Positions 1-64,000 of a stretch of 64,000 nucleotides of DNA are shown here, in pieces. Location of the stretch: NCBI GenBank assembly GCA_027491255.1, contig JAIXWM010000046.1, positions 62,001 to 126,000 on the forward strand, in the 5' to 3' direction. The DNA is from Rubrivivax sp. (GTDB lineage: Bacteria > Pseudomonadota > Gammaproteobacteria > Burkholderiales > Burkholderiaceae_C). Position numbers and translations under genes: made by a program. Below the pieces are notes generated by a model, which worked only from the letters and a program-made list of their open reading frames with translations, was not told the origin of the DNA and made no database searches. Numbering within the stretch: the stretch's first letter is position 1; every line of letters begins with the position of its first letter.

Positions 1-673
1 AGGCCACGCCGCTGCAGACGACGCCGAGCGCGAGCGCGGCACCCGCGACTGTCGGCGTCGGCGTGGGCACCGGCTGTGCCGTCGCCAGCCACAGCGGCAG
101 CATCCACAGCGCCGCGGCCCACATGCTGCCGTGGGCGTTGGCCAGCGGCTCCACGCCCGGGGCTGCGCGCGCGTACGTGGTCGACAGCCCATAGCACAGC
201 GAGGCCGCCAGCGCCGCCGCCACCGCCCAGCCGCTGCCCGGGGCCAGCGCGAGCGACTCCACCCCCACCAGCACCGCCACGCCGGCCAGCCCGAGCACGA
301 GCCCGACCAGGACCCGCGCCGCGGGCCAGTGCCGTGCCCAGGCCGCACCGACGACCGCGCCCCAGATCGGCGCGGTGGCGTTCAGCACCGACAGCAAGGT
401 GGCCGGCAGCGCGCCCGCCGCATGCGCCCACAGCACGAAGGGCAGCGCCGAGTTCAGCAGCCCGAGTGTCAGGAAGTGCCGCCCGTGCATGCGCCAGTGC
501 AGCGGACGGCGCCAGACCAGTGCAACTGCGGACAGAAACAACGCCGCCAGCAAGGCGCGCAGCAGCACCAGCAATTCGGGCCCGAGCACCGGCACCGCCA
601 CGCGCATGAACAGGAAGGACGCACCCCAGATCGCGCCCAGGGCGAGCATGCGGATGAGGCTGGCGGGGGTCAT
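1..673 (-). CDS. EamA/DMT-family membrane transporter (3' end outside window)
   Basis: The frame opens at an ATG whose complement ends at 673 and stays open to the window edge, giving 224 codons without a stop. The protein begins MTPASLIRMLALGAIWGASF, the usual first helix of the EamA (RhaT-like) half of drug/metabolite transporters, and continues with about seven hydrophobic segments, including the 'LLSVLNATAPIWGAVVGAAW' stretch typical of the repeat boundary. Families of this kind have ten helices and about 290 residues, so roughly 70 residues are missing. Substrate cannot be told. It is divergent from the dehydrogenase at 1286, with a 612-bp gap between them. Confidence 0.8.
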   Translation of the reverse strand, partial: MTPASLIRMLALGAIWGASFLFMRVAVPVLGPELLVLLRALLAALFLSAVALVWRRPLHWRMHGRHFLTLGLLNSALPFVLWAHAAGALPATLLSVLNATAPIWGAVVGAAWARHWPAARVLVGLVLGLAGVAVLVGVESLALAPGSGWAVAAALAASLCYGLSTTYARAAPGVEPLANAHGSMWAAALWMLPLWLATAQPVPTPTPTVAGAALALGVVCSGVA

Positions 674-1285
674 CGAACGAGGTTCAGGTTGACGGGGGAG
701 GCGCCGGCAGTCGGGCAGGCCCCAGCCGACCGCTGCATCAGCTCGCAATGTGCCATCTCTTCAGGCCGCTTCAATCTGGATTCGGTACTTGGGCGCAGCC
801 GAGCGGGCTACCGTCGGCCGCGAGGGCAAGGCGAGAAACCCAGCCGTGGCGGTGCCATCGCGACGCTTCGCAACGCTGCCGTCATGGTCGAGGCCAGCTC
901 TTTTCGGCCGCGCAGCACTATCGCCCTGCTGGTGAAGCCGGCATCTCGCGGCGCGTCATGCACTCGCTCGCGTTCAGACCATTGCGCCTGCAGCCGCAGT
1001 GCGCCCTCGCGGTACGCAGGCCATCGTTGCACATCGGCTGCATGCACCGCAGGCCTGCAGGCGTGGCCTCGGCGACGCAGGCAGACGAATGCCCGCAGGA
1101 TCGAAACCGCAACAGGGCCGAGGTGGCAGGTCGACCCTGCCGCGACAGAGCGCGATGCCGGGTGCCAGGCAAGTCTGCGGCGCGTCGAATCGAACCCCTC
1201 GCAGGGACGGAAGGGCCGGAGCCCACGAAGTCCGCGAACCATGCCCTACGATCACTTCCCCTGCAGTCCCGCTCCCACCCGCCCC
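674..1285. other. Intergenic region without a recognisable gene
   Basis: About 610 bases lie between the divergent EamA transporter and the dehydrogenase. Open frames run through it on both strands but their products are arginine-, proline- and cysteine-rich with no family resemblance. The GC content is slightly lower than in flanking genes. I see no tRNA, no long inverted repeat and no transposase remnant. It presumably carries the promoters of both flanking genes. Confidence 0.5.
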
Positions 1286-2128
1286 ATGCCCTCCGCCCAG
1301 CCCGTCGCCCTCGTCACCGGTGCCAACACCGGCATCGGCCGCGTGACTGCACGCGAACTGGCCCGCGCCGGCTATCGGGTGTTCCTGGCCTGTCGCTCGC
1401 CGGCGCGCACACGGGCGGTGCTGGAGGAGATCGCCGCGGTGGCGCCTGGCGTGCCGGCCGAGTGGCTGGCGCTGGACCTCGCGGACCTGGACTCGGTGCG
1501 CGCCTGCGCGCAGGACTTCCTGGCGCGCGGCCTGCCGCTGCACCTGCTGGTCAACAACGCCGGGCTGGCGGGGGGTGGCGGGACGACAGCGCAGGGTTTC
1601 GAGCGGGCCTTCGGCACCAACCACCTCGGGCACTTCCTGCTGACAAAGCTGCTGCTGCCGCGGCTGTGCGACAGCGCGCCGGCGCGCATCGTCACGGTGG
1701 CCAGCCGTGCGCACGAGCGCGCCGGTGGCATCGACTGGGAAGCCCTGCGCGCGCCCAAGCGCGGCCTGATCGGGTGGCCCGAGTACTCGGTGTCCAAACT
1801 CGCCAACGTGCTGTTCAGCGCCGAACTCGGCCGGCGCCTGCAGGGCACGGGCGTGACGACCTATGCGCTGCACCCCGGCGTCGTCGCGAGCGACATCTGG
1901 CGCCGCGTGCCGCAGCCTCTGCGCTGGCTGATGACGCGACGCATGATCGGCCCCGAGGAAGGGGCGCGCACGACGCTGCACTGTGCGCTCGCGCCCGAAC
2001 GCGCGGCCGAGACAGGCCTGTACTACGCCCGCTGCGCCCCACGCCCGCCGAGCGCTCTGGCGCAGGACTCAGCGCTCGCGGCCGAGTTGTGGCTACGCAG
2101 CGAGGCCTGGGTGGCTGGCCCGCGCTGA
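1286..2128 (+). CDS. Short-chain dehydrogenase/reductase (retinol dehydrogenase-like)
   Basis: A 280-residue SDR oxidoreductase. Near the N-terminus 'ALVTGANTGIGRVTARELA' gives the TGxxxGIG dinucleotide-binding motif, followed by an Arg-rich end of beta-2 (ACRSPARTR) that favours NADP(H). 'LLVNNAG' is the NNAG motif, 'FGTNHLGHFLLT' matches the retinol-dehydrogenase/WW-oxidoreductase branch, 'VTVASRAH' carries the catalytic Ser, and YSVSK the catalytic Tyr/Lys. An ATG at 1241 is also in frame, but the start at 1286 gives the compact N-terminus normal for the family. Substrate unknown. It is a single gene with no obvious operon partner. Confidence 0.85.
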   Translation: MPSAQPVALVTGANTGIGRVTARELARAGYRVFLACRSPARTRAVLEEIAAVAPGVPAEWLALDLADLDSVRACAQDFLARGLPLHLLVNNAGLAGGGGTTAQGFERAFGTNHLGHFLLTKLLLPRLCDSAPARIVTVASRAHERAGGIDWEALRAPKRGLIGWPEYSVSKLANVLFSAELGRRLQGTGVTTYALHPGVVASDIWRRVPQPLRWLMTRRMIGPEEGARTTLHCALAPERAAETGLYYARCAPRPPSALAQDSALAAELWLRSEAWVAGPR

Positions 2129-2240
2129 CAGGGCCCGCTGTCGGCCGCCCAGGCCCGGCGAAGCCCCGGTGGGGTCCAGGACATCCGGGGCCCGAACGTC
2201 GTTTCCCTGTCCCCCGTCCCTGGACGTTCGCGCCCCCGGC

Positions 2241-3125
2241 TCAGCGTCGCCAAGCCGCTAGCAGCGCGGCGGCCAGGATCAGCGCTCCGCCGGCCCCCAT
2301 CTGGGACGTCAGCACGCCCGCGCCCAAGGCGACGGCCGAGCCGGCGGCGAAGACGACCTCGCTGACCATGACCACCGAGGTCGCGTTCGCGGGCAAGCGC
2401 GCCGCGCCGTATTGCAGCGCCAGGTTGCCGGCAAGAAAGACCACCGCCAAAGCGACGACACCGGCCACCCAGCCCGGCGCCGCAGTCGGCGGCGGCGCCA
2501 CCAGCCCTGCCGCGCCAAGCGCCAGCGCCGCGACCGCCGGCACGAGCAGGCCGCCCAGGAACATCGCCAGCGCGCGGGACTCGTCGCTGCGCGCGGCCTC
2601 GCGCCGCAGCAGCACGTTGTTCAGCGCGAAGCCGAAACCGCCCAGCACCGCCAGTGCGTCCGCGGCCGATCGCGGCAAGGGCCAGCCCGACCCATCGGCG
2701 GGCCAGAGCACGATCATCGCGCCGCCCAGCGCCAGCACGACGCGCAGCGCGGCCAGCAGCGTCAGGCGCTCACCCAGCACCACGCGCGCGAGCAGCACCG
2801 CCCACAGCGGCATCAGGTAGAACAGCAGCACCGCACGCACCACGTCGCCCACGGTCGCGGCCGTGTTGTAGGCCGCGTTGGTCACACCCGCGGCCAGCAG
2901 CAGCCACCACAGCACCGGCGCGCGCAGCAACTGGCCCCAGGCGCGCGGACGCCAGGCGCTGATCAGCACGACGACGACGCCGTACACCGCCACCGTCGCC
3001 CACAGGGGGTGCAGACCTTGGGCCGCAAACCAGCGAAAAGGCCACCACAGCAGGCCCCAGGTGAAAGCGTTGACGGTGAGGGCGAGCACCGCCAGAACGG
3101 CGGTCCGGTCAGGTGCGGGGGTCAC
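2241..3125 (-). CDS. EamA/DMT-family transporter
   Basis: A 294-residue inner membrane protein with about ten hydrophobic helices and the duplicated EamA architecture: 'NAFTWGLLWWPFRWFA' in the first half and 'NATSVVMVSEVVFAAGSAVAL' in the second. Both halves end in a short charged loop as expected. Its ATG lies 6 bp from the stop codon of lplT on the same strand, so the two are probably one transcript. The substrate (an amino acid or metabolite) cannot be inferred. Confidence 0.85.
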   Translation of the reverse strand: MTPAPDRTAVLAVLALTVNAFTWGLLWWPFRWFAAQGLHPLWATVAVYGVVVVLISAWRPRAWGQLLRAPVLWWLLLAAGVTNAAYNTAATVGDVVRAVLLFYLMPLWAVLLARVVLGERLTLLAALRVVLALGGAMIVLWPADGSGWPLPRSAADALAVLGGFGFALNNVLLRREAARSDESRALAMFLGGLLVPAVAALALGAAGLVAPPPTAAPGWVAGVVALAVVFLAGNLALQYGAARLPANATSVVMVSEVVFAAGSAVALGAGVLTSQMGAGGALILAAALLAAWRR

Positions 3126-3131
3126 CCTGGC

Positions 3132-4409
3132 TCAATGCGGATCGGAGCGTGCGATCGCGATCAGGCGCTCGACCTCGTCGCGGTGGCGGACGCAGTTGTC
3201 GCGGTGCCAACGGCCGATGAGCCACATGGTGCCTGCGACGACGATGCCGAAGATCGTGATGGCGCCGAAGGCCGACATGCCGAATTTCGTCAGCGCGGTG
3301 TAGAAGGCGCCGAGCCCGAGGATGCAGGCCTGCTCGTTGAAGTTCTGCACCGCGATCGAGCGCCCGGCACCCATCAGGTTGTGGCCGCGGTGCTGCAGCA
3401 GCGCGTTCATCGGCACGACGAGGAATCCGCCCAGCGCCCCGAGCGCGAGCAGGAACGGCGCCGCCACCCAGACGTTGGAGATGAAGTTCATCAGGATGAC
3501 GAGCAAGCCCATCGCGATACCCATCGGGATCACGGCGGTGGCGCGGTCCAGCCGCATCGTCACCGAGGCCGCCACCGCGCCGACCGCGGTGCCGATGGCC
3601 ACCACCCCCACGAGCGACGAGGCCTGCGTCGTCGAGTAGCCAAGCGCCGCCGCGGCCCAGGCCAGCACGATGTAGCGCAGGTTGCCCGACACGCCCCAGA
3701 ACAGCGTCGTTGTCGCCAGGGAGATCTGGCCGAGCTTGTCGCGCCACAGGCGCGAATTGCAGTGGCGGAAGTCGCGCACCAGGTACAGCACGTCACGGCC
3801 CATGGGCTGCAAGGCCGCGCCGGTGCGCGGGATGTACAGGTTGAAGACCGCCGCCACCACGTACAGCGTGACGATGGAGGCGATCGCCGCCTCGGGTGCG
3901 GTGTCGACGCCGGTGTCGATGACCGGGAAGTCCAGGGCCAGCAGCGTGGGCGCGATGTGCGCACCCACGAGTTGCCCGCCCAGCAGCACACCCAGGATGA
4001 TCGAACCGATGGTCAGACCCTCGATCCAGCCGTTGGCCTTGACGAGTTGCGAAGGCGGCAGCAGTTCGGTCAGGATGCCGTACTTGGCGGGCGAGTAGGC
4101 CGCCGCGCCAAGCCCGACGATGGCGTAGGCCATCAGCGGGTGGGTGCCGAACAGCATCATCAGGCAGCCCACGACCTTGATGGCGTTCGAGACGAACATC
4201 ACCCGGCCCTTGGGGATGGAGTCGGCAAAGGCGCCGACGAAGGGCGCAAGCACGACATAGAAGAACGCGAACATCGGCACCAGGGCCGCGCGTTGCCACT
4301 CGGGCGCCCCGCCCGAGCGCAACAGCTCGACGGCAGCCACGAACAGCGCGTTGTCTGCCAGCGAGCTGAAGAACTGCGCCGACATGATGGTCGAGAAGCC
4401 TTTTTTCAT
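3132..4409 (-). CDS. lplT: Lysophospholipid transporter LplT
   Basis: A 425-residue major facilitator protein. The N-terminus [20 protein letters not shown] and the following '[21 protein letters not shown]' and '[15 protein letters not shown]' segments are characteristic of LplT, which flips 2-acyl-lysophospholipids across the inner membrane for re-acylation. About twelve transmembrane helices are visible. Longer in-frame starts upstream give an Arg-rich leader with no family match; the ATG at 4409 gives the standard N-terminus. It is divergent from alr, an arrangement I know from other Burkholderiales, where radA often follows alr; here radA is 52 kb away. Confidence 0.92.
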
Positions 4410-4528
4410 CGTGTCTCGCGCAGTCACGCGTGGCCTGCGGCGGCCGCGCTGCCCTTGTCTCCTGTGGCGGGCCGCCGGGTTATAGCATGGCGCCCCCGGG
4501 GTACAAGCCCCGCCCCGGCTTTCACACC

Positions 4529-5614
4529 ATGCCCCGTCCGATCGAAGCCCTCGTCCACACCGGCGCGCTCGCCGCAAACCTGGCGCGCGCGCGCGCCGCT
4601 GCGCCCGACGCCCGCGCCTTCGCCGTCGTCAAGGCCGACGCCTACGGCCACGGCATCGAGCGCGCCTTTGAAGGCCTGCGCGGCGCCAACGGCTTCGCGC
4701 TGCTGGACCTGGCCGAGGCCGAGCGCGTGCGCGCGCTCGGCTGGCGCGGCCCGGTGCTGCTGCTCGAGGGCGTGTTCGAGCCGCGCGACCTGGAGCTTTG
4801 CTCGCGCCTGGGCCTGTGGCACGTGGTGCACCGCGCCGAGCAGATCGACTGGCTCGCCGCGCACAAGACGCAGGCGCCGCACCGCGTCTTCCTGAAGATG
4901 AACAGCGGCATGAACCGCCTGGGGTTCAAGCCCGGCGCCTTCCGCGCCGCCTGGGCGCGCCTGTCGGCGCTGCCGCAGGTCGACGAGATCACGCTGATGA
5001 CGCACTTCTCGGACGCCGACGGCCCGCGCGGCATCGCGCACCAGGTCGCCGCCTTCGAGAGCGCGACGCTGGACCTGCCGGGCGAGCGCAGCCTGTCGAA
5101 CTCGGCCGCCACGCTGCGCCACGGCCTGCGCAGCGACTGGGTGCGCGCCGGCATCCTGCTCTACGGCAGCGCGCCCGACCACCCCGAGCACGACAGCGCC
5201 GCGTGGGGCCTGGCGCCGACGATGACGCTGCGCACGCGCCTGATCGCCACGCAGGACCTCGAGCCCGGCGACACGGTGGGCTACGCCAGCACCTACCGCG
5301 CCGAGCGGCGCCTGCGCATCGGCATCGCCGCCTGCGGCTACGCCGACGGCTACCCGCGCCATGCGGGCAGCGGCACGCCGGTGCTGGTGGACGGCACGCG
5401 CTGCGCGACCGTCGGCCGGGTGTCGATGGACATGCTCGCCATCGACCTGAGCGCCGCCCCGACGGCCGGGCCCGGGGCCGAGGTCACGCTCTGGGGCGAG
5501 GGCCCGGGCGGCAGCCGCCTGCCCGTCGACGAGGTCGCCCAGGCTGCCGGCACCATCGGCTACGAGCTGATGTGCGCGCTGGCACGGCGGGTGCCGGTGC
5601 GGGTGGTGGATTGA
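4529..5614 (+). CDS. alr: Alanine racemase
   Basis: Pyridoxal-phosphate enzyme of 361 residues that interconverts L- and D-alanine for peptidoglycan. '[13 protein letters not shown]' places the PLP lysine at residue 35; 'VGYASTYR' carries the catalytic tyrosine (about residue 252) from the opposite face; '[13 protein letters not shown]' and 'VGRVSMDML' are the C-terminal domain signatures. An upstream in-frame ATG at 4487 exists, but [18 protein letters not shown] is the conventional N-terminus. It is read divergently from lplT. Confidence 0.95.
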
Positions 5615-5679
5615 TCGCCGCCACCTGAGCGCCTGGTGCCGCCGCGTCACGGGCCGACCTTCCCGGCTAAGCTCACGCC

Positions 5680-6093
5680 ATGGAGTCCCGCCGTCACCAC
5701 CCCACCGTCGACGTCGCCGAGGTCGAGTTCGCCGCCGTCCGCGCGCAAGGCGCGGGCGGGCAGAACGTCAACAAGGTCTCGAACGCGGCGCACCTGCGCT
5801 TCGACGTGCGCGCCTCGTCACTGCCCGAGGACGTCAAGGCACGGCTGCTGTCCAGCGCCGACACCCGCCTGACGGCCGAGGGCGTGATCGTCATCAAGGC
5901 CCAGGAGCACCGCAGCCTGACGCAGAACCGCGCCGCGGCGCTGGCGCGCCTGCAGTCGATGGTGGATGCCGTCGCGCTGCCACCCACGCCGCGCAAGGCC
6001 ACCCGGCCCACCCGCGCCTCGGTGCAACGCAGGCTTGCGTCCAAGGCGATGCGGTCGCAGCTGAAAGCCGGGCGCGGGCGCGCGGCGGAGTGA
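5680..6093 (+). CDS. arfB: Alternative ribosome-rescue factor ArfB (peptidyl-tRNA hydrolase)
   Basis: A 137-residue class I release-factor-like protein lacking codon-recognition domains. 'RAQGAGGQNVNKVSNA' contains the GGQ catalytic tripeptide at residues 26-28, and 'ITIKAQEHRSLTQNR'-type sequence follows around residue 70. The C-terminal tail is rich in Arg and Lys (RRLASKAMRSQLKAGRGR), as in ArfB, where it enters the empty mRNA channel of a stalled ribosome. Length matches the family (about 140). It lies 65 bp after alr on the same strand and may be cotranscribed. Confidence 0.93.
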   Translation: MESRRHHPTVDVAEVEFAAVRAQGAGGQNVNKVSNAAHLRFDVRASSLPEDVKARLLSSADTRLTAEGVIVIKAQEHRSLTQNRAAALARLQSMVDAVALPPTPRKATRPTRASVQRRLASKAMRSQLKAGRGRAAE

Positions 6094-6129
6094 ACCGGCG
6101 CCGCGCCGGCAGCACCGGGCCTTCGCCTG

Positions 6130-7320
6130 TCAACCCGCCTTCAACCAGCGCTCGGCCAGCCGCACCCAGTAGCTCGCCCCGGTGGACAGGCAGGCGTCGT
6201 TGAAGTCGTAGCCCGGGTGGTGGACCATGCAACCGCCTTCCGAGCCCTCGCCATTGCCGATGAAGACGTAGCAACCCGGCACCTTCTCGAGGAAGAAGGC
6301 GAAGTCCTCGCTGCCGGTCACCGGTTCCTGGCCGGTCAGCAGCGCGCCGTCGCCGAAAGCCTCGCGCACCACCTGCTCGCAGAAGGCGGTCTCCTTCGGG
6401 TGGTTGTAGAGCACCGGGTAGCGGCGCTGGTACTGCACCTCCGCCTGGGCGCCGAAGACGGCGGCCTGGGCCTGCGCAATCTCGGTGATGCGGCGCTCCA
6501 GCAGGTCGCGGATCGCCGGGCGGAAGGCACGCACCGTCAGGCGCAGCTCGACCTCGCCCGGGATGACATTGGGCGCGTCCCCGGCGCGGAAGGCGCCCAC
6601 GGTGACGATGCCGGTGTCCAGCGGCGGCACGTTGCGCGAGACGATGGTCTGCAGCGCCATCACGATGGCGCTGGCCGCCACGATGGAGTCGGTGGCATGG
6701 TGCGGCATCGCGCCGTGGCCGCCCTTGCCGCGCACCTTGACGATGCAGGTGTCGGAGCTGGCCATGGCCGCGCCGGCCACGGCGACGAACTGGCCCGCCG
6801 GCTTGCCCGGCATGTTGTGCATGCCGAACATGGCCTCGCACGGGAAGAGCTCGAGGAAGCCGTCCTCGAGCATGCGCCGCGCACCACCCAGGCCCTCCTC
6901 GGCGGGCTGGAAGACGACGTGCAGGATGCCGTCGAAGCGACGCGTGGCGGCAAGGTGGCGCGCCGCGGCCAGCAGCATCGCGGTGTGACCGTCGTGGCCG
7001 CAGGCGTGCATCTTGCCGAACACCTTGCTGGCCCAGGGCTTGCCGCTGGCCTCCTGGATGGGCAGCGCGTCCATGTCGGCGCGCAGGCCGATGCGGCGCG
7101 TGCTGCGGCCGGCACGCAGCGTGCCGACGACGCCGGTCACACCGAGCCCACGGTGCACCTCGTAACCCCAGCGCTCCAGGCGCTCGGCCACCAGGTCGGC
7201 GGTGGCGTTCTCTTCGTAGGCGAGCTCGGGGTTCTGGTGGATGCGGCGCCGGATCTCCACCATCTCGGCTTCGTGGGCGCGGATCTCGTCGAGTGCAGGC
7301 GGCAGCAGGGGTGCGTTCAT
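6130..7320 (-). CDS. M20-family amidohydrolase (hippurate hydrolase/N-acyl-L-amino acid amidohydrolase type)
   Basis: A 396-residue cytosolic metallopeptidase of the M20D group. 'HACGHDGH' (residues 105-112), 'RADMDALPIQE' (about 80-90) and 'QPAEEGLGG' (about 139-146) supply the dinuclear metal ligands and the catalytic glutamate; 'MVHHPGYDFND' near the C-terminus is also conserved. These enzymes remove acyl groups from amino acids (hippurate, indole-acetyl-amino acids, N-acetyl-diaminopimelate), but the substrate is not determinable here. It is convergent with arfB and has no operon partner. Confidence 0.9.
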   Translation of the reverse strand: MNAPLLPPALDEIRAHEAEMVEIRRRIHQNPELAYEENATADLVAERLERWGYEVHRGLGVTGVVGTLRAGRSTRRIGLRADMDALPIQEASGKPWASKVFGKMHACGHDGHTAMLLAAARHLAATRRFDGILHVVFQPAEEGLGGARRMLEDGFLELFPCEAMFGMHNMPGKPAGQFVAVAGAAMASSDTCIVKVRGKGGHGAMPHHATDSIVAASAIVMALQTIVSRNVPPLDTGIVTVGAFRAGDAPNVIPGEVELRLTVRAFRPAIRDLLERRITEIAQAQAAVFGAQAEVQYQRRYPVLYNHPKETAFCEQVVREAFGDGALLTGQEPVTGSEDFAFFLEKVPGCYVFIGNGEGSEGGCMVHHPGYDFNDACLSTGASYWVRLAERWLKAG

Positions 7321-7545
7321 GAGTGCGGGGCCTCAGTGTCGAGGCGCGGATTCTGCCCCGGGGCCTCGGCCGGGAACACCGGTGCGAACCCGGCGGCCTG
7401 TGCCGGAGCAGCCGCCCCACGGGACGGTAGGCCGATCGCGCTGGCCAGCCCTGAGGGCACCCACCCGACGCACCGGCAAACCGGGGCGCCGGAGCCGGCC
7501 GCCTCTGGCGCGCCCATGCCGTGGCGCTGCCGGGCGGCGGACGCC

Positions 7546-8217
7546 TTACTTCTTCGCTGCGGCGTCCCGAGCGGTGCCGGCGTCGCCCGCAGCCCGCTGC
7601 AGTTCCCGGAGTTCGGCATCGCTGATGATCTCGAACACCCGGACCACCTTGCTCACGCCGGAGACGCCGCGCGCGGCTTCCACGGCGCGCGTGGCCTCGC
7701 GCTCGGTGACTCGACCCATCAGGTGGACGACACCGCGCTCGGTGACGACCTTCACGGTCTGCGGGTTCAACTCGAGCGCGTCGATGAAGGAGGCCTTGAC
7801 GCGGGCGGTCAGGATGGCGTCGTTGGAGCGCGCCGTCAGCGAGGTCTTGCCCATGACCGACAGTTCGTTGACGACCGCACGCACGCCGTCGATGCGGCTG
7901 ACCGCCTGCTCCACGGTCGCCCGGTCGGCGGCTTCAGGGGTTTCGCCGGTCAGCAGCACGAGCCGGTTGTAGCTCGTGACGTTGACGTGCGCCCGGTCGG
8001 CCGTCAACTCGCGGATGCGCGCGTCGGCCTTGAGCTCGATGCTCTGGTCTTCGACCTGCGCGCCCGGGCTGCGACGGTCGGCGGCCACGGCCGCCGTCCC
8101 CACGATCGCGCCACCGATGAGCGCCGGAGCGCAGGCGGTCAGCGCCGCGGCACCGGCCAGGGCCAGCAAAGCGGCCCGCCAAGGGGCCAGGTTCTTGCGG
8201 AGCGGGGTCTTGTTCAT
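7546..8217 (-). CDS. dolP: Outer-membrane BON-domain lipoprotein DolP (YraP)
   Basis: A 223-residue predicted lipoprotein. The signal sequence ends at a lipobox LTAC with the lipidated cysteine at residue 29. Two BON domains follow: one around residues 60-125 ('VTSYNRLVLLTGETPEAADR') and one around 135-205 ('VVTERGVVHLMGRVTEREA'). DolP supports outer-membrane integrity at the division site. The start at 8217 is chosen because it yields the signal peptide and overlaps the upstream diaA stop by 4 bp (8214-8217). diaA-dolP next to yraN and rsmI is the same set as in Escherichia coli (yraL-lpoA-yraN-diaA-yraP). Confidence 0.9.
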   Translation of the reverse strand: MNKTPLRKNLAPWRAALLALAGAAALTACAPALIGGAIVGTAAVAADRRSPGAQVEDQSIELKADARIRELTADRAHVNVTSYNRLVLLTGETPEAADRATVEQAVSRIDGVRAVVNELSVMGKTSLTARSNDAILTARVKASFIDALELNPQTVKVVTERGVVHLMGRVTEREATRAVEAARGVSGVSKVVRVFEIISDAELRELQRAAGDAGTARDAAAKK

Positions 8218-8774
8218 GCGGTTTCCAGTTCGCCCATCAATTGAAGATCGACAGCATCGCACAGGCAGTGCAGCATCAGCAGGTGGGTCTCGGTGACACG
8301 GGCCGCACGCGGATGAGGCACGGCCACGAGGACATCGGTCTCCGCCAGCAGCGGCCGCCAGGCGGATGTGTCGGCACCGGTCAGGACGGCCACCGTCATC
8401 TCCTGGGCCTGCGCGTGGCACGCCGCCTCGAGCAACGCAGCGGCCGCACCCCCGGGATCGACCAGCAGCAGCAGGTCGCCGGGTTGGCCCAGCGCCTGCA
8501 CCTGCGGCGCGAGGCCCTGGAGCGCGTCGTGGCGCAAGGCCAGGGCGGCCAGCGGCGGACGTTCGCGCTCGAACCGGCCGGCCAGGTTGGCCGCCAGGAG
8601 GCGCGCCAGCATGCTGCCGGCGTCGCTGCCGGCCACCAGCACCTTGCCGCCCCCGGTGACGCAGCCAAAGACGGCCTCGGCCAGCACAGCGATGGGGCGG
8701 CCCAACGACCCCGCGGCCTGACCCAGCAGGTCAGCGCACTCGAAGAATTGCTGCTGGATACGCTGCTCGAGCAT
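8214..8774 (-). CDS. diaA: SIS-domain protein DiaA / phosphoheptose isomerase-like
   Basis: A 186-residue single SIS (sugar isomerase) domain. The N-terminus 'RIQQQFFECADLLGQA' matches DiaA/GmhA, and 'GGGKVLVAGSDAGSMLA' is the phosphosugar-binding loop, though the canonical GNGGSA is here replaced by GSDAGS. The protein ends 'ETHLLMLHCLCDAVDLQL', as in DiaA. DiaA promotes DnaA assembly at oriC; GmhA makes heptose phosphate. The location next to dolP and yraN favours DiaA, while the altered loop argues against sugar isomerase activity. Confidence 0.88.
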   Translation of the reverse strand: MLEQRIQQQFFECADLLGQAAGSLGRPIAVLAEAVFGCVTGGGKVLVAGSDAGSMLARLLAANLAGRFERERPPLAALALRHDALQGLAPQVQALGQPGDLLLLVDPGGAAAALLEAACHAQAQEMTVAVLTGADTSAWRPLLAETDVLVAVPHPRAARVTETHLLMLHCLCDAVDLQLMGELETA

Positions 8775-9141
8775 GGTCGGAGATCATAAGACAAGGGTTG
8801 TCGCACCGGTCTGCGCGGGCGACGGTGTGCATGCTCACAAGAAGCCAGTGCAGGGCTCGCCCACACCCCCCTTTCACACTGCGCTTGTCGAAGTGCCCGC
8901 AAGGGCTTCGACAGGCTCAGCCCGAACGGTTTCAGACGCAGGAGAAACGGTTTTTCGCTCAGCCCGAGCGGCTTTTCGCTCAGCCAGAGCGGCTTGTCTT
9001 CGAACACCGCGCATCGGCGGGGGCATGGGAAGCGCACACGCAGCACAGGCGCCAAGGCCTTGAGTGTGTTGGACGCCAGGCCACCCCGCTTCTTCTTGCG
9101 CCCCCCCGGCACGCACCAGGCGTGCCTGGCCCTGGGGGGGC
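8775..9141. other. Intergenic region between diaA and yraN, largely repeat sequence
   Basis: This 367-bp gap separates two genes that are neighbours in the conserved cluster. Its middle is an extragenic palindromic element (see 8886-8995). Nothing else here looks like a gene; translations give low-complexity peptides of the kind repeatedly mis-annotated from this repeat family (FGLSLSKP, SLSEKP). Confidence 0.6.
8886..8995. repeat. Extragenic palindromic repeat plus three 18-bp direct repeats
   Basis: A perfect 8-bp inverted repeat (TGTCGAAG at 8886-8893, CTTCGACA at 8906-8913, 12-nt loop) leads directly into GCTCAGCCCGAACGGTTT (8915-8932). The same unit recurs as GCTCAGCCCGAGCGGCTT (8957-8974) and GCTCAGCCAGAGCGGCTT (8978-8995); copies two and three sit 21 bp apart. 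The 'CTTCGACAGGCTCAGCCCGAACGG' type of element is a widely dispersed intergenic repeat in proteobacterial genomes. It contains no coding signal. Confidence 0.75.
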
Positions 9142-9534
9142 TCATGACGCGTCGAAGGCGCCGCGCAGCCACTCGATCTGGTCGCCGTCGATCGCGACGA
9201 CGTCGAAGCGGCAGGCAGGCAACGCCTGCAGGCGCATCAGCCAGTGCTGTGCCGCGTACACGATGCGCCGCTGCTTGGCGCGGCTGATGCTCGCGGCGGC
9301 GCCACCCCAGGCGGCGGGCGCCGAGCGCGCGCGGACCTCGACGAAGACGAGGGTCCCGTCGGGCTCGAGAAGGATCAGGTCCACCTCACCGGCCCGCGCG
9401 CCAGGCCCGCGAGCGACCCGATAATTGCGCTCAACCAGGCTCAGACCGGCGGCCTGGAGGTGCCGCAGCGCCAGGGCCTCGGCGCGGTTGCCGGCCTCGC
9501 CGGGTGTCCCACCCGGCCCCCAACCCTTGACCAT
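9142..9534 (-). CDS. yraN: YraN-family endonuclease-like protein
   Basis: A 130-residue protein of the UPF0102 (YraN) family, a restriction-endonuclease-like fold of unknown cellular role. '[25 protein letters not shown]' is the family N-terminus, and '[20 protein letters not shown]' supplies the E-x-D and E-V-[KR] residues of a PD-(D/E)XK nuclease core. The ATG at 9534 overlaps the presumed rsmI start on the opposite strand. The gene is followed by the repeat region and then diaA and dolP. Confidence 0.93.
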
Positions 9535-10501
9535 CGACGCCCCCCACCTGCTGCACGCTGCGGCCCTGGCCGCTGGCGCCCAGCAGTATCCCGCGCCTGC
9601 GTTGTACCTCGTGGCCACGCCGATCGGCAACCTGGCCGACCTGACGCTGCGCGCATTGCACGTGCTGGCGCTGGCCGACACGGTGGCCTGCGAGGACACG
9701 CGCAACACCGGCGTGCTGCTGCGCCACCTGGGGCTGACCAAGCCGCTGCTGGCGCTGCACGCACACAACGAGTCGCAGGCGGCGCAGCGCGTGGCCGCCC
9801 TGCTGGCACAGGGGCAGCGCGTGGCCGTGGTCAGCGACGCCGGCACGCCGGCGGTGTCCGACCCCGGGGCGGCGGTCGTGGCCGCGGTGGCCGCGGCCGG
9901 GCATCGCGTCGTGCCGGTGCCGGGGCCGAGCAGCGCCGTGGCCGCGGTCAGCGTGGCCGGCGACGTGCAGGCGCAGGGCTTTCGCTTCCGCGGCTTCCTG
10001 CCGCCACGCGGGGCCGAGCGTGCCCAGGCCCTGGCCGCGGTGGTGGCTGACGCCGGGCAGCAGGTGCTGTTCGAGGCCCCGCACCGCATCGAGGCGCTCG
10101 CGCGCGAACTTGCACAGGCCGCCCCCGGACGCGGCCTGACGCTGTGCCGCGAGCTCACGAAGCAGTTCGAGACCGTGGCCACGATGGACACCGCGGCGCT
10201 GGCCCCCTGGCTGGCGGGCGATGCGAACCGCCTGCGCGGCGAGTTCGTCGTCGTGCTGCACGCCGCGTCGCCGGCCACGACCACCGGCGACGCCCTGCCG
10301 CCGGCGGCGCAGCAAGCGCTGCGGGTGCTGCTGGAGGAACTGCCGCTGAAGCAGGCGGTGGCGCTGGCCGCGCGGCTGACCGGCGCGCCGCGCAAGGCGC
10401 TGTACGCCTGGGCACTGGCCTTGCGGGCCGGCGCGGACGACGATGAAGACGACGCCGGGGGCGACCAGGCGCCGCCCACGGGCGGGGGCGGCCCGGCCTG
10501 A
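9527..10501 (+). CDS. rsmI: 16S rRNA (cytidine1402-2'-O)-methyltransferase RsmI
   Basis: SAM-dependent methyltransferase that modifies C1402 in the ribosomal decoding centre. '[19 protein letters not shown]', '[15 protein letters not shown]', '[13 protein letters not shown]' and '[14 protein letters not shown]' are the tetrapyrrole-methylase-fold signatures of this family in order. No ATG or GTG occurs at the right place; a TTG at 9527 gives a 324-residue protein with the usual 25 residues before [10 protein letters not shown]. An ATG at 9425 would add 34 Arg-rich residues and overlap yraN by 110 bp. The C-terminus is unusually acidic then Gly-rich ([10 protein letters not shown]...). Confidence 0.9.
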
Positions 10502-10625
10502 GCGCAGGGCCGTCGGCGCATTGAGGCTGCGCAGCGACGGCGCCGCAGCCCCCAAGCCCATGTGCGGCGCACGCGCGGGGCCGGCTCCTAGAATCGATCG
10601 ACCCACTTTCATCAAGGACGCCGCC

Positions 10626-12101
10626 ATGATCTCCCGCGAACCGACCCTCGAGCGCCTGGCCACGGCCCAGTCGCTGCTGCTCGAGCCCTTCGGGCTGGGC
10701 GAGGCGACGCTGCGGCGCGCACTGGCGCTGATCTCGCAGCACGAGGTCGACGACGCCGACCTGTACTTCCAGACCACGCGTCACGAGGGCTGGAGCCTGG
10801 AGGAAGGCATCGTCAAGAGCGGCAGCTTCAGCATCGAGCAGGGCGTGGGCGTGCGTGCCGTCGCCGGCGAGAAGACCGCCTTCGCCTACTCCGACGACCT
10901 CTCCGAGGCCTCGCTGCTGGACGCCGCGCGCACCGTGCGCACCATCGCCGCGGCCGGCCAGGGGCGGCGCGTCAAGGTGCCGCGGCGCTCGCAGGTGGCC
11001 GGCAGCCGCGTGCTGTACGCGTCCACCGACCCGATCGGCACGCTCGACAGCACGGCCAAGGTGGCGCTGCTCGAGAAGGTCGAGAAGCTGGCGCGCGCGC
11101 GCGACCCGCGCATCGTGCAGGTGATGGCGGGCCTGGCGGCCGAGCACGACGTGGTCATGGTGGCGCGCGCCGACGGCACGCGCGCGGCCGATGTGCGTCC
11201 GCTCGTGCGCCTGAGCGTGACCGTGATCGCCGAGCAGAAGGTCGACGGGGAGGTGCGGCGCGAGGTCGGCAGCGGCGGCGGCGGCGGGCGTTTCGGCCTG
11301 GCCTGGTTCAGCGACGAGGTCATCCGCTCCTACGTCGACCACGCCGTCGACGCCGCCCTCACCAACCTGGAGAGCCGGCCCGCGCCCGCGGGCGAGATGA
11401 CCGTCGTGCTCGGCCCCGGCTGGCCGGGCGTGCTGCTGCACGAGGCCGTGGGCCACGGCCTGGAGGGCGACTTCAACCGCAAGGGCTCGAGCGTGTTCAG
11501 CGGCCGCATCGGCCAGCGCGTGGCGGCCAAGGGTGTGACCGTGCTCGACGACGGCACCATCGCCGACCGGCGCGGCTCGCTCAATGTCGACGACGAGGGG
11601 TGCGTCACGCAGCGCAACGTCCTGATCGAGGACGGCATCCTCAAGGGCTACATCCAGGACCGCCTGAACGCGCGCCTGATGGGGGTGCAGCCTACCGGCA
11701 ACGGGCGTCGCGAGAGCTACGCGCACGTGCCGATGCCGCGCATGACCAACACCTACATGCTCGGCGGCGAGCGCACGCGCGAGGAAATCATCGCCAGCGT
11801 CAAGCGCGGCATCTACGCCACCAACTTCGGCGGCGGCCAGGTCGACATCACGAACGGCAAGTTCGTGTTCTCCGCCAGCGAGGCCTACTGGGTCGAGAAC
11901 GGCCGCATCCAGCACCCGGTCAAGGGGGCGACCCTGATCGGCAACGGGCCCGAGTCGCTCAAGCGCGTGAGCATGATCGGCAACGACATGGCGCTCGACA
12001 CCGGCGTGGGCACCTGCGGCAAGGACGGCCAGAGCGTGCCCGTGGGCGTGGGACAGCCGACGCTGAAGATCGACCGGCTGACGGTGGGCGGAACGGCCTG
12101 A
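10626..12101 (+). CDS. tldD: Metalloprotease TldD
   Basis: A 491-residue subunit of the TldD/TldE zinc protease, which degrades unfolded peptides and matures microcins and modified peptides. '[13 protein letters not shown]' contains the HExxxH zinc site at residues 272-277, and '[21 protein letters not shown]' near the C-terminus carries the third ligand region. The N-terminal third ('[22 protein letters not shown]') is the usual alpha/beta domain. The start at 10626 follows a purine-rich stretch (AAGGA, 10615-10619). tldE is not in this window, as is common in this group. Confidence 0.95.
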
Positions 12102-12147
12102 GAGCGCTGCGGCGCGCGGCGCGCCGGGACCGGGCCCACCCGGCCGA

Positions 12148-13374
12148 TCAGGGCGCTGTCGCGGCTTCCACCGCCAGCGTCGCCACCTCCTCGTAAAGCG
12201 CGACGATGCTCTCGCGCGCCTGAGGGTGCACGCGGTTGGACAGCAGCACGTGGAACAGGCGCCGCGGCGGGTCGATCCACAGCGCGCAACCGGTGAAGCC
12301 GGTATGGCCGAAGCTGCCGGGGCGCGGGTGGCGGCCGCGCGCCCGTGACAGCGGGGTGTCGATGTCCCAGCCCAGGCTGCGCCGCTCGGCCAGCGCCGGC
12401 GGGGTGGCCACGGCGGTCATCTGCGCCACGGTCGACTCACGCAGCACCGTCGCACCGTCGAGGCTGCCGCCTTCGAGCACCATGCGTGCGTAGCGGGCGA
12501 TGTCGGCCGCGGTGCTGAACAGGCCGGCATGCCCGGCCACGCCGCCCATGCGGCGGGCGGTGGGATCGTGCACGACGCCGCGCATCAGGCGGCGCGACCC
12601 CTGGTCGTCCACCCACTCGGTGGGCGCGATGCGCGTGGCCGGCATGCGTTCCAGCGGCAGGTAGCCGCTGTCGCGCATGCGCAGCGGCTCGAAGATCCAA
12701 GCCCGGGCCAGCGCGTCCAGGCCCTGGCCGGTCAGGCGCAGCGCGATGTCGCCCAGGAGCACGAAGTTGATGTCGGAGTAGCGGAACAGCGTGTCCGGCG
12801 GGTGCGTGGGCTGGCTGCGGCAGGCCAGCGCGACGGCCGCCTCGTGGCCCGTCCAGGGCGCCTCCAGCGGCAGGCTGGCCGCCAGGCCCGAGGTGTGCGT
12901 GAGCAGGTGGCGCACCGTGATGCCCTCGCCGCCGGAAAAGGCGGGGACGATGCGGCGCACCGGCGCGGTCAGATCCAGCACGCCGGCCTCGACCAGGCGC
13001 ATCAGCACCGGCGCCGTGACGACGACCTTGGTCAGCGAGGCGGCGTCGTAGACGGTGGCGGCGTCCAGCGGCTCGGGGCCGGGCTCGAGCGCCTTGCGGC
13101 CGACGACGCTGTCGTGCACCACGGGCTGCCCGCCGCCGTGGTGCTCGACCCGCACCACCGCCCCCGGCAGCCGGCCCTCGGTCACCGCACGGGCCACGGC
13201 AGCGTCGATGCGGGTCCATGGGCTGGAGGAGGCAGGATCGGGGACCGCCGGCACCGGGGCAGCCGACAGGCCGTGGGCCGGGCCGGGCGATGCCTCGGCC
13301 GCGACCCAGGGGGCCACGGCAGTGGCCATGCAGACGGCGCGTCGCGCTGCGTCTGCGCGATCGGGCGTCTTCAC
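12148..13374 (-). CDS. Serine hydrolase, beta-lactamase/D-alanyl-D-alanine carboxypeptidase (class C) family
   Basis: A 408-residue protein with penicillin-binding fold. 'YDAASLTKVV' gives the SxxK nucleophile motif at Ser113-Lys116, 'FRYSDINFVLLG' the YxN-like second motif (YSD), and 'FGHTGFTG' the third (HTG). The first 30-35 residues are hydrophobic with possible signal peptide character (MATAVAPWVAAEASP), so it is probably periplasmic. These esterases/peptidases act on peptidoglycan, lactams or esters; the exact substrate is unknown. It is convergent with tldD, leaving only 46 bp between the stops. Confidence 0.88.
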   Translation of the reverse strand: MKTPDRADAARRAVCMATAVAPWVAAEASPGPAHGLSAAPVPAVPDPASSSPWTRIDAAVARAVTEGRLPGAVVRVEHHGGGQPVVHDSVVGRKALEPGPEPLDAATVYDAASLTKVVVTAPVLMRLVEAGVLDLTAPVRRIVPAFSGGEGITVRHLLTHTSGLAASLPLEAPWTGHEAAVALACRSQPTHPPDTLFRYSDINFVLLGDIALRLTGQGLDALARAWIFEPLRMRDSGYLPLERMPATRIAPTEWVDDQGSRRLMRGVVHDPTARRMGGVAGHAGLFSTAADIARYARMVLEGGSLDGATVLRESTVAQMTAVATPPALAERRSLGWDIDTPLSRARGRHPRPGSFGHTGFTGCALWIDPPRRLFHVLLSNRVHPQARESIVALYEEVATLAVEAATAP

Positions 13375-13548
13375 GGGCGCCCCCTTCGCCGTGCGGCACC
13401 CAGCCCGCCTCTCGAGCCGATGGCCCGGCTGGTGCGCTGGCAGGGCGCGCGGGCGGTGCCGCCGGCCCGGGTCGGGACGATGCGGGAGGCAGCAGCCACG
13501 TTCATGCGCAGGAGCATAGCGCCCTTCGGCACATGCTACATTTCAGGC

Positions 13549-13629
13549 ATGCGTCGTCTCGACTCGTTTTATTTTGCGTACTTTTTCTTCTCGTGCCGCC
13601 CGGCGGCTGGAGAGGCCCACGCACAGTAA
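13549..13629 (+). CDS. Phe/Tyr-rich leader peptide of the aroG attenuator
   Basis: A 26-codon frame reading MRRLDSFYFAYFFFSC then ten further residues and TAA. Five Phe and two Tyr codons occur within residues 7-14 (F-Y-F-A-Y-F-F-F), composition otherwise never seen by chance in this Arg/Ala-rich DNA. It lies 112 bp before a DAHP synthase and is followed by a perfect terminator. This is the design of pheA/pheST leader peptides: scarcity of charged tRNA-Phe or tRNA-Tyr stalls the ribosome and prevents termination. No Shine-Dalgarno is evident; a possible extended -10 (TGCTACATT, 13534-13542) would start transcription almost at the ATG. Confidence 0.82.
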   Translation: MRRLDSFYFAYFFFSCRPAAGEAHAQ

Positions 13630-13680
13630 AGCGAGCGCGCCGACCCCAGAAACCGCCGGAACCCCCGGCGGTTTTTTTTT
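13600..13680 (+). promoter_or_regulatory. Transcription attenuator: antiterminator and intrinsic terminator before aroG
   Basis: Terminator: AACCGCCGG (13651-13659), loop AACCC, CCGGCGGTT (13665-13673), then a run of T to 13680. Competing antiterminator: CCGGCGG plus CTGG (13600-13610), directly after the Phe/Tyr codons of the leader peptide, can pair with CCAG (13646-13649) and CCGCCGG (13653-13659) with only an AAA bulge, destroying the terminator's 5' arm. The two structures are mutually exclusive, as required for attenuation. Pairings are read directly from sequence; the mechanism is inferred by analogy with pheA and trp leaders. Confidence 0.8.
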
Positions 13681-13741
13681 GCCTGTCGCGCGCTGAACGA
13701 CACCCCTGAAACCTCACCCCCGACCGAGAAAGGAATCCGTC

Positions 13742-14860
<1,119 letters not shown>

Positions 14861-14883
14861 CGACCCGGCCGCCCCGCAGCGCC

Positions 14884-15459
14884 TCAAGCGCCTTCGCGGG
14901 CGAGGCGCTCGCTGCGCCAGTAGACGTCGTCACCGCCCAGCCCGTCGAGGTTGGCGCGGTTGAGCACGCGCGCCAGCACGAACATCAGGTCCGACAGGCG
15001 GTTCAGGTAGTGGCGCGGCGCGTCGTTGACCGGCTCCTGCACGCCCAGCGCCACCAACGCGCGCTCGGCGCGGCGCGCCACCGTGCGGCACACGTGCGCC
15101 AACGCGGCGCTGCGCGTGCCTGCGGGCAGGATGAACTCCTTCAACCGCGGCAAGGTGGCGTTGTAGTGGGCCAGTGCCTCGTCCAGGGCGGCCACGGCCT
15201 GCGCCTTCAGCAGGGTGTAGCCCGGGATCGACAGCTCGCCGCCGAGGTTGAACAGCTCGTGCTGGACCGTCACGAGCAGCTCGCGCACGTCCTCGGGCAG
15301 CGGCTCGGCCAGCAGCACGCCGATGGCCGAGTTCAGCTCGTCGACATCGCCCATCGCCTGCACGCGCAGATGGTCCTTGGGCACGCGGCTGCCATCGCCG
15401 AGGCCGGTGGTGCCGTCGTCTCCGGTGCGGGTGGCGATCTGGGTCAGGCGGTTGCTCAC
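14884..15459 (-). CDS. Cob(I)alamin adenosyltransferase, PduO type
   Basis: A 191-residue enzyme that transfers the adenosyl group of ATP to cob(I)alamin to make coenzyme B12. 'TRTGDDGTTGLGDGSRVPK' near the N-terminus is the PduO ATP-binding signature; 'GDVDELNSAIG', 'FILPAGTRSAALAHVCRTVARRAER' and 'YLNRLSDLMFVLAR' complete the family pattern. The GTG at 15459 is taken as start because it gives the standard N-terminus (SNRLTQIATRTGDDG); the frame upstream is low-complexity. It is convergent with aroG (23 bp between stops), and no B12-dependent enzyme is nearby. Confidence 0.92.
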   Translation of the reverse strand: MSNRLTQIATRTGDDGTTGLGDGSRVPKDHLRVQAMGDVDELNSAIGVLLAEPLPEDVRELLVTVQHELFNLGGELSIPGYTLLKAQAVAALDEALAHYNATLPRLKEFILPAGTRSAALAHVCRTVARRAERALVALGVQEPVNDAPRHYLNRLSDLMFVLARVLNRANLDGLGGDDVYWRSERLAREGA

Positions 15460-15602
15460 GGGGCTCGGGCGCAGGGTTTGAGGTTCTTGGATTGTCCCTT
15501 GCGGATGGTGGGGCGCGCCGGCGCACGGTCTTGGCCGCCCGTGGCGCTGCCGGCGCCGGCTGATGTCAACATCGGGCAACGCGCCCGCCCCCACGACCCG
15601 TC

Positions 15603-17216
15603 ATGAAAAAGCGCCCGAATTTCATCCTCTTCGTGACCGACCAGCAGCCCGCCGGCTTGCTGGGCTGCGAGGGCCACCGGCTGGCGCGCACGCCGGCCCT
15701 GGACGCGATCGCCGCGCAGGGCTGCCTGTTCGAAGCCTTCCACGTCGCCACGCCGCTGTGCCAGCCCAATCGGGCCTCGCTGATGACTTCGCGCCTGCCC
15801 AGCCTGCATGGCGTGCAGATGAACGGGCGCGAGCTGCCTCACGGTGAGCGCACCTTCGTCGAGCTGCTGCGCGCGGCGGGCTGGCGCACCGCGCTCGTGG
15901 GCAAGGCGCACCTGCAGAACATCACGACCACGCCGCCCGCCTGGCCGGCGCCAGGCGAGCCGCGACGCGCGCTCGCGGCCCGACGCCAGGCCCCCGGCGC
16001 CCATGGCCAGGAGCTCTGGCAGCGCTGGGAGGACGACCCCGGGCACGAGCTCGAGCGGCCCTACTACGGGTTCGACGAGGTGGCGCTGACGATCGGTCAC
16101 GCCGACGAACAGCACGGCCACTGGCGGCGCTGGCTGCGGGCGCAGGCGCCCGACGCCGAGCGCCTGATCGGCCCCGCGGCGGCGCTGCCAGCCCCCGGCT
16201 TCGAGCTGACCGCGCACCGCCAGGCCTGGCGCACGGCCCTGCCCGAGGAACTGCACCCCACGCGCTGGGTGGCCGAGCGCTGCTGCGCCCTGCTCGAGCG
16301 CTGGGCCGGCGAGCGTGCCCGCGCCGGCTCCGACGCGGCGCAGGCACCGCCCTTCTTCCTGCAGTGCTCCTTCCCCGACCCGCACCACCCCTACACGCCG
16401 CCGGGCCGCTGGTGGGATCTGGTCAGCCCTGACGATGTGCCCCTGCCCGCGAGCTTCCATGCGCCCTTGCACGACCCGCCAGCGGCCGTGCGCGCGCTGC
16501 GCGAGGCAGCCGCCCAGGGGGCGGCGCGCAAGTCAGGGCATGGCGTTTTCGCCTGCACCGAGCGCGAGGCGCGCGAGGCAATCGCACTGAACCTGGGCAG
16601 CCTGGGCTTCATCGACGACGCAGTGGCACGCGTGCACGCCACGCTGCAGCGGCTGGGACTGGACGGCGACACCGTCATCGCCTTCACCAGCGACCACGGC
16701 GACATGCTCGGCGACCGCGGTCTGCTGCTCAAGGGCGGGCTGCACTACCGGGCGCTGACGCGCGTGCCCTTCTTCTGGCGCGACACCACGGACCGGCGCC
16801 GGCCCGGCCGCAGCGCCGCGCTGGCCCAGACGCTCGACATCGGCGCCACGGTGCTCGAGCGCGCCAGGGTCGAGCCGGCGCACGGCATGCAGGGCGTCTC
16901 GCTGCTCGGCCTGACCGAGGGGCGCGCGCCGGCGGTGCGCCAGCACCTGCTGATCGAGGAGGAAGGCCAGCGACGCGACTTCGGCTGGAACCAGCGCGTG
17001 CGCATGCGCACGCTGCTGACGCCGCGCCACCGCCTGACACTGTGGGCCGGGCAGGATGCCGGCGAACTCGTCGACCTGCTCGACGACCCCCTGGAGTTGC
17101 GCAACCTCTGGGCCGACCCGGCATGCCAGGGGGTGCGCGCGCAGCTCACCGAGGCACTGGCGCGCGCGATGATCGAGGCCGCCGAAACCAGCCCCTACCC
17201 CGAACGCGCGGCGTGA
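15603..17216 (+). CDS. Arylsulfatase-family hydrolase
   Basis: A 537-residue sulfatase-fold protein. 'FILFVTDQQ' carries the first metal ligand; 'PLCQPNRASLMTSR' contains the C-x-P-x-R sulfatase signature with Cys53 as the residue that would become formylglycine; 'FTSDHGDMLGDRGLLLKGG' (about residue 361) gives the second metal-site DHG. There is no signal peptide, so it should be cytosolic. The family cleaves sulfate esters but also includes choline sulfatases and phosphonate monoesterases, so substrate is open. No formylglycine-generating enzyme or sulfonate transporter is adjacent. It is divergent from the adenosyltransferase gene. Confidence 0.88.
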   Translation: MKKRPNFILFVTDQQPAGLLGCEGHRLARTPALDAIAAQGCLFEAFHVATPLCQPNRASLMTSRLPSLHGVQMNGRELPHGERTFVELLRAAGWRTALVGKAHLQNITTTPPAWPAPGEPRRALAARRQAPGAHGQELWQRWEDDPGHELERPYYGFDEVALTIGHADEQHGHWRRWLRAQAPDAERLIGPAAALPAPGFELTAHRQAWRTALPEELHPTRWVAERCCALLERWAGERARAGSDAAQAPPFFLQCSFPDPHHPYTPPGRWWDLVSPDDVPLPASFHAPLHDPPAAVRALREAAAQGAARKSGHGVFACTEREAREAIALNLGSLGFIDDAVARVHATLQRLGLDGDTVIAFTSDHGDMLGDRGLLLKGGLHYRALTRVPFFWRDTTDRRRPGRSAALAQTLDIGATVLERARVEPAHGMQGVSLLGLTEGRAPAVRQHLLIEEEGQRRDFGWNQRVRMRTLLTPRHRLTLWAGQDAGELVDLLDDPLELRNLWADPACQGVRAQLTEALARAMIEAAETSPYPERAA

Positions 17217-17394
17217 GGCTGCCCCTCGCAGGCATCCGGCGTCTGGTGTGCAGGGGGGTGCCGGCCGAGGGCCGGCGAGGTCTGCCGAGGCATCGTTTCC
17301 ACGCCTGGCCGACGACCGTGACATGCGCAGCGCCGGCCCAGGCGGCGTCGGCAGACGCGTGCGCTCACCCGGCCCCCGCGGGGCCGCCGGACCC

Positions 17395-17444
17395 CGCGTC
17401 AACCGGCGTCAACCGGCGTCACCCCGCGTCAACTGGCGTCCACG
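17395..17444. repeat. Five tandem decamers straddling a stop codon
   Basis: Five imperfect 10-bp units of the form (C/G)GCGTCAACC run in tandem. They cover the last codons of the membrane protein gene on the minus strand (reading ...WTPVDAG) and its TGA at 17419-17421. Because the unit length is not a multiple of three, gain or loss of a copy would change the C-terminus. No coding or regulatory role is evident. Confidence 0.6.
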
Positions 17445-18408
17445 CGTCCGGCGCCGGCCGGCGCGGCACGCGCGGCAGGCCGATGCGCGGGATCTCCTTG
17501 CGCAGGAACAGCAGCATGAGCAGCAGCGGCGGCGTCGCGTTGGCCAGCATCGCCAGCGTCGATTGGCCCTCGGGACCGAGACGCTGCGCGTACAGCGCCG
17601 CGCCCACCACGGCCAGGCCCACCAGCACCGGCAGCGTGCCGCGCAGGCCGACCACCCAGCGTGCGCGGCGGTGGCGCTCGTGGAAGCGCTGCGGCGGCTC
17701 GGCCAGCGTGCGCGCCAGGTGGGCCACCGTCTGCTCCAGCCGCGCCTGCGCGAGCGCGCTGCGGCGCGGCTCCTCGCCGCGCAGGGCGATGGTGCCGATC
17801 CAGCCGCGCTGCAGCTCGGTCAGGTGGCTCCAGGGAGCGCCCAGCACGGCCAGCAGGTCGTCGGGCAGATGCGGCGCGCGCCCGTCGCCACGCAGCAACT
17901 CCAGCTCGGCCGGGTAGCCCCCCACGGCCGAGACGCGCGCGCGCAGTGTCAGCCCGGCCACGCCGGCCTCGGCCTCGCGCAGCACCGGCGGGGGCTGCGG
18001 GGCGCCCTGGGCCGGCGCAGGCAGGCGCTGGTGCAGGGCGATCGGCGTCCCGTCGACGACCCGGAACTGCTGCGCCGGCGCCAGCGCCTGCAGCCGCTCG
18101 AGCATCTCCGCGCCACTGCGGCCCTCGAGCTCGAGCCGCGCCTGCAGCCCGTGCGCGGTGCGCACGTGGCGCGTGAGCCGGCAGCGCCCGGGCTCGGGCT
18201 GCTCGAGCACCAGTTGCTGCGTCAGCGGGGCCAGTGGCAGCGCCTGCGCCTGCGCGTCCGCGCTCAGCGTCTGCGGGTGGAAGACGACGCGGCGCTGCGC
18301 GCGGTCACTGCCGGCGAGATCGGGCCGATGCCCGGCGCGCACGAAGGGCTCGACGAGGGCAAGGATCTCGTGGTGGGTCAGCGGCGGCAGGTCGGTGGCG
18401 GTCGTCAT
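17419..18408 (-). CDS. Hypothetical protein with two C-terminal membrane helices
   Basis: A 329-residue protein I cannot assign to a named family. The N-terminus 'LTHHEILALVEPFVRAGHRPDL' and the repeated hydrophilic segments up to residue 240 look like a cytoplasmic domain, with 'FHERHRRARWVVGLRG' leading into two hydrophobic stretches (about 248-268 and 282-300) and a basic tail (RKEIPRIGLPRVPRRP). Codon use and GC are like neighbours, so it is a genuine gene, probably conserved in related genera. It has no clear operon partner: tgt lies downstream on the same strand's 5' side after 185 bp. Confidence 0.7.
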   Translation of the reverse strand: MTTATDLPPLTHHEILALVEPFVRAGHRPDLAGSDRAQRRVVFHPQTLSADAQAQALPLAPLTQQLVLEQPEPGRCRLTRHVRTAHGLQARLELEGRSGAEMLERLQALAPAQQFRVVDGTPIALHQRLPAPAQGAPQPPPVLREAEAGVAGLTLRARVSAVGGYPAELELLRGDGRAPHLPDDLLAVLGAPWSHLTELQRGWIGTIALRGEEPRRSALAQARLEQTVAHLARTLAEPPQRFHERHRRARWVVGLRGTLPVLVGLAVVGAALYAQRLGPEGQSTLAMLANATPPLLLMLLFLRKEIPRIGLPRVPRRPAPDAWTPVDAG

Positions 18409-18593
18409 GTCGCAGGCACGGTGAGCGGCGGGAGCCTATCAGGGGCACGCCGGGGCGGTGCCACTTGCTGCGGCTCGGGCGATGACGTGGTTTCCTTCAT
18501 GGCGCGCGGTCGAACGCGCCATCGGGCTGCTGCAGGGCCTGGACCGGCCGCCCGTACCGGGCCTGGACCCGCTGCACCGGCACTCGGCGCCCC

Positions 18594-19862
<1,269 letters not shown>

Positions 19863-19954
19863 GCTACACTGGCGTGTCTTTCTTCCCTGCGCGGTTGTGG
19901 GCCCGCATCCCTGCATGCCTCGGCCCGTCCGGCTCCCGCCACCAAGGACCCCCC

Positions 19955-21070
19955 ATGCCGTCACCGCTGCCGCTGCCTCTCGCCGCCCGTTCACAGCGGG
20001 CCACCACGCCGCCGTCGTCATCGCTGCGGGGCTGGCTGCGCCGTCTGGCCTTGCCGGCCGCGGCGCTGCTCATCGCCGGAGCCGCCCAGGCCCAGGGCGT
20101 GCTCAGCATCTACTCGGCGCGCCACTACCCCACCGACGAGGCCCTGTACGCAGGCTTCACCCAGGCCACCGGCATCCGCCTGCAGCGTGTGGACGCCGAC
20201 GACGCCGGCATCCTGGCGCGCCTGCGCACCGAGGGCCAGGCCTCGCCGGCCGACGTGGTGCTGCTCGTCGACGCGGCCCGCCTGTGGCGGGCCGAGGCCG
20301 ACGGGCTGTTCCTGCCGGTGAAGTCCCCCGCGCTGGAACAGGCCATCCCCGCGCAACTGCGCGCCAAGGCCTCGGCCGACGGCCGCACGGCCTGGTTCGG
20401 CCTGTCCACGCGCGCCCGGGTCGTGGTCTACGACAAGGCCGCCGTGCAGCGCGTCGATGTCGACACCTACGAGAAGCTGGCCGACCCGAAGCACAAGGGC
20501 CGGCTGTGCGTGCGCTCGGGCTCGCACCCCTACAACCTGAGCCTGTTCGGCGCCATGGTCGAGCACATCGGACCAGAACGCACCGAGGCCTGGCTGAAGG
20601 GCCTGGTGGCCAACCTGGCGCGCGCGCCCAAGGGCGGCGACACCGACCAGATCCGCGCCGTGGCCTCGGGCGAGTGCTCGATCGCGCTGTCCAACACCTA
20701 CTACCTGGCGCGCATCCTGCGCTCGTCGCGGCCCGAGGACCGGGCGGTGGCCGAGCGCATCGCCATCGTGTTCCCGAACCAGTCGAGCTGGGGCACGCAC
20801 GTCAACGTCGCCGGCGGCGCGGTGGCGCGCTACTCGAAGAACGTGCCTGCAGCGGTGAAGTTCCTCGAGTACCTGGCCAGCCCCGAGGCGCAGCGGCACT
20901 TCGCCAATGGCAACAACGAGTGGCCCGCGGCCCAGGGCCTGAGCTTCGACAACCCGGCGCTGAAGGCCATGAGCGGCGGCAGCTTCAAGAGTGAGCTCGT
21001 GCCTGTGAGCGAGGTCGCGATGAACCAGGCGCGGGTGCAGCAGATGCTCGACCGGGTCGGCTTCAAGTGA
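19955..21070 (+). CDS. Periplasmic Fe(III)-binding protein of an ABC transporter (FbpA/FutA family)
   Basis: A 371-residue extracytoplasmic solute-binding protein. After a hydrophobic signal (LALPAAALLIAGAAQAQ, cleavage near residue 47) comes 'GVLSIYSARHYPTDEALYAGF', the N-terminus of mature FbpA/FutA proteins; 'GLSTRARVVVYDK', 'SNTYYLARIL' (the paired ferric-binding tyrosines) and 'FPNQSSWGTHVNVAGGAV' follow. The Fur box upstream agrees with an iron role. No permease or ATPase gene is adjacent, so it must work with components encoded elsewhere. An unusually long pre-signal N-region (about 25 residues) suggests the true start might be internal. Confidence 0.9.
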   Translation: MPSPLPLPLAARSQRATTPPSSSLRGWLRRLALPAAALLIAGAAQAQGVLSIYSARHYPTDEALYAGFTQATGIRLQRVDADDAGILARLRTEGQASPADVVLLVDAARLWRAEADGLFLPVKSPALEQAIPAQLRAKASADGRTAWFGLSTRARVVVYDKAAVQRVDVDTYEKLADPKHKGRLCVRSGSHPYNLSLFGAMVEHIGPERTEAWLKGLVANLARAPKGGDTDQIRAVASGECSIALSNTYYLARILRSSRPEDRAVAERIAIVFPNQSSWGTHVNVAGGAVARYSKNVPAAVKFLEYLASPEAQRHFANGNNEWPAAQGLSFDNPALKAMSGGSFKSELVPVSEVAMNQARVQQMLDRVGFK

Positions 21071-21094
21071 GCTGCGGCAGTCGCGCGCCGCAGC
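21071..21094 (+). terminator. Candidate terminator hairpin after the iron-binding protein gene
   Basis: A perfect 8-bp inverted repeat, GCTGCGGC (21071-21078) and GCCGCAGC (21087-21094), begins at the base right after the stop codon. There is no T-run, so termination would be Rho-assisted or the hairpin may only protect the mRNA end. Confidence 0.4.
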
Positions 21095-21165
21095 GCGTCT
21101 GCGCTGGCGCCAGCCCACCTGCGGCCCCGGCAGACGACCGAAGACGCCCTGCAGGCCGTCTTTGC

Positions 21166-21178
21166 TATCGGATCGATA
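21166..21178. promoter_or_regulatory. Dyad TATCG-GAT-CGATA upstream of the rubrerythrin operon
   Basis: A perfect 5-bp inverted repeat around a 3-bp centre with the T-N11-A pattern recognised by LysR-type regulators, located 77 bp before the rubrerythrin ATG in an AT-rich patch (ATAAATACGATTG...). Since this operon reduces peroxide, OxyR (encoded at 55980-56900) is a reasonable candidate, but the match to a full tetrameric OxyR site is not demonstrated. Confidence 0.4.
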
Positions 21179-21254
21179 AATACGATTGCCTTTCTTTATT
21201 CTCAGCCGCTTCCTAGACTGCTGTGCATCGACACACCACCCCCAGGAGAGCCGC

Positions 21255-21740
21255 ATGAGCACCCCCTTCCACGACCCCGCCTCGGTCACGATCAAGAACC
21301 TCGAGGCGGCCTTCGCCGGCGAGTCGATGGCACACATCAAGTACCGCTACTTCGCCAAGCTGTGCCGTGCCGCCGGTGACGAGGCCACGGCCCGCGTGTT
21401 CGAGCAGACGGCCGAGCAGGAGCTGTTGCATGCCTTCGGCCATGCCGACCTGCTGTTCCCGGCCGCGCGCATGACACCGGCGCGCGCGCTGCAACTCGCC
21501 ATCGAGGGCGAGACCTGCGAGTACACCGAGATGTACCCCACGTTCCGCCACGCCGCCGTGGCCGAGGGCCATGACGCCGCGGTACGCGAGATCGACGAGC
21601 AGATCGCCGAGTCGCGCGACCACGCGCAGATGTTCCAGGCCGTGCTGGAAAAGGCGGCCAAGCGCTTCGCGGCGCTGGCCAAGGTCGAGGAGCGGCACGC
21701 GAACCACTACAAGGCCACTCTGGAGAAGATCGCGGCCTGA
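21255..21740 (+). CDS. Rubrerythrin (ferritin-like diiron domain only)
   Basis: A 161-residue diiron protein. 'TIKNLEAAFAGESMAHIKYRYFAK' supplies the first Glu/His metal ligands, 'VFEQTAEQELLHAFGHAD' the E-x2-H pair, 'EYTEMYPTFRHAAV' and 'KVEERHANHYKATLEKI' the remaining ligands of the ferritin-like four-helix bundle. The C-terminal rubredoxin domain of classical rubrerythrin is absent; instead a separate rubredoxin gene follows at 21819. Expected role: reduce hydrogen peroxide to water in the cytoplasm with electrons from that rubredoxin. The start at 21255 follows AGGAG (21244-21248). Confidence 0.92.
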   Translation: MSTPFHDPASVTIKNLEAAFAGESMAHIKYRYFAKLCRAAGDEATARVFEQTAEQELLHAFGHADLLFPAARMTPARALQLAIEGETCEYTEMYPTFRHAAVAEGHDAAVREIDEQIAESRDHAQMFQAVLEKAAKRFAALAKVEERHANHYKATLEKIAA

Positions 21741-21818
21741 GCCTCACCTGGCGAGCGCCGGGCGGTTCGCCGGCCGGCGCCTTACGATCGAGCACCCCCG
21801 ACACCGAAGGAAGATCCC

Positions 21819-21983
21819 ATGAAGACCTATCAATGCATCGTCTGCGGCTTCATCTACGACGAGGCCACCGGCCGGCCCGAGGACGGCATCGCCGCGGGCA
21901 CGCTCTGGGCCGACGTGCCCGCCGACTGGGCCTGCCCCGAGTGCGGCGTGAGCAAGGCCGATTTCGAGATGGTCGAGATCTGA
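21819..21983 (+). CDS. Rubredoxin
   Basis: A 54-residue electron carrier. '[15 protein letters not shown]' and '[17 protein letters not shown]' give the two CxxCG knuckles that hold one iron. It lies 78 bp after rubrerythrin and 19 bp before the rubredoxin reductase, so it should shuttle electrons between those two. An A/G-rich ribosome binding site (GAAGGAAG, 21806-21813) precedes the ATG. Confidence 0.96.
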
Positions 21984-22002
21984 GCGCTTGGCAGGCATGT
22001 CC

Positions 22003-23178
22003 ATGAGCGCTCCCGTCGTCATCGTCGGCTCCGGCCTGGCCGGCTGGAACACCGCGCGCGAGTTCCGCCGCCACGACAAGGACACGCCGCTGGTCGTCGT
22101 CAGTCGCGACGGCGCGGGCTTCTACTCCAAGCCCATGCTTTCCAACGCACTGGCGGCGAACAAGTCGGCACAGGCGCTGCTGATGAAGCCGGCCGAGAAG
22201 ATGGCCGCCGAGGTCGGCGCCACGGTGCTGGCGCAGGCCGAAGTGGCCGCGGTCGACACCGCGGCACGCACGCTGGTGCTGGCCGACGGCCGGACCCGGC
22301 CCTGGCGTGACCTGGTGCTGGCGCTGGGGGCGGACCCGATCCGCCTGCCGCTGGCGGGCACCGCTGCCGACAGCGTGCTGTCGGTCAACGACCTCGACGA
22401 CTACGCCCGCTTCGCAGCCGCCTTGGAAGGCGTCAGGAGCGTCGCGCTGCTGGGCGGCGGGCTGATCGGCTGCGAGTTCGCCAACGACCTGCTGGCGCGC
22501 GGCGTCCGCCCGGTCGTGCTCGACCTGGCCGACCGGCCGCTGGCGCGGCTGCTGCCCGAGGCCGGCAGCGCCTTCCTGCGCGCCCGGCTCGAGGCGGCCG
22601 GCGTGGGCTTCAGGCTCGGGGTGTCGGTGCAGCGCGTGGACACCACCTCGGGGGCCGACGCGGCCGGCCGGCTGCGGCTGACGCTCAGCGACGGCAGCAC
22701 GCTCGGCACGGACCTGGTGCTGTCGGCGGTCGGCCTGGCGCCACGCACGGCACTCGCGCGCGCAGCAGGGCTGGCGGTGAACCGCGGCATCGTCGTCGAC
22801 CGGCGGCTCGCCACCTCGGCGCCGCACGTGCACGCAGTGGGTGACTGCGCCGAGGTCGACGGCCTGAACCTGCCCTACGTGATGCCCTTGATGGCCCAGG
22901 CGCGAGCCCTCGGCGCCACACTGGCCGGCCACCCCACGCCGGTGGCGTACCCGGCCATGCCCGTGACCGTCAAGACCCCTGCCTGCCCGACCGTGGTCTG
23001 CCCGCCGCAGACCGGCGCGGCCGGCACCCAGGGCGTCTGGCAGGTGACGGGCGACGACGCCGGCCTCGAGGCCGTGCTGCGCGACGACACGGGCCGCGCG
23101 CTCGGCTTCGCCCTGCTGGGCCAGGCGACCGCTCGCAAGCAGGCACTGGCGGCCGAGGTGCCGGCCTGGCTGGGGTGA
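22003..23178 (+). CDS. NAD(P)H:rubredoxin reductase (FAD-dependent)
   Basis: A 391-residue pyridine nucleotide-disulphide oxidoreductase. 'PVVIVGSGLAGWNTAREFR' is the FAD-binding Rossmann motif, 'SVALLGGGLIGCEFANDLL' the NAD(P)H-binding one, and 'HVHAVGDCAEVDGLNLPYVMPLM' the second FAD contact. The latter sequence and the C-terminal 'VKTPACPTVVCPP' are typical of rubredoxin-NAD+ reductases such as RubB/AlkT. Two ATGs (21997, 22003) are possible; the second has the better-spaced AGG. With the two genes upstream it forms a complete peroxide reduction chain. Confidence 0.92.
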   Translation: MSAPVVIVGSGLAGWNTAREFRRHDKDTPLVVVSRDGAGFYSKPMLSNALAANKSAQALLMKPAEKMAAEVGATVLAQAEVAAVDTAARTLVLADGRTRPWRDLVLALGADPIRLPLAGTAADSVLSVNDLDDYARFAAALEGVRSVALLGGGLIGCEFANDLLARGVRPVVLDLADRPLARLLPEAGSAFLRARLEAAGVGFRLGVSVQRVDTTSGADAAGRLRLTLSDGSTLGTDLVLSAVGLAPRTALARAAGLAVNRGIVVDRRLATSAPHVHAVGDCAEVDGLNLPYVMPLMAQARALGATLAGHPTPVAYPAMPVTVKTPACPTVVCPPQTGAAGTQGVWQVTGDDAGLEAVLRDDTGRALGFALLGQATARKQALAAEVPAWLG

Positions 23179-23184
23179 GCGCGC

Positions 23185-23209
23185 GGGCAGCGGTGTCAGA
23201 CCGCTGCCC
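23185..23209 (+). terminator. Terminator-like hairpin after the rubredoxin reductase operon
   Basis: A perfect 9-bp stem GGGCAGCGG (23185-23193) and CCGCTGCCC (23201-23209) with a 7-nt loop starts 6 bases after the stop codon. No U-tract follows. Two further strong hairpins lie downstream (23262-23292 and 23380-23400). Confidence 0.5.
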
Positions 23210-23427
23210 CAACTGCCGCTGCCCGCACGTCGGGCACCGTCTGGGATCGATGCACCTTGCAGCCGGCAGCGCACTTGTCGCGCGCTGCCGGCGCACGCGC
23301 TGCGCTGCGCGGATCTGCAGCAGCGCCAACAAATCCGAGTCCACCCTTGCGAGGCTGTCGCTTCAGGCCCTCAGGCAGGGCCTGCCTCGCGACGGCAGGC
23401 CGGCACGGCTCGCGGGCCGACATCCTA

Positions 23428-23480
23428 TAGACAACAAAAATTTTCTCCGTATACTTGTATTAACTCGACGTTGATCGAGT
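23428..23480 (+). promoter_or_regulatory. Promoter and putative GntR operator of the TRAP operon
   Basis: TAGACA (23428-23433) and TATACT (23450-23455), 16 bp apart, form a near-consensus sigma-70 promoter. TTTT (23441-23444), TATACTT (23450-23456) and GTTGATCG (23470-23477) recur with identical spacing before the hydantoinase gene at 27302-27338. The downstream part is also a perfect palindrome ACTCGA-N6-TCGAGT (23463-23480), just after the expected transcription start, a good position for a repressor. The nearby FCD-type GntR protein (26455-27213) is the likely binder. Confidence 0.65.
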
Positions 23481-23551
23481 GTGCGGGGCGCGCCCGGCGC
23501 TCCACCTCCAGGTACACAGTGGCGAGCCCGCTCGCCGGAAGAGGAGTTCCC

Positions 23552-24541
23552 ATGTTGAGATCGAAATTCCTGGCCTGGTCTGCGCTGGCCGGGCTGCTGT
23601 TCTCCACGGCGCCTGCCTTGCAGGCGCAGACGGTGCTGAAGGCCGGTCACATCTCCCCCAAGACCAGTCCCGAGGGCGTGGCGGTCGATCGGTTTGCCGC
23701 CCTGGTCAAGGAGAAGACGAACGGCGCGGTCTCGATCGAAGTCTTTCCGTCGGAGCAACTCGGCAACGCGCCTTCGATGATCGAAAGCACGATGCTGGGC
23801 AATCAGGACATCTACGTCGGCGGCAACGTGGAGTTCGAGCGGTTCAGCCCCGGGCTGAAGGCGCTGGGCTTGAACTACGCCGTTCCGAGCCAGGACCAGT
23901 TCAGGCGCATCCTGAAGAGCCCCCTGTGGAAGGAGATCTTCGTCGACCCGCTGGACAAGATCGGGCTGTCGGTGATCGCCTCCGACTGGGAGCGCGGGCC
24001 GTTCCGGGTCCTGGTCTCGACGAAGCCCGTGCGCAGCTTCGACGACCTCAAGGGCCTGAAGTTGCGCATCGCGCCGATCGACACGTGGCGCCGATCGTGG
24101 ACCGCCCTTGGAACTCAGGTCGTCGTCCTGCCGTGGACCGACGTCTACCTCGGCCTGCAGCAGGGAATGATCGAGGCGGTGACGGCCCCAGCCGACCTGG
24201 TGGCCTCGATGCGCTTCACCGAGGTCGCGAAATACATCGCCCGAACCGACGAGTACTGGGGCGTGCTGACAGTGACGATGAACAAGCGTCGCCTCGCCAG
24301 CCTGAGCGCTGCGCATCAGAAAGCCCTGGTCGAAGCCGCCGAGCAGGCAGGCAAGGAGTACATGGCCGCGGCGCGGACCAATATCGAACGTGACTTCGCC
24401 CGCATGCAGGCCCAGGGCGCGCAGTACACCGTGCTGGACCTGAAGCCCGGCGTCGACAGAATGCAACCGGTGATCCAGCAACTCGAGAAGGAAGGCTTCA
24501 TCCCCGCCGGCATCTCCGAGCGTCTGCGGCTGGCCCGCTGA
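23552..24541 (+). CDS. dctP: TRAP transporter solute-binding protein (DctP family)
   Basis: A 329-residue periplasmic receptor. A signal peptide ends near 'STAPALQAQ|TVLK'; the mature part starts 'TVLKAGHISPKTSPEGVAVDRFAALV', followed by the DctP signature region 'FEVFPSEQLGN'-like 'IEVFPSEQLGNAPSMIE', 'VRSFDDLKGLKLRI' with the carboxylate-binding Arg of 'LKLRIAP', and 'PWTDVYLGLQQGMIEAV'. Such proteins usually bind an organic acid through that Arg. An SD (GAAGAGGAG) precedes the ATG. It heads a dctP-dctQ-dctM operon divergent in function from no other transporter here and probably feeds the hydantoinase pathway at 27346. Confidence 0.93.
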   Translation: MLRSKFLAWSALAGLLFSTAPALQAQTVLKAGHISPKTSPEGVAVDRFAALVKEKTNGAVSIEVFPSEQLGNAPSMIESTMLGNQDIYVGGNVEFERFSPGLKALGLNYAVPSQDQFRRILKSPLWKEIFVDPLDKIGLSVIASDWERGPFRVLVSTKPVRSFDDLKGLKLRIAPIDTWRRSWTALGTQVVVLPWTDVYLGLQQGMIEAVTAPADLVASMRFTEVAKYIARTDEYWGVLTVTMNKRRLASLSAAHQKALVEAAEQAGKEYMAAARTNIERDFARMQAQGAQYTVLDLKPGVDRMQPVIQQLEKEGFIPAGISERLRLAR

Positions 24542-24549
24542 CACACGCA

Positions 24550-24582
24550 CCCGACTGCCGCCTGGCCAGGGTGGCAGTCGGG
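24550..24582 (+). other. Strong hairpin between dctP and dctQ
   Basis: A perfect 10-bp inverted repeat, CCCGACTGCC (24550-24559) and GGCAGTCGGG (24573-24582), encloses a second palindrome CCTGGCCAGG (24561-24570). No T-run follows. Hairpins placed directly after a binding-protein gene often stabilise the upstream message or partly terminate, giving more receptor than membrane subunits; that role is inferred. Confidence 0.6.
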
Positions 24583-24611
24583 CGAGATTGGCGCCTGGCT
24601 GGAGAAGTCGG

Positions 24612-25103
24612 ATGTTCAGGGTCTTCGATCGCTTGACGGGCTGGCTTGCGACGGGCGCGCTGGTGCTCGTCGTGACGCTGTTTGTGACGATGGTGCTGCT
24701 GAACGGCGCAGAGGGAATCGGTCGTTACGTGTTCCAGGCCTCGTCGATCTACCTCGTCGAGACCTCGCTCGTGCTCGGCACCGCCGTGTACTTCATCGGC
24801 TACGCCGTGCTCCTCAAGAACGACGAGGACATCCGGATGAGCTACTTCGTCGAGCGCTTGCCCAGACGCCTTGCGCTGGCCATCGACGTGCTCACCGAAG
24901 TGGGCGTGGTGATCTTCTTCCTCGTCCTGGTCAAGGCCTGCTGGGGCTATTTCCAGCTGACCTCGCTGATGCCGCACGCGCTCTTCCCCTTTTCCCAGGG
25001 CTATGTGCTTCTGCCCTTGATGGCCGGTGCGGTCGCAGGCCTGTGGGTCGGGGTGCACCGGCTGGTCGTGGCTGTGCGTCTGCTGCTGATCCGAGACGTG
25101 TGA
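24612..25103 (+). CDS. dctQ: TRAP transporter small membrane subunit (DctQ family)
   Basis: A 163-residue protein with four hydrophobic helices (about residues 10-33, 47-66, 88-108, 128-150). 'GIGRYVFQASSIYLVETSLVLGTAVYFIGYAVLLKNDEDIRMSYF' contains the usual E-x-hydrophobic helix and the conserved polar 'D-x-R-M/V' loop after helix 2. It pairs with the large permease at 25164 and the receptor at 23552. Confidence 0.9.
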   Translation: MFRVFDRLTGWLATGALVLVVTLFVTMVLLNGAEGIGRYVFQASSIYLVETSLVLGTAVYFIGYAVLLKNDEDIRMSYFVERLPRRLALAIDVLTEVGVVIFFLVLVKACWGYFQLTSLMPHALFPFSQGYVLLPLMAGAVAGLWVGVHRLVVAVRLLLIRDV

Positions 25104-25163
25104 TCCCGTCCGGACGATGACGCCTTCCCGGCGCTGCAGCGGTTCCAAGGTCCAGGAGTTCCC

Positions 25164-26447
25164 ATGCTGTCCCTGCTGATGATCGGCATCTTCGTGCTGC
25201 TGATGTGCCTGCGCATGCCGGTCTCGGTCGCGATCGGCTTGTCCGTGCTGCCCCCGCTGGTGCTGCTCGATCGTGACCTGGCGCTCGTGCCGCAGTTCAT
25301 GCTCAAGGGCGTCAACAGCGTGGCCCTGCTCGCGGTGCCCTTCTTCATCCTGGCCGGCAATCTCTTCAGCGTCCTCGGCCTGAGCCGTCGGATCTGGAAC
25401 TTTGCGCGGGCGATGGTCGGCCATGTGCGCGGGGGTCTCGCGCACGTCATGGTCCTTGCGAGCATGATCTTCTCGGGCATCTCGGGCTCGGCGCTCGCCG
25501 ACGCCGCAGGCCTCGGCGCCATCGGCATCCCGCAGATGGAGCGCGCCGGCTACCGCCGCCGCTTCGCCGCCGCGGTCACCTTGTGCGCCTCGGTGATGGG
25601 CCCGATGATCCCCCCGAGCATCAACCTCGTCATCTATGGCGTCATCGCGCAGGTCTCCATCGGCAAGCTGTTCCTCGCCGGCGTCCTGCCGGGCATCGTC
25701 ATCGGCCTGGCCTTGATGCTCCAGATATGGTTGATGGCCCGGATGGGCCGCGAGCCCATGCCTGTGGAGCCCAAGGCGGCGCTGCGGGAAAGAGCCCGTT
25801 CACTCTGGCACGCGCTGCCGGCCCTGCTCGTGCCTGTGCTCATCGTGGCGGGCATGGGGTCGGGCGCCATCACGCCGACGGAGGTCGGCATCGTCGCTGC
25901 CGGTATCGCCCTGCTGCTCGGTCTCGTCTACCGCGAAGCGAGCTGGAAAGACCTGACGGCCAGCGTGGTGGAGTCGGTGAAGTCGTCGGTCAACATCATG
26001 TTCATCATCGCGGTGTCCACCGTGGCCGGATGGGTGTTCACCTATGAAGGGACGGCCAAGACCGTGGCGCAGTGGCTGTTCGCACTGACCACCGACAAGA
26101 CGCTGCTGCTGCTGGTGATCAACATCTTCCTGCTGGTGATGGGCTGCCTGCTCGAGCCCATCCCGCTGCTGATCCTGGCCCTGCCCATCCTGCTGCCGAT
26201 CGTGCAGCAGATCGGGGTGGACCTGATCCACTTCGGGATCATGATCTCCTTCAACATCACCCTGGGCATCATCACACCGCCGATGGGGGTGGGCCTGTAC
26301 GTGATGTGCCGCGTGTCGGGGGTCCGGTTCGAGGAACTGGTCGTGGCCTGCCTGCCGTTGCTGGTGTCGCTGCTGGCCGCGCTGATGCTGGTCACCTACT
26401 GGCCGGCGCTTTCGCTGGGGCTGCCTACGCTGGTCATGGGGCCGTGA
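25164..26447 (+). CDS. dctM: TRAP transporter large permease (DctM family)
   Basis: A 427-residue integral membrane protein with about twelve helices, the Na+-coupled transport subunit. 'PFFILAGNLFSVLGLSRRIWNFARAMVGHVRGGLAHVMVLASMIFSGISGSALADAAGLGAI' (in pieces) is the first signature, 'MGPMIPPSINLVIYG' the second, and 'FNITLGIITPPMGVGLYV' the third, duplicated pattern of the ion/substrate site. An SD (AGGAG, 25157-region) precedes the ATG. It ends 7 bp from the stop of the convergent GntR gene. Confidence 0.95.
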   Translation: MLSLLMIGIFVLLMCLRMPVSVAIGLSVLPPLVLLDRDLALVPQFMLKGVNSVALLAVPFFILAGNLFSVLGLSRRIWNFARAMVGHVRGGLAHVMVLASMIFSGISGSALADAAGLGAIGIPQMERAGYRRRFAAAVTLCASVMGPMIPPSINLVIYGVIAQVSIGKLFLAGVLPGIVIGLALMLQIWLMARMGREPMPVEPKAALRERARSLWHALPALLVPVLIVAGMGSGAITPTEVGIVAAGIALLLGLVYREASWKDLTASVVESVKSSVNIMFIIAVSTVAGWVFTYEGTAKTVAQWLFALTTDKTLLLLVINIFLLVMGCLLEPIPLLILALPILLPIVQQIGVDLIHFGIMISFNITLGIITPPMGVGLYVMCRVSGVRFEELVVACLPLLVSLLAALMLVTYWPALSLGLPTLVMGP

Positions 26448-26454
26448 TGCCGAT

Positions 26455-27213
26455 TCAGAAACGAATCCCCGTCGAGAGACTGACCGACAGGTATTCGAGC
26501 ACTCGCCTGCGGAACAACTCGGTATGTCGGCTTGCCGCATCCTCGGCTGCGTCGGCGTCGCCGGACAGCAGGTGATGCACCATCTCGCGGTGGTCCTCGA
26601 CGATCTTCTTCACGTGGTCGTCAGGGCCGCCAATCTCACCACTTTCGTAGGCGAGCGAAATGCGCGACAGGCGCAACCCGAGCGCCAGCAGCTGCGAGTA
26701 ATGCTTGGCCACCAGGACATTGCCGCAGGCCGAGCCGATGGCCTCATGGAAGGCGAGGTTGCTGTCGCGCATCTGGCCGACGTCGCGGGCGCTGGCCGCC
26801 GCCTCGAAACGCCGCCGCTCCTCGTCGATGCGCTCCATGTCCTTGCTGGTGTGCCGCAGCGCGGCCCAGCGCGTGACCATGCGCTGGTTGGCGTCCAGCG
26901 CCTCGAAGAAGGAGCGCACGCCAGCCAGGTCCAGGCCGGCCACGCGCGCGCCCCGGTTGGGAAGAATCTCGACCAAACCCTCCGCGGCCAGCTGGATCAA
27001 TGCCTCACGTATCGGGGTACGCGACATGCCCAGGGCCTTGATCAGCTCCTGCTCATCGAAGTCCTTTCCCGGCTCCAGCTGCATCGTCAGGATCCGGGTG
27101 CGGATCTCGTCATAAGCCCAGCGCGCGCCGCTGCCGCGCGGGCGCTTCTCGTGCACGGGCTTCAGCCCGGCGTCCTGGGCAGCGTCCGCTGATTTGTTCC
27201 GTTTGGTGGGCAT
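26455..27213 (-). CDS. GntR-family transcriptional regulator (FCD subfamily)
   Basis: A 252-residue regulator. The N-terminal winged helix-turn-helix (about residues 45-105) reads 'YDEIRTRILTMQLEPGKDFDEQELIKALGMSRTPIREALIQLAAEGLVEILPNRGARVAG' in pieces, with the family's 'S-R-T-P-I/V-R-E-A-L' recognition helix. The all-alpha FCD ligand domain follows, with 'NLAFHEAI' and 'DHREMVHHLLSGDADAAEDAASRH' metal/ligand histidines. A frame extension to 27309 exists but crosses the divergent promoter; the ATG at 27213 is preferred. It lies between, and presumably controls, the TRAP operon and the hydantoinase operon. Confidence 0.92.
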   Translation of the reverse strand: MPTKRNKSADAAQDAGLKPVHEKRPRGSGARWAYDEIRTRILTMQLEPGKDFDEQELIKALGMSRTPIREALIQLAAEGLVEILPNRGARVAGLDLAGVRSFFEALDANQRMVTRWAALRHTSKDMERIDEERRRFEAAASARDVGQMRDSNLAFHEAIGSACGNVLVAKHYSQLLALGLRLSRISLAYESGEIGGPDDHVKKIVEDHREMVHHLLSGDADAAEDAASRHTELFRRRVLEYLSVSLSTGIRF

Positions 27214-27286
27214 GTCGATACGCGGCTGTGAGCCGCCGCCGTCCGGGTTGAGCGACGCGTCGATTGTAGGTCGATGGCCCGATGAC

Positions 27287-27338
27287 TTGACCCAAAAAGT
27301 ATTTTGCAAATATACTTACTGCATTCCAATGTTGATCG
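27287..27338 (+). promoter_or_regulatory. Promoter and putative GntR operator of the hydantoinase operon
   Basis: TTGACC (27287-27292) and TATACT (27311-27316), 18 bp apart, make a good sigma-70 promoter directed at the ATG at 27346. TTTT (27302-27305), TATACTT (27311-27317) and GTTGATCG (27331-27338) repeat the element at 23441-23477 with the same 5- and 13-bp spacings. The GTTGATCG box would sit at about +8 to +15. The region also lies upstream of the divergent GntR gene, allowing autoregulation. Confidence 0.68.
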
Positions 27339-27345
27339 CAGTACC

Positions 27346-29397
27346 ATGAAGATCATCGGCGTCGATGTCGGCGGCACGTTCACCGACTTCCACATCCTCG
27401 ACACGCTGTCCTCGCAGGCCACTGTCTTCAAGGTCTCGTCCACGCCCGACAACCCCGCGCAGGCCATCGTCGACGGCCTGCGCGAACTCGAGCGTCAGGG
27501 TGTCGTGGCACTCGACGACATCCGGCGCCTGTGCCATGGGACCACGGTCGCGACCAATGCACTGATCCAGCGCCGCGGCGGACGGGTGGCGCTGATCACG
27601 ACCCAGGGCTTTCGCGATCTGCTGGAAATCGGGCGCCAGACCCGCCCTCATCTGTACGACCTGCAGGAGGACCAACCCGAGCCGCTCGTCCCGCGCGAGT
27701 GGCGCTTCGAGGCGCCCGAGCGCCTGGTCGCCTCCGGGCAAGTCCTGCGGCCGCTGGAGGCCGGCGCAGCGCAGGACATCGCCGCCGCCGTCGCCGCCGC
27801 GGGCGTGGATGCCTGCGCCATCTGCCTGCTGTTCGCCTTCCTCTACCCCGAGCACGAGCGCAGACTGGCAGCCGCCCTGGAAGAGCGGGGCATTCCAGTG
27901 TCCTTGTCCAGCGAGGTTCAGCCCGAATTCCGCGAGTTCGAGCGCATGTCGACGACCGTGCTGAACGCGTATCTCACCCCGGTCATGGTGCGCTACCTGC
28001 AGACGCTGGAAACGTCCTTTCAGCAACTTGCGCCACGCGCCGTCGTCGGGATCAACCAGTCCTCGGGCGGGCTGATGTCGGTACGCCAGGCGCGACGCTT
28101 TCCCGTGCGCACCGCCCTGTCCGGCCCCGCGGGGGGCGTGGTCGGCGCTGCGCACGTTGCGCGGCTGGCCGATCGCCCTGACGTCATCACACTCGACATG
28201 GGCGGCACGAGCGCCGACGTGTGCCTGATCCGCGATTTCGAGGCCGGGATCGCCTTCGACCGCGATGTCGGAGGCTTTCCGGTCCGCCTTCCTGCCGTCG
28301 ACGTCAATGCCGTGGGCGCGGGCGGCGGCTCGATCGCATGGTTTGACGCCGGGGGCTTTCTCAAGGTGGGCCCGACAAGTGCTGGGGCCAAGCCCGGCCC
28401 GGCCTGCTATGGCCTGGGCGGCACCCAGCCGACCGTCACCGACGCCAATCTCCTGCTGGGTCGGCTGTCGGCGCGCGGCCTTCTCGACGGCCGCCTGCCC
28501 CTGGGCGTCGAACTCGCTCGCAGAGCCTACCTGCCGGTCGCCGAGCGCCTGGGCGTCGGTGTCGAGGTCGCGGCGCTGGGCTGCATCGACATCGTCGTCG
28601 CCACGATGGTGCGGGCGATCCGCGCGGTGTCCGTTGAGCGAGGACATGACCCGCGCGACTTCGCGTTGATGCCCTTTGGCGGCGGCGGGCCGCTGCATGC
28701 CGAGGCCGTCGCGCGGGAACTCGGAATCTCCGAGGTCATCGTCCCCCCGTATCCCGGCATCCTCTGCGCCCACGGCATCGTCGTCTCCGACCTGAAGGAG
28801 AACTTCGTTCGCACCTGCCGCGTGCGCCTGGAGCCCAAGGCCTGCGACATCATCGGGACGTCGACACGCTGGCTGCTGGATCAGGCGACAGCCTGGTTCG
28901 AAGCCGAGGAGATTCCCGCTGCAGATCGGCGCTGTGAGCTCAGCCTGGATCTGCGCTACGTGGGACAGAACTACGAGCTGCCGGTGCCCGTGACGGCTGA
29001 AGTGCTGCTGGCAACAGGCGACGACGGCGTGATGCAGAAGCTGGTCCGTGAATTCGGAGACATCCACGAGAGGACCTACGGCCACCACGATCCGGCTGCG
29101 CCCGTCGAGGTCATCAACCTTCGCTGCGTGGCCCGCGGCGTCCTTCAGCGGCCTCAGCACGTGACCGGCGCGTTGGCGGCGGTCACGGCCCCCGTGCCGT
29201 GCGACCGCCGCCTGGTGTGGTTCGACCGCGGCGGTCCGGTGCCCACGCCCGTCTTCGAGCGCAGCGAGCTGCAAGCCGGCCAGGAGATCGTGGGCCCGGC
29301 CATCGTGCAACAGATGGACACCACGACGCTGCTGCACCCGGGCTCGACCGCGCGTGTCGATGCCGCCTACAACCTCTTGCTGAGGATCGCCGCATGA
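27346..29397 (+). CDS. hyuA: Hydantoinase/oxoprolinase subunit A (ATP-dependent)
   Basis: A 683-residue protein of the HyuA/OplA-N family. 'MKIIGVDVGGTFTDFHILDT' is the ASKHA-type ATP-binding N-terminus; 'TTVATNALIQRRGGRVALITTQGFRDLLEIGRQ' (in pieces) is highly characteristic; 'LDMGGTSADVCL' (about residue 283) is the second phosphate loop and 'GAGGGSIAWFD' (about 323) follows. Together with subunit B such enzymes open cyclic amides (N-methylhydantoin, 5-oxoproline, caprolactam) or carboxylate ketones at the expense of ATP. The substrate here is unknown. No Shine-Dalgarno is evident before the ATG. It overlaps hyuB by 4 bp. Confidence 0.93.
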   Translation: MKIIGVDVGGTFTDFHILDTLSSQATVFKVSSTPDNPAQAIVDGLRELERQGVVALDDIRRLCHGTTVATNALIQRRGGRVALITTQGFRDLLEIGRQTRPHLYDLQEDQPEPLVPREWRFEAPERLVASGQVLRPLEAGAAQDIAAAVAAAGVDACAICLLFAFLYPEHERRLAAALEERGIPVSLSSEVQPEFREFERMSTTVLNAYLTPVMVRYLQTLETSFQQLAPRAVVGINQSSGGLMSVRQARRFPVRTALSGPAGGVVGAAHVARLADRPDVITLDMGGTSADVCLIRDFEAGIAFDRDVGGFPVRLPAVDVNAVGAGGGSIAWFDAGGFLKVGPTSAGAKPGPACYGLGGTQPTVTDANLLLGRLSARGLLDGRLPLGVELARRAYLPVAERLGVGVEVAALGCIDIVVATMVRAIRAVSVERGHDPRDFALMPFGGGGPLHAEAVARELGISEVIVPPYPGILCAHGIVVSDLKENFVRTCRVRLEPKACDIIGTSTRWLLDQATAWFEAEEIPAADRRCELSLDLRYVGQNYELPVPVTAEVLLATGDDGVMQKLVREFGDIHERTYGHHDPAAPVEVINLRCVARGVLQRPQHVTGALAAVTAPVPCDRRLVWFDRGGPVPTPVFERSELQAGQEIVGPAIVQQMDTTTLLHPGSTARVDAAYNLLLRIAA

Positions 29398-31106
29398 ATG
29401 CCACGATGTCCGTAGACGCGGTCAGGCTCGAGATCATCCAGAACGCGCTGGCCTCCGCGGTGGACGAGGCCTTCGTCGCCCTGATGAAGAGCGCCTTCTC
29501 GCAGAACATCAAGGAGCGGCGCGACCATTCCACGGCACTGGTCGACATGCGCGGGCGCCTGATCGTGCAGGCGCGCGAATCGCTGCCCATACACCTGGGC
29601 TCCATCATGGGACTGATGCAGGCGCTGCTGGAAAAGGTGCCGCTGGACAGTGTCCGCGAGGGTGACATCTTCGTCGCCAACGACCCTTTCGAGGCCGGAG
29701 GCACGCACCTGCCGGACCTGAACATGGCCATGCCGGTGTTCCATGAGGCGCAGCTCTGCGGCTTCATCTGCAACATCGCCCACCACGCCGACTTTGGTGG
29801 CATGGCGGCAGGCAGCATGGCCGGGGGCATGACCGAGATCTACCAGGAAGGCCTGCGCGTGCCGCTCGTGCGGCTGTTTTCCGCGGGCCGGATCGAGCAG
29901 GGGGTCTACGACCTGATCATCATCAACACCCGCGTCCCCGAGGAAAGGCGGGGTGACCTGTTCGCCCAGATCGCCTCGGCCCGCCTGGGTGTCAGGCGCA
30001 TGGGTGAGATTCTGCGCAGGCACGGTCCGCAACCCATCCTGGGCGCGTTCGACCAGATCGTGGCGGGAACTTCCCGCCGCATGCGCGAGGCCATCGCCCG
30101 CATCCCGGACGGTGTCTACGAATTTGAAGACCTCATGGACGACGACGGCTGCGGCACCGTGGACATCCCGATCCGCGTCCAGGTGCGCATCCGTGGGGAT
30201 CGCCTGCATGTCGGCTTCGAGGGCACCTCGGCCCAGGTCCAAGGCAACATCAACTGCACCACCACGGCGACGCTGTCGGCCATCAGCTACACGGTGAAGG
30301 CACTGCTCGATCCGGAGGTTCCCAACAACCAGGGCGTGCTCGATGTCTGCGAATGGAGTGCGCCTAAAGGCTCGCTCGTCAACGCGGCGTTCCCGGCCTC
30401 GGTGGCCAATCGCGCGCACACAGCCCAACGCATCATCGACGCCTTGATCGGCGCGCTCGCGCCGGCGCTGCCCGACCGCGTGGTGGCGGCGGCCAATGGA
30501 GCCAATACCACCGCCATCTTCACCGGCGTGGACCCGGGCACCTCCCGGCGCTACATCTACTTCGAGACGCTGGGTGGTGGATTCGGAGGGCGTGCCGCAA
30601 GGGACGGCAAGGATGGCGTGCAGGTGCACATCACCAACACCTCGAACCTGCCGGTGGAGGCCATCGAAATGGACTACCCCCTGCTCGTCGAAAGCTACGG
30701 CCTGGTGGAAGACTCGGGCGGCCCCGGGCGTCATCGAGGGGGCATGGGCCTGCGCCGTGTCATCCGGCCGCTTGGCCACGAGTGCACCTTCTCCGGCTCG
30801 GGTGAGCGCCTGCGCAATACGCCTTGGGGCATCTTCGGAGGCGGCGCCGGACGCAGCGGTCGCTTTGTCAGGACGGAGCAGGACGGCAGCCACACCGCAT
30901 TGCCTGGAAAGCCGGCAGGGGTCCCATTCGGCCCGTCCCAGAGCGTCATGATCGAGACACCAGGCTCCGGCGGCTACGGCAGCCCAGAACAGCGCTCGAA
31001 CGACGTACTGGAGCGCGACCGCATCTCCGGAAAGTTCAGCGAGGACTTCCTGTCCCAGCACTATCCCCAACTCAAGAGCCACCCGAAGCACAAGGAGCAC
31101 CCATGA
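29394..31106 (+). CDS. hyuB: Hydantoinase/oxoprolinase subunit B
   Basis: A 570-residue HyuB-family protein, the partner of the preceding gene (ATGA overlap at 29394-29397). 'VDAVRLEIIQNALASAVDEAFVALMKSAFSQNIKERRDHSTAL' (in pieces), 'EGDIFVANDPFEAGGTHLPDLNMAMP', 'NIAHHADFGG' and 'TLGGGFGGRAARDGKDGVQ' are family signatures, with the acidic and histidine residues of the metal-containing active site. Length is normal. It overlaps the next gene by 4 bp as well, so all three are translationally coupled and likely act in one pathway. Confidence 0.93.
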   Translation: MNATMSVDAVRLEIIQNALASAVDEAFVALMKSAFSQNIKERRDHSTALVDMRGRLIVQARESLPIHLGSIMGLMQALLEKVPLDSVREGDIFVANDPFEAGGTHLPDLNMAMPVFHEAQLCGFICNIAHHADFGGMAAGSMAGGMTEIYQEGLRVPLVRLFSAGRIEQGVYDLIIINTRVPEERRGDLFAQIASARLGVRRMGEILRRHGPQPILGAFDQIVAGTSRRMREAIARIPDGVYEFEDLMDDDGCGTVDIPIRVQVRIRGDRLHVGFEGTSAQVQGNINCTTTATLSAISYTVKALLDPEVPNNQGVLDVCEWSAPKGSLVNAAFPASVANRAHTAQRIIDALIGALAPALPDRVVAAANGANTTAIFTGVDPGTSRRYIYFETLGGGFGGRAARDGKDGVQVHITNTSNLPVEAIEMDYPLLVESYGLVEDSGGPGRHRGGMGLRRVIRPLGHECTFSGSGERLRNTPWGIFGGGAGRSGRFVRTEQDGSHTALPGKPAGVPFGPSQSVMIETPGSGGYGSPEQRSNDVLERDRISGKFSEDFLSQHYPQLKSHPKHKEHP

Positions 31107-32011
31107 GCGCCGGTCCTCAAGTCCTGGATCAGGATGCTGCGACGCCCCCGTCACCGCACATCGAGCAGATCATTGGCGTGCATGACGCGCTGAGCGCCCG
31201 CATTGCCGACGCCTACGGCTTCGATTGGTTGCACGTTGGCGGCTACAACCTCTCCGGCTCCAAGCTCGGCATGCCCGATGTCGGCCTGCTGACGTTGGCG
31301 GAAAACGTCGAGTCTGTCCGGCGCATCGTCGAATGCACGAGCCGCCCAGTGCTGGTGGATGGCGACGACGGTTACGGCAACTACCTGAACGTGATGCGTC
31401 TGGTGCGCGAAGTCGAGCGCACGGGCGCACGTGGCATCCACATGGAAGACCAGGTGCTGCCGAAGAAATGCGGTCACATGGAAGGCAAGAAGATCGTGCC
31501 GATGGAGGTCTTCGAGGCGAAGATCAAAGCCTTCGTCGACACGCGCAAATCCGATGACTTCCTGCTGTTTGCCCGCACAGACGCCATCGCGGTGGCTGGT
31601 TTCGAGGCGGCCATCGAGCGCGGCAACCGCTACCTGGAGGCTGGCGCCGACGTGATCTTCGTCGAGGCGCCGACATCGCTCGAGCAGGCGGCGCAGATCC
31701 CGAAACTCATCCGTGGCCCGGTGATGTACAACTGGGTCTACGCCGGAAAGTCGCCCCTGATCCCGCCCGGCGAGCTCGCATCGATGGGCTACACGCACTA
31801 CCTCCAGGCCGACATCCTGTACGCGGTGTCGCACGCGCTGCACGGCTATTTCAAGGCCTTGAAGGACACCGGAACCTATGGCGAAGCGGCGCAGCGGATG
31901 ATCACCTTCGACGAGTTCAACCGCCTGGTCGGATTCGACGAGATCGTGCGCGCGGAACAGCGCTACGAGCCCTTGATGAAAGCCCCGTCCAAGGCGCCCC
32001 CTGCGGCGTGA
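31103..32011 (+). CDS. Isocitrate lyase/PEP mutase superfamily lyase
   Basis: A 302-residue (beta/alpha)8 enzyme. 'VLVDGDDGYGNYLNVMRLV' supplies the metal-binding aspartates (Asp86-Asp89), and 'HMEDQVLPKKCGHMEGKK' contains the KKCGH motif (121-125) with the catalytic Cys of C-C lyases such as 2-methylisocitrate lyase, dimethylmalate lyase and oxaloacetate decarboxylase. The Cys argues for a lyase rather than a phosphonomutase. Overlap with hyuB implies it handles the carbon skeleton released by the hydantoinase-type step. It is about the family's usual length (290-300). Confidence 0.9.
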   Translation: MSAGPQVLDQDAATPPSPHIEQIIGVHDALSARIADAYGFDWLHVGGYNLSGSKLGMPDVGLLTLAENVESVRRIVECTSRPVLVDGDDGYGNYLNVMRLVREVERTGARGIHMEDQVLPKKCGHMEGKKIVPMEVFEAKIKAFVDTRKSDDFLLFARTDAIAVAGFEAAIERGNRYLEAGADVIFVEAPTSLEQAAQIPKLIRGPVMYNWVYAGKSPLIPPGELASMGYTHYLQADILYAVSHALHGYFKALKDTGTYGEAAQRMITFDEFNRLVGFDEIVRAEQRYEPLMKAPSKAPPAA

Positions 32012-32366
32012 GATGGCCGTCATCGGCCCACAGGGCCAGGTGCTGCGTCGGGAGCCAGGCCCGCGGCTGCGCTTCGGAGCAACACGGGTAGAGTGCGTTT
32101 CATCGCATGTACGCGCGTGGGCACCGCAACTGGCATGAAACCGAACCCGACGGACCTCGGCCCTCATCCCCTCATCGACCGCGAACTCGAAATGGTCGCC
32201 GGGCAGATCGACACGGCCTGGCTGGAGCGAGTGCGCCCGCGCTGCGCGGACCATCCAGGCCCCAGCGGCGCCGTCTTCGCCCGGCCGCTGCGCGCGCGCC
32301 TGCGGCTGCTGGCCCGGACCTTGCGTGGTACCTGACACCAGGCCACCAACGCCGGCAAGCCCTGAC
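32012..32366. other. Gap with at most one small ORF
   Basis: Between the lyase and the NADH dehydrogenase are 355 bases. Apart from the possible small gene at 32135-32335, nothing recognisable is present; I saw no strong terminator hairpin or tRNA. Confidence 0.5.
32135..32335 (+). CDS. Possible small hypothetical protein (66 residues)
   Basis: The frame begins MKPNPTDLGPHPLIDRELEM and continues with '...GQIDTAWLERVRPRC', ending in an Arg/Leu-rich helix (RPLRARLRLLARTLRG). The first half looks protein-like, with a plausible helix, and codon use is not abnormal, but there is no family match I recognise and the ribosome site is weak. It may be genuine or chance. Confidence 0.35.
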   Translation: MKPNPTDLGPHPLIDRELEMVAGQIDTAWLERVRPRCADHPGPSGAVFARPLRARLRLLARTLRGT

Positions 32367-33734
32367 ATGAACACCCCACACCCCGACCCCACCGCCGAGG
32401 TCTACCCCGGAGACTTCAAGCCCGGCACGCACCGCATCGTCGTTGTCGGCGGCGGCGCGGGCGGCCTGGAGCTCGTGACCCGACTGGGTGACCGCCTGGG
32501 CCGCAGCGGCCGGGCGCACGTGACGCTGATCGAGAAGGCGCGCACCCACTTCTGGAAGCCGCATCTGCACGAGATCGCCGCCGGCAGCGCCGACCTGCAC
32601 GAGCACGCCACCAGCTACCTCGCGCAAGCACGCTGGCACGGTTTTCGGTACCGGCTCGGCGCGATGGAGGGCCTGGACCGCGAGCGGCGGCTCGTGCATG
32701 TGGCGCCGGCGATCGACGAGGAGGGGCGCCGCATCACGCCGCCCTACACGCGCGCCTACGACACGCTGGTGATCGCCGTGGGCAGCCAGACGCACGACTT
32801 CGGCACCCCGGGCGTGGCCGAGCATGCGATCGCGCTCGAGACCCCGGCCCAGGCGCAGCGCTTCCAGCGGCGCCTGGTGGACGCCTGCATCCGCGCTCAC
32901 GTGCAGGCCGCGCCGCTGCAGCCGCACCAGTTGCAGGTCGCGATCATCGGCGCCGGCGCCACGGGCGTTGAACTGGCCGCGGAGTTGCGCAAGGCCACGC
33001 GCACGCTGGTCTCCTACGGGCTCGAGCGCGTCGATCCCGAGCGCGACATCCGGCTGCACCTCATCGAGGCCGGGCCCCGCATCCTGCCCGCGCTGCCCGA
33101 ACGCGTCGGCGCCGCAGCGCACCGCCTGCTGCAGGAACTGGGCGTGCAGGTGCACACCGGCGCGCGCGTCACCGCGGTGCGCGAGCGCGCGGTCGAGTTC
33201 GCCGACGGCACCAGCATCCCGGCCGAGCTCGTGGTCTGGGCGGCGGGCGTGAAGGCGCCCCCCTTCCTGAAGGACCTGGCAGGCCTGGAGACCAACCGCC
33301 TGAACCAGCTCGTCGTGACCCCGACGCTGCAGACCACGCGCGACGAGAACATCTTCGCCATCGGCGACTGCGCCGCCGCGCCCTGGCTGGACCACGAGGG
33401 CCGCACCGTGCCGCCGCGCGCGCAGGCGGCGCACCAGCAGGCCTCGCACCTGATCCGCCAACTGCAGCGCCGCCTGCGCGGCCAGCCGCTGCAGCCCTGG
33501 CGCTACCGCGACTTCGGCTCGCTGGTGTCGCTGGGCGAGTACTCCACCGTCGGCAACCTGATGGGCGGCCTGATCGGCGGCAATCTCTGGGTCGAGGGCC
33601 TGTTCGCGCGCACGATGTACCTGTCGCTGTACAAGATGCACGAGCTGGCGCTGCACGGGCTGTGGAAGACGGCGCTGGGTTCGACCTCCCGCCTGCTGAC
33701 GCGGCGCACCGAGCCGCGGGTGAAGCTGCATTGA
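32367..33734 (+). CDS. ndh: Type II NADH:quinone oxidoreductase (NDH-2)
   Basis: A 455-residue FAD enzyme of the inner membrane's cytoplasmic face that passes electrons from NADH to quinone without pumping. 'RIVVVGGGAGGLELVTRLG' binds FAD, 'HLHEIAAGSADLHEHATSYLAQA' is an NDH-2 signature, 'VAIIGAGATGVELAAELRK' binds NADH, and 'NIFAIGDCAAAPW' is the second FAD contact. The C-terminal 'LMGGLIGGNLWVEGLFARTMYLSLYKMHELALHG' (in pieces) is the amphipathic membrane-binding region. It stands alone, convergent with queA. Confidence 0.93.
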   Translation: MNTPHPDPTAEVYPGDFKPGTHRIVVVGGGAGGLELVTRLGDRLGRSGRAHVTLIEKARTHFWKPHLHEIAAGSADLHEHATSYLAQARWHGFRYRLGAMEGLDRERRLVHVAPAIDEEGRRITPPYTRAYDTLVIAVGSQTHDFGTPGVAEHAIALETPAQAQRFQRRLVDACIRAHVQAAPLQPHQLQVAIIGAGATGVELAAELRKATRTLVSYGLERVDPERDIRLHLIEAGPRILPALPERVGAAAHRLLQELGVQVHTGARVTAVRERAVEFADGTSIPAELVVWAAGVKAPPFLKDLAGLETNRLNQLVVTPTLQTTRDENIFAIGDCAAAPWLDHEGRTVPPRAQAAHQQASHLIRQLQRRLRGQPLQPWRYRDFGSLVSLGEYSTVGNLMGGLIGGNLWVEGLFARTMYLSLYKMHELALHGLWKTALGSTSRLLTRRTEPRVKLH

Positions 33735-33808
33735 TCAGGGGGGCCGGCCCGCCGGATTCGCAGCCGTCCCGCGGCGAGCAGCCCGGCATTCAACCGTGAC
33801 CCGCCCCC

Positions 33809-34876
33809 TCACCCACCCCGCCGCAGCAGCATCGAATCGCCGTAGCTGAAGAAGCGATAGCGCTGCGCCACCGCGTGGCGGTACAGCGCCATCACGTGTT
33901 CGTGGCCGGCGAAGGCGCTGATCAGCATCATCAGCGTGCTGCGCGGCAGGTGGAAGTTGGTGACCAGCCCGTCGACGACGCGCCAGTCGAAGCCGGGGGT
34001 GATGAAGATGTCGGTCTCGCCAGTGGTGGGCACGAGGGTGCCGCCGCGCGCGGCCGATTCGAGCGAGCGCACCGTGGTCGTGCCCACGGCAACGACGCGG
34101 CCGCCGGCGGCCTTGGTCGCGCGGATCGCGTCCACGGTCGGCGCGCCGACCTCGTACCACTCGCTGTGCATGCGGTGCTCGGCGATGTGCTCCACGCGCA
34201 CCGGCTGGAAGGTGCCAGCGCCCACGTGCAGCGTCACCCGTGCCGTCTGCACGCCGCACGCGGCCAGCGCCGCCAGCACGCCTTCGTCGAAGTGCAGCGC
34301 GGCGGTCGGGGCGGCCACGGCGCCCGGGCGGGCAGCGAACACCGTCTGGTAGCGGCGCTCGTCGTCGGCGTCGTCGGCATGGGTGATGTAGGGCGGCAGG
34401 GGCACGCGGCCGTGCGCCTCGAGCAGCGCGAAGGGCTCGGACGGCAAGCGCAGGTGGAACAGCGCGTCGTCGGGGCCGGCGCGGCCCAGCACCTCGGCGT
34501 CGAAGCCGGCCTCGCCGCCGAAGCGCACCGCGCTGCCGGGCCGTGGCGACTTGCTCGCGCGCAGGTGGGCCCAGACCGCGTGCGGCACGCCGGGCGCGGG
34601 CGGCAGCACCCGCTCCACCAGCGCCTCGACCGCGCCGCCGCTGGCCTTGCGGCCGTGCAGCCGGGCCTTGACGACGCGGGTGTCGTTGAAGACCAGCAGG
34701 TCGCCAGGCGCCAGCAGCGCGGGCAGTTCGCGGAAGATGCGGTCGACCGGCTGCGCGCCGGTGCCGTCGAGCAGGCGCGAGGCGCTGCGTTCGGCGGCGG
34801 GGTGCTGGGCGATCAGCTCCGGCGGGAGCTCGAAGTCGAAGTCGGCGGGCGTCCAGGCCCGGGGGGTGGCGTCCAT
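33809..34876 (-). CDS. queA: S-adenosylmethionine:tRNA ribosyltransferase-isomerase QueA
   Basis: A 355-residue enzyme that adds the epoxycyclopentane ring to preQ1-tRNA, using SAM as ribosyl donor. '[16 protein letters not shown]' (N-terminus), '[16 protein letters not shown]', '[23 protein letters not shown]', '[13 protein letters not shown]' and '[11 protein letters not shown]' are the standard signatures, and the C-terminus '[10 protein letters not shown]' is conserved. It is full length. In related bacteria queA is often next to recG; here 11.6 kb of catabolic genes separate them. Confidence 0.96.
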
Positions 34877-34971
34877 CGCATTCAGGCTGTACCGGCCTGG
34901 GCTGTAGGGAAGGGCCCGGAGTCTTTCACACCCGGCATGGGCCGGGGGGCGCAGGGGAAAGCCGCAGAAGT

Positions 34972-35796
34972 TCAGGCCTGCAGCCGGCCCTTCTGTCGCG
35001 CCCCGGCGTACAGCACCTGCAACTGCCGCTCCAGGGCCTGCGTGTGCGCGGCCACCGCGTCGGGGTGCAGGTCGGCAGCGGGCCGCGGTTCAGGGTCGAA
35101 GTGGTGGTGGCGGTCGGTGCCGCGCACCAGGGTGGCGCTCTCGCGGATGCCCGTGGTCTGCCGCAGGTGGGTCGGGATGTAGCGGATGGCCAGGCCGATG
35201 CGCGGGTGCTCGGCGCGGTTCGGCTCCGAGGCGTGATGCACCAGCACATGGTGCAGCGAGAACTGGCCCGGCTCGAGCACCACGTCCACCGCGCGGCGGG
35301 TGTCGACCTCGACCGTGATCTCCTGGCCGCGCGTCAGCAGGTTGGCCTGGTCGAAGGTGTCCGCATGCTCGAGTTGGGATTGGTGGGTGCCCGGAATGAC
35401 GCGCATGCATCCCGAGCGGGCATTGCTGGGCGACAGCGCCACCCAGGCGGTCACGACGTCGGGCGACGACAGGCCCCAGTAGGTGGCGTCCTGGTGCCAG
35501 CTGACGAAGCCGGGGTCGCCCGCCGGCTTGGTGAAGAACTGCGCGCCCCAGCACAGCAGGTCCGGCCCGAGCAGGTCCTCGACGGCGTCGACGATGCGCG
35601 GGTGGCGCACCAGGTCGGCGATCCAAGGGAACAGCAAATGCGGCTTCTGGTTCGTGCGGCCGCGGATCAGGTCGCGCTGCGACTCGTAGCGCCGACGCAG
35701 GGCCTCGGCCTCGGCCGTCGGCAGTGCGTCGATCGGAAACAGCAGGCCGTCGCGCCGATAGCGCTCGACCGCGTCCGGGCTCAGGACTCGGTTCAT
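34972..35796 (-). CDS. Phytanoyl-CoA dioxygenase (PhyH)-family Fe(II)/2-oxoglutarate hydroxylase
   Basis: A 274-residue non-haem iron oxygenase. '[27 protein letters not shown]' (in pieces) contains the HxD iron ligands His101 and Asp103, and '[26 protein letters not shown]' the distal His (187/188) and the Arg that binds 2-oxoglutarate. The intact Asp argues against a halogenase, in which it is replaced by Ala or Gly. It starts 49 bp after dctM on the same strand, as the last gene of the leftward operon, and probably hydroxylates the imported substrate or an intermediate. Confidence 0.88.
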
Positions 35797-35845
35797 GCAG
35801 GTCTCCTGGTCACAGGCCGGATGATGGGGGAATCCGCCCTCTGTC

Positions 35846-37135
35846 TCAACCGGTCTTGGCGAACACCACGGAAGGCAGCCAGGTCGACAAGGCGGGCACG
35901 AACATCAGCACCAGCAGGACGACCAGGAAGGCCGGATAGAACAGGAAGGTGGCCTTGATGACGGCCTCGATGCGCAGCCGCGTCAGCGCGCACACCGCGA
36001 ACAGGCCCAGGCCCACGGGCGGCGTGACGATGCCCAGCAGCAGCGCGTAGGTCAGCACCACGCCGAAGTGCACGGGGTCGATGCCGAACTTGACCACCAG
36101 CGGCCCGAACATCGGGATCGCGATCAGCATCGCTGGCACGGTCTCGATGAAGGCGCCCATCACCAGCAGCGCCAGCACGACCAGTGACAGGATCACCCAC
36201 TTGCTGTCGGACACGCCCGTCATCCCGGCCGTCAGCGCCTCGGCGACCTGTTCGTGGGTGATGACGAAGGCCAGCGCGCTGCCCACGCCGGTGAGGAACA
36301 TGATCATCGTCGTCGTGCGCGCACTGCTCACGCAGGCCTCCCACAGGCGCTCCCAGGTGATCTCGCGGTACAGCAGGCCCAGCAGCAGCGCATACAGCAC
36401 CGCCAGCACGCTGGCCTCGGTGGGCGTGACGAGCCCGGTGATCATGCTGCGCAGGATCACCACCGGTGTCAGCAGCGCGGGCAGGCTGCGCACGAAGCTG
36501 CTGCGGATCTCGGGCCAGGTCGAGCGCCGCACCGCGGGCATCGGCTCGCGACCGCGCACGGCAATGAGCCAGTTGTTGACCAGCAGCACGCCGGCGATCA
36601 CGAGCCCCGGCAGGATGCCGGCAACGAAGAGATGACCGACCGACACGTTCATCAGCACTGCGTAGATGATGAACATGATGGACGGCGGGATGATGGGCGC
36701 CAGCAGCGAGGCTGCGATGACCAGCGCCGAGGCGAACTCGGGCCGGTAGCCGGCCTTGCGCATCGCATTGATCTGCATCGCGCCGAGGCCCGCAATGTCG
36801 GCCAGCGCCGAGCCCGAGATGCCGGCGAAGACCACGCTCGACAGCACCGACACCTGCGCCAGCCCGGCGCGGATGAAGCCCACCAGCGTCTGCAGGAACT
36901 CGAAGATGCGCCGCGTCAGCCCGAAGACGTTCATCAGGTTGCCGGCGAGGATGAAGAAGGGGATGGCCAGCAGCGGCACGCTGCGCACGTCGTGCAGCAT
37001 GTAGCGCGGCAACGTGTCGAGCGGCACGTCGATCAGCAGCAGGCCGACGAAGGCGCCCACGCCCATGGCCGCGCACATCGGCACGCCCACGGCGGCCAGC
37101 GCCAGGAACAGGGCGATCATCCAGAACGAAGCCAT
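35846..37135 (-). CDS. dctM: TRAP transporter large permease (DctM family)
   Basis: A 429-residue membrane protein with the full DctM pattern: 'IPFFILAGNLMNVFGLTRRIFEFLQTLVGF', 'SGSALADIAGLGAMQINAMRKAGYRPEFA' , 'APIIPPSIMFIIYAVLMNVSVGHLFVAG' and, near the C-terminus, 'LLLGIVTPPVGLGLFAVCALTRL' (in pieces). It follows dctQ by 39 bp and precedes the PhyH-like gene by 49 bp. It transports the ligand captured by the DctP protein at 37749 using the sodium gradient. Confidence 0.95.
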   Translation of the reverse strand: MASFWMIALFLALAAVGVPMCAAMGVGAFVGLLLIDVPLDTLPRYMLHDVRSVPLLAIPFFILAGNLMNVFGLTRRIFEFLQTLVGFIRAGLAQVSVLSSVVFAGISGSALADIAGLGAMQINAMRKAGYRPEFASALVIAASLLAPIIPPSIMFIIYAVLMNVSVGHLFVAGILPGLVIAGVLLVNNWLIAVRGREPMPAVRRSTWPEIRSSFVRSLPALLTPVVILRSMITGLVTPTEASVLAVLYALLLGLLYREITWERLWEACVSSARTTTMIMFLTGVGSALAFVITHEQVAEALTAGMTGVSDSKWVILSLVVLALLVMGAFIETVPAMLIAIPMFGPLVVKFGIDPVHFGVVLTYALLLGIVTPPVGLGLFAVCALTRLRIEAVIKATFLFYPAFLVVLLVLMFVPALSTWLPSVVFAKTG

Positions 37136-37174
37136 CGCAGGGTTCCTCGCGTGGGCGGCGCGGTGATCGCGCTG

Positions 37175-37723
37175 TCAGGTCAGCGCGCGCCGGACGGCAC
37201 GGTCGTCAGCACCCTGCCCGCGCAGGTGGCGCCACAGGTGGATGGTCTCGGTCAGCACGATGTCGGCGCAGCCCAGCGCCAGCGGCAGGTAGAAGACCGT
37301 CTCGGGCCACTCCAGCACCGTGGTGTCGAAGGCGGCGGCAAAGCGCGCCGTGCCCACCGCATACCAGGCCACCAGCGCATGGAAGGCCAGCACCACGAGC
37401 CGGATGAAGGTCGACAGGTGCCGGCGCGCGGCCTCGGGCAGGCGCTGCTCGAGCAGGTCCAGGCGCACGTAGTCGCGCTGCTTGGCGATCTCGGCGTACA
37501 TCAGGAAGTACAGCACCATCGCGGCGATCAGCGAGAACTCGTGCACCCAGCTCAAGCCGCGCGAGTACAGCAGGCGCCAGACGATCTCCAGCGCGTGCGA
37601 GCCCACCATCAGCGCGAGCGCCGCCACCCCGAGCACGCGCAACGCGAGGCCGGAAGCGTGCAGGTAGGCGCTGCACGCGCGGTCCAGGGTCGATGCGGTG
37701 TCGGGGTTCGTCGTCTGCTGCAT
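37175..37723 (-). CDS. dctQ: TRAP transporter small membrane subunit (DctQ family)
   Basis: A 182-residue protein with four hydrophobic helices. 'LEIVWRLLYSRGLSWVHEFSLIAAMVLYFLMYAEIAKQRDYVRLDLLEQRLPEAARRH' (in pieces) matches the helix 1-2 region, including W-x-x-E and the 'Q-R-D-Y-V-R-L-D' loop. The start at 37723 lies 25 bp from the stop of dctP. It is longer at both ends than the DctQ at 24612 (163 residues). Confidence 0.9.
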   Translation of the reverse strand: MQQTTNPDTASTLDRACSAYLHASGLALRVLGVAALALMVGSHALEIVWRLLYSRGLSWVHEFSLIAAMVLYFLMYAEIAKQRDYVRLDLLEQRLPEAARRHLSTFIRLVVLAFHALVAWYAVGTARFAAAFDTTVLEWPETVFYLPLALGCADIVLTETIHLWRHLRGQGADDRAVRRALT

Positions 37724-37748
37724 GGCGGGCTCCGGAGGCTGCGCAGCC

Positions 37749-38774
37749 TCACTTCATCGCGCGGACCTTGTCGGCCAGGCCGGCGGGGATCACGCCTTCC
37801 TTCTCGAGCGCGGCCGAGATGGCGCGCGCCTGCTCGCGCCAGGGGCCGAGGTCAGGCTGCAGCACGGTCACGCCGAAGTCCTTCTCGGCCTTCTGGCGCT
37901 TCTCGGTGAAGCCCTTGCCCGAAGCCTCCTGGAACACGCGCGAGGCGTTGCGCGCCGCGGTGTGCAGGATCTCGCGCTGCTGCGGCGTGAGGCTGTTGTA
38001 CTTGCGCGCGTTCATCATCACGTTGATGATCTGGTAGTACTCCTCGGTCCGGGTCCAGTACTTGGCCAGTTCGGCGTTCTTCTGGTCGTAGGCGATGCCT
38101 ATCGTCTCGGGGCCGCCTTCGATGATGCCCTGCTTGAAGGCGAGGTACATCTCGGGCCGGGCGACGACGATGGTGTTGGCGCCCAGGCCGCGCCAGGTCT
38201 CGATCGCGACCTTGGACTCCCACAGGCGCAGTTTCAGGCCCTTCAGGTCGGCCGGGGTACGGATCGGTCGCACCGCGATGACACCGCGCGGGTCGTTGAT
38301 CTTCCAGTTCCAGTCCGGGTCGAGGATCACGCCTCCCATACCGCGCAGCTTGTCCAGCCCGGGCTTGAACAGGTCGCCTTTCAGGTAGGCCTGCGCGTGG
38401 TCCATGTCGCGGAACAGGTAGGGCACCGAGATGACCTTGCTCTCGTCGATCAGGTTGGTCAGGAACTCGGGATACAGCAGGTGCAGGTCCTGCGCGCCCT
38501 GCAGCACGTTCTTCACCTGCTCGGGAATGCTGCCGAGCTTGCCGGCGTGGAACACCTCCACCTTCATCTGCCCGTTCGACAGCCGGGCGACCTCGGCCGC
38601 GAACGCCTCGGCGCCCGCGCCCGAGTGCGACGTGGGCGCATCGACGGTGCCGATCTTCAGCACCACGGCCTGCGCGGACACGCCGGCAGGCAGCCAACCC
38701 AGGGTCGCGGCGGCGGCTGCCGCCACCACCCACGACCCCAACCCCTTGAACCACCTCGATTGCTTGGAACTCAT
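37749..38774 (-). CDS. dctP: TRAP transporter solute-binding protein (DctP family)
   Basis: A 341-residue periplasmic receptor with a signal peptide ending around 'LPAGVSAQA'. 'KIGTVDAPTSHSGAGAEAFAAEVARLSNGQMKVEVFHAGKLGSIPEQVKNVLQG' (in pieces) and 'IRTPADLKGLKLRLWESKVAIETWRGLGANTIVVARPEMYLAFKQGIIEG' show the DctP core with the substrate-binding Arg. A frame start 27 bp upstream exists, but GGAGG lies just before the ATG at 38774, which is preferred. It sits 76 bp after the D-aminoacylase gene and belongs to the same operon. Confidence 0.93.
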   Translation of the reverse strand: MSSKQSRWFKGLGSWVVAAAAAATLGWLPAGVSAQAVVLKIGTVDAPTSHSGAGAEAFAAEVARLSNGQMKVEVFHAGKLGSIPEQVKNVLQGAQDLHLLYPEFLTNLIDESKVISVPYLFRDMDHAQAYLKGDLFKPGLDKLRGMGGVILDPDWNWKINDPRGVIAVRPIRTPADLKGLKLRLWESKVAIETWRGLGANTIVVARPEMYLAFKQGIIEGGPETIGIAYDQKNAELAKYWTRTEEYYQIINVMMNARKYNSLTPQQREILHTAARNASRVFQEASGKGFTEKRQKAEKDFGVTVLQPDLGPWREQARAISAALEKEGVIPAGLADKVRAMK

Positions 38775-38850
38775 TGCATCCTCCAGGTTTGACGACGACA
38801 CCCCATGATCGACGGCCTTGCTTGCCTTGGTGCGGCCCGCGGCCCGGCCC

Positions 38851-40425
38851 TCAGGACCCCCCGCGCCGCAGGACCTGCCCCGGCCGCAGGCCGGTCGGTG
38901 CTCCGTCGCGCAGGGCGAGTGCTCCGTTGACGACCACGTGGCGCATGCCCGTGGCCAGTTGATTCGGTTCGAAGGTCGTGGCCCGGGCGCGGAAGCACGC
39001 CGGGTCGAACACCGCGATGTCGGCGGCCGCGCCCGGGGCGAGCACGCCGCGGTCGCGCAGGCCGAGCGTGGCCGCGGGAAAGCCGGTGAGCCGGTACACC
39101 GCCTCCTCCACCGACAGCAGGCGCCGCTCGTTGACCATGAAGTCGAAGAACCACGCCGCCCAGGAATAGGCCCCGTGGAACACCGCGCCGGCCAGCGGCC
39201 CGTCGGGCGCCAGCGTCGTCGCGTCCGAGCCGGGCATGCACATCGGATGCGCGAAGACCTGCGCCTGCTGCTGCGGCGTGTAGGCCTTGATGATCACCAT
39301 TGCGCGCGACAGGTCCTCGATGTCGTGCTCGAGGATGTCACAGGCGATGTGGAAGGGGTCGCGCCCGAGTTCGCGCCCGAGCTCGCCGATGCTGCGGCGC
39401 GAATACTGCGGGAAGGCCGGGTGGTCCAGCAGCACGATCCGGTCCCAGCCGCCGGAGGCGACGATGCTGGGACTGGCGCGCATGCGCTCGCGGCCCTCGC
39501 TCGAGCGCAGCAGCGCGGCAGCACCCCCGGCCGCGTCGGCCCAGGGCGGGATCAGCGTGCTCAGGAAGGTCGTTCCGTACAGCCGGGTATGCATGTCGAA
39601 GCGCACGTCCAGCCCGCCATCGCGGGCACGCTCGAGGGCCTGCACCGCGCGCACGTCCTCGCCGTCGGCGGTGCGCCGGGGAAGCAGGTGCGACAACTGC
39701 AGACGCACGCCGCTGGCGCGCGCAGTGCGCAGCGCCTCGTCGATGGCCTCGATCGCGCCTTCGTCGCGCTGGCGCGTGTGCGTGGCGTACAGCGCGCCGC
39801 GGCGCGCGACGGTGCGGGCGAGCGCGGTCAGTTCTTCCTCGCCGGCGGCCCGCTCGGCCGGGTACTCGAGCCCGGTCGACCAGCCGTAGGCGCCCTCGTC
39901 CAGGCCCTGCTCGAGCAGCGCATTCATGCGTTGCAGCTCGTCCGCGGTCGCTGGCCGGTCGGCCACGCCGATGACGGCGCGCCGCAGCTGCCCGTTGGGC
40001 ACCAGCGTCAGCGTGTTCACCGCGGGGCCGCGCTGCTGCAGCACGTCGAGGTACTCGTGCACGCGCGTCCAGCTCAGCGCCACCAGGCCGTTGAAGCCGT
40101 AGATGCTGGCCGCCGCGCGCGCAGGCTCGATCGGCGCGCAGCCGAAGCCGCAGTTGCCCAGCACCTCCAGCGTCACGCCCTGCGCGATCGCGCTGACGGC
40201 GCGCGGGTCGACCAGCAGCGTGTAATCGGAATGGCTGTGGATGTCGATGAAGCCGGGTGTCACCGTCAGCCCGGTGGCATCGACGACCGCCCCGGCGTCG
40301 GCCGGCAGGTCGGCAGCCACGGCGACGACGCGCCCGCCCTGGACCGCCACGTCGGCACGCCGCGCCGGCGCGCCGGTGCCGTCGACGACGGTGCCGCCGC
40401 GTATCAGCAGGTCCGGGGGCGTCAC
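38851..40425 (-). CDS. N-acyl-D-amino-acid deacylase (D-aminoacylase) family amidohydrolase
   Basis: A 524-residue metal-dependent amidohydrolase. 'PDLLIRGGTVVDGTG' is the beta-sandwich start; 'PGFIDIHSHSDYTLLVDPRA' contains the HxH motif (His63, His65) and 'LEVLGNCGFGCAP' the Cys92 ligand that distinguishes D-aminoacylases from hydantoinases; 'PMCMPGSDATTLAPDGP' holds the catalytic Asp. It should release free D-amino acids from N-acyl or similar derivatives. The GTG at 40425 overlaps the hyuB stop by 4 bp (GTGA), showing tight coupling with the hydantoinase subunits. Confidence 0.9.
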   Translation of the reverse strand: MTPPDLLIRGGTVVDGTGAPARRADVAVQGGRVVAVAADLPADAGAVVDATGLTVTPGFIDIHSHSDYTLLVDPRAVSAIAQGVTLEVLGNCGFGCAPIEPARAAASIYGFNGLVALSWTRVHEYLDVLQQRGPAVNTLTLVPNGQLRRAVIGVADRPATADELQRMNALLEQGLDEGAYGWSTGLEYPAERAAGEEELTALARTVARRGALYATHTRQRDEGAIEAIDEALRTARASGVRLQLSHLLPRRTADGEDVRAVQALERARDGGLDVRFDMHTRLYGTTFLSTLIPPWADAAGGAAALLRSSEGRERMRASPSIVASGGWDRIVLLDHPAFPQYSRRSIGELGRELGRDPFHIACDILEHDIEDLSRAMVIIKAYTPQQQAQVFAHPMCMPGSDATTLAPDGPLAGAVFHGAYSWAAWFFDFMVNERRLLSVEEAVYRLTGFPAATLGLRDRGVLAPGAAADIAVFDPACFRARATTFEPNQLATGMRHVVVNGALALRDGAPTGLRPGQVLRRGGS

Positions 40426-42200
40426 CGGCCCTCCACCGTTGCGGGCGCGCCGGCGCGCAGCCGGGCACGCAATTCGGCGGTGGCGGCCTGGTCGACGCAG
40501 CGCCGCGCAAGGTCGATCACGACCCCGTAGTCGGCCTGCGCAACCTGCGCGCTGACCTTGTCGTCGAGCACGTCGTCCAGCACCGCTGCGGGCTCGCGCA
40601 GCAGCGGGTCGCCGAAGCCGCCGCCGCCGGCGCTGACGTGACGGAACACATCGCCACGGCGCCAGGCCAGCGCCTCCATCGGCATCGTCGGCAGCGAACG
40701 CCGGCCCCGCGGGCTGATCAGCTCGTTGACCGAACCGCCGCCGGGCCGCCCGCCGTCCAGGCCGTAGGGCGGGTGGTCGCGGCGGTCGGCGCGGGTGGTG
40801 AAGACCGCCTCGTCGGCCAGCAGGCGGAACTCGCGCACATAGGCCAGGCCGCCGCGCTGCCGGCCCGCGCCGCCGGAGTCGCGCACCATGCCGTAGCGCA
40901 CCACCTCCAGCGGCAGCTCGGCCTCGATCAGCTCGGCCGGCTGGTTGGACAGGTTGGCCGCCGGGTTCGAGATGCCCTCGATGCCGTCGCGCCCGGCGCG
41001 CGCGCCCCAGGTGCCCACCATCACCTCGGTCAGCACGAAGGGCCGGCCGGCGTGCCAGCCGCCGCACGAGAACAGCGTGGGCCCGCCCTCGCCGGCCGCG
41101 ACCACGCGCTGCGGCACCACCTGCGCCAGCGCCGACATGATCACGTCGAAGACCCGGTAGCCCATGACGCCGCGCGCGGCGCAGGCGGCCGGCTCGTCCG
41201 GGTTCAGGATCGAGCCCTGCGGCGCGCGGATGCGCACCGGGCGCATGTAGCCGTCGCAGTTGGGGATGTCCGGGCTCGTCACGCAGCGGATCGCGCAGTA
41301 GGCCGAGGAGCGCACCATCGCGATCGGGCAGTTGATCGCCGCCGGCACCTGCGCCGAGGTGCCGGCGAAGTCGATCTCGATCTCGTCCCCGGCCACGGTC
41401 ACGCAGACCTCGATGCGCAGCGGCTCGGGCTGTTCGCCCAGGCCGTCGATCCACTCGGTGGCACGGTAGCGCCCGTCCGGGATGTCGCGGATGAAGCCGC
41501 GCATCAGGCGCTCGGCCTGGTCCAGGATGAGCTCGAAACTCGGCCGCAGCCGCTCGGCGCCGAAGCGCTGCAGCAGTCCGAGCAGGCCACGCTCGGCCAC
41601 GGCGCAGGCCGACACCTGCGCGCGCAGGTCGCCGAGCACCTGGATCGGCTGCCTCGTGTTGCGCTCGATCACCGCGAACAGGGTCTCGTCGGGCTGGCCG
41701 TCGGCGTACAGGCGCAGCCAGGGCAGGCGCAGCCCCTCCTGGTGGATGTCGCTGGCGTGGATGGCGGTGCTGCCCGGCGCCAGCCCGCCGACGTCGCTGT
41801 GGTGCGCCATCGTGCAGGCGTAGCCTTCGATGCGGCCGGCGCTGAAGATCGGCTTGACGACGTAGATGTCGGGCAGGTGCTGGCCCCCGCTGCCGTAGGG
41901 GTCGTTCATCAGGAAGATGTCGCCCTCGCGCATGCGGCCGCCCCAGCGCGCGAACAGGTGCGACATCGCGTCGGGGAAGGCACCGAGCTGCACCGCCAGC
42001 GTCAGGCCCTGGGCCACGACGCGGCCCTGCGCGTCGCACAAGGCCGTGGAGTAGTCCATCGAGTCGCGCACCACCGGCGAGTAGGCGCTGCGCATCAGCA
42101 CCAGCGCCATCTCGTCGGCGATCGAGGCCAGCGCGTTCTTGATCACCTCCAGCGTGATCGGGTCCACGGCGGGTGCGCCTGCAGCGGTGGCCTGGGTCAT
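40422..42200 (-). CDS. hyuB: Hydantoinase/oxoprolinase subunit B
   Basis: A 592-residue HyuB-family protein. 'DPITLEVIKNALASIADEMALVLMRSAYSPVVRDSMDYSTALCDAQG' (in pieces), 'EGDIFLMNDPYGSGGQHLPDIYV', 'MAHHSDVGGLAPG' and 'DRRDHPPYGLDGG' are family signatures, and the C-terminus keeps the Gly-rich 'SAGGGGFGDPLLREP' loop. It overlaps hyuA by 4 bp (42197-42200) and the D-aminoacylase by 4 bp. It is a different paralogue from the HyuB at 29394: the sequences share only the family core. Confidence 0.93.
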   Translation of the reverse strand: MTQATAAGAPAVDPITLEVIKNALASIADEMALVLMRSAYSPVVRDSMDYSTALCDAQGRVVAQGLTLAVQLGAFPDAMSHLFARWGGRMREGDIFLMNDPYGSGGQHLPDIYVVKPIFSAGRIEGYACTMAHHSDVGGLAPGSTAIHASDIHQEGLRLPWLRLYADGQPDETLFAVIERNTRQPIQVLGDLRAQVSACAVAERGLLGLLQRFGAERLRPSFELILDQAERLMRGFIRDIPDGRYRATEWIDGLGEQPEPLRIEVCVTVAGDEIEIDFAGTSAQVPAAINCPIAMVRSSAYCAIRCVTSPDIPNCDGYMRPVRIRAPQGSILNPDEPAACAARGVMGYRVFDVIMSALAQVVPQRVVAAGEGGPTLFSCGGWHAGRPFVLTEVMVGTWGARAGRDGIEGISNPAANLSNQPAELIEAELPLEVVRYGMVRDSGGAGRQRGGLAYVREFRLLADEAVFTTRADRRDHPPYGLDGGRPGGGSVNELISPRGRRSLPTMPMEALAWRRGDVFRHVSAGGGGFGDPLLREPAAVLDDVLDDKVSAQVAQADYGVVIDLARRCVDQAATAELRARLRAGAPATVEGR

Positions 42201-44311
42201 GCAAGGACTCCGGTGTCGATCAGGATGTTGCCCAGCGCATCCAGCCGGGCGCTCGCCCCGGGCGGCACGATGCAGGTGGCATCGGGCTCCTCGATGATGC
42301 AGGGCCCGTCGACCGCGCCCTGGCGCAGCGCTCCGCGGCCGATGACCGGCGTGGGCGTGCCCTGTTCGCCGGGCCCGAACCACACCAGACGCTCGGCCTG
42401 CGCGGGGGGCGGGGCGTCGAGCGAGGCTGCGCCGAGCAGGCTCGCCAGCCCCGCGTCGGCCACCGCCGGCGCCGAGGCGACGACGCGGATGTTGACCAGG
42501 TCCACCGGGTCGCCTTCGGAGCTGTGGCCGTAGGTGCGGGCGTGCTCGGCGTGGAAGTCGGCCTCGATCGCGCCCGGGTCGGGCCGGCCCGGGCGCAGCG
42601 GGATCGACAGCTCGAAGGCCTGGCCGGCGTAGCGCAGGTCGGCCACGCGGCGCAGTTCGACGCTGGCCGCGCCCAGCCCGTCGCGCCCGAGTTCCTCGCG
42701 CACTTCGGACTCCAGCGCGGCGTAGCGCGCCGTCAGTTCGTCGGCGTCGAGGTCGCGCGCGCGGCGCAGCACGCTGCGCTGCGCGGCCGTCTCCTGACGC
42801 GAGATCAGCAGCCCCGTGGCGCTGAAGACGCCCGGCGCCGGCGGGATGAGCACGGTGCGCATGTTCAGCTCGCGCGCGATGGCCACCGCCGCCACCGGGC
42901 CGTTGCCGCCGAAGGCCACGAGGGCGAATTCGCGCGGGTCGCGCCCGCGGTAGGTGGACACCGCCTTGACCGCACGCGTCATCGTCGCCACCGCGATCGC
43001 GTACACGCCCCAGGCGGCCTCGTGCAGCGGCAGGCCGAGCGCCGCGCACACGCGCGAGCGCAGGGCCTCGCGCGAGCGCTCGGCATCGATCGCCAGCCGG
43101 CCGCCGGCCAGGTGCCGGGGGTTCAGGTAGCCCAGCACGACCGCCGCGTCGGTGAAGGTGGGCTCCTCGCCGCCCTGCCCGTAGCAGGCCGGACCGGGCA
43201 CCGAGCCGGCGCTGCGCGGGCCCACCCGCAACGCGCCCGCGCCGTCGATCGACACGATGCTGCCGCCGCCGGCGCCGATCTCCGAGACGTCGATGAAGGG
43301 CAGCTTGATCGCGTAGCCGCCGCCCTTGACGAGCTTGGAGCTGATGTTGATCCCGGCACCGACCTCGTACTCGGTCGTGGTGGCGGGCTCGCCGCCTTCG
43401 ACGATGGCGGCCTTGGCCGTGGTGCCGCCCATGTCGAACGAGATCACGTTGTCGAGCCCGGCCGCGCGCGCGACCGCGGCGCAGGCGATCACGCCGGCCG
43501 CCGGGCCGGATTCGACGATGCACGCCGGGCGCTGCACCGTCGCGCCGGCCGACATCGTGCCGCCGTTGGACTGCATGATCTGCAGCGGCGCGCGCACGCC
43601 GGCCGCGCGCAGCTGCGCGGCCAGCGAATCCACATAGCGGCGCACGACCGGCCCGATGTAGGCGTTGACGACGGCGGTGCTGGTGCGCTCGTACTCGCGG
43701 ATCTCGGGCAGGATGCGCGACGAGGCGCTGATGTAGACACCCGGGCCGAGGCGCTCGCGCAGGATCTCGGCCATGCGGTCCTCGTGCCGCGGGTCGACAT
43801 AGGCGTGCAGGAAGGCCACCGCCACCGCCTCGGCGCCGTCGGCGGCGATCTCGTCGGCCACCGCCCGCGCCTGCGCCTCGTCCAGCGGCGTGCGCACGGC
43901 GCCGCGCGCGTCCAGGCGCTCGGCCACCTCGTGGCGACGCCGGCGCGGCACCAGCGGCGCGGGCTTGTCGTACTGCAGGTCGTACATCACCGGGATGCGC
44001 AGCCGGCGCATCTCGAGCACGTCGCGAAAGCCCTCGGTCGTCACGAGCGCGGTGCGCGCGCCGCGGTGCTCGAGGATGGTGTTCGTGGCCACGGTGGTCG
44101 CGTGCACCACGGCGTCGATGGCCGCCGGATCGATGCCGAACTCGTCGCGCAGCTGCGCGATCGCGGTCAGGATCGCGCGGCTGTAGTCGTCGGGCGTGGA
44201 CGAGACCTTCAGCGTCAGCACCCGGCCTGCGCCGGTGACGACGACGTCGGTGAAGGTGCCGCCGACATCGCAGCCGAGCACGTACCGCACCTGAGCTGCC
44301 GTGGAATTCAA
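42197..44311 (-). CDS. hyuA: Hydantoinase/oxoprolinase subunit A (ATP-dependent)
   Basis: A 704-residue HyuA-family protein. 'YVLGCDVGGTFTDVVVTGAG' is the ATP-binding N-terminus, 'VVHATTVATNTILEHRGARTALVTTEGFRD' (in pieces) the characteristic loop, then 'FDMGGTTAKAAIV' and 'GAGGGSIVSIDGAGAL'. No ATG sits at the right place; a TTG at 44311 preceded by GAGGAG nine bases upstream is the best start. An ATG at 44494 would overlap the divergent LysR gene. It is the first gene of a seven-gene leftward operon ending with the PhyH-like hydroxylase. Confidence 0.92.
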   Translation of the reverse strand: MNSTAAQVRYVLGCDVGGTFTDVVVTGAGRVLTLKVSSTPDDYSRAILTAIAQLRDEFGIDPAAIDAVVHATTVATNTILEHRGARTALVTTEGFRDVLEMRRLRIPVMYDLQYDKPAPLVPRRRRHEVAERLDARGAVRTPLDEAQARAVADEIAADGAEAVAVAFLHAYVDPRHEDRMAEILRERLGPGVYISASSRILPEIREYERTSTAVVNAYIGPVVRRYVDSLAAQLRAAGVRAPLQIMQSNGGTMSAGATVQRPACIVESGPAAGVIACAAVARAAGLDNVISFDMGGTTAKAAIVEGGEPATTTEYEVGAGINISSKLVKGGGYAIKLPFIDVSEIGAGGGSIVSIDGAGALRVGPRSAGSVPGPACYGQGGEEPTFTDAAVVLGYLNPRHLAGGRLAIDAERSREALRSRVCAALGLPLHEAAWGVYAIAVATMTRAVKAVSTYRGRDPREFALVAFGGNGPVAAVAIARELNMRTVLIPPAPGVFSATGLLISRQETAAQRSVLRRARDLDADELTARYAALESEVREELGRDGLGAASVELRRVADLRYAGQAFELSIPLRPGRPDPGAIEADFHAEHARTYGHSSEGDPVDLVNIRVVASAPAVADAGLASLLGAASLDAPPPAQAERLVWFGPGEQGTPTPVIGRGALRQGAVDGPCIIEEPDATCIVPPGASARLDALGNILIDTGVLA

Positions 44312-44386
44312 GATCGCTCGCTCCTCGTGTCCTGCGGCGCATTCTTGTGGCGGCCCGATGAAAAAGAAATTGAATTGTTTTTCTGG

Positions 44387-44405
44387 GAATGCATAAACTG
44401 CATTC
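44387..44405. promoter_or_regulatory. LysR-type operator GAATGCA-TAAAC-TGCATTC
   Basis: A perfect 7-bp inverted repeat with a 5-bp centre and the T-N11-A core of LysR regulator sites abuts the ATG of the LysR gene at 44406. An AT-rich block with a further inverted repeat (GAAAAA at 44360-44365, TTTTTC at 44378-44383, around AATTGAATT) lies beside it, between the divergent genes. It most likely binds the LysR protein encoded here, controlling hyuA and itself. Confidence 0.7.
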
Positions 44406-45338
44406 ATGAAGTTCACGCTGCCGCAGCTCGAGGCCCTGGTGTGGGTGGTGCGCCTGGGCAGCTTCCGGGCCGCGGCACTGCGGCTGAGCATCACCCAGCC
44501 GGCGATCTCGGTGCGCCTGCGCGAGCTCGAGCAAGTCGTCGGCGGCGCCCTGTTCCAGCGCGGCAGCTACCGCGCACAGCCCACGGTGCTGGGGCGGCAG
44601 ATCGCCTGGCAGGCCGAGCGCGTGCTGGAGCAGGCCGAGACCTTCGAGCAGCGCATGGCCGGCGCCACCGGGCTGGCAGGGCCGATCCGCATCGGCGTGG
44701 CCGACACCTTCGCGATGACCTGCGGCTCGCGCCTGATGCGCGAGATCGAGACGCGCCACCCGGGCGTGCAGGCCGAGCTGCGGGTGGACTTCAGCGTCCG
44801 TCTCGATGCATCGCTGCGCGGCGGCGATCTCGACATCGCGGTGCTGACCTCGCCCACGCCCGACGCGCTGGTGCAGGTGCGCCCGCTGATCGACCTGCCG
44901 CTGCAGTGGGTGGGCAACCCGCAGCGCCTGCAGTCGCTGGCCGGCACGGGCCGCCGCCGCGCCCACGGGCCGGCCGACATCGCCCACCTGCCCATCGTCA
45001 CCAACCCCAGCCCGTCCAACCTGTACTTCAGCATCGCCGAGTGGTTCCAGCGCGGCGGGGTGCAGCCCTCGCGGCTGATCACCTGCAACAGCCTGGGCAT
45101 CATGGCCCGGCTGGCCTGCGACGGCACCGGGCTGAGCCTGCTGCCGGTGGGCATCCTGCGCGAGGAGATCAGCGACGGGCTGCTCGTCATCGTGCCGACG
45201 CTGCCGCCGATCGCACCACACGAGGCGGCCGTCGCCTTCCGGCAGGACTTCCCTGGCGGCGGGATCGCGCAGCTGGCCGACCTCATCAAGGAGATCGCCG
45301 TCGACAGCGATCTCGCCCACTACCGACCCACCCGTTGA
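44406..45338 (+). CDS. LysR-family transcriptional regulator
   Basis: A 310-residue regulator. Residues 1-65 form the winged helix-turn-helix: 'LPQLEALVWVVRLGSFRAAALRLSITQPAISVRLRELEQ' in pieces, with the typical 'A-A-x-x-L-x-x-(S/T)Q-P-A-(I/V)S' recognition helix. The effector domain begins at 'GPIRIGVADTFAMTCGSRLM' (about residue 92). It is transcribed divergently from the hyuA operon, with a palindrome in the shared promoter, and is followed 8 bp later by the PLP enzyme gene, so it probably controls both. Confidence 0.93.
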   Translation: MKFTLPQLEALVWVVRLGSFRAAALRLSITQPAISVRLRELEQVVGGALFQRGSYRAQPTVLGRQIAWQAERVLEQAETFEQRMAGATGLAGPIRIGVADTFAMTCGSRLMREIETRHPGVQAELRVDFSVRLDASLRGGDLDIAVLTSPTPDALVQVRPLIDLPLQWVGNPQRLQSLAGTGRRRAHGPADIAHLPIVTNPSPSNLYFSIAEWFQRGGVQPSRLITCNSLGIMARLACDGTGLSLLPVGILREEISDGLLVIVPTLPPIAPHEAAVAFRQDFPGGGIAQLADLIKEIAVDSDLAHYRPTR

Positions 45339-45346
45339 GCCCGTCC

Positions 45347-46462
45347 ATGTCGCCCCTGCCCATGCTGCCGCCTCCCGCTGCCCTGACCCCGCTGCTCGCG
45401 CTGGACCTCGACGCCTTCGATCGCAACGCCGCGCGCCTGCACGACGCTATCGTTCGCCGTGCCGGCAAGCGCTGGCGGCCGCACGCCAAGGGCCTGCGCG
45501 CAGGGGCTGCAGCGCAGGCGCTGCTGGCCGTGGGTGCGCACGGCATGACCTGCTCGACGCTGCCGGAGGCGCAGGCCCTGGTCGATGCCGGGGTTGACGA
45601 CGTGCTGCTGGCCAACGAACTGGCGCAGCCGGCCGCGGGCGCCTGGCTGGCCGCGCTGAACCGCCGCGCGCGGGTCGTCTGCGCCGTCGACGCGCCGGAG
45701 CACCTGGCGCTGCTGGAGGCCGCGGCACGCGACGCGGGCCTGCGGCTGCCCGTGGTGGTGGAGGTCGATGTCGGCCTGGGCCGCTGCGGCTGCGCGCCCG
45801 GTGAGCCGGCGCTGGCGCTCGCGCGCGCCGTGGCGGCGTCGCCGGCGCTGACCTTCGAGGGCCTGTGCACCTGGGAAGGCCACGCGGTGCGCATCCGCGA
45901 GCCCGAAGCCAAGACCGCGGCCGTCGAGCAGGCGCTCGCCCGGCTGGTCGACACGGCGCGCGCCTGCGCCTCGGCCGGGCTGCCGGCGCGCATCGTCAGC
46001 GCAGGCGGCACCGGCGACTTCCTCCAGGCCTGCCGGGTGGACGGCGTGACCGAGCTGCAGGCCGGCGGCGGCGCCTACGGCGACCTGCGCTACGCGGGGG
46101 AGTTCGGCGCTCCGCTGGAGCCCGCGCTGACGCTGTGGACGACGGTCGTGAGCCGGCCCACCCCGACCCGCATCGTCTGCGACGGCGGGTTCAAGGCCCT
46201 GGCCGCGCAGCCCGCCCCCCTGCCGCGCGGCCTGACCAGCGTGCGCGAGGTCCGGCTCAACGCCGCCCACACCATCGTCGAGCTCGGGCAGGCGCAGGCG
46301 GCGCCGGGCATCGGCGCGGCCCTGGCGTTCGACGTCGGCAACGCCGACGCGACCGTCTTCCTGCACGCGCAGCTGCACCTGCACCGCGGCGACCGCTGGG
46401 TCGGCGCCTGGGCGCTCGGGCTGCCGGCCGAGCGCCCGCCGCAGGCAGCGGCCAGCCCGTAG
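45347..46462 (+). CDS. D-threonine aldolase / D-serine dehydratase-like PLP enzyme
   Basis: A 371-residue fold-type III (alanine racemase-like) pyridoxal-phosphate protein. 'KRWRPHAKGLRAGAAAQALLAVGAHGMTCSTLPEAQALVDAG' (in pieces) carries the PLP lysine in R-P-H-x-K and the next conserved helix; 'VEVDVGLGRCG' and 'GGTGDFLQAC' bind the cofactor phosphate. The C-terminal 'NAAHTIVELGQAQAAPGIG' holds a His in the metal-site region. These enzymes cleave or deaminate D-3-hydroxy amino acids. Its position behind LysR, opposite the D-aminoacylase operon, fits a final step on a D-amino acid. Confidence 0.85.
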   Translation: MSPLPMLPPPAALTPLLALDLDAFDRNAARLHDAIVRRAGKRWRPHAKGLRAGAAAQALLAVGAHGMTCSTLPEAQALVDAGVDDVLLANELAQPAAGAWLAALNRRARVVCAVDAPEHLALLEAAARDAGLRLPVVVEVDVGLGRCGCAPGEPALALARAVAASPALTFEGLCTWEGHAVRIREPEAKTAAVEQALARLVDTARACASAGLPARIVSAGGTGDFLQACRVDGVTELQAGGGAYGDLRYAGEFGAPLEPALTLWTTVVSRPTPTRIVCDGGFKALAAQPAPLPRGLTSVREVRLNAAHTIVELGQAQAAPGIGAALAFDVGNADATVFLHAQLHLHRGDRWVGAWALGLPAERPPQAAASP

Positions 46463-46511
46463 CAGCAGGCTCGCAGCGGCCGCTGCGGGAATCGGGGGCG
46501 AGAATCCCCGC

Positions 46512-48584
46512 ATGTCGAACACCCCCGCCGAGCCCGGCGCCGCGCGACCCCTGTCCGGGCCGCAACGCGCGATGCGCAAGCTCGGGCTGCTGCGCGACAT
46601 CGACCTCGCGCTGCACCTGCCGCTGCGCTACGAGGACGAGACGCGCATCGAGGCCATCGCCGCGCTGCGCGAGGGCGACACGGCGCAGGTCGAGGGCGTG
46701 GTGCGCTCCAGCGAGGTCGAGGGCCGCAGCCGGCGCCAGCTCGTCGTGAAACTCAACGACGGCAGCGGCGAGTTGGTGCTGCGCTTCCTGAACTTCTACC
46801 CGGCGCAGCAGAAGACGCTGGCGCGCGGGCAGCGCCTGCGCGTGCGCGGCGAGGTGCGCGGCGGCTTCCTCGGGCGCGAGATGGTGCACCCGGCCTTCAA
46901 GGCGGTGGAACCCGGCGCGCCGCTGCCCGCGGCGCTGACGCCGGTGTACCCGGCCAGCGCGCAGCTACCGCAGGCCTACCTGCGCAAGGCCATCGGCTCG
47001 GCGCTGGTGCGCGCGCCGCTGGAGGAGATCCTGCCCCCGGCCGTGCTGCCGCCCGGGCTGCCGGCGCTGAAGGAGGCGGTGCGCCTGCTGCACCAGCCGC
47101 CGCCGAGCACGCCGCCGGCGGTGCTGGAAGACCGCTCGCACCCGGCCTGGCAGCGCCTGAAGTTCGAGGAGCTGCTGGCGCAGCAGCTCGCGCAGGCGCA
47201 GGCGGTGGCGCAGCGCGCCAAGCTGCGCGCGCCCGCGCTCTCGGGCTGCGTGGGCGGCGACGACCGCCCGCTGCACGGGCGCCTGCTCTCCGCGCTGCCT
47301 TTCGGGCTGACCGGCGCGCAGCAGCGCGTCTGCGCCGAGATCGACGCCGACCTCGCCCGGCCCGTGCCCATGCACCGGCTGCTGCAAGGCGATGTCGGCT
47401 CGGGCAAGACCGTGGTCGCGGCGCTGTCCGCAGCGCGCGCCATCGACGCCGGCTGGCAGTGCGCCCTGATGGCGCCCACCGAGATCCTGGCCGAGCAGCA
47501 CTTCCACAAGCTCGTGCAGTGGCTGCAGCCACTGGGCGTGACGGTGGCCTGGCTCAGCGGCAGCCGCAAGGGCAAGAAGCGCGCGGCCATGATCGAGAAG
47601 ATCGCCAGCGGCGAAGCCGCCCTGGTGGTGGGCACGCATGCGGTGATCCAGGACGACGTGGTCTTCGCCCGCCTGGGCCTGGCCATCGTCGACGAGCAGC
47701 ACCGCTTCGGCGTCGCGCAGCGCCTGCAGCTGCGCCACAAGCTCACCGAGCAGGCCGCGCTCGAGGCGCACCTGCTGACGATGAGCGCCACGCCGATCCC
47801 GCGCACGCTGGCGATGACCTACTACGCCGACCTGGACGTCAGCACCATCGACGAGCTGCCCCCCGGGCGCACGCCGGTGGTGACCAAGGTCTTCGCCGAC
47901 CAGAAGCGCGCGCAGGTGATCGAGCGCATCCGCGACGAGGTGGCGCGCGGGCGCCAGGTCTACTGGGTCTGCCCGCTGGTCGAGGAGAGCGAGCACCTGG
48001 ACCTGCAGAACGCCACCGCCACCCACGCCGAACTCGGCGCTGCGCTGCCGGGCTGCAGCGTCGGGCTGCTGCACGGCCGCATGGCCGCGGCCGAGAAGGC
48101 GGCGGTGATGGCGCAGTTCCACGGTGCGCAGATCGCGGTCCTGGTGGCCACCACGGTCATCGAGGTCGGCGTGGACGTGCCCAATGCGAGCCTGATGGTG
48201 ATCGAGCACGCCGAACGCTTCGGCCTGGCGCAGCTGCACCAACTGCGCGGGCGTGTGGGCCGCGGCGCGGTGGCCAGTGTGTGCGTGCTGCTGTACACGC
48301 CGCCGCTGTCGGACACCGGCAAGGCGCGCCTGAAGGCGATGGCCGACACCACCGACGGCTTCGAGATCGCGCGCCGCGACCTGGACATCCGCGGCCCGGG
48401 CGAGTTCATGGGCGCGCGCCAGAGCGGCGATGAACTGCTGCGCTTCGCCGACCTCAACGGCGACAGCGGGCTGCTCGAGCACGCCCGCCGTGTCGCCCCG
48501 CGCCTGCTGGCCGAGCGCCCCGAGGCGGCGCGCGCCCACGTGGCACGCTGGCTCGGCGGGCGGTCGGAGTTCCTGAAGGCTTGA
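46512..48584 (+). CDS. recG: ATP-dependent DNA helicase RecG
   Basis: A 690-residue branch-migration helicase that remodels stalled replication forks. The N-terminal wedge domain contains an OB fold ('LRYEDETRIEAIAALREGD...'). The motor domain has 'LQGDVGSGKTVVAAL' (Walker A, about residue 293), 'LAIVDEQHRFGVAQR' (DEQH box), 'LLTMSATPIPRTLAMT' and 'GLLHGRMAAAEKAAVM', then 'ATTVIEVGVDVPNASLMVIE' and the C-terminal 'QLHQLRGRVGRG' motif VI. It is complete and a single gene here; oxyR, which I expect nearby in betaproteobacteria, is 7.4 kb downstream. Confidence 0.97.
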   Translation: MSNTPAEPGAARPLSGPQRAMRKLGLLRDIDLALHLPLRYEDETRIEAIAALREGDTAQVEGVVRSSEVEGRSRRQLVVKLNDGSGELVLRFLNFYPAQQKTLARGQRLRVRGEVRGGFLGREMVHPAFKAVEPGAPLPAALTPVYPASAQLPQAYLRKAIGSALVRAPLEEILPPAVLPPGLPALKEAVRLLHQPPPSTPPAVLEDRSHPAWQRLKFEELLAQQLAQAQAVAQRAKLRAPALSGCVGGDDRPLHGRLLSALPFGLTGAQQRVCAEIDADLARPVPMHRLLQGDVGSGKTVVAALSAARAIDAGWQCALMAPTEILAEQHFHKLVQWLQPLGVTVAWLSGSRKGKKRAAMIEKIASGEAALVVGTHAVIQDDVVFARLGLAIVDEQHRFGVAQRLQLRHKLTEQAALEAHLLTMSATPIPRTLAMTYYADLDVSTIDELPPGRTPVVTKVFADQKRAQVIERIRDEVARGRQVYWVCPLVEESEHLDLQNATATHAELGAALPGCSVGLLHGRMAAAEKAAVMAQFHGAQIAVLVATTVIEVGVDVPNASLMVIEHAERFGLAQLHQLRGRVGRGAVASVCVLLYTPPLSDTGKARLKAMADTTDGFEIARRDLDIRGPGEFMGARQSGDELLRFADLNGDSGLLEHARRVAPRLLAERPEAARAHVARWLGGRSEFLKA

Positions 48585-48804
48585 GGCTGAGCGCACCCGC
48601 AGGCCCGGGCCATGCCCAACCCGCACCCCGAGCGGAGGTCAAGCAGACCAGTACAGCCCGACGTTTATTTGGACGCTGAGCGTCCTGCCCGCAGGTCAGC
48701 GCGCGCCGCCATGCGACCTGCAGAACGACACCGGGGTCGATGCTGCGGTTGAAAATGTCGCGACCGTTACCTTGGCTCACCGTTGAAGCCGCACCACCGG
48801 ATCG
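48585..48804. other. Intergenic region before eptA
   Basis: These 220 bases contain the palindrome GACGCTGAGCGTC (48671-48683) and an inverted repeat CAGGTC (48695-region)/GACCTG (48716-region), and a locally AT-richer stretch around GTTTATTTGG. Regulatory roles are possible for eptA but nothing can be assigned to a known regulator. No gene is visible. Confidence 0.35.
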
Positions 48805-50637
48805 ATGATCCTGCGTTCGATGCCCGAACTCTCGCGACCCCACCGCCCGGCAAGCCCCGACCGGCCCCCGCCCGGACACGCCACCTGGCTTGCCCGTCTC
48901 TGGCATGGTCGGGTCGAACTCAGCGTCGAGCAACTCGTGCTGGCCGCGGCCGTGTTCTGGGCGCTGGCGGCCAACCGCGGGTTCTTCGCCGGCGCGCTGG
49001 CCGGGCGCGGCGCCGGCGAGCTGGCGACCTGGGGTTTCGGTGCGGCGCTGCTGCTGCTGGTCGTGGCGCTGCACGTCTTCCTGCTCGCGCTGGTGGCCAA
49101 CCGCTGGACGGTCAAGCCGGTGCTGGCGCTGATGTTCGGAGTCACTGCGGCGTCCTCCTACTATATCGACAGCTTCGGCGTCTACCTCGACCCGTCGATG
49201 CTGCGCAACGTGCTGCGCACGAACCCCGCCGAGGCCGGCGAGCTGCTGAACCCTTCGTTCTTCTGGCACCTCGCGCTGCTGGCGGGGGTGCCGATGCTGC
49301 TGCTGCGCTGGGTGCGCGTGCGCCGGCGGCCCTGGGGCCGGGCAGCGCTGCGACGCGCGGCCTGGCTGTCGGGGGCGCTGCTGCTGATGATCGGCGCACT
49401 GCTGCTGGTGTTCCAGGCCTTCGCCTCGCTGATGCGGCAGAACAAGGAGCTGCGCTACCTGATCACGCCGGCCAACGTCGTCTGGTCCACCGGCGCGGTG
49501 CTGGCGGCCGACGCGCGGGGCGCGGCGCGGCCGCGCCAGCCCATCGGCCTGGACGCCGTGCCCGGCCCCTCCTGGGCCCAGCGGGCGCGCCCGATGGTGC
49601 TGGTGCTGGTGGTCGGCGAGACCGCGCGCGCGGCCAATTGGGGCCTGAACGGCTACGCGCGCCAGACCACGCCGCTGCTGGCGCAGTGGCCGGTGGTGAA
49701 CTTCCCCGATGCGACTTCCTGCGGCACCAACACCGAGGTCTCGGTGCCCTGCATGTTCGCGCCGGTGGGCCGGCGCGACCATGACGAGGAGCGCATCCGC
49801 GGGCAGGAATCGCTGCTGCACGTGCTGGCGCGGGCCGGGGCGGGCGTGCACTGGCGCGACAACCAGAGCGGATGCAAGGGCGTGTGCGAGGGCCTGCCGG
49901 GCGACACCGTGGCCGCGCTCGGCAAGCCCGCCCTGTGCCCGGGCGGTGCCTGCATGGACGAGGGCCTGGTGCACGACCTGCGCGAGCGCCTGCAGCAGGC
50001 CCGCGGCACCCAGGTCTGGGTGCTGCACATGCTGGGCAACCACGGGCCGAGCTACTTCCGCCGCTACCCCGCGCCCTTCGCCCGCTTCCAGCCCGAGTGC
50101 CGCAGCGACGACCTGCGCGAATGCAATCTGGAGCAGATCGTCAACGCCTACGACAACGCGTTGCTGTACACCGACCACGTGCTCACCACCGCGCTTTCAG
50201 CACTGCAGGCCGAGTCGGCGCGGGTGGACGCCGCGCTGCTGTACGTGTCGGATCATGGCGAATCGCTCGGCGAGAAGGGCCTGTTCCTGCACGGCATGCC
50301 CTACGCGATCGCGCCCGAGGTGCAGAAGCGCGTGCCCATGGTGTTCTGGGCCAGCCCCGGCTTCGGCCCGGCCGGCGGCCTGGCCCCGGGCTGCCTGGAG
50401 TCCGAGCTCAAGCGCAAGGCCGCCGGCCCGGTGGCGCACGACCACCTGTTCCACACCGTGCTCGGCCTGCTGGACGTGCGCACCGCGCTGCACGAGCCGG
50501 CGTGGGACCTGACGGCGGGCTGCCGAGCGACGGGCACAGCCGGTCCGGCGGGTGGAGCGGGTCCGGGCGGCACCACCGCGCCGGCATCCCCGACTGGCGC
50601 AGCCGCGCCCCGGCCGGCGGACGCGCCCGCGCGATGA
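48805..50637 (+). CDS. eptA: Lipid A phosphoethanolamine transferase (EptA/MCR family)
   Basis: A 610-residue inner membrane enzyme. Five hydrophobic helices fill residues about 40-215 ('VEQLVLAAAVFWALAANRGFF' onward), followed by a periplasmic sulfatase-like domain. 'ATSCGTNTEVSVPCMFAP' positions the nucleophile Thr310 between Cys306 and Cys316, which in MCR-1 form a disulphide; further Cys pairs ('SGCKGVCEG', 'ALCPGGACM', 'ECRSDDLRECN') match the family's disulphides. 'YVSDHGESLGEKGLFLHG' provides zinc ligands. It decorates lipid A phosphates and lowers affinity for cationic peptides. The last 45 residues are an unusual Gly/Ala/Pro-rich tail. Confidence 0.93.
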   Translation: MILRSMPELSRPHRPASPDRPPPGHATWLARLWHGRVELSVEQLVLAAAVFWALAANRGFFAGALAGRGAGELATWGFGAALLLLVVALHVFLLALVANRWTVKPVLALMFGVTAASSYYIDSFGVYLDPSMLRNVLRTNPAEAGELLNPSFFWHLALLAGVPMLLLRWVRVRRRPWGRAALRRAAWLSGALLLMIGALLLVFQAFASLMRQNKELRYLITPANVVWSTGAVLAADARGAARPRQPIGLDAVPGPSWAQRARPMVLVLVVGETARAANWGLNGYARQTTPLLAQWPVVNFPDATSCGTNTEVSVPCMFAPVGRRDHDEERIRGQESLLHVLARAGAGVHWRDNQSGCKGVCEGLPGDTVAALGKPALCPGGACMDEGLVHDLRERLQQARGTQVWVLHMLGNHGPSYFRRYPAPFARFQPECRSDDLRECNLEQIVNAYDNALLYTDHVLTTALSALQAESARVDAALLYVSDHGESLGEKGLFLHGMPYAIAPEVQKRVPMVFWASPGFGPAGGLAPGCLESELKRKAAGPVAHDHLFHTVLGLLDVRTALHEPAWDLTAGCRATGTAGPAGGAGPGGTTAPASPTGAAAPRPADAPAR

Positions 50638-51341
50638 CCGCGCCGGCTTCGACCGCGACGCTCCGGCCGCCCGGCCCCGGATGGCGCCGCGACCTGACGG
50701 TCACTGTGCTCGCCCTTGCGGCCGTGCTGGCCTGGGACCTGACCGGCCTGGACCTGCCCCTGACGCGCCTGTGGGGCCATGCCGGCGGATTCCCGTGGCG
50801 CGACCATCTGCTCACCGCCACCCTCGTGCATGAAGGCGGCCGCTGGCTCGCCGGGCTGGGGCTGGCGCTGCTGGCCTGGGACGCCTGGCGCCCGCTGCTG
50901 CCCGGCCCGACGCGCGCGCAGCGCGCCGCCACGCTGGCCTTCGTCGTGGCATCGATGGCGCTGGTGCCGCTGCACAAGCGCATCAGCCTGACGAGCTGCC
51001 CCTGGTCGCTGCGCGAGTTCGGCGGCGTGGCCGAGTACGTGTCGCATTGGCTGCCGGGGGTGGCCGACGGCGGCCCCGGCGGCTGCTTCCCCTCGGGCCA
51101 CGCGGTGGCGGCCTTCGGCTTCTTCGCGCTGTACTTCCTGTGGCGCGGGCACCGGCCCGCGCTGGCGCACGCGGTGCTGGCAGCGGTGCTGGCTGTCGGC
51201 GCCTTGTTCGCCTGGGCCCAGCTCGCGCGAGGCGCGCATTACCTGTCGCACAGCCTGTGGTCGGCCTGGCTGTGCTGGGCGCTGGCGGCGCTGGCGTTCC
51301 GCTACGTGCCTGCGTTCAGCAGGGCCACCAAGGCCGCGTAG
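50634..51341 (+). CDS. PAP2-family membrane phosphatase (lipid A / undecaprenyl phosphatase type)
   Basis: A 235-residue membrane protein with about five to six helices. The PAP2 motifs are 'HKRISLTSCPW' (C1, replacing KxxxxxxRP as in lipid A phosphatases and PAP2 variants), 'CFPSGHAVAAFGFF' (C2, PSGH) and 'ARGAHYLSHSLWSAWLC' (C3, with the catalytic His). It overlaps eptA by 4 bp (ATGA), so the two are coexpressed; removal of lipid A phosphates or recycling of undecaprenyl/diacylglycerol products next to phosphoethanolamine transfer is the likely job. Exact substrate is inference. Confidence 0.88.
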   Translation: MTAPASTATLRPPGPGWRRDLTVTVLALAAVLAWDLTGLDLPLTRLWGHAGGFPWRDHLLTATLVHEGGRWLAGLGLALLAWDAWRPLLPGPTRAQRAATLAFVVASMALVPLHKRISLTSCPWSLREFGGVAEYVSHWLPGVADGGPGGCFPSGHAVAAFGFFALYFLWRGHRPALAHAVLAAVLAVGALFAWAQLARGAHYLSHSLWSAWLCWALAALAFRYVPAFSRATKAA

Positions 51342-51512
51342 CTGAACCACCGGTGCTGCCGGCGCTTCTTCTGGCCGATCAACCCGGACAGCAGCCCCAA
51401 GGTGACGCAGCCGCTTCAGGGCTGCGCCGGCCAGGGAGCAGGTGGTGTCGAGCTTCTGCCGCGCCCGCCAGGAAATCCGCTCCCGCAAACAGCGCAAGAC
51501 CGATCCAAGGCC

Positions 51513-53327
51513 TCAACCCGAAGCCGCCCCACCACCGCCCATGCCGCCCAGCGCGCCCCAGGCCTCGGCCTGCGTCGCAAACACCTTCCCCGACAACCCG
51601 GACAGCACGCCGCTCGCCCCCAGACGGTCGCGCAGCGGCCCCTTGACTTCCGACAGGTGCAGCCGGATGCCGCGCGCGCCCAGGGTGCGGTCCAGCTGGT
51701 GCAGGCTGTCCAGGCCGCTGAAGTCGATGTCGTTCACGCCCGACATCATCAGCACCAGATGCCGCAGCCCCGGCCGGGCGGCGGCCTGGGACTCCAGCGT
51801 CTCGGCCAGCCAGCGTGAATTGGTGAACAGCAGGCTCTCGTCGATGCGCACCGCCATCACCTGCGGCAGCGTCTGCACCTGAAAGCGCCGCACGTTTCGG
51901 AAGACCTCCGTCCCCGGCAGGCGGCCCACCTCGGCCCAGTGCGGGCGGGCCGTGCGCTGCATCAGCAGCGCCATCGACGCCAGCACCCCCACCAGCAGCG
52001 CCGCCTCGACCCCGGCCAGCACCGTCAGCGCCGTCACCAGCACCATCAGCCCGAACTCCACGCGCGACCAGCGCCACGCCTGCGCAAAAGGCTCCAGGTC
52101 CACCAGGGACAGCACGGCGACGATGATCGTGGCCGCCAGCACCGCCTTCGGCAGCGCGCCCAGCAGATCGCCCAGCAACAGGATCGCCACGCCCAGGAAC
52201 AGCGCCGTCCACACCCCCGCCACCCGCGTGCGCGCGCCGGCGTCGAAGTTCACGATGCTGCGCGCAAAGCCCCCCGTCACCGGCATGGCGCCCGAGAGCC
52301 CCGCCGCCGCGTTGGCGGCCGCCAGACCCATCAGCTCGCGCCGCGGCAGCACCTTCTCGCCGCGGCGCGCGCCCAGCGCCTCGGCCACCGCCAAGCTCTC
52401 CACGTAGGCCACCAGCCCCAGCAGCGTTGCCGGCCCCGCCAGCGCCAGCCACAGCCCCGCAGGGGCCTGCCACAGCGGCGTGAAGGCCAGACCTTCGCCC
52501 AGGCTCACGCGCCCGGCCAGGGCCACGCCCTGCACCGCCTGCGGCAGTGCCGTCACCGCGGCAATGGACAGCACCACCACGAACATCGGCGCCATGCGCG
52601 CCAGCAGCTGGGCCGCGCGCGCAGGCAGGCCCAGGGCGCGCAACGCCGCCAAGCCGTGGCGGCGGATCAACCACAGCAGCGCCAGCGCACCCAGGCCGAT
52701 CGCCGCCGTGGCCGCGTGCGGCCACACGCTGGGCACCTTCGCCAGGCTTTCCAGCAACTCCGTCAGCGTGCTGCCGCGCGCGGCCACCCCCAGCAGCGAA
52801 GGCAACTGGCCGATGGCGATCACCAGCGACGCACCGGTGACGAAGCCGTGCAGCACCGGCGCGCTCAGCAGCGCCGCAAACACATCCAGCCGCAGCAGCA
52901 GCGCCAGCACGAACACCCCCGCGATCTCGACGGCCAGCACCATCGCCGCCAGGTGCACACCCACCCCGTTCGCCTGTGCCGCCGGCACGATGGCCTGCGC
53001 CGTCATCATCGACAGCACCGCCACCGGCCCCACCGCCAGCGTCGTGCTCGAGCCGAAGGCGGCATAGGCGACGATGGGCAGCAGGCTCGCCATCACCCCC
53101 ACCACCGGCGGCAGGCCGGCCAGCAGGGCGTAGGCCAGGCTCTGCGGCACGAGCAGGATCGTCACGATCAGCGCCGCGACCAGGTCGTCGCCGAGCGCGG
53201 CGCGACGGTAGCCGTGCCAGCGTGCGGCCCACGAGGCGCGGGCTGCAGGCTCGTGGGCGGGCGCGGCGGGCGCCGCAGCGCTCGGGGGAGCGCCTGCGTC
53301 GGCGCCGGGGTGCGGCTGCGGGTTCAC
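51513..53327 (-). CDS. SulP-family anion permease with STAS domain
   Basis: A 604-residue transporter. After a short variable N-terminus, 'GDDLVAALIVTILLVPQSLAYALLAGLPPVVG' (in pieces) and 'FGSSTTLAVGPVAVLSMMTA' are SulP signatures; about twelve helices follow, then a STAS domain near residue 490 onward containing 'GVNDIDFSGLDSLHQL'. The GTG at 53327 overlaps the stop of the sulfur dioxygenase gene by 4 bp, so it probably moves a sulfur oxyanion (sulfate or sulfite), the product of that enzyme. The stretch from 51342 to 51512 downstream holds no gene. Confidence 0.9.
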   Translation of the reverse strand: MNPQPHPGADAGAPPSAAAPAAPAHEPAARASWAARWHGYRRAALGDDLVAALIVTILLVPQSLAYALLAGLPPVVGVMASLLPIVAYAAFGSSTTLAVGPVAVLSMMTAQAIVPAAQANGVGVHLAAMVLAVEIAGVFVLALLLRLDVFAALLSAPVLHGFVTGASLVIAIGQLPSLLGVAARGSTLTELLESLAKVPSVWPHAATAAIGLGALALLWLIRRHGLAALRALGLPARAAQLLARMAPMFVVVLSIAAVTALPQAVQGVALAGRVSLGEGLAFTPLWQAPAGLWLALAGPATLLGLVAYVESLAVAEALGARRGEKVLPRRELMGLAAANAAAGLSGAMPVTGGFARSIVNFDAGARTRVAGVWTALFLGVAILLLGDLLGALPKAVLAATIIVAVLSLVDLEPFAQAWRWSRVEFGLMVLVTALTVLAGVEAALLVGVLASMALLMQRTARPHWAEVGRLPGTEVFRNVRRFQVQTLPQVMAVRIDESLLFTNSRWLAETLESQAAARPGLRHLVLMMSGVNDIDFSGLDSLHQLDRTLGARGIRLHLSEVKGPLRDRLGASGVLSGLSGKVFATQAEAWGALGGMGGGGAASG

Positions 53328-54184
53328 AGCGCGTTCAGCGGGATCTTCAGGTAGCTCACGCCGTTGTCCTCGGCCGGCGGCAGGCGCCCGGCGCGGGCGT
53401 TGACCTGCACCGCCGGCAGCATCAGCACCGGCATGTCCAGCGTGCGGTCGCGCGCGGTGCGCATCTGCACGAACTCGTCCTCGGTGACGCCCTCGCGCAC
53501 GTGCACGTTGCGCAGTCGTTCCTCGCCCGCCGTGGTCTGCCAGCGCACCTCGCGCCCGCCGGGCATGTAGTCGTGGCACAGATGCAGCCGCAGGTCGTCG
53601 CCGAGCGCGAGCAGCTTGCGGATCGAGCGGTACAGCACGCGGGCATCGCCGCCGGGGAAGTCGCAGCGCGCGGTGCCGTAGTCGGGCATGAAGAGCGTGT
53701 CGCCGACGAAGGCGTCGCGCCCGACGACATAGCTCACGCAGGCCGGCGTGTGGCCGGGCGTCTGCAGCACGCGCGCCTGCAGCTGCCCGATGGCGAAGGT
53801 CTCGCCGTCCTTGAAAAGGTGGTCGAACTCGCCGCCGTCGGTGCGCAGGTCCGCAGCGTTGAACAGGCCCTTGAAGACGCGCTGCACGTCGCGGATGTGC
53901 TCGCCGATGGCGATGCGCCCGCCGAGATGCGCCTTCAAGTACGGCGCCGCCGAGAGGTGGTCAGCGTGGGCGTGCGTCTCGAGGTGCCAGTCCACCGTCA
54001 GGCCGGCCTCACGCACATGGGCGATCACGGCGTCGGCCGTGCGCGTGGCGGTGCGGCCCGACTTCGGGTCGTAGTCGAGCACGCTGTCGACGATGGCCGC
54101 GCGCTTCGTCGCCGGGTCGCTGACGACGTGGGTGACGGTGTAGGTGGCCGGGTCGAAGAAGGATCGGATCGTGGCATCGGTCAT
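53324..54184 (-). CDS. Metallo-beta-lactamase-fold sulfur (persulfide) dioxygenase, Blh/ETHE1 type
   Basis: A 286-residue protein. 'FDPATYTVTHVVSDPATKRAAIVDSVLDYD' (in pieces) is the Blh/ETHE1 N-terminus; 'ETHAHADHLSAA' gives HxHxDH at residues 71-76, and 'TPGHTPACVSYVV', 'GDTLFMPDYGTARCDFPGGD' and 'LCHDY' complete the mononuclear iron site. ETHE1-type enzymes oxidise glutathione persulfide to sulfite; the Blh form sits in bigR operons. ATG at 54184 has CAGGAG upstream. It is divergent from bigR with the AATATA repeats between them. Confidence 0.92.
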   Translation of the reverse strand: MTDATIRSFFDPATYTVTHVVSDPATKRAAIVDSVLDYDPKSGRTATRTADAVIAHVREAGLTVDWHLETHAHADHLSAAPYLKAHLGGRIAIGEHIRDVQRVFKGLFNAADLRTDGGEFDHLFKDGETFAIGQLQARVLQTPGHTPACVSYVVGRDAFVGDTLFMPDYGTARCDFPGGDARVLYRSIRKLLALGDDLRLHLCHDYMPGGREVRWQTTAGEERLRNVHVREGVTEDEFVQMRTARDRTLDMPVLMLPAVQVNARAGRLPPAEDNGVSYLKIPLNAL

Positions 54185-54243
54185 CGGGATCTCCTGAAGC
54201 GCTGTCGGGGCCGGGATGGAACCGCCAAACATCAGTGATTGTC

Positions 54244-54278
54244 AATATAGCAGATCATGTTATATTCGCAAATATATT
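54244..54278. promoter_or_regulatory. Putative BigR operator (AATATA repeats)
   Basis: Three AATATA-type half-sites lie between the divergent genes: AATATA (54244-54249) and TATATT (54261-54266), an inverted pair with an 11-bp spacer, and the palindrome AATATATT (54271-54278). This very AT-rich block stands out in the 70 % GC context and corresponds to the AT-rich palindromic operators of BigR/SqrR repressors. Confidence 0.7.
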
Positions 54279-54294
54279 GTTGATCTTCTCCGAC

Positions 54295-54693
54295 ATGAAC
54301 GCCTTCGATCTGTTCACGCGGCCTGCGGGCGCAGCCGCGCCGGCCAGTGCCGGGACGGGCACGGCCGAGCCCGCCGCTTGCGCGCCTGCGGCCGGTCTGC
54401 AGGCCGCGGCCAGCCAGGCGGCGGGCCTGCTGCGCACGCTGGCCAACCCGGAGCGCCTGATGCTGATGTGCGCGCTGGCCGAGGGCGAGCAGTGCGTGAC
54501 GGACCTGGCGCGCGCCACCGGCATCCAGCAGCCCACCTTGTCGCAGCAACTCGGCGTGCTGCGCGAGGAGGGTCTGGTGGCCACGCGGCGCGAGGGCAAA
54601 TTCGTCTTCTACCGCGTGTGCTCGCCAGCGGCCCTGGAATTGATGTCGGTGCTGCACCGGCTGTTTTGCAGTCCGTCGGCGCCGCCATCTTGA
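54295..54693 (+). CDS. bigR: Sulfide/persulfide-sensing ArsR-family repressor BigR
   Basis: A 132-residue winged-helix repressor. 'LANPERLMLMCALAEGEQCVTDLARATGIQQPTLSQQLGVLREEGLVATRREGKFVFYRV' (in pieces) is the ArsR/BigR fold. Cys59 ('MLMCAL') and Cys125 ('RLFCS') are 66 residues apart, the spacing of the two redox cysteines (C42, C108) of BigR, which form a polysulfide bridge that releases DNA. A long N-terminal Ala/Pro-rich extension (residues 8-40) is unusual. It shares its promoter region with the sulfur dioxygenase and precedes the YeeE/YedE pair. Confidence 0.92.
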   Translation: MNAFDLFTRPAGAAAPASAGTGTAEPAACAPAAGLQAAASQAAGLLRTLANPERLMLMCALAEGEQCVTDLARATGIQQPTLSQQLGVLREEGLVATRREGKFVFYRVCSPAALELMSVLHRLFCSPSAPPS

Positions 54694-54792
54694 GCCTGCG
54701 CGGCTCGCCGGCGTTGCGCGCGCGCACGATGCGCCGGCTGATGCCGCCCTGTCCTGTACCCACCCCCCGCTTTCACCCCCCTGGAGACTCCC

Positions 54793-55236
54793 GTGAACAT
54801 CGACTGGAACGCTTTCACCCCCTGGGCCTCGCTGGCCGGCGGTCTGCTGATCGGTCTGGCCTCGGCGCTGTATGTGCTGGGCAACGGCCGTATCGCCGGC
54901 ATCGCCGGCATCGTCGGCAGCCCGCTGCGGGCCCTGGCCACCGGCGGCCGGCTGGCGCCGGAGCGCTCGCGCCTGCTGTTCATCGCCGGACTGCTGGCTG
55001 CGCCCTGGGCCTGGCAGCTGTTCGCGCCGCTGCCCGCAGCCACCGTGTCCGCCGGCTGGCCGCTGCTCGTGCTCGCCGGCCTGCTGGTGGGCGTGGGCGT
55101 GCGCATGGGCAATGGCTGCACCAGCGGCCATGGCGTGTGCGGCCTGAGCCGCCTGTCGCTGCGCTCGCTGGCGAACGTGCTGGCCTTCATGGGCGCTGGC
55201 TTCGCCACCGTCTTCGTCGTGCGCCACGTGCTCTGA
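54793..55236 (+). CDS. YeeE/YedE-family half-transporter, component A (SoxT/TsuA-like)
   Basis: A 147-residue membrane protein with about four helices. 'VRMGNGCTSGHGVCGLSRLSLRSL' (in pieces) holds the family's conserved Cys residues thought to pass sulfur compounds (thiosulfate/sulfide). Together with the next gene it corresponds to one full YeeE/YedE transporter split into two chains, as in many bigR operons. It lies 99 bp after bigR. Confidence 0.88.
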   Translation: MNIDWNAFTPWASLAGGLLIGLASALYVLGNGRIAGIAGIVGSPLRALATGGRLAPERSRLLFIAGLLAAPWAWQLFAPLPAATVSAGWPLLVLAGLLVGVGVRMGNGCTSGHGVCGLSRLSLRSLANVLAFMGAGFATVFVVRHVL

Positions 55237-55294
55237 GCGCCTGCGCTGCGACTCTGACGCCCCGCCCCTTCATTCCCGATCCCGGAGCATTCCC

Positions 55295-55744
55295 ATGATG
55301 AAAGACCTCTTCTCGGTGGCCAGCGGCCTCATCTTCGGCCTCGGCCTGATCGCCGGCGGCATGACCGACCCGGCCAAGGTGCAGGCCTTCCTGGACCTGT
55401 TCGGCGCCTGGGACCCGAGCCTCGCCTTCGTGATGGGCGGCGCCATTGCGGTCGGCGTGTTCGCATTCGCCGCGGCCAAGCGGCGCACGGTCTCCTGGAC
55501 CGGCGAGCACATGGAGCTCCCCCGCAGCACCGTGATCGACACCCGCCTGCTCGTCGGCGGCGGTCTCTTCGGCGCCGGCTGGGGCCTGGGCGGCTTCTGC
55601 CCCGGCCCGGCCATCGTGGCGCTGGGCGGCGGCCTGCCCGCGGCCGCGATCTTCATCGTCGCCATGCTCGCAGGCATGGTCGGCCACGACCGCTGGATGC
55701 AGGGGCTGTTCGCCTCGAAGCCCGCCTCAGCCCCCGCGCGCTGA
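55295..55744 (+). CDS. YeeE/YedE-family half-transporter, component B
   Basis: A 149-residue membrane protein with four helices, the complementary half. 'GLIFGLGLIAGGMTDPAKVQAFLDLFGAWDPSLAFVMGGAI' (in pieces) has the 'G-G-M-T-D-P-x-K-V' signature and 'GLGGFCPGPAIVALGGG' the second conserved Cys motif. It follows component A by 58 bp. Its 3' end overlaps the kinase remnant on the other strand. Confidence 0.88.
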   Translation: MMKDLFSVASGLIFGLGLIAGGMTDPAKVQAFLDLFGAWDPSLAFVMGGAIAVGVFAFAAAKRRTVSWTGEHMELPRSTVIDTRLLVGGGLFGAGWGLGGFCPGPAIVALGGGLPAAAIFIVAMLAGMVGHDRWMQGLFASKPASAPAR

Positions 55745-55912
55745 GTCCGTCCCTGCGGGCGCGGCGGGCAGCTCCAGCACCGCGCGCAGCCCGGCCTCGG
55801 GTGCGCGTTCCAGCCCGAGGCCGCCACCGTAGAGACCGGCCAGTTCCTGGCCGATGGCCCGCCCGAGGCCGTTGCCCGGGTGCGCCAGGCGGGCACGCGC
55901 CGCGCCGCCGCC
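55727..55912 (-). pseudogene. Histidine-kinase C-terminal remnant
   Basis: Read on the minus strand, this frame gives about 60 residues containing 'NGLGRAIGQELAGLYGGGLG' and then '...EAGLRAVLELPAAPAG', the G2 box and end of a sensor-kinase HATPase domain. It opens directly after a TGA at 55913-55915, with no start codon, and ends in TGA at 55727-55729. Nothing before it codes for the rest of a kinase. Its 3' end lies inside the YeeE component B gene on the other strand. It looks like the tail of a deleted kinase gene. Confidence 0.7.
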
Positions 55913-55979
55913 TCAGACATCGGCGCCCGGCCGGGCCTGGAGACGCCGGCTGGAGCGTCCCACCTGACAATACCGGACT

Positions 55980-56900
55980 ATGACCCTCACCGAGCTGCGC
56001 TACATCGTCGCCGTCGCGCGCGAGCGCCACTTCGGCCGCGCCGCCGAGGCCTGCTTCGTCTCCCAGCCCACGCTCAGCGTCGCGGTGAAGAAGCTCGAGG
56101 AGGAGCTCGACGTCAAGATCTTCGAGCGCGGCGGCAACGAGGTCAGCGTGACGCCCCTGGGTGAGGCCCTCGTGCGCCAGGCGCAGGTCGTGGTCGAGCA
56201 GGCGGCGGCGATCAAGGAGATCGCCAAAAGCGGCAAGGACCCGCTGTCCGGCCCGCTGAAGCTCGGCATCATCTACACGATCGGGCCCTATCTGCTGCCC
56301 GAACTCGTGCGCCATGCGATCGAGACGACGCCGCAGATGCCGCTGATGCTGCAGGAGAACTTCACCGTCAAGCTGCTCGACATGCTGCGCACCGGGGAGC
56401 TCGACTGCGCAATCCTGGCCGAGCCCTTCCCCGACACCGGCCTGGCCATCGCCCCGCTGTACGACGAGCCTTTCATGGTCGCGGTGCCGAAGTCGCACCC
56501 GCTGGCGCGGCGCAAGCGCGTGTCGTCGCAGGAGCTCAAGCGCGAGACCATGCTGCTGCTGGGCACCGGGCACTGCTTTCGTGACCAGGTGCTCGAGGTC
56601 TGCCCCGAGTTCGCGCGCTTCTCCAGCGACGCCGACGGCATCCGCAAGAGCTTCGAGGGCTCGTCGCTCGAGACCATCAAGCACATGGTGGCCTCGGGCA
56701 TGGGCGTGACCGTGGTGCCGCAGCTCAGCGTGCCGGCCGGGCCGCAGCCGCACGTGGCCTACCTGAAGTTCGAGCCACCGGTGCCCACGCGCCGCGTGGT
56801 GCTGGCCTGGCGGCGCAGCTTCACTCGCTACGAGGCCATCGCGGCGCTGCGCAATGCGGTCTACGCCTGCACGCTGCCAGGGGTGCAGCGGCTGACCTGA
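55980..56900 (+). CDS. oxyR: Hydrogen-peroxide-sensing LysR regulator OxyR
   Basis: A 306-residue LysR-type activator of peroxide defence. The N-terminal helix-turn-helix 'LRYIVAVARERHFGRAAEACFVSQPTLSVAVKKLEEEL' (in pieces) is followed by the effector domain, in which 'GTGHCFRDQVLEVCPEF' places Cys199 and Cys208 at exactly the E. coli numbering of the redox disulphide pair. The sequence is close to the family consensus. The rubrerythrin operon in this window (21255-23178) is a plausible target. It is followed by radA at 56986. Confidence 0.96.
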   Translation: MTLTELRYIVAVARERHFGRAAEACFVSQPTLSVAVKKLEEELDVKIFERGGNEVSVTPLGEALVRQAQVVVEQAAAIKEIAKSGKDPLSGPLKLGIIYTIGPYLLPELVRHAIETTPQMPLMLQENFTVKLLDMLRTGELDCAILAEPFPDTGLAIAPLYDEPFMVAVPKSHPLARRKRVSSQELKRETMLLLGTGHCFRDQVLEVCPEFARFSSDADGIRKSFEGSSLETIKHMVASGMGVTVVPQLSVPAGPQPHVAYLKFEPPVPTRRVVLAWRRSFTRYEAIAALRNAVYACTLPGVQRLT

Positions 56901-56985
56901 GCCCGAGAGACCGCAGGGCCGGGCGGCGTCCGGCCCTGCGGCTGCGCGGGCCGCAGCACCCTGCGGCTGCGTCGACAATCCCCGC

Positions 56986-58353
56986 ATGGCGCGCGAAGCC
57001 AAGACCCTCTACACCTGCCGCGACTGCGGCGGCACGAGCCCCAAGTGGCTGGGCCAGTGCCCGCACTGCCGGGCCTGGAACACGCTCGACGAGGGCGTGG
57101 CCGAGCCGCCGGCGGGCACGGCGCGCAACCGCTTCCAGGCCCTGGCACGCAGCCAGCCGGTGGCCACGCTCAGCGAGATCGAGACGGCCGAGGTCACCCG
57201 CACCCCCACCGGGCAGGAGGAGCTCGACCGCGTGCTCGGCGGCGGCATCGTGGCCGGCGGCGTGACGCTGATCGGCGGCGACCCGGGCATCGGCAAGAGC
57301 ACGCTGCTGCTGCAGGCGCTGGATGCGCTGTCCGGGCAGATGAAGGTGCTCTACGTCACCGGCGAGGAGAGCGGCGCGCAGGTGGCGCTGCGCTCGCGCC
57401 GGCTCGGACTGGTGGGCGCGCGCGTGCGCGTGCTGGCCGAAATCCACCTCGAGAAGATCCTCGCCACGCTGCAGGAGGAAGCCCCCGCCTTCTGCGTCAT
57501 CGACTCGATCCAGACCCTTTACTCCGACCAGCTCAGCTCGGCCCCGGGCTCGGTGGCGCAGGTGCGCGAATGCGCGGCGCAGCTCACGCGCGTGGCCAAG
57601 ACCAGCGGCTGCGCGCTCGTGCTCGTGGGCCATGTCACGAAGGAGGGCGCGCTCGCCGGCCCGCGCGTGCTCGAGCACATCGTCGACACCGTGCTGTACT
57701 TCGAGGGCGACACGCACTCGAGCTTTCGCCTCGTGCGCGCGATCAAGAACCGCTTCGGCGCGGTCAACGAGATCGGCGTGTTCGCGATGACCGAGCGCGG
57801 GCTCAAGGGCGTCAGCAACCCGAGCGCGATCTTCCTGTCCAGCCACGGCGCGCCGGTGCCGGGCTCGTGCGTGCTGGTGACGCTGGAGGGCACGCGCCCG
57901 CTGCTGGTGGAGGTGCAGGCGCTGGTGGACAGCGGCGGCCCGAGCCCGCGCCGCCTGTCGGTGGGCCTGGACCGCGACCGCCTGGCGATGCTGCTGGCGG
58001 TGCTGCACCGGCACGCCGGCGTGGCCTGCTTCGACCAGGACGTCTTCGTCAACGCCGTGGGCGGCGTGCGCATCGCCGAGCCCGCGGCCGACCTGGCGGT
58101 GCTGCTGGCGATCACGAGTTCGCTGCGCGCGCGCGCGCTGCCACGCGGCTTCGTGGCCTTCGGCGAAGTCGGCCTGGCCGGTGAGGTGCGCCCGGCCCCG
58201 CGCGGCCAGGAGCGCCTGCGCGAGGCGGCCAAGCTGGGTTTCAGCGTGGCCGTCGTGCCCAAGGCGAACGCGCCGAAGAAGGCCATCGAGGGCCTGACGA
58301 TTCACGCCGTGGACCGGATCGAGGAGGCGATCGAGGTGGTGCGGGGGGTGTAG
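56986..58353 (+). CDS. radA: DNA repair protein RadA
   Basis: A 455-residue RecA-like protein that processes recombination intermediates. 'YTCRDCGGTSPKWLGQCPHC' is the N-terminal four-cysteine zinc finger, 'IGGDPGIGKSTLLLQ' the Walker A, and 'IKNRFGAVNEIGVFAM' the RadA-specific KNRFG motif; the C-terminal Lon-protease-like domain starts around residue 290 and includes 'FVAFGEVGLAGEVRP'. Complete length. It is 85 bp after oxyR. In other Burkholderiales it often follows alr, so local order has been rearranged. Confidence 0.96.
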   Translation: MAREAKTLYTCRDCGGTSPKWLGQCPHCRAWNTLDEGVAEPPAGTARNRFQALARSQPVATLSEIETAEVTRTPTGQEELDRVLGGGIVAGGVTLIGGDPGIGKSTLLLQALDALSGQMKVLYVTGEESGAQVALRSRRLGLVGARVRVLAEIHLEKILATLQEEAPAFCVIDSIQTLYSDQLSSAPGSVAQVRECAAQLTRVAKTSGCALVLVGHVTKEGALAGPRVLEHIVDTVLYFEGDTHSSFRLVRAIKNRFGAVNEIGVFAMTERGLKGVSNPSAIFLSSHGAPVPGSCVLVTLEGTRPLLVEVQALVDSGGPSPRRLSVGLDRDRLAMLLAVLHRHAGVACFDQDVFVNAVGGVRIAEPAADLAVLLAITSSLRARALPRGFVAFGEVGLAGEVRPAPRGQERLREAAKLGFSVAVVPKANAPKKAIEGLTIHAVDRIEEAIEVVRGV

Positions 58354-58476
58354 GGCGGGCTTCGCAACGCAGCCACGGTCATGGCGATCCCCGCGCCCTA
58401 CGCCGAAAGGGCGGCAGAATCCGCCGGTCACGCTGGCGGTTTGCTGCCGCAGCAGCGCGCAAACCGAGCCACCCCG

Positions 58477-59129
<653 letters not shown>

Positions 59130-59133
<4 letters not shown>

Positions 59134-60281
59134 ACACCGTGCCGGCCTCCATCCCCGTGCTGCGCTGGGCGGCCCGTCGCGCCCGCCTGGGCGATGCCGA
59201 GCTGGCAGCGCGCTTCCCGAAGTGGCCGGCGTGGCTCGAAGGCACGGCCCAGCCGACGCTGAAGCAGCTCGAAGACTTTGCCCGCCTCACCCACACCGCC
59301 TTCGGCCACTTCTTCCTGCCCGAGCCGCCCCGCTTGACGCTGCCGGTGCCTGACTTTCGCACCCTGGGTGATGCGGTGCTGGCCGAGCCCAGCACCGAGC
59401 TGCTCGACACCCTCTACCTGTGCCAGCAGCGGCAGGACTGGTACCGAGAGCACGCGCGCCTGCACGGCCTGACACCCTTGCCCTTCGTCGGCAGCGCGAC
59501 CCTGCGCGAGGCGCCCCTGGCCGTGGCCCAGCGGCTGCGCGAGACGCTGACCTGGACCGCCGAAGCGCGCCGCCAGTGCCCCACCTGGGCCGACGCCCTG
59601 CGCCAGATGATCGCGAGTGCGGAAGACGCCGGGGTGCTGGTGATGGCAAGTTCGGTCGTCGGCAGCAACAGCCACCGCAAGCTGGACGTGGGCGAGTTCC
59701 GCGGCTTCGCCCTGGCGGACGATCTGGCGCCGCTCGTCTTCGTCAACGGCGCCGACAGCAAGGCGGCGCAGATGTTCACGCTCGCGCACGAGCTGGCCCA
59801 CCTCGGGCTGGGCGCCACCGGTGTGTCCGACACGCAGGCGGGCCGCGTGCCCGAACAACAGACCGAGCGCTGGTGCAACCAGGTCGCTGCCGAACTGCTG
59901 ATGCCGATGCAGGAACTGCAGACAGCGTACCGGCCTGACGAGCCGGTGCCGCAGGCCATCCAGCGGCTGGCGCGCGAGTTCAAGGTCAGCACCCTGGTGG
60001 CCTTGCGGCGCCTGTTCGATGCGGGGCACCTGACCCCCGATGCGCTGTGGCAGCACTACCGGGCCGAGCAGGGCCGCCTGCGCACGCTGCAGGAGCGCAG
60101 CAGCGGGGGCGGTGATTTCTACCGCAGCCTGGGCGCCCGCGCCAGCAAGCGCTTCGCCCGTGCCATCGTCGCCAGCACGCTCGAAGGGCTGACCCCGTTC
60201 ACCGAGGCCTACCGCCTGCTGGGCGTGCGCAGGACGGGCACCTTCCACGCAACAGCGCGCGAGCTGGGGGTGACGGCATGA
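59130..60281 (+). CDS. XRE-type HTH and ImmA/IrrE metallopeptidase protein
   Basis: A 383-residue two-domain protein. The N-terminal HTH-like part ('FPKWPAWLEGTAQPTLKQLEDFARLTHTAFGHFFLPEPP', in pieces) is followed by an ImmA/IrrE peptidase with zinc motif 'LAHELAHLGLG' (His220-Glu221-x-x-His224) and 'WCNQVAAELLMPMQEL'. This family is coupled to DUF4411 genes and acts as antitoxin or regulator, in analogy to ICE immunity proteins that cleave repressors on DNA damage. It overlaps both neighbours by 4 bp (GTGA, ATGA). Confidence 0.86.
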
Positions 60282-60772
60282 GTTACCTGCTGGATGCCAA
60301 TGTGTTCATGTCGGCCCACAACCTGCACTACGGGCTGGACTTCTGCCCGGCGTTCTGGGAGTGGATGACGCACAAGGGCCACACGGGCGCCGTGTTCAGC
60401 ATCGACAAAGTGGCCGACGAGATCCAGGCCGGTCAGGATGATCTGTCGGTCTGGGCCCGCGACCACGCTGCCACGCTGTTCCGCCGCACGCCGCCCAGCC
60501 TGGCGCCGCAGTTCGGGGCGGTGAGCACCTGGGCCACGGGCCAGCAGTACACGCCGGCGGCCGTCAACACCTTCATGATGGCGGCGGACTTCTACCTGCT
60601 GGCCCATGCGCTGGCGGGCGGACACGTGGTGGTCACCCACGAGGTGCCGTCCAACTCGCCCGGGCGCATCAAGATCCCCAACGCCTGCCTGGGGCTGGGC
60701 GTGCGCTTCATGACCCCGTTCCAGATGCTGCGCACCGAAGGCGCGCGCTTCGTGCTGGGGGCGCGCGGGTGA
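60278..60772 (+). CDS. DUF4411 PIN-like toxin candidate
   Basis: A 164-residue protein. '[15 protein letters not shown]' starts with the PIN-domain Asp (Asp6); '[13 protein letters not shown]' gives Glu48, '[14 protein letters not shown]' and '[20 protein letters not shown]' add further conserved acidic and basic residues. PIN proteins are RNases and DUF4411 members pair with ImmA/IrrE-type partners as toxin-antitoxin-like modules. Overlaps at both ends (ATGA, GTGA) make its synthesis strictly coupled to the upstream gene. Confidence 0.82.
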
Positions 60773-61464
60773 TCGGGCAGGCGGCCTTTGCGCTGCGGGG
60801 CCGCAACCCCGATGTGCTGACCTGCATCGCCAACCTGTCGAACGACGAGGTGTTCACCCCGCCGGAGTTCGCCAACCGCATGCTCGACGCCCTGGCCGAG
60901 GGCTGGGCGCGCGACCACGACGGCGCCAGCCTCTGGGCCGATCCGACGGTGCGCTTTCTGGACCCTTGCACCAAGTCGGGCGTGTTCCTGCGCGAGATCA
61001 CGCGCCGCCTGACCCAGGGCCTGGCCACCCGCATGCCCGACCTGCAGCAGCGCGTCGATCACATCCTGAAGCAGCAGGTCTTCGGCATCGGCATCACGCA
61101 CCTGACCAGCCTGCTGGCGCGGCGCAGCGTGTACTGCTCCAAGCACGCCGATGGTGAGCATTCCATCGCACGCGGCCTGGGCAGCGATGCCGGCAACATC
61201 TGGTTCCAGCGGCTCGAGCACACCTGGGTGGACGGCAAGTGCCGGTACTGCGGCGCCAGCCAGAGCACGCTGGACCGTGGCGAAGCGCTCGAGAGCCACG
61301 CCTACGCCTTCATCCACACCGAAGACATCCACGCTCGCATGGCCGAGCTGTTCGGGAGCGGCATGCAGTTCGACGTGATCATCGGCAACCCGCCCTATCA
61401 GCTGTGGGTCGGCTCGGCGATCGCCCCGTACCGGCAATCGCTCGGCACGTTCTGGCGCCCCTGA
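60769..61464 (+). pseudogene. Truncated Eco57I-type DNA methylase/restriction enzyme
   Basis: A 231-residue frame starting with GTG. '[21 protein letters not shown]' and '[20 protein letters not shown]' (a modified motif I, residues 65-71), '[20 protein letters not shown]' and '[11 protein letters not shown]' (NPPY at residues 207-210) are the N-terminal half of a large Eco57I-like methylase. The normal protein continues for hundreds of residues after NPPYQL with target-recognition sequence; here the frame runs on for about twenty unrelated residues ('[11 protein letters not shown]...') to a TGA, 36 bp before the next gene. It is therefore broken. Confidence 0.8.
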
Positions 61465-61502
61465 CCCGCCCCCGGCGCGTGCCCGACGCGCCGCGTCCGG
61501 GG

Positions 61503-62921
61503 TCAACGGTAGACGAGGTCGCGCAGGCCCAGCGAAATCACGGGCACGTAGGTGATGATCATCAGGCAGCCGAGCACGACCGCGACGAAGGGCACCAGCG
61601 GCGAGATGATGCGGTCCAGCGAGATGCGCGCCACCGTGCACGCCGCGAACAGGTTCACGCCGAAGGGCGGGGTGATCATGCCCAGCGCCAGGTTGACCAC
61701 CATGACGATGCCGAAGTGCACAGGGTCGATGCCGAAGTGCACGGCCACCGGGGCGAGGATGGGCGCGAGCACGATGATGGCCGCGCTCGTCTCGATGAAC
61801 ATGCCGATCAGGAACAGCGCCGCATTCACCCCCAGCAGGAACAGCGCCGGCGACTGCAGCACGTCTTTCAGCCACACGCCGATCGCGTCAGGCACGCCGG
61901 CGCGCGTGATGAGGAAGGCGAAGAGCCCGGCGTTGGCGATGATGAACATGATCACCGCCGAGGACACGACCGACTTCTTCAGGATCGCGTACAGCTCGCG
62001 CACGCCGATCTCGCGGTACACCCCCACGCCCACGAGCAGGGCATAGAACACGGCCACGGCCGAGGCCTCGGTGGGCGTGAAGATGCCCCCGTAGATGCCG
62101 CCCAGGATGATCACCGGCATCAGCAGCGCCAGCCCCGCGTGGCCGATGGCGATGCGCCGCAGGCGCGGCACGAGCAGGAAGACGGCGAGGTAGGCTGCCG
62201 GGGCCAGCAGGTGGGCCGTCTCGTCGGCGATGAAGCGCTTGGCCACCAGCACCGTGACGAGGAAGCCGGCGACGAAGCCGAGGTCGGACGCCGCGGTCGA
62301 CAACGGCAGCCGGCCGTCGCCGTCGTTCTTGCCCCAGCCCTTCCACTTGCACCACAGGAACACGAAGAGCATCAGGGCGGCACCGATCAGCAGCCCGGGG
62401 CCGAAGCCGGCGATGAAGAGCTCGCCGATCGAGACCTCGGCAGCCACGCCGAACAGGATCATCGGGATCGACGGCGGGATGATGACGCCGAGCTCGGCGC
62501 TCGTGGCCTGCAAGGCGGCGGCGTAGTTCGTCGGGTAGCCGTGCCGGATCAGCGCCGGGATCAGGATCGCGCCGATGGCGAAGGTGGTGGCCACGCTCGA
62601 GCCGGAGACGGCCGCGAAGATCATGCAGGTCATCACGCAGGTCATCGGCAGGCCACCCTGCACGCCGCCGACCAGGCTCTTGGCGAACTCCACGAGCCGG
62701 CGCGAGATGCCGCCGGTCTCCATCAGGTTGCCCGCCAGGATGAAGAAGGGAATGGCCGCCAGCGGGAACTTGTTGATCGAGGCGAACATCTCCTTCACCG
62801 AGATCAGCATGTTGACGTTGGAGACCTGGATGCCGACGATGGCCGCCAGCCCGATCGACACCGCCACCGAGACGGTGAGCGCGAAGCACAGCAGCATCGT
62901 GAAGAGCATCGCGCCGGTCAT
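61503..62921 (-). CDS. dctM: TRAP transporter large permease (DctM family)
   Basis: A 472-residue membrane protein, longer than the other two DctM proteins because of an extra hydrophilic loop around residues 215-260 ('WKGWGKNDGDGRLPLS...'). Signatures: 'IPFFILAGNLMETGGISRRLVEFAKSLVGGVQGG', 'GVIIPPSIPMILFGVAAEVSIGELF', 'FHFGIVMVVNLALGMITPPFGVNLFA'. The ATG at 62921 overlaps the dctQ stop by 4 bp (62918-62921). It lies directly downstream of the truncated methylase, reading towards it. Confidence 0.95.
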   Translation of the reverse strand: MTGAMLFTMLLCFALTVSVAVSIGLAAIVGIQVSNVNMLISVKEMFASINKFPLAAIPFFILAGNLMETGGISRRLVEFAKSLVGGVQGGLPMTCVMTCMIFAAVSGSSVATTFAIGAILIPALIRHGYPTNYAAALQATSAELGVIIPPSIPMILFGVAAEVSIGELFIAGFGPGLLIGAALMLFVFLWCKWKGWGKNDGDGRLPLSTAASDLGFVAGFLVTVLVAKRFIADETAHLLAPAAYLAVFLLVPRLRRIAIGHAGLALLMPVIILGGIYGGIFTPTEASAVAVFYALLVGVGVYREIGVRELYAILKKSVVSSAVIMFIIANAGLFAFLITRAGVPDAIGVWLKDVLQSPALFLLGVNAALFLIGMFIETSAAIIVLAPILAPVAVHFGIDPVHFGIVMVVNLALGMITPPFGVNLFAACTVARISLDRIISPLVPFVAVVLGCLMIITYVPVISLGLRDLVYR

Positions 62922-63412
62922 TGGGCGGTCTCCAGTTCGAGGCGCTGCGGGTCGAGGAAGTTGCCGATCACCGCGATCGCGGAGAACACGCCGCCCACCG
63001 GCATCGACAGATAGGCCCAGAACATCGACACCTCTTCCAGGCCGATGACCGTCTGCACCTTGCCGCGCTGCGCGTAGTCCCAGCCCACCAGCACGATCAC
63101 GGCGATGAGCGCGAGCGCGGCCAGCGCCACGAGCGCCTCGAGCACGCGCCGCATGCGCCGACCACTCCAGCGGTAGAGCACGTCCACGCTCACCATCGCG
63201 CCAAGCCGGAAGGCCTGCGCGATGCCGAGGAAGACCATCCAGATCAGGCTGAAGCGGATCAGGACCTCCGTCCACTCCGCCGGACGCTCGATGATGAAGC
63301 GCGTGACGATCTGCCACAGGCCGAGGCACGAGGCGATCGCGAGCATCGCGCACGCGATCGCCGTGGCCACGGCGGTGGTCGCTCTCTCGAGCCTCAGGAA
63401 GTGCTCACGCAT
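62918..63412 (-). CDS. dctQ: TRAP transporter small membrane subunit (DctQ family)
   Basis: A 164-residue protein with four hydrophobic helices. 'LGLWQIVTRFIIERPAEWTEVLIRFSLIWMVFLGIAQAFRLGAMVSVDVLY' (in pieces) shows the 'W-x-E' helix and the conserved loop after helix 2. It is coupled with dctM by overlap and follows dctP by 54 bp. Confidence 0.92.
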   Translation of the reverse strand: MREHFLRLERATTAVATAIACAMLAIASCLGLWQIVTRFIIERPAEWTEVLIRFSLIWMVFLGIAQAFRLGAMVSVDVLYRWSGRRMRRVLEALVALAALALIAVIVLVGWDYAQRGKVQTVIGLEEVSMFWAYLSMPVGGVFSAIAVIGNFLDPQRLELETAQ

Positions 63413-63466
63413 GGCGCGGGGGCGGGTTGCGCGGCGGCGAGGACGTGAAGGACCGGCGCAGACCGC

Positions 63467-64000
63467 TCAGCGGAAGTTGCGGATGCGGTCGATGTTGGCC
63501 TTGCCGAACTGCTTCTCGAATTCGGCGTAGACGGGGGTGAGCGCTGCCTGGAACTTGGACTTGTCGGGGTTCTCGACCACCTGCATGCCCTTGGAGCGCA
63601 GTTCGGCCACACCCTTGGCGTCGTCCTCGTCCACGCGGGCGCGGTTGGCCTTGACGGCCTCCTTGGCGGCGTCCAGGAAATGCTGCTTGTCGGCCGCGCT
63701 GAGCTTGTCGAAGGCACCCTTGTTCATCAGGAAGATGGCGGGGCTGTAGACGTGGCCGGTGAGCGTGAGGTGCTTCTGGACCTGCTCGAACTTGGCGGCC
63801 ATGATCACCGACAGCGGGTTCTCCTGACCGTCCACCGTGCCCTGCTGCAGCGCGGTGAAGACTTCCGGGAAGGCCATCGGCGTGGTGATGATGCCGAAGC
63901 CCTTGTACGCTGCCACGTGCACGGGGTTCTCCATCGTGCGCATCTTCAGGCCCTTCAGGTCGTCGGGCGTGTTCACGGCGCGCTTGGAGTTCGTCATGTG
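63467..64000 (-). CDS. dctP: TRAP transporter solute-binding protein (DctP family), 5' end outside window
   Basis: The 3' part (178 codons) of a periplasmic receptor gene that runs past the window end. 'NTPDDLKGLKMRTMENPVHVAAYKGFGIITTPMAFPEVFTALQQGTVDGQENPLSVIMAAKF' (in pieces) is the core of DctP proteins, with the substrate-binding Arg in 'LKMRT' and the 'G-T-V-D-G-Q-E-N' segment; those residues put it close to sialic-acid/dicarboxylate-type receptors. An in-frame Met at 63997 is internal rather than a start. It heads the dctP-dctQ-dctM operon. Confidence 0.9.
   Translation of the reverse strand, partial: HMTNSKRAVNTPDDLKGLKMRTMENPVHVAAYKGFGIITTPMAFPEVFTALQQGTVDGQENPLSVIMAAKFEQVQKHLTLTGHVYSPAIFLMNKGAFDKLSAADKQHFLDAAKEAVKANRARVDEDDAKGVAELRSKGMQVVENPDKSKFQAALTPVYAEFEKQFGKANIDRIRNFR

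Follow-up and report, generated by a model that had tools for sequence, protein, structure and literature searches.

The window analyzed here is a stretch of 64,000 nucleotides from the draft genome of a Rubrivivax sp., and the locus of interest within it consists of aroG, which encodes a type I DAHP synthase, and a short upstream region that contains a small open reading frame (ORF) and several predicted RNA hairpins (Table 1). The AroG protein scores 532.6 bits against TIGR00034 (cut-off, 173.2) and 321 bits against PF00793, and its top match among solved structures is a Phe-sensitive DAHP synthase; against a narrower NCBIfam AroG model it scores 555.1, which is slightly below the cut-off of 568. 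Ser180 and Ser211 of Escherichia coli AroG have been connected with feedback by Phe, and the residues aligned to their surroundings are conserved in the AroG of the window (GLSAPVGF and HHFLSV), so this enzyme may also be feedback inhibited by Phe. No second DAHP synthase was found in the draft genome, which is 98% complete and belongs to the Burkholderiales as judged from its relatives: the other PF00793 match is kdsA and PF01474 has no match, which makes aroG the sole DAHP synthase found there. Several relatives have a second AroG (L204 to L223) that is 56 to 61% identical to the window's and is not preceded by a leader, and a copy of this type is absent from the window's genome.

The upstream neighbor of the leader is a divergent gene of the PF00144 serine hydrolase type. 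For this gene, all 25 of the NCBIfam models shown, including those for class C beta-lactamases, are far under their cut-offs. Because it lies on the opposite strand, the terminator at 13651 to 13673 cannot be its 3' end, and a plus-strand transcript that meets the terminator most simply begins within the 174 intervening bases.

Table 1. Features of the aroG locus (positions are those of the window)
Feature	Position	Strand	Details
Divergent PF00144 serine hydrolase gene	12148-13374	-	Upstream neighbor of the leader
Extended -10 element, TGcTACATT	13534-13542	+	From sequence; last base 6 nt before the leader ATG
Leader peptide ORF, MRRLDSFYFAYFFFSCRPAAGEAHAQ	13549-13629	+	26 codons + TAA
Regulatory codon core, F Y F A Y F F F	13567-13590	+	F7 Y8 F9 A10 Y11 F12 F13 F14
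Protecting hairpin 1:2	13587-13615	+	From folding; 13587-13592 with 13610-13615 and 13595-13599 with 13603-13607
Antiterminator 5' arm (segment 2), CCGGCGGCTGG	13600-13610	+	Contains conserved GGCGG (13602-13606)
Antiterminator 3' arm (segment 3), CCAG-AAA-CCGCCGG	13646-13659	+	AAA bulge at 13650-13652
Predicted intrinsic terminator hairpin 3:4, AACCGCCGG-AACCC-CCGGCGGTT	13651-13673	+	Perfect 9 bp; loop 13660-13664
Terminator T-run	13672-13680	+	From sequence; 9 T
Shine-Dalgarno-like GAAAGGA of aroG	13728-13734	+	By eye from sequence; 7 nt before the aroG ATG
aroG, type I DAHP synthase	13742-14860	+	TIGR00034, PF00793

On both strands of the window, the leader at 13549 to 13629 is the sole ATG ORF of 14 to 45 codons that has at least 5 Phe, Tyr, or Trp residues within 9 residues. 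When the 306-nt upstream region was shuffled 5,000 times, 2 shuffles reached 5 aromatic residues, 1 reached 6, and none reached the 7 that are observed. The terminator (-19.4 kcal/mol) has a stem that is extendable to 12 pairs (13648 to 13676). The alternative antiterminator, in which 13600 to 13610 pairs with 13646 to 13649 and 13653 to 13659, has 11 bp and -21.3 kcal/mol as a duplex, and it is exclusive with the terminator, whose 5' arm this pairing takes up. Hairpin 1:2, at -17.0 kcal/mol in a fold of 13584 to 13616, competes for the segment 13600 to 13610. The 137-nt stretch from 13549 to 13685 folds at -63.7 kcal/mol, compared with -42.2 (standard deviation, 3.8) for 200 dinucleotide shuffles (z, -5.7), none of which is as stable. 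An earlier note on this DNA had described a 26-codon leader with Phe-Tyr-Phe-Ala-Tyr-Phe-Phe-Phe, a perfect terminator with a 9-bp stem followed by a T-run, and an alternative pairing of 13600 to 13610 with 13646 to 13659 around an AAA bulge; the sequence bears out all three base for base, and the coordinates given, that of the AAA bulge among them, are exact.

For a comparison with relatives, we read the upstream regions of 80 aroG loci from public contigs and of 30 from whole genomes, which are partly identical. Leaving out the kdsA locus, loci with less than 250 nt upstream, and identical upstream regions reduced 112 loci to 106 distinct regions. An ATG ORF of 14 to 45 codons with at least 5 Phe, Tyr, or Trp residues in 9 residues is present in 85 of these 106 regions versus 13 of 2,120 shuffled regions. 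Terminators were located in 79 of the 85 leaders, and inspection by eye indicated that the sequence used for the remaining six was too short, stopping within or ahead of the terminator. A larger set of 264 distinct aroG upstream regions adds genomes from the order and the class. Here, a leader together with a CCGCC...GGCGG terminator and T tail is found in 115 regions, a count that takes ATG starts and CCGCC/GGCGG terminators only and misses a GTG leader such as L301. Sorted by AroG identity, leader and terminator are present in 69 of 78 regions at 70% or more, in 46 of 126 at 60 to 70%, and in 0 of 60 below that. The 9 regions at 70% identity or more that have no leader with terminator are 3 from Polynucleobacter, 2 from Cupriavidus, 2 others, 1 from a contig titled Planctomycetota, and 1 that starts at a contig end. 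In one leader, L011, the aromatic codons are interspersed with several for His (RYHFWHFHIQH), and GGCGG is absent; this leader may be drifting.

A covariance model (R1) was built from the 30 leaders of alignment A2. In 36 leaders, a 3-nt spacer separates GGCGG from GAG, and the 30 in A2 were taken from these. In the genus, with the window's own genome included, R1 has a single match in each of 21 genomes out of 25, and 21 of these 21 matches adjoin aroG; in the other 4 genomes, which are 75 to 85% complete, no leader-type aroG was found. The window's genome has no further R1 copies at an E value of ≤0.001. Within the family, a single match per genome was obtained at an E value of ≤1e-4 for 195 of 200 genomes, which cover 124 of 126 genera, with adjacency to aroG checked for the fetched loci (L303 to L305) and for the genomes examined before. 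In the order, 35 of 150 genomes have matches at 36 places, and 33 of these adjoin aroG and are spread over 13 families. The remaining three (G037:C1, G068:C1, and G249:C26) are the weakest of the 36 (E values of 3e-4 to 9e-4), have no AroG match in the surrounding stretches, and were taken as chance terminator matches. In the class, 8 of 276 genomes have a match: 3 are of the window's own family, 4 are of families f61 and f66 and have the match before aroG, and 1 (G275, L302) has it near an ORF that by eye resembles cysteine synthase, which was also taken as a chance terminator match. Most sampled genomes outside the family have no R1 match, but R1 was trained on Burkholderiales leaders and large searches filter more strictly, so the low counts elsewhere are lower bounds. 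R1 matches none of 20 loci of the AroG paralogues at 56 to 61% identity (from genus, family, and order genomes) and likewise none of 45 loci of the class, and a search of plasmid records for the leader gave no match. Based on these searches, we conclude that the RNA is a conserved family upstream of aroG.

Many of the leader ORFs are predicted to be leaderless. An extended -10 box (TGNTANANT, mostly TGCTACATT) precedes the leader ATG in 55 of 59 close-group leaders, with 6 nt from the end of the box to the ATG in 11 of them, 7 nt in 27, and 8 nt in 17; L037, L051, L102, and L103 lack it, as do 20 of 20 distant leaders. It has zero occurrences in 5,675 nt further upstream, and in the window it ends 3 to 10 nt before 1 of 1,396 ATGs. 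A Shine-Dalgarno-like tetramer lies ahead of 1 of the 59 close-group leaders, and none lies before the window's leader. Transcription typically begins some 7 nt downstream of a -10 box, so the predicted RNA start in the window is at or next to the leader ATG, and the close-group leader ORF is predicted to be leaderless. In the larger set, the extended -10 box precedes 61 of 69 leaders of the close group but 1 of 46 of the distant group, and a TANNNT box alone is found at the same distance in 3 more close and 11 more distant leaders. By eye, leaders from Burkholderia and Oxalobacteraceae have TATAAA- or TATAGT-like boxes approximately 25 to 40 nt upstream, and four leaders from outside the order have TGTTATCAA- or TGTTATCTA-like boxes 7 to 8 nt before the start, which indicates that the leaderless layout is not confined to one family. 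In L301 (G154:C33), from a genome outside the order, the leader apparently starts with GTG at the leaderless position, TGTTATCAATGGCCCCGTG.

Selection at the RNA level was assessed in alignment A2. In 7 of the 30 aligned leaders, A-U replaces G-C at terminator pair 109-121, and the leader base that faces column 109 in the antiterminator tracks this change (n = 30): columns 38 and 109 are C-G in 17 leaders, U-A in 7, and U-G in 6, with no unpaired cell. In the larger set, 92 of the 110 leaders that have GGCGG can form the base pair beside it, compared with 71.5 expected, and 0 of 5,000 shuffles are as high, a statistic that is inflated by kinship and that concerns the one varying pair, beside the GGCGG core, on which the covariation rests. 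The other 18 of the 110 leaders do not pair there, and 5 of the 115 are without GGCGG. The change has occurred in more than one lineage: in L077, a leader from Oxalobacteraceae, the base is A and its partner in the terminator arm is U. The five GGCGG:CCGCC pairs are invariant in A2 and uninformative, and the invariance of GGCGG is partly by choice, because the members of A2 were picked for it. A plain MAFFT alignment of 50 leaders (A1) shifted GGCGG by one column between lineages and was kept out of the counts. Among the pairs proposed for hairpin 1:2, one fails in 26 of the 30 leaders and two fail in 4 of the 30.

The covariation between the terminator arm and the leader base next to GGCGG, together with the joint conservation of leader ORF and terminator, makes it scarcely credible that the hairpin is a constitutive terminator of another transcript, either the 3' end of the upstream gene or a small RNA, preceded by an accidental ORF. 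The hairpin alone is a textbook terminator, and a terminated leader would resemble a small RNA, but leader-like ORFs are rare in shuffles (13 of 2,120) and the orientation of the upstream gene also argues against a terminator that serves another transcript.

The two parts of the leader seem to be kept for different features. The reading frame of GGCGG-N2/3-GAG is mostly 0 in Comamonadaceae-type leaders (PGGREA) and mostly 2 in others (AAGEA and PLADREG), and because this frame differs between lineages, the 3' part of the leader seems to be kept as RNA rather than as peptide. The core, by its codon content, seems to be kept as aromatic codons: Phe, Tyr, or Trp accounts for 750 of 1,035 core residues in the 115 leaders, with synonymous variation among the codons (308 TTT and 160 TTC, 109 TAC and 84 TAT, and 89 TGG).

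The 9-residue core contains Phe in 115 of 115 leaders, Tyr in 106, Trp in 85, and all three in 81, with the three together in 59 of 69 close leaders and 22 of 46 distant leaders. The Trp codon of the close relatives is near the core end, by the switch point and outside the counted stem of hairpin 1:2. At codon 13, the second-last Phe of the core, most close relatives have Trp and the window has TTC, whose last base joins the stem. Trp has also been lost in other close leaders, such as L031 (Cys) and L101 (Arg); no link between Trp loss and the number of DAHP synthases was seen in a comparison made by eye only and uncounted. Since most cores hold Trp and the window's copy has Phe instead, the codons point to a family that most likely senses Phe, Tyr, and Trp and to a copy in the window that most likely senses Phe and Tyr. 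The earlier proposal that both Phe and Tyr are sensed fits the window's copy, but most close relatives also have a Trp codon at the position where the window has Phe.

The aromatic residues might act as peptide rather than as codons. Arrest peptides such as TnaC usually need particular residues, and the leader peptide could stall the ribosome from within the exit tunnel in response to an amino acid or metabolite, not to empty A-site codons. The order of residues is partly kept in close relatives (FYFAYFWFS), as nascent-peptide arrest would require. However, in distant leaders (FFTGYFYFS, FYFYFFWHL, HWFFFGFF, and FYFWYYFP) the intervening residues change while the number of aromatic residues stays high, which is what codon counting predicts, and we regard arrest by the peptide as very unlikely.

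Based on the leader, the exclusive hairpins, and their recurrence, we consider it highly probable that aroG, and with it the entry step of aromatic amino acid synthesis, is controlled by a ribosome-mediated transcription attenuator of the pheA/trp type and that the AroG enzyme is probably made mainly when aromatic amino acids run short. The earlier note had proposed this design before aroG, and the comparison supports it: leader, terminator, and antiterminator recur upstream of Burkholderiales aroG, with covariation, and the aromatic codons are so placed that a ribosome stalled on them would cover part of the protecting hairpin. The note had also named the absence of such a leader and stems before aroG in related genomes as evidence that would speak against it, and on examination, both recur there. 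As we envision the mechanism, RNA polymerase would start at or next to the leader ATG, directed by the extended -10 box, and a ribosome that had begun on the leaderless ORF would follow it through the aromatic codons. When charged Phe- or Tyr-tRNA is short (and, in most close relatives, also Trp-tRNA), the ribosome would stall at codons 7 to 14 and mask the 5' arm of hairpin 1:2, thereby freeing 13600 to 13610, which would pair with 13646 to 13659 before the 3' arm of the terminator is made, and aroG would be transcribed. When the supply is ample, the ribosome would pass over segment 2, or hairpin 1:2 would re-form behind it, and transcription would end near 13680.

We modeled such stalls with a ribosome that covers the RNA to 10 nt past the A-site codon and with only the RNA ahead of it, up to the terminator loop, free to fold. 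The mean antiterminator probability of the 115 leaders is 0.97 with the ribosome at aromatic codons of the core, 0.15 from the fifth codon past the last of these onward, and 0.00 at the stop codon; at the same three positions, it is 0.97, 0.18, and 0.00 with a footprint of 8 nt and 0.94, 0.11, and 0.00 with one of 12 nt. The last codon that gives the antiterminator is the last aromatic codon or lies 1 to 2 codons later in 91 of 115 leaders (10 nt), and with the 12-nt footprint the antiterminator is already lost at the last aromatic codon in 25 of 115. A run with a 9-nt footprint covered 78 leaders, with one that had a wrong short terminator left out; in this run, the antiterminator probability for the window is 1.00 from codon 3 to F14, 0.80 at S15, 0.00 at C16, and ≤0.20 later. 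The probability is also high at codons before the core, and the model alone does not single out aromatic codons.

This last property of the model, in which most codons ahead of the switch point favor the antiterminator whether they are aromatic or not, is what would be expected of a general translation sensor, in which any slow-down of the ribosome on the leader leads to read-through and the aromatic codons only place the stall. Such a sensor leaves the presence of Trp in 85 of 115 cores and of Tyr in 106 of 115 unexplained, and we think it an unlikely account of the leader. It is not exclusive with ribosome-mediated attenuation.

The fed state of the proposed attenuator appears to depend on timing. 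If pairing behind the ribosome is allowed in the equilibrium model, the antiterminator probability at the stop codon is 1.00 in the window and 0.66 on average in the 115 leaders, being below 0.5 in only 37 of them, and the mean at late codons is 0.37. With no ribosome and before the 3' arm is made, the mean is 0.57, with 49 of 115 leaders below 0.5; in the complete RNA at equilibrium, the terminator wins (0.97). There are 20 nt between GGCGG and the leader stop codon, so a ribosome at the stop codon may not cover GGCGG. Because equilibrium favors the antiterminator at the stop codon, termination in the fed state needs either the ribosome over segment 2 or hairpin 1:2 to form first, and we infer that the fed state is set by this order of events.

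Flux toward all of the aromatic amino acids is determined by DAHP synthase, and in E. coli, this entry step is split over three isoenzymes under the control of TyrR and TrpR. According to a regulon study, many groups of gammaproteobacteria have conserved TyrR and TrpR, whereas other classes lack both regulators (PMC5343134). On what we judge to be an even balance, the element before aroG may be an undescribed RNA family, a leaderless attenuator in which one codon array reads the supply of Phe, Tyr, and Trp and thereby controls the enzyme for the first committed step of the shikimate pathway. The RNA is nearly universal in one large Burkholderiales family, adjoins aroG in 12 other families of the order and two outside it, and may do the work of TyrR and TrpR; single lineages would have retuned it by losing the Trp codon, as in the window. 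If this is true, one attenuator counting codons for Phe, Tyr, and Trp would be an answer to how the entry step is controlled in Burkholderiales, and the leaderless start would provide a simple case of a ribosome that keeps step with RNA polymerase in an attenuator without a Shine-Dalgarno sequence. The RNA described by model R1 could be entered into Rfam and could be used as a part that senses the supply of aromatic amino acids.

Attenuators with a ribosome-mediated mechanism are classical, and the pheA leader, represented by RF01859 (Phe_leader) and located before pheA, has the full 1:2/2:3/3:4 layout. Like this leader of gammaproteobacteria, the present element has a Phe-rich leader peptide, a hairpin, and a terminator, and the Phe_leader model aligns end to end (1 to 125) over 13539 to 13680, which suggests that the same layout arose by convergence or by very old common descent. 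The window's score for RF01859 is 21.7 bits (E, 0.37), which is far below the gathering score of 55. This match is the best of seven subthreshold Rfam matches near the window's leader, none of which reaches gathering, and at gathering cut-offs, Rfam has 0 matches in 20 family loci, so a known Rfam family was rejected as an assignment. Also unlike the pheA leader, the element lies before aroG, has Tyr codons mixed in (and Trp codons in most close relatives), and has a -10 box directly before the ATG and no Shine-Dalgarno-like tetramer.

An attenuator before aroG of Burkholderiales is not described in the literature that we searched; an earlier prediction may be contained in work on attenuators of proteobacteria by Lopatovskaya et al. 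2010 and Vitreschak et al. 2004. Related elements are predicted for other DAHP synthase genes. The prediction tables for Shewanella list an "Attenuator sensing tyr-tRNA" for aroF and a "Possible transcription termination" for aroH (PMC2659441), and the idea of attenuation at E. coli aroF is cited in PMC8632094; in the parts of these sources concerned, the elements belong to other isoenzymes and genomes than the present aroG leader. The uORFC-13-1 motif, for which attenuation was proposed, is similar in that an upstream ORF with Phe and an intrinsic terminator precede a DAHP synthase gene, aroF of Acholeplasma (PMC8632094). As described there, it has 24 representatives from Acholeplasma and environmental sequences, and at least one Phe is named; unlike for the present leaders, that description, which is the sole basis of this comparison, mentions no mixed Phe/Tyr/Trp array (PMC8632094). 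The leaderless start has a counterpart in the poly-Cys attenuators of mycobacteria, which are short leaderless ORFs (Canestrari et al. 2020, as cited in PMC9031893). As summarized in that citing source, the codons of a leaderless ORF sense an amino acid and set downstream expression, as proposed here, but the amino acid in mycobacteria is cysteine, whereas the present leaders of Burkholderiales have aromatic codons and an intrinsic terminator (PMC9031893).
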